DNA of 5,371 bases from Nitrospirota bacterium (lineage in GTDB: Bacteria; Nitrospirota; Thermodesulfovibrionia; Thermodesulfovibrionales; JdFR-88): the NCBI GenBank assembly GCA_021825785.1, contig JAKAGP010000154.1, positions 1 to 5,371 of the forward strand. The letters are read 5' to 3'. A program made the translations under genes and the position numbers. Under the pieces are notes generated by a model that ran no database searches, was not told the DNA's origin, and saw nothing but the letters and a program-made list of their open reading frames with translations. Of the stretch, positions 1 through 5,371 are shown piece after piece. Position 1 is the first letter of the stretch. Each line of letters starts with the position of its first letter.

Positions 1-291
1 TAATCTCTTCTGGACGGAGGAGAAAAGGGGAAATCACCCGGAGGCGCAACGTCAAAATGGATTCCCGCTTACGACATGCGGGAATGACCCCCGACTAAGG
101 AATTCGAGGGCAGGCTTAAAAGATTGAAGACGTCATGCCCGAGGACCTTAATCTGGCATCCACTTTGAATCACTTATTTTCCCCGGACGAACAGTCAGCG
201 CTGCCTTCAGGACGATTTTTCCTTTTTCGACGCCGTATGCCGCGATTTCTTAAAAACCTCTTGCAGCCGGAAGCGATTTTGAGATAGGTTC
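1..291 (+). repeat. MITE-like interspersed repeat, copy A (left end outside window)
   Basis: This stretch aligns by eye with 4559-4817 (copy B) over its whole length, in the same orientation. It ends at 291 with the same right terminus, ATTTTGAGATAGGTTC. About 53 bases of its left end should lie before the window. It carries about 29 extra bases between the internal stems (roughly 89-128) compared with copy B, plus scattered substitutions, so it looks older or of another subtype. A perfect 8-bp stem ATTCCCGC/GCGGGAAT (61-68 with 78-85) is present. No coding region is visible in 1-314; the remaining bases 292-314 separate the repeat from the stop codon of the next gene. Confidence 0.85.
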
Positions 292-314
292 TATAAACCG
301 GGAGCGCCTGCGGC

Positions 315-839
315 CTATGGACCAGGTTGGCTGCGCGCCTCTTCGAGCAAAAATCTCAGGGCCTCAAGGGCCGCCTCTTTCTTGTTCTCCAGCCGCCCGC
401 CTTTAAGCAGAAGTTTTTTTACGCGCACTTGACCGCTCCCTTTGGAACAAACCCCTACGTAAATCAGTCCGTTCTCTTTTCCTTCGAGCGCCTCGGGGCC
501 CAGATTGCCTGTGATGGCAAGGGCAAGGCCGGAGCCAACCAATCCCATCACGCCTTTGGCCATCTCCCGCACCGCCTCTTCGCTCACAACACCTGAGGTC
601 TCTATCACCTCCAGAGGGACATTGAGTATCCTTTCCTTGGCCAAAGCTGAATAGGAGATAACGCCCGCCATGAAAAAGCGGCTTGCGCCAGGCAGCTGGG
701 TTATGTAATGGCTTATAAGCCCGCCCGTGCAGGATTCGGCCACGGACAGGGTCAGGCCGTTGTCCTTGAAAAGACTGTGCAGACCGGCAACGGCCTCAAG
801 CACGTCATCTGGAAGACCCGATTTATTATCTGTTCCCAT
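315..839 (-). CDS. pncC: CinA C-terminal-domain protein, PncC-type nicotinamide-nucleotide amidohydrolase
   Basis: The 174-residue product is the stand-alone C-terminal domain of CinA, lacking the N-terminal COG1058 domain of full-length CinA. Family members deamidate nicotinamide mononucleotide to nicotinate mononucleotide in cytoplasmic pyridine-nucleotide recycling. Visible signatures are AESCTGG about 33 residues from the start, carrying the family's active-site Ser, and YSALAK about 30 residues later, matching the conserved Tyr and Lys. The usual glycine-rich GIAGPxGG segment reads TGNLGPEALEGKENG, so activity is less certain. The ATG at 839 suits the normal family length (E. coli PncC has about 165 residues). 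An in-frame ATG at 869 adds 10 residues and a TTG at 908 adds 23. Neither ATG has a convincing Shine-Dalgarno sequence. The thioredoxin-like gene ends 73 bases upstream on the same strand, so cotranscription is likely. Confidence 0.85.
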   Translation of the reverse strand: MGTDNKSGLPDDVLEAVAGLHSLFKDNGLTLSVAESCTGGLISHYITQLPGASRFFMAGVISYSALAKERILNVPLEVIETSGVVSEEAVREMAKGVMGLVGSGLALAITGNLGPEALEGKENGLIYVGVCSKGSGQVRVKKLLLKGGRLENKKEAALEALRFLLEEARSQPGP

Positions 840-882
840 ATTGCCCGTCACTGGAGTATCTACCACCATATTGCACGTCACT
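836..882 (-). repeat. 30-bp-period direct duplication around the pncC start
   Basis: Bases 836-852 and 866-882 match at 16 of 17 positions (CCATATTGCMCGTCACT on the plus strand). The spacing is 30 bases, exactly ten codons. On the minus strand each copy carries one of the two candidate ATG starts, so the extended reading gives VTCNM and VTGNM ten residues apart. The simplest explanation is a short tandem duplication of the initiation region. Confidence 0.6.
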
Positions 883-912
883 TGACCGGGAGAAAAAGCA
901 AAAAACAAAAAA

Positions 913-1407
913 CTATTTTGTCTTTTGCGCGTTTTTAAGCGCCAGGTCCAGATACTTTATAAAATCCTTCGCATTTACGACGTCGATAAAACAGAGTTTG
1001 CCCTCTATGGGATCGGCAATCGGGTTCCCCTTGTAGTCGAGGAACAAAAGAAGGCAATCGTTGCGGTAATCGAACCTGTTGCCCAGGTTTCTTTCCTCAT
1101 CGGTGATCGGCCTTGAAAGGTCCACTTTCACGGGGATAAAATCCCTGTTCAGCTTGGAAATGACCTCAGGGTCCTTATACGCTTCCCTGCCCATTTTTTC
1201 GCACCTTGGGCAGCCTGCCCCGGTGGCGAAATCGACCACCAGCGGTTTTTTCTGCCGGGCGGCCATCTTTTCACCCTGGGCAAGTTTATACCAGTGTATC
1301 GTCTCAACGTTCTTTTCAGTTTCCCCGGCGGCGTTTGCCGTCATCGGTCCCAATACATAGAGAAGAAGCGCCGTTAAACCCAGCGCCAGGAATTTTTCCT
1401 TCCGCAT
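913..1407 (-). CDS. Exported thioredoxin-fold protein with CPRC motif
   Basis: The 164-residue product starts with a Sec-type signal peptide: MRKEK, a hydrophobic core LALGLTALLLYVLG, and a likely cleavage after TANA near residue 26. The mature part reads as a Thioredoxin_7-like domain: KKPLVVDFATGAGCPRCEKM holds the CxxC (Cys66, Cys69), followed by a FIPVKVDL strand and CLLLFLDYKGNPI. Where thioredoxins carry the cis-proline before this last strand, this protein has Cys118; a further Cys is at 139. The ATG at 1407 is preferred because GGAGGTGA (minus strand, 1420-1413) lies 5 bases upstream; a GTG at 1416 falls inside that ribosome site. It probably acts in the periplasm as a disulfide reductase or carrier. 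The divergent octaheme cytochrome makes a role in apocytochrome thiol reduction conceivable, but this is inference. Confidence 0.8.
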   Translation of the reverse strand: MRKEKFLALGLTALLLYVLGPMTANAAGETEKNVETIHWYKLAQGEKMAARQKKPLVVDFATGAGCPRCEKMGREAYKDPEVISKLNRDFIPVKVDLSRPITDEERNLGNRFDYRNDCLLLFLDYKGNPIADPIEGKLCFIDVVNAKDFIKYLDLALKNAQKTK

Positions 1408-1526
1408 GAAAATCACCTCCGGCCTTACTCTTTTTACCCTGTTTTTATTATACTACTACATAAAAACAAACAAACAGAAACCCTTTCAGGTCTTTGCTTT
1501 TTGTATTTTCCGGAGGTTAATTTTAA
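1408..1526. promoter_or_regulatory. Divergent promoter region between thioredoxin-like and cytochrome genes
   Basis: This AT-rich region holds both start signals. For the minus-strand gene, TATAAT lies at 1452-1447, with a weak TTTGTT/TTGTTT -35 match about 15-16 bases upstream; it predicts a leader of about 33 bases containing GGAGGTGA. For the plus-strand cytochrome, TATACT at 1449-1454 overlaps the reverse -10, with only a poor -35 (TTACTC, 1425-1430). GGAGGT at 1512-1517 stands 9 bases before the ATG at 1527. The minus promoter and both ribosome sites are reasonable; the plus promoter is tentative. No operator palindrome was seen. Confidence 0.45.
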
Positions 1527-3269
1527 ATGAGAAAAAGAAAATTATTTTATGCTTTACTTGCCGCGCTGATAATTTTTATTACGGCAGGCAACGCCTTCCC
1601 CCAGGAGACCGGAGCTGCGCTTTCTTCCAGCCTGATCAGCCCCCAAAGCCGCAAATGCATTGAGTGCCATTCCAGATACTCACCCGGCATTGTAAATGAA
1701 TGGCTTTCCGGCTCTCATTCAAGAATAACTCCCGATGACGCCCTCCGGAAGCCGTCCATCGAGCGCATGTTTTCCGCCCGGAGCGCTCCCGGCGGCTCCG
1801 GCCAATACGTAACAGGCTGTTACGAATGCCATGGCGTAAATACAGGCGCTCATAAGGACAGTTTCCGGCATTTTGGAACAAAGATAAACGTGATAGTCTC
1901 TCCGGCGGACTGCGCCCTTTGCCATCCTGTGGAGCAGGCGGAATTCAATAAAAGCAAAGAGTCGTTCGCCTGGAGCAACCTGGAAAACAATCCCCTGTTC
2001 CATACCCTGATGGATACCGTCATAGGGACAAAAGAGGTATCGGACAGCAGTATCAGTATAGAAAAACCCATGGATGGGCTTGCGGGCAGCGTATGTTACG
2101 GATGTCATGGAGACAAGATAAAAGCGGCGGGGATGAAGCAGCTGTCCACGCCGGTTGGCATCATCAATGTGCCTGACCTTAAAGGCTGGCCCAATACAGG
2201 CATCGGACGGGTCAACCCGGATGGTTCGATGGGCGCGTGCGAGGCCTGTCATCCCGGCCATTCATTTTCGATCGAAGACGCGAGAAAACCTTATACCTGC
2301 GCCAGGTGTCACACCGGCCCTCATGCCCCGGCCTGGGACGTATACCAAAAAAGCAGCCATGGGGTCATATTCCTTTCAAACGGGACCGGATGGAATTTTA
2401 CCCGGGTGCCCTGGAGACCGGGAACGGATTTCAAGGCCCCAACGTGTGCGGCGTGCCATAACAGCCTTTTGACGGGGCCGGACGGCAAGGTTTTAGCGGA
2501 AAGGACACACGATTCGGGATCGAGGCTCTGGGTGAGGCTCCTTGGGCTTATTTACTCCACCGCCCAGACCAAAAGCGGTGATACAACGATGCTGAAGAAC
2601 AAGGATGGACTGCCGCTTCCTTCCAGTTTCGAAGGCGAACCAGGCTCAAAATACCTTATCAGCAAAACGGCGCAGACAGACCGTGAGGACGGGATGAAAG
2701 CCATTTGCAACTCCTGTCACGCAAGCCAGTGGACAAACGGGCATTTCACAAAAATGGATGAATCCATACAGGCCGCCGATAACATGACTCACGCCGCGAC
2801 AAAACTCGTACAGGAAGCATGGCGGACGGGAGTTGCCGATGAGACAAACCCGTTTAATGAGCAAATAGAGATGGACTGGGTACGGCAATGGTTCTTCTAT
2901 GCAACGGACATAAAATACGCCGCGGCAATGTCCGGGGCCTCGGATTATTCGGCTTTCAAAAACGGTTTTTGGAATTCAAGTCAAAACCTGCTGGAGATGG
3001 AAGACCTCTCAAAAGGGCCCCAGGTGGTCAAGGTGGCGCCAAAGACGCCTAAACTGATAGGAATACCTGAAATCCCGTTTAAAAAGACCTCCAAAACAAA
3101 AAGAAAGGCCAAAGGCAAGTCTAAAAAGAAAAAGCATCAAAACAAAAAACATAAAAAGCACATTGTCAGGAAAAAGAGCGCAAAGAGAAAAAAGAAATCG
3201 CATAAGAAATCAAAGAAGATATCAAAAAAGGAACCGAAGAAGAAAAAGAGCAGAAAGGCTGGAAAATAA
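1527..3269 (+). CDS. HAO-like octaheme cytochrome c with polylysine C-terminal tail
   Basis: The 580-residue product begins with a Sec signal peptide (MRKRK, hydrophobic 7-20, likely cleavage after GNA at 23). It has exactly eight CxxCH heme sites at residues 44, 98, 129, 190, 238, 258, 307 and 394. Segments such as CEACHPGHSFSIEDARKPYTCARCHTGPHAPAW, continuing to VYQKSSHG, with CAACH about 45 residues after CARCH, resemble the hydroxylamine oxidoreductase family. There is no CxxCK, unlike octaheme nitrite reductases. Family members work in the periplasm on hydroxylamine, hydrazine, NO or nitrite. Tyrosines after heme 8 (458, 464, 474) include candidates for the crosslink that marks oxidative enzymes; alignment is needed to tell. 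Residues 519-580 are extremely basic and not part of the known fold. No membrane anchor, haoB or quinone-linked partner gene is visible nearby. Confidence 0.85.
   Translation: MRKRKLFYALLAALIIFITAGNAFPQETGAALSSSLISPQSRKCIECHSRYSPGIVNEWLSGSHSRITPDDALRKPSIERMFSARSAPGGSGQYVTGCYECHGVNTGAHKDSFRHFGTKINVIVSPADCALCHPVEQAEFNKSKESFAWSNLENNPLFHTLMDTVIGTKEVSDSSISIEKPMDGLAGSVCYGCHGDKIKAAGMKQLSTPVGIINVPDLKGWPNTGIGRVNPDGSMGACEACHPGHSFSIEDARKPYTCARCHTGPHAPAWDVYQKSSHGVIFLSNGTGWNFTRVPWRPGTDFKAPTCAACHNSLLTGPDGKVLAERTHDSGSRLWVRLLGLIYSTAQTKSGDTTMLKNKDGLPLPSSFEGEPGSKYLISKTAQTDREDGMKAICNSCHASQWTNGHFTKMDESIQAADNMTHAATKLVQEAWRTGVADETNPFNEQIEMDWVRQWFFYATDIKYAAAMSGASDYSAFKNGFWNSSQNLLEMEDLSKGPQVVKVAPKTPKLIGIPEIPFKKTSKTKRKAKGKSKKKKHQNKKHKKHIVRKKSAKRKKKSHKKSKKISKKEPKKKKSRKAGK
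3081..3266 (+). other. Polylysine tail coding segment of the octaheme cytochrome
   Basis: These 62 codons (residues 519-580) encode 33 Lys, 4 Arg and 4 His with a single acidic residue (Glu569). They remain in frame to the stop at 3267-3269. The DNA is purine-rich and A-rich, with runs up to six A, unlike the balanced codons of the heme domain. A short proline-rich linker (about residues 500-518, PKTPKLIGIPEIPF) joins it to the folded part. The sequence is low in complexity but not a perfect tandem repeat. Confidence 0.85.
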
Positions 3270-3304
3270 AAGAAAAGAAAATAAAATAAAAATCCCTTTT
3301 GCTT

Positions 3305-3907
3305 TTATCTGTATGCTGATTTGTCTCCGATGTCGCAATGCAAGGGCATAAAGACCTTACGGGAGGCAAAGAGCACATAAAGAGCGGCGATAAGCACGAT
3401 CCCAAAAATTACGCCGGTCTTCCCCAATGCGCCTGTTGAAAAGGCCATAAGAAAAAGCGGCATTATCATCATAAGCAGATACCCCTCTACAAGCCTGAAG
3501 CAAAATGCCTCTTTCGCTGCAATAAATCCCGCACAGCCGGAAACAGGAAGCAGCAGCAGCGCCGCCGCCGGCGTCCCGGTGAGATAAGCGAGGCCATTAC
3601 CCTCCCCTTTTATCAATATCACGGCAAGACCGGCAAGCGCCAAAATATAAAGACCTTTCAGGTTCCTTTTGAAGCTGCCTATATACAGGTGGATGAAAAA
3701 AACACCAAGCCCCGTGGCCAGATAGAACAGCACAAGGAAAATATCGAAATAAAGGGAAGCCTTCCCGGCGCTGACTACGGGATAAACTGCGGCAAAAACG
3801 GCCAGAGAAGCAAGAAGTATGCCGCTAAGCGCTATTGATGCGCGGTAGATAAAAACGGTTATCCTGTCGGTTTTCGTTAGCGGCTGGTAAAGGATATAGT
3901 CGCCCAT
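3305..3907 (-). CDS. DUF2301-like integral membrane protein
   Basis: The 200-residue product is strongly hydrophobic, with about six membrane segments near residues 20-44, 52-74, 85-100, 112-131, 142-158 and 163-181. The conserved-looking stretches FIHLYIGSFKR (71-81) and KEAFCFRLVEGY (132-143) fit my recollection of the DUF2301 membrane family, whose function is unknown. The ATG at 3907 is preferred. A TTG 45 bases upstream would add 15 basic residues and overlap the upstream gene. The upstream small lysine-rich gene ends 4 bases before this start, so the two are probably cotranscribed and translationally coupled. No good Shine-Dalgarno sequence is seen; AGAGG lies about 20 bases away. It converges on the cytochrome gene with only 35 bases between the stops. 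Confidence 0.75.
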   Translation of the reverse strand: MGDYILYQPLTKTDRITVFIYRASIALSGILLASLAVFAAVYPVVSAGKASLYFDIFLVLFYLATGLGVFFIHLYIGSFKRNLKGLYILALAGLAVILIKGEGNGLAYLTGTPAAALLLLPVSGCAGFIAAKEAFCFRLVEGYLLMMIMPLFLMAFSTGALGKTGVIFGIVLIAALYVLFASRKVFMPLHCDIGDKSAYR

Positions 3908-3911
3908 GGCT

Positions 3912-4145
3912 CTAAAAACTCTTTTTCCTCTCTTTTTTCTTCCAGACGGCAAGGTCGTCCAGCATGGTTTTCACCAACTCGATTGGCGTTTTTGTTTTTT
4001 CCGCCACTTCCTTGCACCGGCACGTTTCCATTTTTTTGTCTTTTTGCACGCCGGGTTTTTCTTCTTTTTGCAAACCCGGGCCTTCGGCGCTCTGCCGCCC
4101 GCCTTTTGCCGCCACAGGTCTTTTTATCTTTTTATCCTGCTTCAT
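3912..4145 (-). CDS. Small lysine-rich protein of unknown function
   Basis: The 77-residue product is not recognised. Its N-terminal half is basic and low in complexity, with two eight-residue repeats, PGLQKEEK (23-30) and PGVQKDKK (31-38). Then METCRCKEVAEK carries a CxC (Cys42, Cys44). The C-terminal half, TPIELVKTMLDDLAVWKKKE, looks like an amphipathic helix and is probably the conserved core. There is no signal peptide or membrane segment, so it is likely cytoplasmic. The ATG at 4145 is chosen over a TTG at 4169 because a consensus -10 box sits between them. The DUF2301-like gene follows after 4 bases, suggesting a two-gene unit. The CxC could bind metal, but nothing proves this. Confidence 0.6.
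   Translation of the reverse strand: MKQDKKIKRPVAAKGGRQSAEGPGLQKEEKPGVQKDKKMETCRCKEVAEKTKTPIELVKTMLDDLAVWKKKERKKSF
4032..4079 (-). repeat. Two-copy 24-bp tandem repeat inside the small lysine-rich gene
   Basis: Two adjacent 24-base units encode PGLQKEEK and PGVQKDKK. They share the core TGCAAAAAGA and differ at several third positions, so the duplication is not recent. The CCGGGTTT/AAACCCGG inverted repeat at 4051-4058 and 4072-4079 arises from these units. Confidence 0.6.
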
Positions 4146-4160
4146 CTTTTTATTATAGCA
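4146..4160 (-). promoter_or_regulatory. Extended -10 promoter, possible leaderless start
   Basis: On the minus strand TTGCTATAAT (4161-4152) gives a perfect TATAAT preceded by TGC, an extended -10 pattern. Six bases (AAAAAG) separate the box from the ATG at 4145, so the usual start point would be the A of that ATG. No Shine-Dalgarno sequence precedes the ATG, which fits a leaderless message. The -35 region has only weak matches in an A/T-rich tract. Confidence 0.45.
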
Positions 4161-4227
4161 AGGGCACAAAAAACAATTTTTTTATTTTATCGCAAGGGCT
4201 GAAATCACAAAAACCGGTCCCCGGCAG

Positions 4228-4398
4228 ATGATAAAATACACTGCCGTGTTCCATAACCTCCTGAAATATACCTACAGCAAGATAGTGTCCGGGCCGCCTC
4301 TCTTTGGATTTATCGAGCGAAAGCTCTGGATCTGGCTCCTCTTCATCCCGCTTATCTATATTGTCCAGAGCTATTGGTTCTGGAAGGCATGGAGGTGA
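4228..4398 (+). CDS. Small single-pass membrane protein, unrecognised
   Basis: An ORF of 56 residues starts at ATG 4228 and ends at TGA 4396-4398. It has a polar, tyrosine-rich N-terminus (MIKYTAVFHNLLKYTYSK), then SGPPLFGFIERK, then a convincing membrane segment LWIWLLFIPLIYIVQSYWFW (residues 33-52) and a basic end KAWR. Positive charges flank both sides of the helix. Many third positions are G or C (CTC, CTG, ATC, TAC), in contrast to the AT-rich DNA just upstream, which supports coding. The start lacks a clear Shine-Dalgarno sequence, the main weakness. It diverges from the lysine-rich gene across an 82-base gap. I do not recognise the family. Confidence 0.5.
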   Translation: MIKYTAVFHNLLKYTYSKIVSGPPLFGFIERKLWIWLLFIPLIYIVQSYWFWKAWR

Positions 4399-4481
4399 AC
4401 AGGAGACTTGGCACATTCGGAATGCCTGTGCGACTGGGGGCCCCTCCGGAGATCACGCTTATGGTCCTGCGCCAGGCCTGA
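4389..4481 (+). CDS. Possible 30-residue ORF overlapping the small membrane gene
   Basis: ATG at 4389 (or GTG at 4395, in the same frame) opens MEVNRRLGTFGMPVRLGAPP and ten more residues, to TGA at 4479-4481. It overlaps the end of the preceding ORF by 10 bases, or by 3 from the GTG. GGAAGG at 4382-4387 is 7 bases before that GTG, a fair ribosome site, so coupled translation is possible. The product has no recognised domain. It may be a chance ORF, and its shortness keeps confidence low. Confidence 0.22.
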   Translation: MEVNRRLGTFGMPVRLGAPPEITLMVLRQA

Positions 4482-4505
4482 CCAAAAAACTCTTCTTTTT
4501 CTTTA

Positions 4506-4817
4506 GAACCTGTCTCAAAATCGATTTCGAAGCGAAAGAGAGCGGAAACCGTGGCAGACAATCTCTTCTGGACAGGGGAGAAAAGGGGAAACCGCCCGGA
4601 GGCGCAACGTCAAAATAGATTCCCGCTTACGACATGCGGGCATGACCTCAAATTCAAGACGTCATGCCCGAGGACCTTAATCGGGCATCCACTTTGAGTC
4701 ACTTATTTTTCCCGGACGAACAGTCAGCGCTGCGCCCGTGACGATTTTCCTTTATGACGCCGTATGCCGCGATTTCTTAAAACCTCTTGCATCCGGAAGC
4801 AATTTTGAGATAGGTTC
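4506..4817 (+). repeat. MITE-like interspersed repeat, copy B (complete, 312 bp)
   Basis: The element begins GAACCTGTCTCAAAAT at 4506 and ends ATTTTGAGATAGGTTC at 4817. These are 16-bp terminal inverted repeats with one mismatch. It contains no plausible protein-coding region, so it is best read as a non-autonomous miniature inverted-repeat element mobilised by a transposase encoded elsewhere. Copies A and C match it in the same orientation. I could not identify a convincing target-site duplication or assign the ends to an IS family. Its last two bases form part of the stop codon of the SWIB gene. Confidence 0.85.
4619..4688 (+). other. Cluster of competing stems inside the MITE
   Basis: Four short motifs alternate in orientation: ATTCCCGC (4619-4626), GCGGGCAT (4636-4643), ATGCCCGA (4664-4671) and TCGGGCAT (4681-4688). 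Neighbouring pairs form two outer hairpins with 9-base loops, one with a mismatch and one perfect. The middle two, extended to CGGGCATGAC (4637-4646) and GTCATGCCCG (4661-4670), form a perfect 10-bp stem that excludes the others. In copy A the first hairpin is perfect and the others have a mismatch. Confidence 0.65.
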
Positions 4818-5091
4818 AGCTAAGGTGTTTGCTGACCAGCTTTGTCATTTCGAACATAGATACGTAGTCCTTGCCGCCGAATACCTCTTTAAGGTTCGCA
4901 TCCGCCTTGATGTTCCGCTTGTTTTCCGGGTCCTGGAGGTTATTCTTCTTTATATACTCCCATAACTTTTTTACGACCTCCGCGCGCGCCAGCGGCTTGT
5001 CACCGACCACTTTTGCCAGAGCGGGACTAATCTTCATAGGTTTCATAAGCGCCGGGTTTACTTTTCTTGGTGTTGTCTTCTTTTCAGGCAT
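4816..5091 (-). CDS. SWIB/MDM2-domain protein
   Basis: The 91-residue product is almost entirely one SWIB domain (about residues 17-91) after a short basic N-terminus (MPEKKTTPRK). Recognisable stretches are ISPALAKVVGDKPLARAEVVKKLWEYIKK, NLQDPENKR and FGGKDYVSMFEMTKLVSKHL. The length is that of bacterial stand-alone SWIB proteins. The domain is best known from eukaryotic SWI/SNF subunits and MDM2. Bacterial versions occur in Chlamydia and other phyla and are thought to be DNA-associated, but their exact role is not settled. The ATG at 5091 has AGGAGG (minus strand, 5103-5098) 6 bases upstream, so the start is firm. The TGA stop uses two bases of MITE copy B; the protein end looks intact. The gene is bracketed by copies B and C in direct orientation. 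Confidence 0.92.
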   Translation of the reverse strand: MPEKKTTPRKVNPALMKPMKISPALAKVVGDKPLARAEVVKKLWEYIKKNNLQDPENKRNIKADANLKEVFGGKDYVSMFEMTKLVSKHLS

Positions 5092-5153
5092 TTGCGCCCT
5101 CCTGTTACCAAACGTATTTTTATTTTTTTAAATGAGCTGTCCAGCACCTTTCC

Positions 5154-5184
5154 ATAATAACTCAACTGAAGCGGCTTGTCACAA
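5154..5184 (-). promoter_or_regulatory. Tentative SWIB gene promoter
   Basis: On the minus strand TTGTGA (5184-5179) precedes TATTAT (5159-5154) with a long 19-base spacer, giving a leader of about 55 bases to the ATG at 5091. The match is modest and in AT-rich DNA. It lies between the gene and the left end of MITE copy C, so the element does not separate this promoter from the gene. Confidence 0.3.
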
Positions 5185-5198
5185 TAAAATTATTTACA

Positions 5199-5371
5199 GG
5201 ACCTGTCTCAAACTTTATTTCGAAGCGAAAAAGAGCGGAAATCATGGCAGACAATCTCTTCTGGACAGGGGAGAAAAGGGGAAACCGCCCGGAGGCGCAA
5301 CGTCAAAATAGATTCCCGCTTACGACATGCGGGCATGACCTCAAATTCAAGACGTCATGCCCGAGGACCTT
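5199..5371 (+). repeat. MITE-like interspersed repeat, copy C (right end outside window)
   Basis: It begins GGACCTGTCTCAAACT at 5199 and runs to the window end, in the same orientation as copy B. Bases 5245-5371 are identical to 4552-4678 over 127 bases. The first 46 bases differ from copy B at about seven positions. The same stem motifs are present. About 140 bases of the right part should continue beyond the window. Confidence 0.85.

Follow-up and report, generated by a model that had tools for sequence, protein, structure and literature searches.

A polycationic C-terminal tail as a putative envelope anchor of an octaheme cytochrome c in a Nitrospirota lineage

The window, as we call the whole 5,371-nucleotide stretch of Nitrospirota DNA analysed here, encodes an octaheme cytochrome c that ends in a long, lysine-rich tail. 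We propose that this tail is a disordered polycation which keeps the exported, IhOCC-type cytochrome on anionic envelope surfaces, a reading whose chances we regard as evenly poised. The tail would hold the cytochrome to the outer face of the inner membrane, to acidic wall or capsule polymers, or to lipopolysaccharide, and would do so via charge density, without a sequence motif. The cytochrome tail would be a single instance of something that the lineage does more widely, since its D,D-carboxypeptidase is also apparently tethered by a long basic C-terminal tail. From the observations below we infer export, a retention role for the tail and the kind of anion involved. The envelope placement of soluble multiheme enzymes in bacteria without cultured relatives is poorly known.

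Results

The cytochrome gene and its neighbours

The cytochrome gene (1527..3269, + strand, stop included) encodes 580 residues and matches PF13447 (E 5.4e-18). Its reading frame starts with ATG and has no internal stop, and a GGAGG resembling a ribosome-binding site lies upstream of the ATG on the same strand (1512..1516). By eye, residues 1 to ~25 (1527..1601) form a Sec-type signal peptide with no lipobox cysteine, and AlphaFold2 (AF2) places a helix at residues 2-21; judging from this N-terminus, the protein is apparently exported. Alignment to the structure 4qo5, conserved columns and the AF2 model delimit an octaheme domain, including its C-terminal helices, at residues 35-496 (1629..3014), with invariant and nearly invariant columns in the alignment of relatives. 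The domain is followed by a linker at residues 497-518 (3015..3080), recognised by its composition, and by the polycationic tail at residues 519-580 (3081..3266), assigned from composition, shuffles and AF2.

The first-pass annotation had described a complete eight-heme domain, a proline-rich linker and a strongly basic end reached with no frameshift, and our recount bears out this description. Eight CXXCH motifs lie within residues 44-398 (at 44-48, 98-102, 129-133, 190-194, 238-242, 258-262, 307-311 and 394-398), five of the 22 linker residues are proline, and the 62 tail residues comprise 33 Lys, 4 Arg, 4 His and 1 Glu, with no Asp. The frame is open throughout and the tail recurs in relatives. 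The gene is identical in the window and in the genome contig G000:C196 (100% over 1740 bases), and the protein (P0001) is listed on five contigs. Together with the tailed relatives, these copies rule out a frameshift or assembly artefact.

Two divergent neighbours lie on the − strand upstream of the cytochrome: a thioredoxin-like protein (Pfam PF03190 and PF13899, 913..1416), whose relatives adjoin the cytochrome in three of the ten loci examined, and a CinA/PncC-type protein identified by profile matches (315..908), the marker of a conserved locus. A convergent DUF2301 membrane protein (Pfam, 3305..3952, − strand) recurs in three other genomes of the genus (G001-G003). The start of its ORF is overlapped by an 85-residue, Lys-rich ORF (3912-4169, − strand), which has no Pfam match and has relatives in G002 and G003 at 46-55% identity. 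The window also carries a dispersed repeat family, outside the Pfam-matched genes, at 2-89, 123-224, 4505-4753 and 5198-5371, including 174-nt copies that are 96% alike and an 88-nt core found at three places. One repeat stretch (4556-4700) has at least 45 matches in the 2.96 Mb of the window's own genome, as counted with 40 of 171 candidates scored.

Relationship to known octaheme enzymes

The best solved relative of the cytochrome was 4qo5 (E 5e-106, or 4.3e-165 with a profile), which carries the label hypothetical multiheme protein in the structure search and which we take to be IhOCC, the octaheme cytochrome c of Ignicoccus hospitalis. The alignment spans residues 35-354 and 373-494, covering both the haem region and the helices at the C-terminus. 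Hydroxylamine oxidoreductase (HAO) proper shares a stretch of the octaheme core, as does hydrazine dehydrogenase (1fgj, 6hif; NF052343), but this family aligns in pieces only. The score against the hydrazine dehydrogenase equivalog NF052343 was 57.5 bits, below its cut-off of 900. HAO proper has a cross-link from a tyrosine to haem 4; the alignments to 1fgj stop at its residue 401, and the region relevant to the cross-link presumably lies past this point. By sequence comparison, the enzyme is best classed as an IhOCC-type octaheme cytochrome rather than a canonical HAO, and the earlier label of 'HAO-like' is best replaced. IhOCC is said to be trimeric and to reduce nitrite and hydroxylamine, and by analogy the window cytochrome is probably a nitrite- or hydroxylamine-reducing enzyme.

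Predicted structure of the tail

AF2, run with 50 sequences, returned a model with a mean pLDDT of 68, in which the last helix spans residues 473-496 and pLDDT falls below 50 at residues 501-519 and 521-580. Parts of the haem region (e.g. 241-289) likewise fell below 50, perhaps as haem is absent from the model, so that low confidence alone is no proof of disorder. The composition of the tail agrees with disorder, and we consider the tail probably disordered. Hydrophobic residues (ILMFVWY) make up only 6-19% of the cytochrome tails, which makes insertion into a membrane unlikely, and we rejected an amphipathic or transmembrane anchor on account of this low content. We also looked for a Pfam or NCBIfam sorting signal behind the haem domain; no listed model has its best stretch in the tail.

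Distribution of the tail among relatives

A close relative of the cytochrome is encoded by 11 of 12 genomes of the family, and ten of them, counting that of the window, have the basic tail (L001-L010). The basic blocks range from 27 to 95 residues and vary in sequence too; a basic tail of varying length in close relatives was what the first-pass annotation had proposed to look for. The remaining genome, G006, encodes a tail-less cytochrome, which falls in a different clade and lies at a different locus. In that genome another multihaem gene (8673-10151) comes after the tail-less octaheme gene (L040:7351-8592). In the loci of all nine tailed relatives, a simple gene call places 0-2 ORFs between cinA and the nearby cytochrome, and a gene whose G002 copy encodes an NAD-dependent DNA ligase lies next to or not far from cinA. 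This shared neighbourhood indicates that the tailed cytochromes are the same gene by position.

We built a tree of 143 rows, from which the tails were removed beforehand. It comprised the listed 120 of 3212 homologues and 23 of 35 loci, leaving aside L001 and L007 (a copy and a near copy of rows in use), L024-L030 (distant), L031, L034 and L035. Tails were defined as at least 25 residues with a net charge of at least +9, a class set after the tails had been seen. The 21 tailed rows, which include near-identical pairs, make up one side of a single branch (SH-aLRT 99, by a quick method); the names given by the sources for members are Nitrospiraceae or Nitrospirae (P0007, P0012, L031). The tree fits a single origin of the cytochrome tail. 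A related-locus search returned five loci, namely L031, which is seemingly G002's own contig with an identical tail, and four distant ones. We also searched with PF13435 for other tailed multiheme proteins; of the ORFs that end within the retrieved loci, those with such a tail were all copies of the known cytochrome.

As the first-pass annotation had supposed, the chain of most relatives stops shortly past the helix that follows heme 8: among the 141 classified rows (all except P0079 and P0094, which were unclassifiable), 105 have no basic extension (net below +5) and 15 have a basic stub of only 7-14 residues. Such stubs occur in P0013, P0022, P0044, P0045 and 11 others, as if the C-terminal end were prone to basicity, and they require six changes on the tree. 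This scatter suggests that a mildly basic end is spread in the wider family and that one family of organisms has elaborated it into the long tail.

Charge and constraint in the tail

We compared the charge of each tail to that obtained from dinucleotide-preserving shuffles of its DNA. The window's own basic block (64 residues, 517-580) has a net charge of +36, which was reached by none of 1000 shuffles; these had a mean charge of 21.8 (s.d. 4.0) and averaged 1.8 stops and 5.9 Asp+Glu each. A/G-rich DNA therefore explains much of the charge, but not all. The charge exceeds all 1000 shuffles in five of the ten tails (G000, G001, G002, G008 and G010), and was reached by 4, 9 and 10 of 1000 in G007, G011 and G009, respectively. 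In G003 and G004 it was reached by 37 and 160 shuffles of 1000; composition explains most of the charge in these two tails, which do not stand well above it. Seven of the ten tails hold 1-2 Asp+Glu, and three hold 5-9. Arg partly substitutes for Lys, and CGN codons are used in eight of the ten.

Next, we asked how the tails change between relatives, using eight overlapping pairs with uncertain tail alignments, one of which (G009/G011) differs at only one place in the tail. The tail dN/dS, computable in five of the eight, was 0.25-0.44, compared to 0.07-0.18 in the core. Where Lys/Arg sites of the tail differ, the charge is retained in 29-56% of cases across the seven pairs concerned, whereas random single nonsynonymous changes would be expected to retain it in 18-22%. 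At core Lys/Arg sites, the charge is retained in 7-20% in six of these pairs and in 1 of 2 cases in the seventh. From the tail dN/dS and the charge-keeping substitutions above expectation, we conclude that charge, and not sequence, appears to be under moderate constraint.

These data bear on two further explanations. The tail may have arisen by nearly neutral growth of low-complexity sequence, in which slippage extended the A/G-rich end of the gene and the charge came along incidentally. Imperfect tandem repeats, all of them short, lie at 3122-3157, at 3188-3245 and, spanning the stop, at 3262-3291; these repeats, the +21.8 yielded by shuffling alone, the widely varying tail lengths and the scattered short basic ends are all as this explanation would have it. 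However, all clade members that were seen retain the tail, its dN/dS stays below 0.5 with charge-keeping changes exceeding expectation, Arg comes via CGN codons, and Asp and Glu are nearly absent from most tails; we therefore consider nearly neutral growth very unlikely. Alternatively, the tail may be a transient element that slows the ribosome at Lys runs to allow haem attachment or export, or that is clipped later. Poly-basic stretches slow ribosomes, and long runs of Lys codons stand at the extreme 3' end of the gene. Yet relatives have Arg and mixed codons, some of their tails are short, and a peptidase without haem has such tails too (see below), leaving this explanation with scant likelihood.

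A second tailed enzyme, a D,D-carboxypeptidase

We surveyed ~934 kb of G002 (~42% of the genome), which holds 796 ORFs of at least 100 residues. By a crude rule, 188 of these have an N-terminal hydrophobic stretch, and three of the 188 have basic C-terminal tails: the cytochrome, a Peptidase_S11 D,D-carboxypeptidase (Pfam E 7e-58) and a 129-residue protein with no Pfam match. The last of these (L118:4506-4895) ends in a Lys/Ala-rich repeat tail behind its hydrophobic N-terminal stretch. At three of 188 in this portion of the genome, basic tails do not appear to be a general feature of export. Nine other basic-ended ORFs in the sample have no N-terminal hydrophobic stretch by the same rule; several of them look, to our eye, like RNA- or DNA-binding proteins. 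One of the nine, L089:10292-11302, matches TPR, YfiO and TolA_bind_tri models and could be an envelope protein overlooked by the rule.

The S11 enzyme was found in 14 of the 16 genomes searched; no S11 match was found in G006. Within the family, each of the 11 genomes that gave a match has the enzyme with a basic C-terminal tail, including the copy from the window's own genome (L094, G000:C155:521-1618, confirmed by Pfam). We determined tail charge and ran shuffles for 14 of the 15 peptidase loci, L104 being unparsed. The C-terminal stretches in the 11 family genomes comprise 79-126 residues with a net charge of +27 to +46, and each exceeds all 500 of its shuffles. For three tails from other families, shuffles reached the charge 0, 20 and 248 times of 500. 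Among the best 120 of 1159 S11 homologues (P0121-P0240), 114 have a net charge of at least +15 behind the catalytic fold. The source names in this set are mostly Nitrospirota, with one Actinomycetota. In one homologue, P0162, the basic stretch is followed by a LysM domain.

We also searched for PF07943, which we take to be the PBP5 C-terminal domain; it was not found in the G002 copy or in the copy from the window's own genome, and it is listed for none of the best 120 of 1159 homologues. E. coli PBP5, likewise a D,D-carboxypeptidase, is bound to the inner membrane through an amphipathic helix at its C-terminus, without which it is not correctly localised (PMC2909392). In the S11 enzymes of the window's lineage, the charged tail appears to occupy the place of the PBP5 anchor.

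The tails of the two enzymes differ in kind, being Lys-rich in most cytochromes and mostly Arg/His-rich in the family peptidases. This argues against a single receptor, and the two may bind different things. Retention by charge is the simplest reading of a flexible cationic end on the cytochrome and a comparable end on a cell-wall carboxypeptidase. The first-pass annotation had offered two roles, retention on anionic surfaces and docking of an acidic redox partner; the similar tail of the S11 enzyme favours the former, indirectly, and weakens the latter.

As a docking arm, the tail would capture an acidic redox partner or aid oligomerisation. Across ten proteins, the net charge of the core runs from −10 to +2 (haem propionates uncounted), mildly acidic to neutral, and the tail could thus bind other copies of the protein or acidic partners. 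On the other hand, the eight haem motifs are kept in relatives that lack the long tail and share 48-55% identity with P0001 in alignment A1 (50 of the 120 listed homologues), and the cytochrome gives the sole haem-protein match among the six window ORFs compared to Pfam, one other being thioredoxin-like. A similar tail on a non-redox enzyme of the same genomes makes a redox-docking role less likely still, and overall we judge docking to be quite unlikely.

The anionic partner may instead lie outside the cell, where a tail fixed to acidic exopolysaccharide, extracellular DNA or mineral would place the cytochrome for electron exchange. In G002, genes for NusG-like, Poly_export/SLBB and Wzz/GNVR proteins lie ~3-8 kb from the cytochrome (L037:6539-11247), and homologues of at least one of them occur in seven of ten family loci (L036-L045). 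These nearby polysaccharide-export genes keep an acidic capsule or matrix polymer among the possible layers for the tail. Binding at the surface has a precedent in HBHA of mycobacteria, a surface protein that attaches to heparan sulphate via its Lys-rich C-terminus. Against this location, there is no sign of passage through the outer membrane, and the similarly tailed peptidase is expected from its family to be periplasmic. We regard a surface or matrix location as unlikely.

Discussion

Retention of the cytochrome at the envelope by charge suggests a broader, more tentative proposal, for which we would claim some plausibility but which we think will rather fail than hold in full. In this Nitrospirota lineage, interchangeable disordered polycationic C-terminal tails would serve as a general electrostatic anchor, keeping selected exported enzymes on an acidic polymer of the envelope. 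Such a tail would replace the PBP5 membrane anchor in the D,D-carboxypeptidase, while the octaheme cytochrome, a respiratory or detoxifying enzyme, would have been recruited once, in one family.

Should a simple charged tail be enough for placement, the localisation of many environmental proteins could be predicted from their sequences, with the tail itself usable as a portable anchor. The basic tails of the S11 enzymes, in 114 of the 120 listed of 1159 homologues, amount to a testable prediction of an anionic layer in the lineage. Narrow literature searches, with most subscription papers outside their scope, returned no report of tails on octaheme cytochromes or of the frequency of S11 tails. 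Charged tails that bind anionic polymers are already known, for example that of HBHA.

Comparison with known systems indicates what is shared and what is particular to the tailed proteins. IhOCC (4qo5) has the haem domain and the C-terminal helices in common with the window cytochrome, but its deposited chain of 521 residues stops six residues past the aligned stretch and has no basic tail. IhOCC is termed membrane-associated in the title of its paper, as given in the reference list of PMC8840924. PBP5 (PMC2909392) resembles the tailed enzymes in that a C-terminal addition fixes an exported enzyme at the envelope. The means differ, since PBP5 uses an amphipathic helix whereas the cytochrome tails are poor in hydrophobic residues and that of P0001 has no predicted structure. 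HBHA is an unrelated protein and a host-binding adhesin, likened here by description and not by sequence; in HBHA, as we propose for the cytochrome, the Lys-rich C-terminal part of the protein binds an anionic polymer, in its case a polysaccharide.
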